Shown here piece by piece: positions 1-5,216 of a stretch of 5,216 bases of DNA. The notes beneath the pieces are model-generated. The model had not been told where the DNA came from, did not search any database, and saw only the letters and a list, made by a program, of their open reading frames with translations. The position numbers and the translations under genes are program-made. Source of the DNA: Pseudomonadota bacterium (GTDB taxonomy: Bacteria; Bdellovibrionota_C; UBA2361; OMIW01); the NCBI GenBank assembly GCA_900299205.1, contig OMIW01000140.1, forward strand, positions 1 to 5,216, given 5' to 3'. Position 1 is the stretch's first letter, and each line of letters begins with the position of its first letter.

Positions 1-2
1 AA

Positions 3-185
3 GACCGCAACTTGGGTAAGGGACTCGAAGAGGGCGGGCGAGCCATGCTCGATGCTCTGAGGCAGCCGATAGTTGCTGCCCAGGGTTTACCGAGTTGGTT
101 GACGAAGGATAGTTGTCCATTTCACGGAGTACATCAAACGACGGCGAAACAGCGTGCGGAGCTTGGAATTTGTCCGCCCAAGTAG
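3..185 (+). CDS. possible C-terminal fragment of an unidentified protein (5' end outside window)
   Basis: One plus-strand frame is open from the window edge to a TAG at 183-185, giving 60 residues. The other two plus frames hit stops much earlier. The peptide begins DRNLGKGLEEGG and contains a CPFHGVH stretch at residues 38-44 and a CPP near the end. I do not recognise the family. Support is weak: a 60-codon open stretch is not rare at this base composition, and third-position GC is close to the background, so it shows no clear coding bias. If real, it converges with the minus-strand slipin gene across a gap of about 280 bases. CPFHG resembles half of a Rieske iron-sulfur site, but there is no matching CxH partner upstream in the visible part. 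Confidence 0.3.
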   Translation, partial: DRNLGKGLEEGGRAMLDALRQPIVAAQGLPSWLTKDSCPFHGVHQTTAKQRAELGICPPK

Positions 186-279
186 AAACTCTCGAACCCT
201 GAAGGGACGAACAATTTTGCCCATCGACGAAGCCTAGTGGGTGCTAATGGCCCGATGAAAGGGCGCTTTGGGGATTTAG

Positions 280-308
280 ATGCTGGTGATTTCGCTCCAA
301 ACCAGCAT
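280..308. repeat. 8-bp perfect inverted repeat
   Basis: ATGCTGGT at 280-287 is exactly complementary to ACCAGCAT at 301-308, with a 13-base loop. It could fold on either strand. There is no T-run directly after it in either direction, so it is not a textbook intrinsic terminator. Its place between converging genes still makes a role in 3'-end formation or RNA stability possible. Confidence 0.5.
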
Positions 309-397
309 GTGAATAGACTATCGGGGGCAGGTCGGATGGTTCCCCCCCTATACAAGCTCTATGAAAGCCGTTGTACACTGAATGGTGATTGTCCCTC

Positions 398-443
398 GGG
401 GGGGAGAAACAGACGAGTGTTTCGGCATCATAAGAATCCTCCC
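398..443 (+). repeat. nested hairpin: G-run/CCTCCC outer stem, GAAACA/TGTTTC inner stem
   Basis: GAAACA (406-411) pairs perfectly with TGTTTC (418-423) around a 6-base loop. Outside it, G residues at 398-403 can pair with CCTCCC at 438-443 with one G-U wobble, leaving a 14-base one-sided bulge at 424-437. The two stems are seen directly by complementarity; whether they form in RNA is inference. Confidence 0.4.
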
Positions 444-444
444 A

Positions 445-459
445 AGCACTAATAGCGCT
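445..459 (-). terminator. weak hairpin just downstream of the slipin stop
   Basis: Read on the minus strand, AGCGCT, ATT loop, AGTGCT forms a 6-bp stem with one G-U pair, starting about 8 bases after the slipin TAG and preceded by a G-run. The following bases (TGGGAGGATTCTTATG) are only partly T-rich, so this is not a strong intrinsic terminator. It is listed because it is correctly placed for the end of the operon. Confidence 0.25.
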
Positions 460-467
460 CCCCCCCC

Positions 468-1232
468 CTAAGAGCCCTCGCTCCCTCTTTTCGTAAACGC
501 CTTGAGAAACTCAATCGGCAACGGAAAGAGAATCGTTGAGTTTTTATCAACGGAGATATCGCGCAGCGTCTCGAGGTATCGAAGCTGGATCGTCGTATCG
601 TTTCTGCTCATGATCTCAGCGGCAGCGGTCAGCTTCTCTGCTGCCTGATGCTCCCCCTCGGCCTTAATGATCTTTGCCCGACGCTCCCGCTCAGCCTCGG
701 CCTGCCGCGCCATCGCCCGTTGCATATCCTGTGGCAGATCGATGTCTCGGATCTCTACAATTGACACCTTCACACCCCACGCCGCTGTCTGATGATCGAG
801 GATATCCTGGATCCGTCCGTTGATCTCTTCCCGCTTCGCGAGTAGCTCATCAAGCTCAACCTGTCCACAAACACTTCTCAGCGTCGTTTGCGCGAGGCGA
901 CTCGTGAGCGCCAGATAGCTGTCGACATTTACCACTGCAGCGACCGGATCCATTACTTTGAATGCAAGAATCGCACTTACTTTAACCGAGATGTTGTCTT
1001 TGGTGATAACGTCCTGTTGAGGAACATCATAGTTGATCGTTCGCTGATCAACCATAACAATGCGGTCAACAAAGGGAAGGATAAATCGCAGACCCGGTCC
1101 CTTTACTGGACCAAGCCGTCCCAACCGAAATATCACCCCCGACTCATACTGATTAATGACCCGTATCATCACCTTGCCGAGCGCGAACAAGACAACGGCT
1201 ATTGGAACTATTCCCGGTAAAAAAGCACCCAT
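468..1232 (-). CDS. slipin (stomatin-like band 7/SPFH membrane protein)
   Basis: This is a complete 254-residue membrane-anchored SPFH/band 7 protein of the bacterial slipin type, a usual length for the family. Residues 7-25 form one hydrophobic anchor. The SPFH domain follows, with YESGVIFRLGR (29-39), GPGL near 45 and VDQRT (61-65), then PQQDVITKDN (71-80) and DPVAAVVNVDSY (95-106). Further landmarks are the WGVKV block (152-156) and LPQDMQRAMARQAEAERE (166-183). The charged helix that ends in AEGE-QAAEKL is the expected coiled coil for oligomerisation. The C-terminal NSTILFPLPIEFL (231-243) is the hydrophobic tail found in stomatins. In Pyrococcus, the NfeD-type protease cleaves the corresponding C-terminal hydrophobic part of its stomatin partner; that this happens here is inference. 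The start is fixed by an AAAGGTGGG ribosome site inside the end of nfeD and by a TAATG overlap with the nfeD stop. The stop TAG runs into a G9 tract. Confidence 0.96.
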   Translation of the reverse strand: MGAFLPGIVPIAVVLFALGKVMIRVINQYESGVIFRLGRLGPVKGPGLRFILPFVDRIVMVDQRTINYDVPQQDVITKDNISVKVSAILAFKVMDPVAAVVNVDSYLALTSRLAQTTLRSVCGQVELDELLAKREEINGRIQDILDHQTAAWGVKVSIVEIRDIDLPQDMQRAMARQAEAERERRAKIIKAEGEHQAAEKLTAAAEIMSRNDTTIQLRYLETLRDISVDKNSTILFPLPIEFLKAFTKRGSEGS

Positions 1233-2680
1233 TACCCACCTTTCTTGACAATCAACACATTACCCTCGTGCGAAGCGACAATAACTCTGTCGCCGACCTG
1301 AAACTCCTCTCCCTCAGAGGCAGAAGCAAGCCACAACTCGCCCCGTACCCGGACCCGACACCCTCTTCCCCGCGCCTCAACCACCTCGCCTGATTGTCCC
1401 GTTAATGCCCCAAATCCCACCGATGGCCGCTGGCGACGGGTCGCTGCGATCTTCCAACCGATCGTGAGAACTATCCCAGCTAGCACCAGTAGTGCGGGCG
1501 CAATCGCTGAATAGGCCACAAACAGGTCAGGGGCCTGAGCCACGTCAATAAGGGTGAGAGCGCCAAGAGCTATCGCGATAATACCACCAACCGCCAACGC
1601 CCCCGAAGGCACGATTATCTCGAGGGCAAGTAGCAGGCCACCCGCGACGAGAAAGGTCACCCCCATCGCCGTGATGGGAATCACTTCGGAGACACTTAAC
1701 GCCGCCAAGAGACAGAGCAAACCCACAACCCCGGGAAGTATCAATCCAGGATTGTATATCTCGACCCCGAGCCCCGCCGAGGCGCCGACCCAGAGGAGCG
1801 CAATCACGCTTGGGTTCGCGAGCACATTCACAACCCGCCCCCGGAGCGACAATTCCTCAACGGTAACGGGAAGGGCGGAATAATCCTCAAGCACGGTCGT
1901 TCCCGCAGCGGTCTTTATGGTACGTCCGGCGATTTGTCGGAGCAACTCCGCCCGTGATGTGGCAACAAGATCGACGACGCTAAGGGTAGCTGCCTCGGAC
2001 GCGGTCGCCGAAGCGCTCTCTTTGACCGCCTTTTCAGCCCACTCTGCATTTCTGCCCCGCTCATTGGCGATGGAGCGCACCATACTGAGCGTTGCATTCT
2101 CTATCTTTGCCCGCATATCCCCTTCGACGTTCTCTCCCTGTCCTCCGACGGGATGAGCTGCACCAATAGTGGTACCCGGTGCCATCGCCGCGACATGAGC
2201 CGCCATCGTCACAAAGAGCCCCGCCGAAGTAGCAGTTCCTCCTGCTGGTGATACGTAAACAACTACCGGCACCCGCGATGTCAAGAGCGTTTGCACGATT
2301 GCCTGGGTTGAGGTGAGCATTCCGCCGGGCGTTGAGAGCTCGATAATGACAAGTTTTGCTCCCGACGACTCGGCCGATCGGACAGCTCCCTCTATAAGAT
2401 GGGCCGTGCCGGGAAGGATCAACATATCGGTGGGGATGACCACGATGTGGCCGGAGGATACACGAGATGGGGTGGCATCTGTTTTCCCCGTCCCCTCCCG
2501 TGCGGTGGTGATTGTGGGTATGGGGAGGGTAGGTGACTGCGCCAGAGCAACCGAGGGAATTGAACTCATCCCAAAGACACACGCACTTACTACCGCGAGC
2601 AAGACGGCACGCGGCATGTGCGAACTTCGCAGAATCCGCCCGCCAAATATCGCACTTAGGTGCTTCACCGTAAGATACAT
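1232..2680 (-). CDS. nfeD: long-form NfeD, membrane-bound ClpP-class serine protease
   Basis: The product is an exported or membrane-bound protease of the NfeD1b (long) class, 482 residues from the chosen start. A signal sequence (about 22-47) has a hydrophobic core and ends SVALA before QSP. A ClpP/SppA-like protease domain follows, with STPGG (116-120) and the nucleophile Ser about 152 in TATSAG. Next come AAHVAAMAPGTTIGAAHPV and Lys about 192 in MRAKIEN, matching the Ser/Lys dyad known from Pyrococcus PH1510. RGRNAEWAEKAV and a VVDLVA segment continue the fold. About five hydrophobic helices lie between 286 and 410, and a soluble OB-fold NfeD domain (about 425-482, GQSGEVVEARG through VGDRVIV) ends the protein. 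The start at 2680 is preferred because GGAG lies six bases upstream. An in-frame ATG at 2725 (497 residues, 18 bases after the previous stop, poor ribosome site), GTG at 2692 and ATG at 2617 (just before the signal peptide) are alternatives. Its likely partner is the overlapping slipin. Confidence 0.94.
   Translation of the reverse strand: MYLTVKHLSAIFGGRILRSSHMPRAVLLAVVSACVFGMSSIPSVALAQSPTLPIPTITTAREGTGKTDATPSRVSSGHIVVIPTDMLILPGTAHLIEGAVRSAESSGAKLVIIELSTPGGMLTSTQAIVQTLLTSRVPVVVYVSPAGGTATSAGLFVTMAAHVAAMAPGTTIGAAHPVGGQGENVEGDMRAKIENATLSMVRSIANERGRNAEWAEKAVKESASATASEAATLSVVDLVATSRAELLRQIAGRTIKTAAGTTVLEDYSALPVTVEELSLRGRVVNVLANPSVIALLWVGASAGLGVEIYNPGLILPGVVGLLCLLAALSVSEVIPITAMGVTFLVAGGLLLALEIIVPSGALAVGGIIAIALGALTLIDVAQAPDLFVAYSAIAPALLVLAGIVLTIGWKIAATRRQRPSVGFGALTGQSGEVVEARGRGCRVRVRGELWLASASEGEEFQVGDRVIVASHEGNVLIVKKGG
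1235..1243 (-). promoter_or_regulatory. slipin ribosome binding site inside nfeD 3' end
   Basis: Minus-strand AAAGGTGGG lies in the last codons of nfeD, directly before TAATG, where the nfeD stop TAA and the slipin ATG share one base. This layout favours translational coupling (termination-reinitiation) and suggests a fixed protein ratio for the protease/slipin pair. Confidence 0.7.
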
Positions 2681-2686
2681 ACGCAG

Positions 2687-2690
2687 CTCC
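2687..2690 (-). promoter_or_regulatory. ribosome binding site supporting the 2680 start of nfeD
   Basis: GGAG on the minus strand lies six bases before ATG at 2680-2678. The upstream in-frame ATG at 2725 is preceded by GGGTGTCGACTATTC, which has no good Shine-Dalgarno match. A GAGGGGGAG stretch between the two starts sits about 10 bases before an in-frame GTG at 2692, so initiation there is also possible. Confidence 0.45.
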
Positions 2691-2743
2691 ACAAAGCGTG
2701 AACTCCCCCTCAGAGAAGTGTTCATGAATAGTCGACACCCAAC

Positions 2744-3241
2744 TCACCCCTCATCTCTGAGCAGCCTTTGCAAATCCCCCCAGAACCGTCGCTTTGCCTC
2801 GCGCGACTGACGCGCCTCGGCAAGCGAAACCGTCGAAATGATGTCAGATCCCTGCATTTGATCACCAGCCGGGCTCTTCACATTCACCGAACCACACACG
2901 ACAACTGGCACGCCGGATGGTGAGTCTCGCTGCTTATCCGCCGTCAGAATGACGATTTCCTCCCATCTCCACCTGAGCCCCTGCGCGACCGCTCGCATCA
3001 GAAAATCGCGATCATCATCATCGATAGGTGCTGATACGACAAACACAGCACGGATGACGGATTCTCCCTGTAACTCCGCCACCTCCCGCTCCTCAATAAC
3101 ATCGTGCTCCGGCACCTTACGAGTGGCATTTATCGCCGCGGCGAAGAGTGCCCGAGGCACACCGTTAGGATACCATCGTCGCGCGATCACCTCGATAGTT
3201 CTGAGGAGTTCAGTTCTCGATAGGGTAACCTCTGCGACCAT
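2744..3241 (-). CDS. UDG-like protein lacking catalytic and Fe-S motifs (divergent family 4 uracil-DNA glycosylase relative)
   Basis: This complete 165-residue soluble protein appears to descend from family 4 uracil-DNA glycosylases but should be inactive as one. An N-terminal helix (8-22, SRTELLRTIEVIARR) precedes a strand, IRAVFVVSAP (63-72), at the place of UDG motif 1 (normally GEAPG or GEGPG). DRDFLMRAVAQGLRWRWEEI (78-96) then VILT matches the family's LL-ML-A-GL-R-EVYITN block, and VPVVVCGS (111-118) matches the P-VIV-LG strand. TVSLAEA (137-143) stands where HPA of motif 2 should be, and the end, KRRFWGDLQRLLR (150-162), closely resembles the family's KR-VWEDL C-terminal helix. Only one cysteine is present, so the four-Cys 4Fe-4S site is gone. 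The start is secure: AGGA lies six bases upstream and an in-frame TAA lies two codons before the ATG. It sits between coaBC and nfeD. The psi (HolD)-like pattern is an alternative reading. The function is unknown; the homology is by eye only. Confidence 0.9.
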   Translation of the reverse strand: MVAEVTLSRTELLRTIEVIARRWYPNGVPRALFAAAINATRKVPEHDVIEEREVAELQGESVIRAVFVVSAPIDDDDRDFLMRAVAQGLRWRWEEIVILTADKQRDSPSGVPVVVCGSVNVKSPAGDQMQGSDIISTVSLAEARQSREAKRRFWGDLQRLLRDEG

Positions 3242-3330
3242 TCTTTATCCTGAGAATTCCTTTCCTCCGAGCTGTTTCCGCCCGGTCCTCCTCTCCCTCC
3301 AATAGGCGCGGAACGGAGTGATGTTTGCTT
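3242..3330 (-). promoter_or_regulatory. purine-rich leader with orphan Shine-Dalgarno-like motifs
   Basis: This gap between the coaBC stop and the UDG-like gene has minus-strand GGAGGG (3300-3295), AGGAGG (3292-3287) and GGAGGA (3268-3263). None of them is followed at normal spacing by ATG, GTG or TTG. The working ribosome site is the weaker AGGA at 3251-3248. No terminator or clear promoter is seen, so read-through from coaBC is likely. Confidence 0.5.
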
Positions 3331-4611
3331 TTAATTTGGACCGAGCATCTCCGCAAGTCTTTCCATGATAACTCCCGATACCGCTCTCTTGGTACCCTCA
3401 ACCCGCCTGCTTTGGGTATCCGTTCCAGCCACCAGATACGCAACCGTCGTGTCACGATCAAACGCATCATCTCCTCGATTGCCCACCAAAAGATCCACCC
3501 CTTTTGCCCGCCGCTTCCGCTGGAACTCGCTGATAAGCTCAGCTCCATGAGGGATTGTTTCAACGGCGAATCCAATCAGAAGAGGACTCCGCGCTCCCCC
3601 TCGACGACGAGATAGGCTCGCCAGTATGTCGGGGTTCTGCTCGAGCACGAGCGAGCAGGTTTCACCATCGTCGCCTCCCCGCTTGTGCTTTTCCGACAGC
3701 ATCACCGCCGGTCGGTAATCAGCGACCGCCGCAGCCATCACAACCGCTGATACCGAGGGCGAACTATGCCACACAACCATATCGAGCGCGTCGGCCATAT
3801 CTCGGGCAGATTCAATCTCGATAGCCCGATGCAGACCGTAGGGCAACGGCACTGACAGTGGACCGTGAACCGCTGTGACAATCGCACCCCGCGCCCTCGC
3901 AGCCTCAATAATCGCGCACCCCATCTTTCCTGACGACCGATTTGAGATGTAACGGACGGGATCAATTCGTTCGCGAGTCGGCCCCAAAGCCACCACGATA
4001 TGGTGCCCTGCGAGCGTCTGAGGGGTCCCTACCTCCCGAATCTTTCCCACTATCGCATCGACTTCAGCCAGCCGACCTGCTCCCTCCCATCCACACGCAA
4101 GAGAGCCCTCGGAGGGTCCGACAAAGATCACCCCCCGGTCGCGAAGCACCGTAATATGCTCCTGGTTCGGAACACTTCCCCACATGTGACAATTCATAGC
4201 GGGAGCAACTATAATCGGGCAACGCGCGGCGAGCACCGTCGCAAGTAACGGCGTGTCAGCGATCCCAAGCCGCATCTTAGCGAGACAATCGGCCGTCGCA
4301 GGAGCAATAATCAGACAATCTGCCCAGTCCCCCCACGAGATGTGCTCGATCTCAACTTTTTCGGGATCGCTCCCCCCCACGTCCGAGTCCCAAAACTCCC
4401 CCATGCACCGCGTGCCAGTGAGCGCTTCAAAGAGTGCAGGCCCAACAATCTGTCGGGCGGCGTGGGTAACTATCACCCGAACCTCACATCCATCATCCTG
4501 CAATCGGCGCACTATTTCTGGAGCTTTGTATGCAGCTATCGACCCCGTCACACCGAGAAGGACGCGACGGCGAGACCGGGGCGAGATTTCTTTGAGGGGA
4601 ATAGATGTCAT
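3331..4611 (-). CDS. coaBC: bifunctional phosphopantothenoylcysteine decarboxylase / phosphopantothenate-cysteine ligase
   Basis: CoaBC carries out two cytosolic steps of coenzyme A synthesis: it ligates 4'-phosphopantothenate to cysteine (CoaB, C-terminal half) and decarboxylates the product with FMN (CoaC, N-terminal half). The 426-residue protein is close to the E. coli length. The CoaC half has GSIAAYK (23-29), the active-site His90 in IEHISWGDWAD, PAMNCHMW (137-144) and the flap Cys173 in SLACGWEGAGR. The CoaB half has GPTRERIDPVRYISNRSSGKMG (210-231) with Asn224, AAAVADY (293-299), and the lysines of SEKHK (306-310). NPDIL (326-330), GFAVET (347-352) and a KGVDLLVGN segment (370-378) complete it. 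Every key motif is intact. The ATG at 4611 is chosen because the frame continues upstream to 4704 only with a Cys/Trp-rich stretch unlike the family; the ribosome site (GGACC about 11 bases upstream) is weak. The gene lies 105 bases after the hydrolase and 89 before the UDG-like gene. Confidence 0.97.
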   Translation of the reverse strand: MTSIPLKEISPRSRRRVLLGVTGSIAAYKAPEIVRRLQDDGCEVRVIVTHAARQIVGPALFEALTGTRCMGEFWDSDVGGSDPEKVEIEHISWGDWADCLIIAPATADCLAKMRLGIADTPLLATVLAARCPIIVAPAMNCHMWGSVPNQEHITVLRDRGVIFVGPSEGSLACGWEGAGRLAEVDAIVGKIREVGTPQTLAGHHIVVALGPTRERIDPVRYISNRSSGKMGCAIIEAARARGAIVTAVHGPLSVPLPYGLHRAIEIESARDMADALDMVVWHSSPSVSAVVMAAAVADYRPAVMLSEKHKRGGDDGETCSLVLEQNPDILASLSRRRGGARSPLLIGFAVETIPHGAELISEFQRKRRAKGVDLLVGNRGDDAFDRDTTVAYLVAGTDTQSRRVEGTKRAVSGVIMERLAEMLGPN

Positions 4612-4716
4612 GCAGATTTTGGTCCAGCACGAGAGGTTCGGGGAGCCATTGCAAAGTGCCACCCAGCGGTGTACCCGTTTGCATACTGAGCATACGGCCC
4701 GCACGAAAGGAACGGC
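4612..4716 (-). other. spacer between hydrolase and coaBC
   Basis: This 105-base gap shows no RNA gene, terminator or strong promoter. A GTATGC TCA GTATGC direct repeat is present on the minus strand near the hydrolase end (about 4698-4684). The coaBC frame is open through much of it from an ATG at 4704, but the encoded peptide is unlike known CoaC N-termini. Confidence 0.4.
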
Positions 4717-5216
4717 TCAGGAACTATGCAAGGTTTCGCTTAGATATCGGTTATACAGCCGCTCATGACCTATCGTCGTATCTGGACCGTGGCCTGAGAG
4801 CACCCGGGTTGAATCCGACAGAGAGAGCAGCTGTCCGATGATGCTCTCGATTAATTCCTGGTGATTTCCGCCGGGAAGATCGGTGCGACCGATAGAGCCC
4901 TGAAACAACGCATCGCCCGAAAGAACGAATCCCTCTTGCGGGCAATAAAAGGCGAGATGCCCCGGTGAATGTCCGGGGGTTGGGAGAACATGGAAGGTAT
5001 AGCCACTCCACTCCAGTCGCTCGCCCCCGACGAGCGTGCGATCCGGTTCGGGGCAATTCCGAAATCCATCAAGAGGAAGCTGCCAACGCTCGACGGCGGT
5101 GAGCACATCTTGACGAAAAAGCGATTCACCGGGATGGGCGAAAAGGATAGCGCCGGTTGCCTCCTTAAGCTCGGCGACACCCCCACAATGATCAAAATGC
5201 GAATGGGTGAGCCAGA
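4717..5216 (-). CDS. metallo-beta-lactamase-fold hydrolase, YcbL / glyoxalase II-like (5' truncated by window edge)
   Basis: The visible 165 residues are the C-terminal part of a cytosolic MBL-fold hydrolase; the start lies beyond the window. All metal ligands downstream of the edge are present: HSHFDH (residues 4-9 of the visible part) gives the HxHxDH motif, His82 lies in TPGHSPGH, Asp101 in LSGDALF and His142 in SGHGPDTT. GSIGRTDLPGG (106-116) and TTIGHERLYN (146-155) are hallmarks of the YcbL/glyoxalase II-like subgroup, whose members hydrolyse thioesters such as S-lactoylglutathione or act on related small metabolites. The usual NPF/NPY near the end reads NRY here. The protein stops soon after, without the long C-terminal domain of true GloB, which points to the short YcbL-like type. 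The exact substrate cannot be told. An internal GTG at 5106 is not the start, because the HxHxDH motif lies upstream of it. It is the first visible gene of the minus-strand block. Confidence 0.93.
   Translation of the reverse strand, partial: WLTHSHFDHCGGVAELKEATGAILFAHPGESLFRQDVLTAVERWQLPLDGFRNCPEPDRTLVGGERLEWSGYTFHVLPTPGHSPGHLAFYCPQEGFVLSGDALFQGSIGRTDLPGGNHQELIESIIGQLLSLSDSTRVLSGHGPDTTIGHERLYNRYLSETLHSS

Follow-up and report, generated by a model that had tools for sequence, protein, structure and literature searches.

A degenerate orthologue of family 4 uracil-DNA glycosylase at the coaBC-nfeD junction and its parallel with the clamp-loader subunit psi

What is the small protein encoded between coaBC and nfeD, and why would it be kept if it descends from a repair enzyme that has lost its active site? 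The window analysed here is one entire contig of 5,216 nucleotides from a draft genome of 2.45 Mb in 206 contigs. Its MBL-fold hydrolase, coaBC, the gene in question, NfeD1b and the SPFH protein lie on the minus strand throughout (Table 1), and an MBL-fold hydrolase also stands upstream of coaBC in most relatives. The true start of coaBC probably lies inside its ORF, near MTSIPLKEIS. The original prediction held that the junction gene encodes a pseudo-enzyme derived from family 4 uracil-DNA glycosylase (UDG4) and is intact, with a well-placed ribosome site. The gene is indeed intact: its uninterrupted 165-aa frame starts with ATG, is preceded by AGGA at the expected place and encodes a single Cys.

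Taken alone, the window protein gives no significant hit to Pfam, NCBIfam or PDB sequences, and a PDB sequence search with either the single protein or alignment A2 returned nothing. The window holds no Rfam RNA family. Matches of the protein to Pfam DUF4862 (E 0.003, below cut-off) and to Adeno_PV were rejected as chance, since each concerns a single member and is absent from the orthologues.

Table 1. Features of the window, with positions counted from its first letter
Feature	Position	Strand	Basis
Degenerate family 4 UDG orthologue, 165 aa	2744..3241	(-)	ORF, orthologues, fold
AGGA, probable ribosome-binding site, 6 bases 5' of ATG	3248..3251	(-)	sequence read
N-terminal element Y24-P-N-G-V-P29	3155..3172	(-)	comparison of degenerate and canonical proteins
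VSAPI, residues 69-73, at the site of the GE[AG]PG catalytic motif	3023..3037	(-)	alignment
VSLA, residues 138-141, at the site of the HPA motif	2819..2830	(-)	alignment
C-terminal helix K150-RRFWGDLQRL-L161, counterpart of UDG4 AK-R-P-F-W-E-D-L	2759..2794	(-)	alignment
coaBC, upstream neighbour, synteny anchor	3331..4704	(-)	TIGR00521 E 9e-103
NfeD1b (ClpP-like + NfeD), downstream neighbour, synteny anchor	1232..2725	(-)	PF25145, PF24961, PF01957
SPFH/Band 7 protein, NfeD partner	468..1232	(-)	PF01145 E 9e-45
MBL-fold hydrolase, truncated by contig end	4717..5214	(-)	PF00753

Distant matches in genomes of the same order came from a protein search of 96 genomes and lay between coaBC and nfeD or spfh; a CoaBC-based locus search of genome contigs gave distant relatives only. 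When profile A1, built from nine same-order orthologues, was run against 45 genomes of the class, the gene turned up in 22 genomes of the order, its own included. A twenty-third copy, at the G002 junction, has 128 aa and is more diverged (YSYGVPK ... ISKRRFWNLLKEL). Of the 24 order genomes in which the junction is readable or the gene was found, 23 carry the gene. The exception, G004, has lost it cleanly, with coaBC and nfeD overlapping by four bases (L111 2709-2712), so the gene is not universally needed. The contig or fetched stretch stops short of the junction in G022 and G023, and profile searches found neither the gene nor a coaBC match in G012 and G024. Within family f11 (L033, L035, L042-L045, L049), the fetched flank shows no full-length nfeD ORF after the gene; the gap of ~400 bases between the gene and spfh perhaps holds a short NfeD without the ClpP-like domain.

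In sister orders, profile A1 lands on canonical UDG4 (E about 1e-8 to 1e-13). Those loci score 118-135 bits for PF03167, encode proteins with GE[AG]PGA-EED, KCRPP, CxxC and HPAY, and, in nearly all fetched stretches, adjoin coaBC and/or nfeD at this junction. Intermediates occur within the order itself. The copy in G006 reads FIGEVPGALPTEPFRGPGGELL, that is, GEVPG, and lacks both the Fe-S ligands and HPA; that in G005 shares 39% identity with a canonical sister and, at 25.5 bits, exceeds the PF03167 cut-off; that in G014 passes PF03167 at 26.3 bits. NCBIfam UDG_fam4 matches 11 of the 14 proteins in a set made up of intermediates and canonical forms, a count that includes the last row (G036) of alignment A3, whose N-terminus is misspelt. 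When the 15 most degenerate proteins were compared by hhalign with 11 canonical ones, the result was 98.0% (E 2e-13); the controls coaBC, NfeD and SPFH gave 0.35% or less. The window family scores 88 with the canonical UDG4 of its own class, 55 with psi and 37 with gammaproteobacterial UDG4. The predicted origin is confirmed by a shared locus with the canonical UDG4 of sister orders, by the graded intermediates, by profile comparison and by the fold search described below: the gene is a vertically inherited descendant of the UDG4 that stands between coaBC and nfeD in the class.

The catalytic motifs have not survived this descent. Alignment with canonical UDG4s places VSAPI at GE[AG]PG and VSLA at HPA and leaves the CxxC region missing, as had been read from the single sequence. 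G[EQ]xPG is kept in 1/22 degenerate order members and CRPP in 0/22, and the sole HP[AS] match among the 22 sits elsewhere in the protein; each of these motifs (HPA or HPS for the last) is found in 11/11 canonical sisters. All 11 sisters also have the four Cys ligands of the 4Fe-4S cluster, whereas the window protein, with one Cys and the CxxC region deleted, has lost them as proposed. Apart from that one G[EQ]xPG copy, the motif loss is shared by the orthologues collected in the order. The only other PF03167 match in the same genome is a family 1 UNG with GQDPYHG. From these motifs we infer that the window protein has no uracil-excision activity, and by membership it is, on its sequence, not a family 4 UDG enzyme.

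Other parts of the protein are conserved. The frame is intact in 23 order genomes, whose proteins share roughly 20-25% identity with that of the window, so the disrupted frames that would have spoken for decay are absent. About 4% of random substitutions in the window gene would make a stop, so that a gene drifting without constraint would by now have been interrupted repeatedly. Six residues are invariant in the orthologues (G27, P29, G117, K150, W154 and L157), and the kept parts are an N-terminal (Y)P-x-G-[IV]-P, an LL..KGLKL helix, one strand glycine and a C-terminal K-R-x-F-W-x-x-L helix. An N-terminal G-[IVLM]-P is found in 22/22 degenerate proteins and in 7/11 canonical sisters, where shuffling of the first 60 residues gives expectations of 1.4 and 0.4, respectively. 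Its presence already in canonical sisters suggests that this element probably predates the loss of catalysis. Among nine species of one genus (36 pairs), dN is below dS in 36/36 pairs, with dN/dS of 0.32 and 0.40 in the least saturated ones. This is in line with purifying selection, but the test is a weak one and the ratios are rough because synonymous sites are saturated in most pairs. Compared with coaBC next door, the gene has a dN about 1.6 to 2.5 times as high in most of the closest pairs. The intact frames, the invariant residues and dN below dS indicate that the gene is maintained, as predicted, though fast-evolving.

What fold does the protein keep? An AlphaFold2 model of the window protein, made from 15 degenerate sequences only, with no UDG included (pLDDT 79), was searched against 350,542 PDB chains. 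The top five Foldseek matches are family 4 UDG of Sulfolobus tokodaii (4zby, 4zbx) and E. coli psi (1em8_D, 1em8_B, 3sxu_B), with E 2e-3 to 8e-3; 4zby has E 2e-3 and 1em8_D E 3e-3, and the next match is a flavodoxin at 0.07. A structural aligner gave Z 10.7 for 4zbx (rmsd 2.2, 105 residues) and Z 9.7 for 3sxu_B (97 residues), followed by other family 4 UDGs at about 9, UdgX at about 8.5 and the first unrelated entry at 6.9. A likeness to psi (HolD) had been part of the original prediction, and for the fold it holds: the only outstanding PDB matches of the model are psi and family 4 UDG, its real neighbours, and not the unrelated fold that would have spoken against it. By this predicted model, the UDG fold is preserved.

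So, is the window protein a psi? Compared by hhalign, the window family and psi give 95.6% (E 1e-8), and the Pfam psi family matches 6/15 degenerate members (best E 0.0019), whereas Pfam UDG matches 0/15. The PF03603 cut-off is not reached, with no match for the window protein and 18.9 bits for the best orthologue against the 22.2 required. The clamp-loader peptide L-x-x-M-G-I-x-x-W occurs in 0/22 degenerate orthologues, and a profile of the window-family N-terminus fails to find 3gli_O. Profile comparison of that N-terminus with psi or UDG4 is not significant, so no claim is made from it. HolC (chi) exceeds the cut-off in 0/45 class genomes. By membership the window protein is outside the psi family, though psi is its closest resemblance.

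Loss of the catalytic motifs goes along with the presence of another glycosylase. Family 1 UNG was found in 19/23 genomes with the degenerate gene vs 1/13 with canonical UDG4 (Fisher 1.6e-5, uncorrected for shared ancestry), a correlation that may rest on very few events. In G005, with the least degenerate in-order copy, UNG was not found; this genome is 85% complete.

A similar arrangement appears in Gammaproteobacteria, where 143 genomes, the class of a Sutterella genome, were searched (psi loci L074-L079, UDG4 loci L080-L109). Psi genes occur in 6/143 genomes, and a rimI-type acetyltransferase adjoins five of them in the fetched stretches. UDG4 is encoded in 115/143 genomes and in 0/6 of those with psi (Fisher 3.5e-5); a rimI-like ORF lies in the fetched flanks of 24/30 best UDG4 loci, mostly as the immediate neighbour. 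UNG is present in 10/115 UDG4-positive vs 25/28 UDG4-negative genomes and in five of the six psi genomes, the exception being G133. Psi and UDG4 exclude each other, and psi seems to take the place of rimI-linked UDG4 in Gammaproteobacteria that have UNG. The named control genomes show both states: E. coli has chi, psi and UNG and no UDG4; Caulobacter has chi and UDG4, with the psi match absent.

The sequences of psi and gammaproteobacterial UDG4 are also alike (hhalign 98.9%, E 1e-17), and psi scores 114 with gammaproteobacterial UDG4 and 48 with that of the window class. One psi (L077) matches PF03603 and, below cut-off, PF03167. The likeness extends to the first 32 residues, where UDG4 (consensus YLxAMGIxxWxxR) and psi give 97.6% (E 4e-12), and the best two matches of a UDG4 N-termini profile in the whole PDB are both the clamp-loader-bound psi peptide, as 3gli_O (E 0.02) and 9oyg_J (E 0.028). 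By this comparison, rimI-linked UDG4s carry the clamp-loader peptide of psi. The AlphaFold model of gammaproteobacterial psi, of low confidence (pLDDT 60), was left out of the fold search. From these comparisons, psi itself looks like a degenerate UDG4, and psi and the window family look like independent degenerate families. A psi-UDG connection was not found in the literature searched, which covered few subscription titles, so the novelty of the link is unproven.

Set beside known systems, the window protein shares with family 4 UDG (TIGR00758 / PF03167; solved as 4zby, 1ui0 and 1vk2) the fold, the order of elements, the C-terminal AK-R-x-F-W-x-D-L helix, the LL..AI..G helix, the N-terminal G-[IV]-P element and the coaBC-nfeD position seen in sister orders. 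Unlike that enzyme it lacks the 4Fe-4S cysteines, GEAPG and HPA and has ~165 aa rather than ~220-285. With psi/HolD (PF03603; 1em8, 3sxu, N-terminal peptide 3gli) it has in common the fold, a similar size, a retained N-terminal element, LL and the C-terminal K..W, and psi too, on the evidence here, appears to be a UDG-like protein without catalysis, encoded mostly in genomes that have UNG. The two differ in that psi is rimI-linked, carries the L-x-x-M-G-I-x-x-W clamp-loader peptide and has chi as partner, whereas the window family is coaBC-linked and carries YPxGIP, with chi not found. In UdgX, which cross-links to uracil DNA, the Fe-S ligands are retained, together with an R/H motif and a motif of GEQPG type; UDG-fold proteins can thus be tuned for binding uracil DNA instead of turnover. 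The window protein resembles UdgX in the UDG fold (Z about 8.5 to the model) and differs in having none of these ligands and motifs.

On balance, we lean towards reading the window protein as a non-catalytic UDG4 descendant, most likely a psi-like protein-protein adaptor at the replication fork. With uracil excision taken over by family 1 UNG, the ancestor of the gene would have lost catalysis, and the protein would have retained a second, older job carried by the N-terminal element and the fold. That job would most likely be that of a protein-protein adaptor at the replication fork, as psi is in the DNA polymerase III clamp loader; it is placed at the replisome because of the parallel with psi. 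By this analogy the polymerase-accessory role suggested in the original prediction would fit, and a clamp-loader partner is a candidate. Three observations count against a place at the replisome: chi is absent from the class, the window family lacks a psi-type peptide, and G004 does without the gene. From the same UDG4 origin, a non-catalytic DNA- or uracil-binding protein could have arisen instead, acting as a sensor or glycosylase regulator and not as a clamp-loader adaptor. The UDG fold retained in the predicted model and the precedent of UdgX, tuned for binding, are consistent with this, but the uracil pocket and the DNA-contacting motifs (GEAPG, HPA) are lost, and the best-kept part is the N-terminal element, which lies outside them; we consider such a binder unlikely, though deserving of some weight.

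Departure from DNA metabolism altogether, to become a partner of the NfeD/SPFH membrane complex or of CoaBC, seems less probable still. CoaBC and nfeD/spfh are constant neighbours on one strand with short gaps, but canonical UDG4 occupied the same neighbourhood before degeneration, so that the neighbourhood is uninformative on the new role, and family f11 keeps the gene with no full-length nfeD ORF after it in the fetched flank. A functionless relic, slowly decaying under relaxed selection, would account for a dN above the coaBC value in most of the closest pairs and for the one clean loss in G004; given frames intact in 23 genomes at such low identity despite the share of stop-creating substitutions, invariant residues that persist and dN below dS in all 36 pairs, we regard it as very improbable. 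That an unrelated alpha/beta protein came to resemble UDG and psi by convergence is barely credible: the window sequence alone has no significant family match, but syntenic orthology with canonical UDG4 and the graded intermediates refute it.

Should the adaptor reading extend beyond this order, UDG4 of many bacteria would be both a glycosylase and a clamp-loader or replisome subunit, acting in the latter through its N-terminal element. Takeover by UNG would then have led to psi-type decay at least twice, giving rimI-linked HolD/psi in Gammaproteobacteria and the coaBC-linked gene in the window order, and alpha- and betaproteobacteria that have chi but seem to lack psi would have it in the form of their UDG4. 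We offer this extension tentatively, and would sooner doubt than assert it. Chi is known from alpha-, beta- and gammaproteobacteria and psi from gamma only (PMC3290774, PMC3197488), a distribution that an origin of psi from UDG4 would explain, if true; in bacteria with chi, UDG4 may be the psi that has seemed to be missing. Uracil repair would in that case be physically located at the replication fork. The comparison points to family 4 UDG as the origin of the clamp-loader subunit psi, and in the window order the intermediates and fixed synteny document how a repair enzyme became a probably non-catalytic protein as a replacement enzyme arrived.

Other UDG genes of these genomes show further patterns. 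UNG and family 4 UDG are nearly mutually exclusive in both the window class (45 genomes) and the class of G096 (143 genomes). A strong PF03167 match in G024 was considered as a canonical in-order UDG4 and rejected; it is UdgX-like instead (GEQAGDEED, KHFKW...GNRRLHQKP; L118 2414-3109), with coaBC and nfeD not found beside it. In a sister order, the junction UDG4 of G039 (L062 1501-1881) is independently degenerate, with GESLEHGEA, NPAF and no Fe-S cysteines; UNG was not found in this genome, and its congener G042 keeps a canonical UDG4. Finally, a UDG-like stretch in G009 (C127 182-621, L128) contains in-frame TGA and TAG and is perhaps a broken glycosylase gene.
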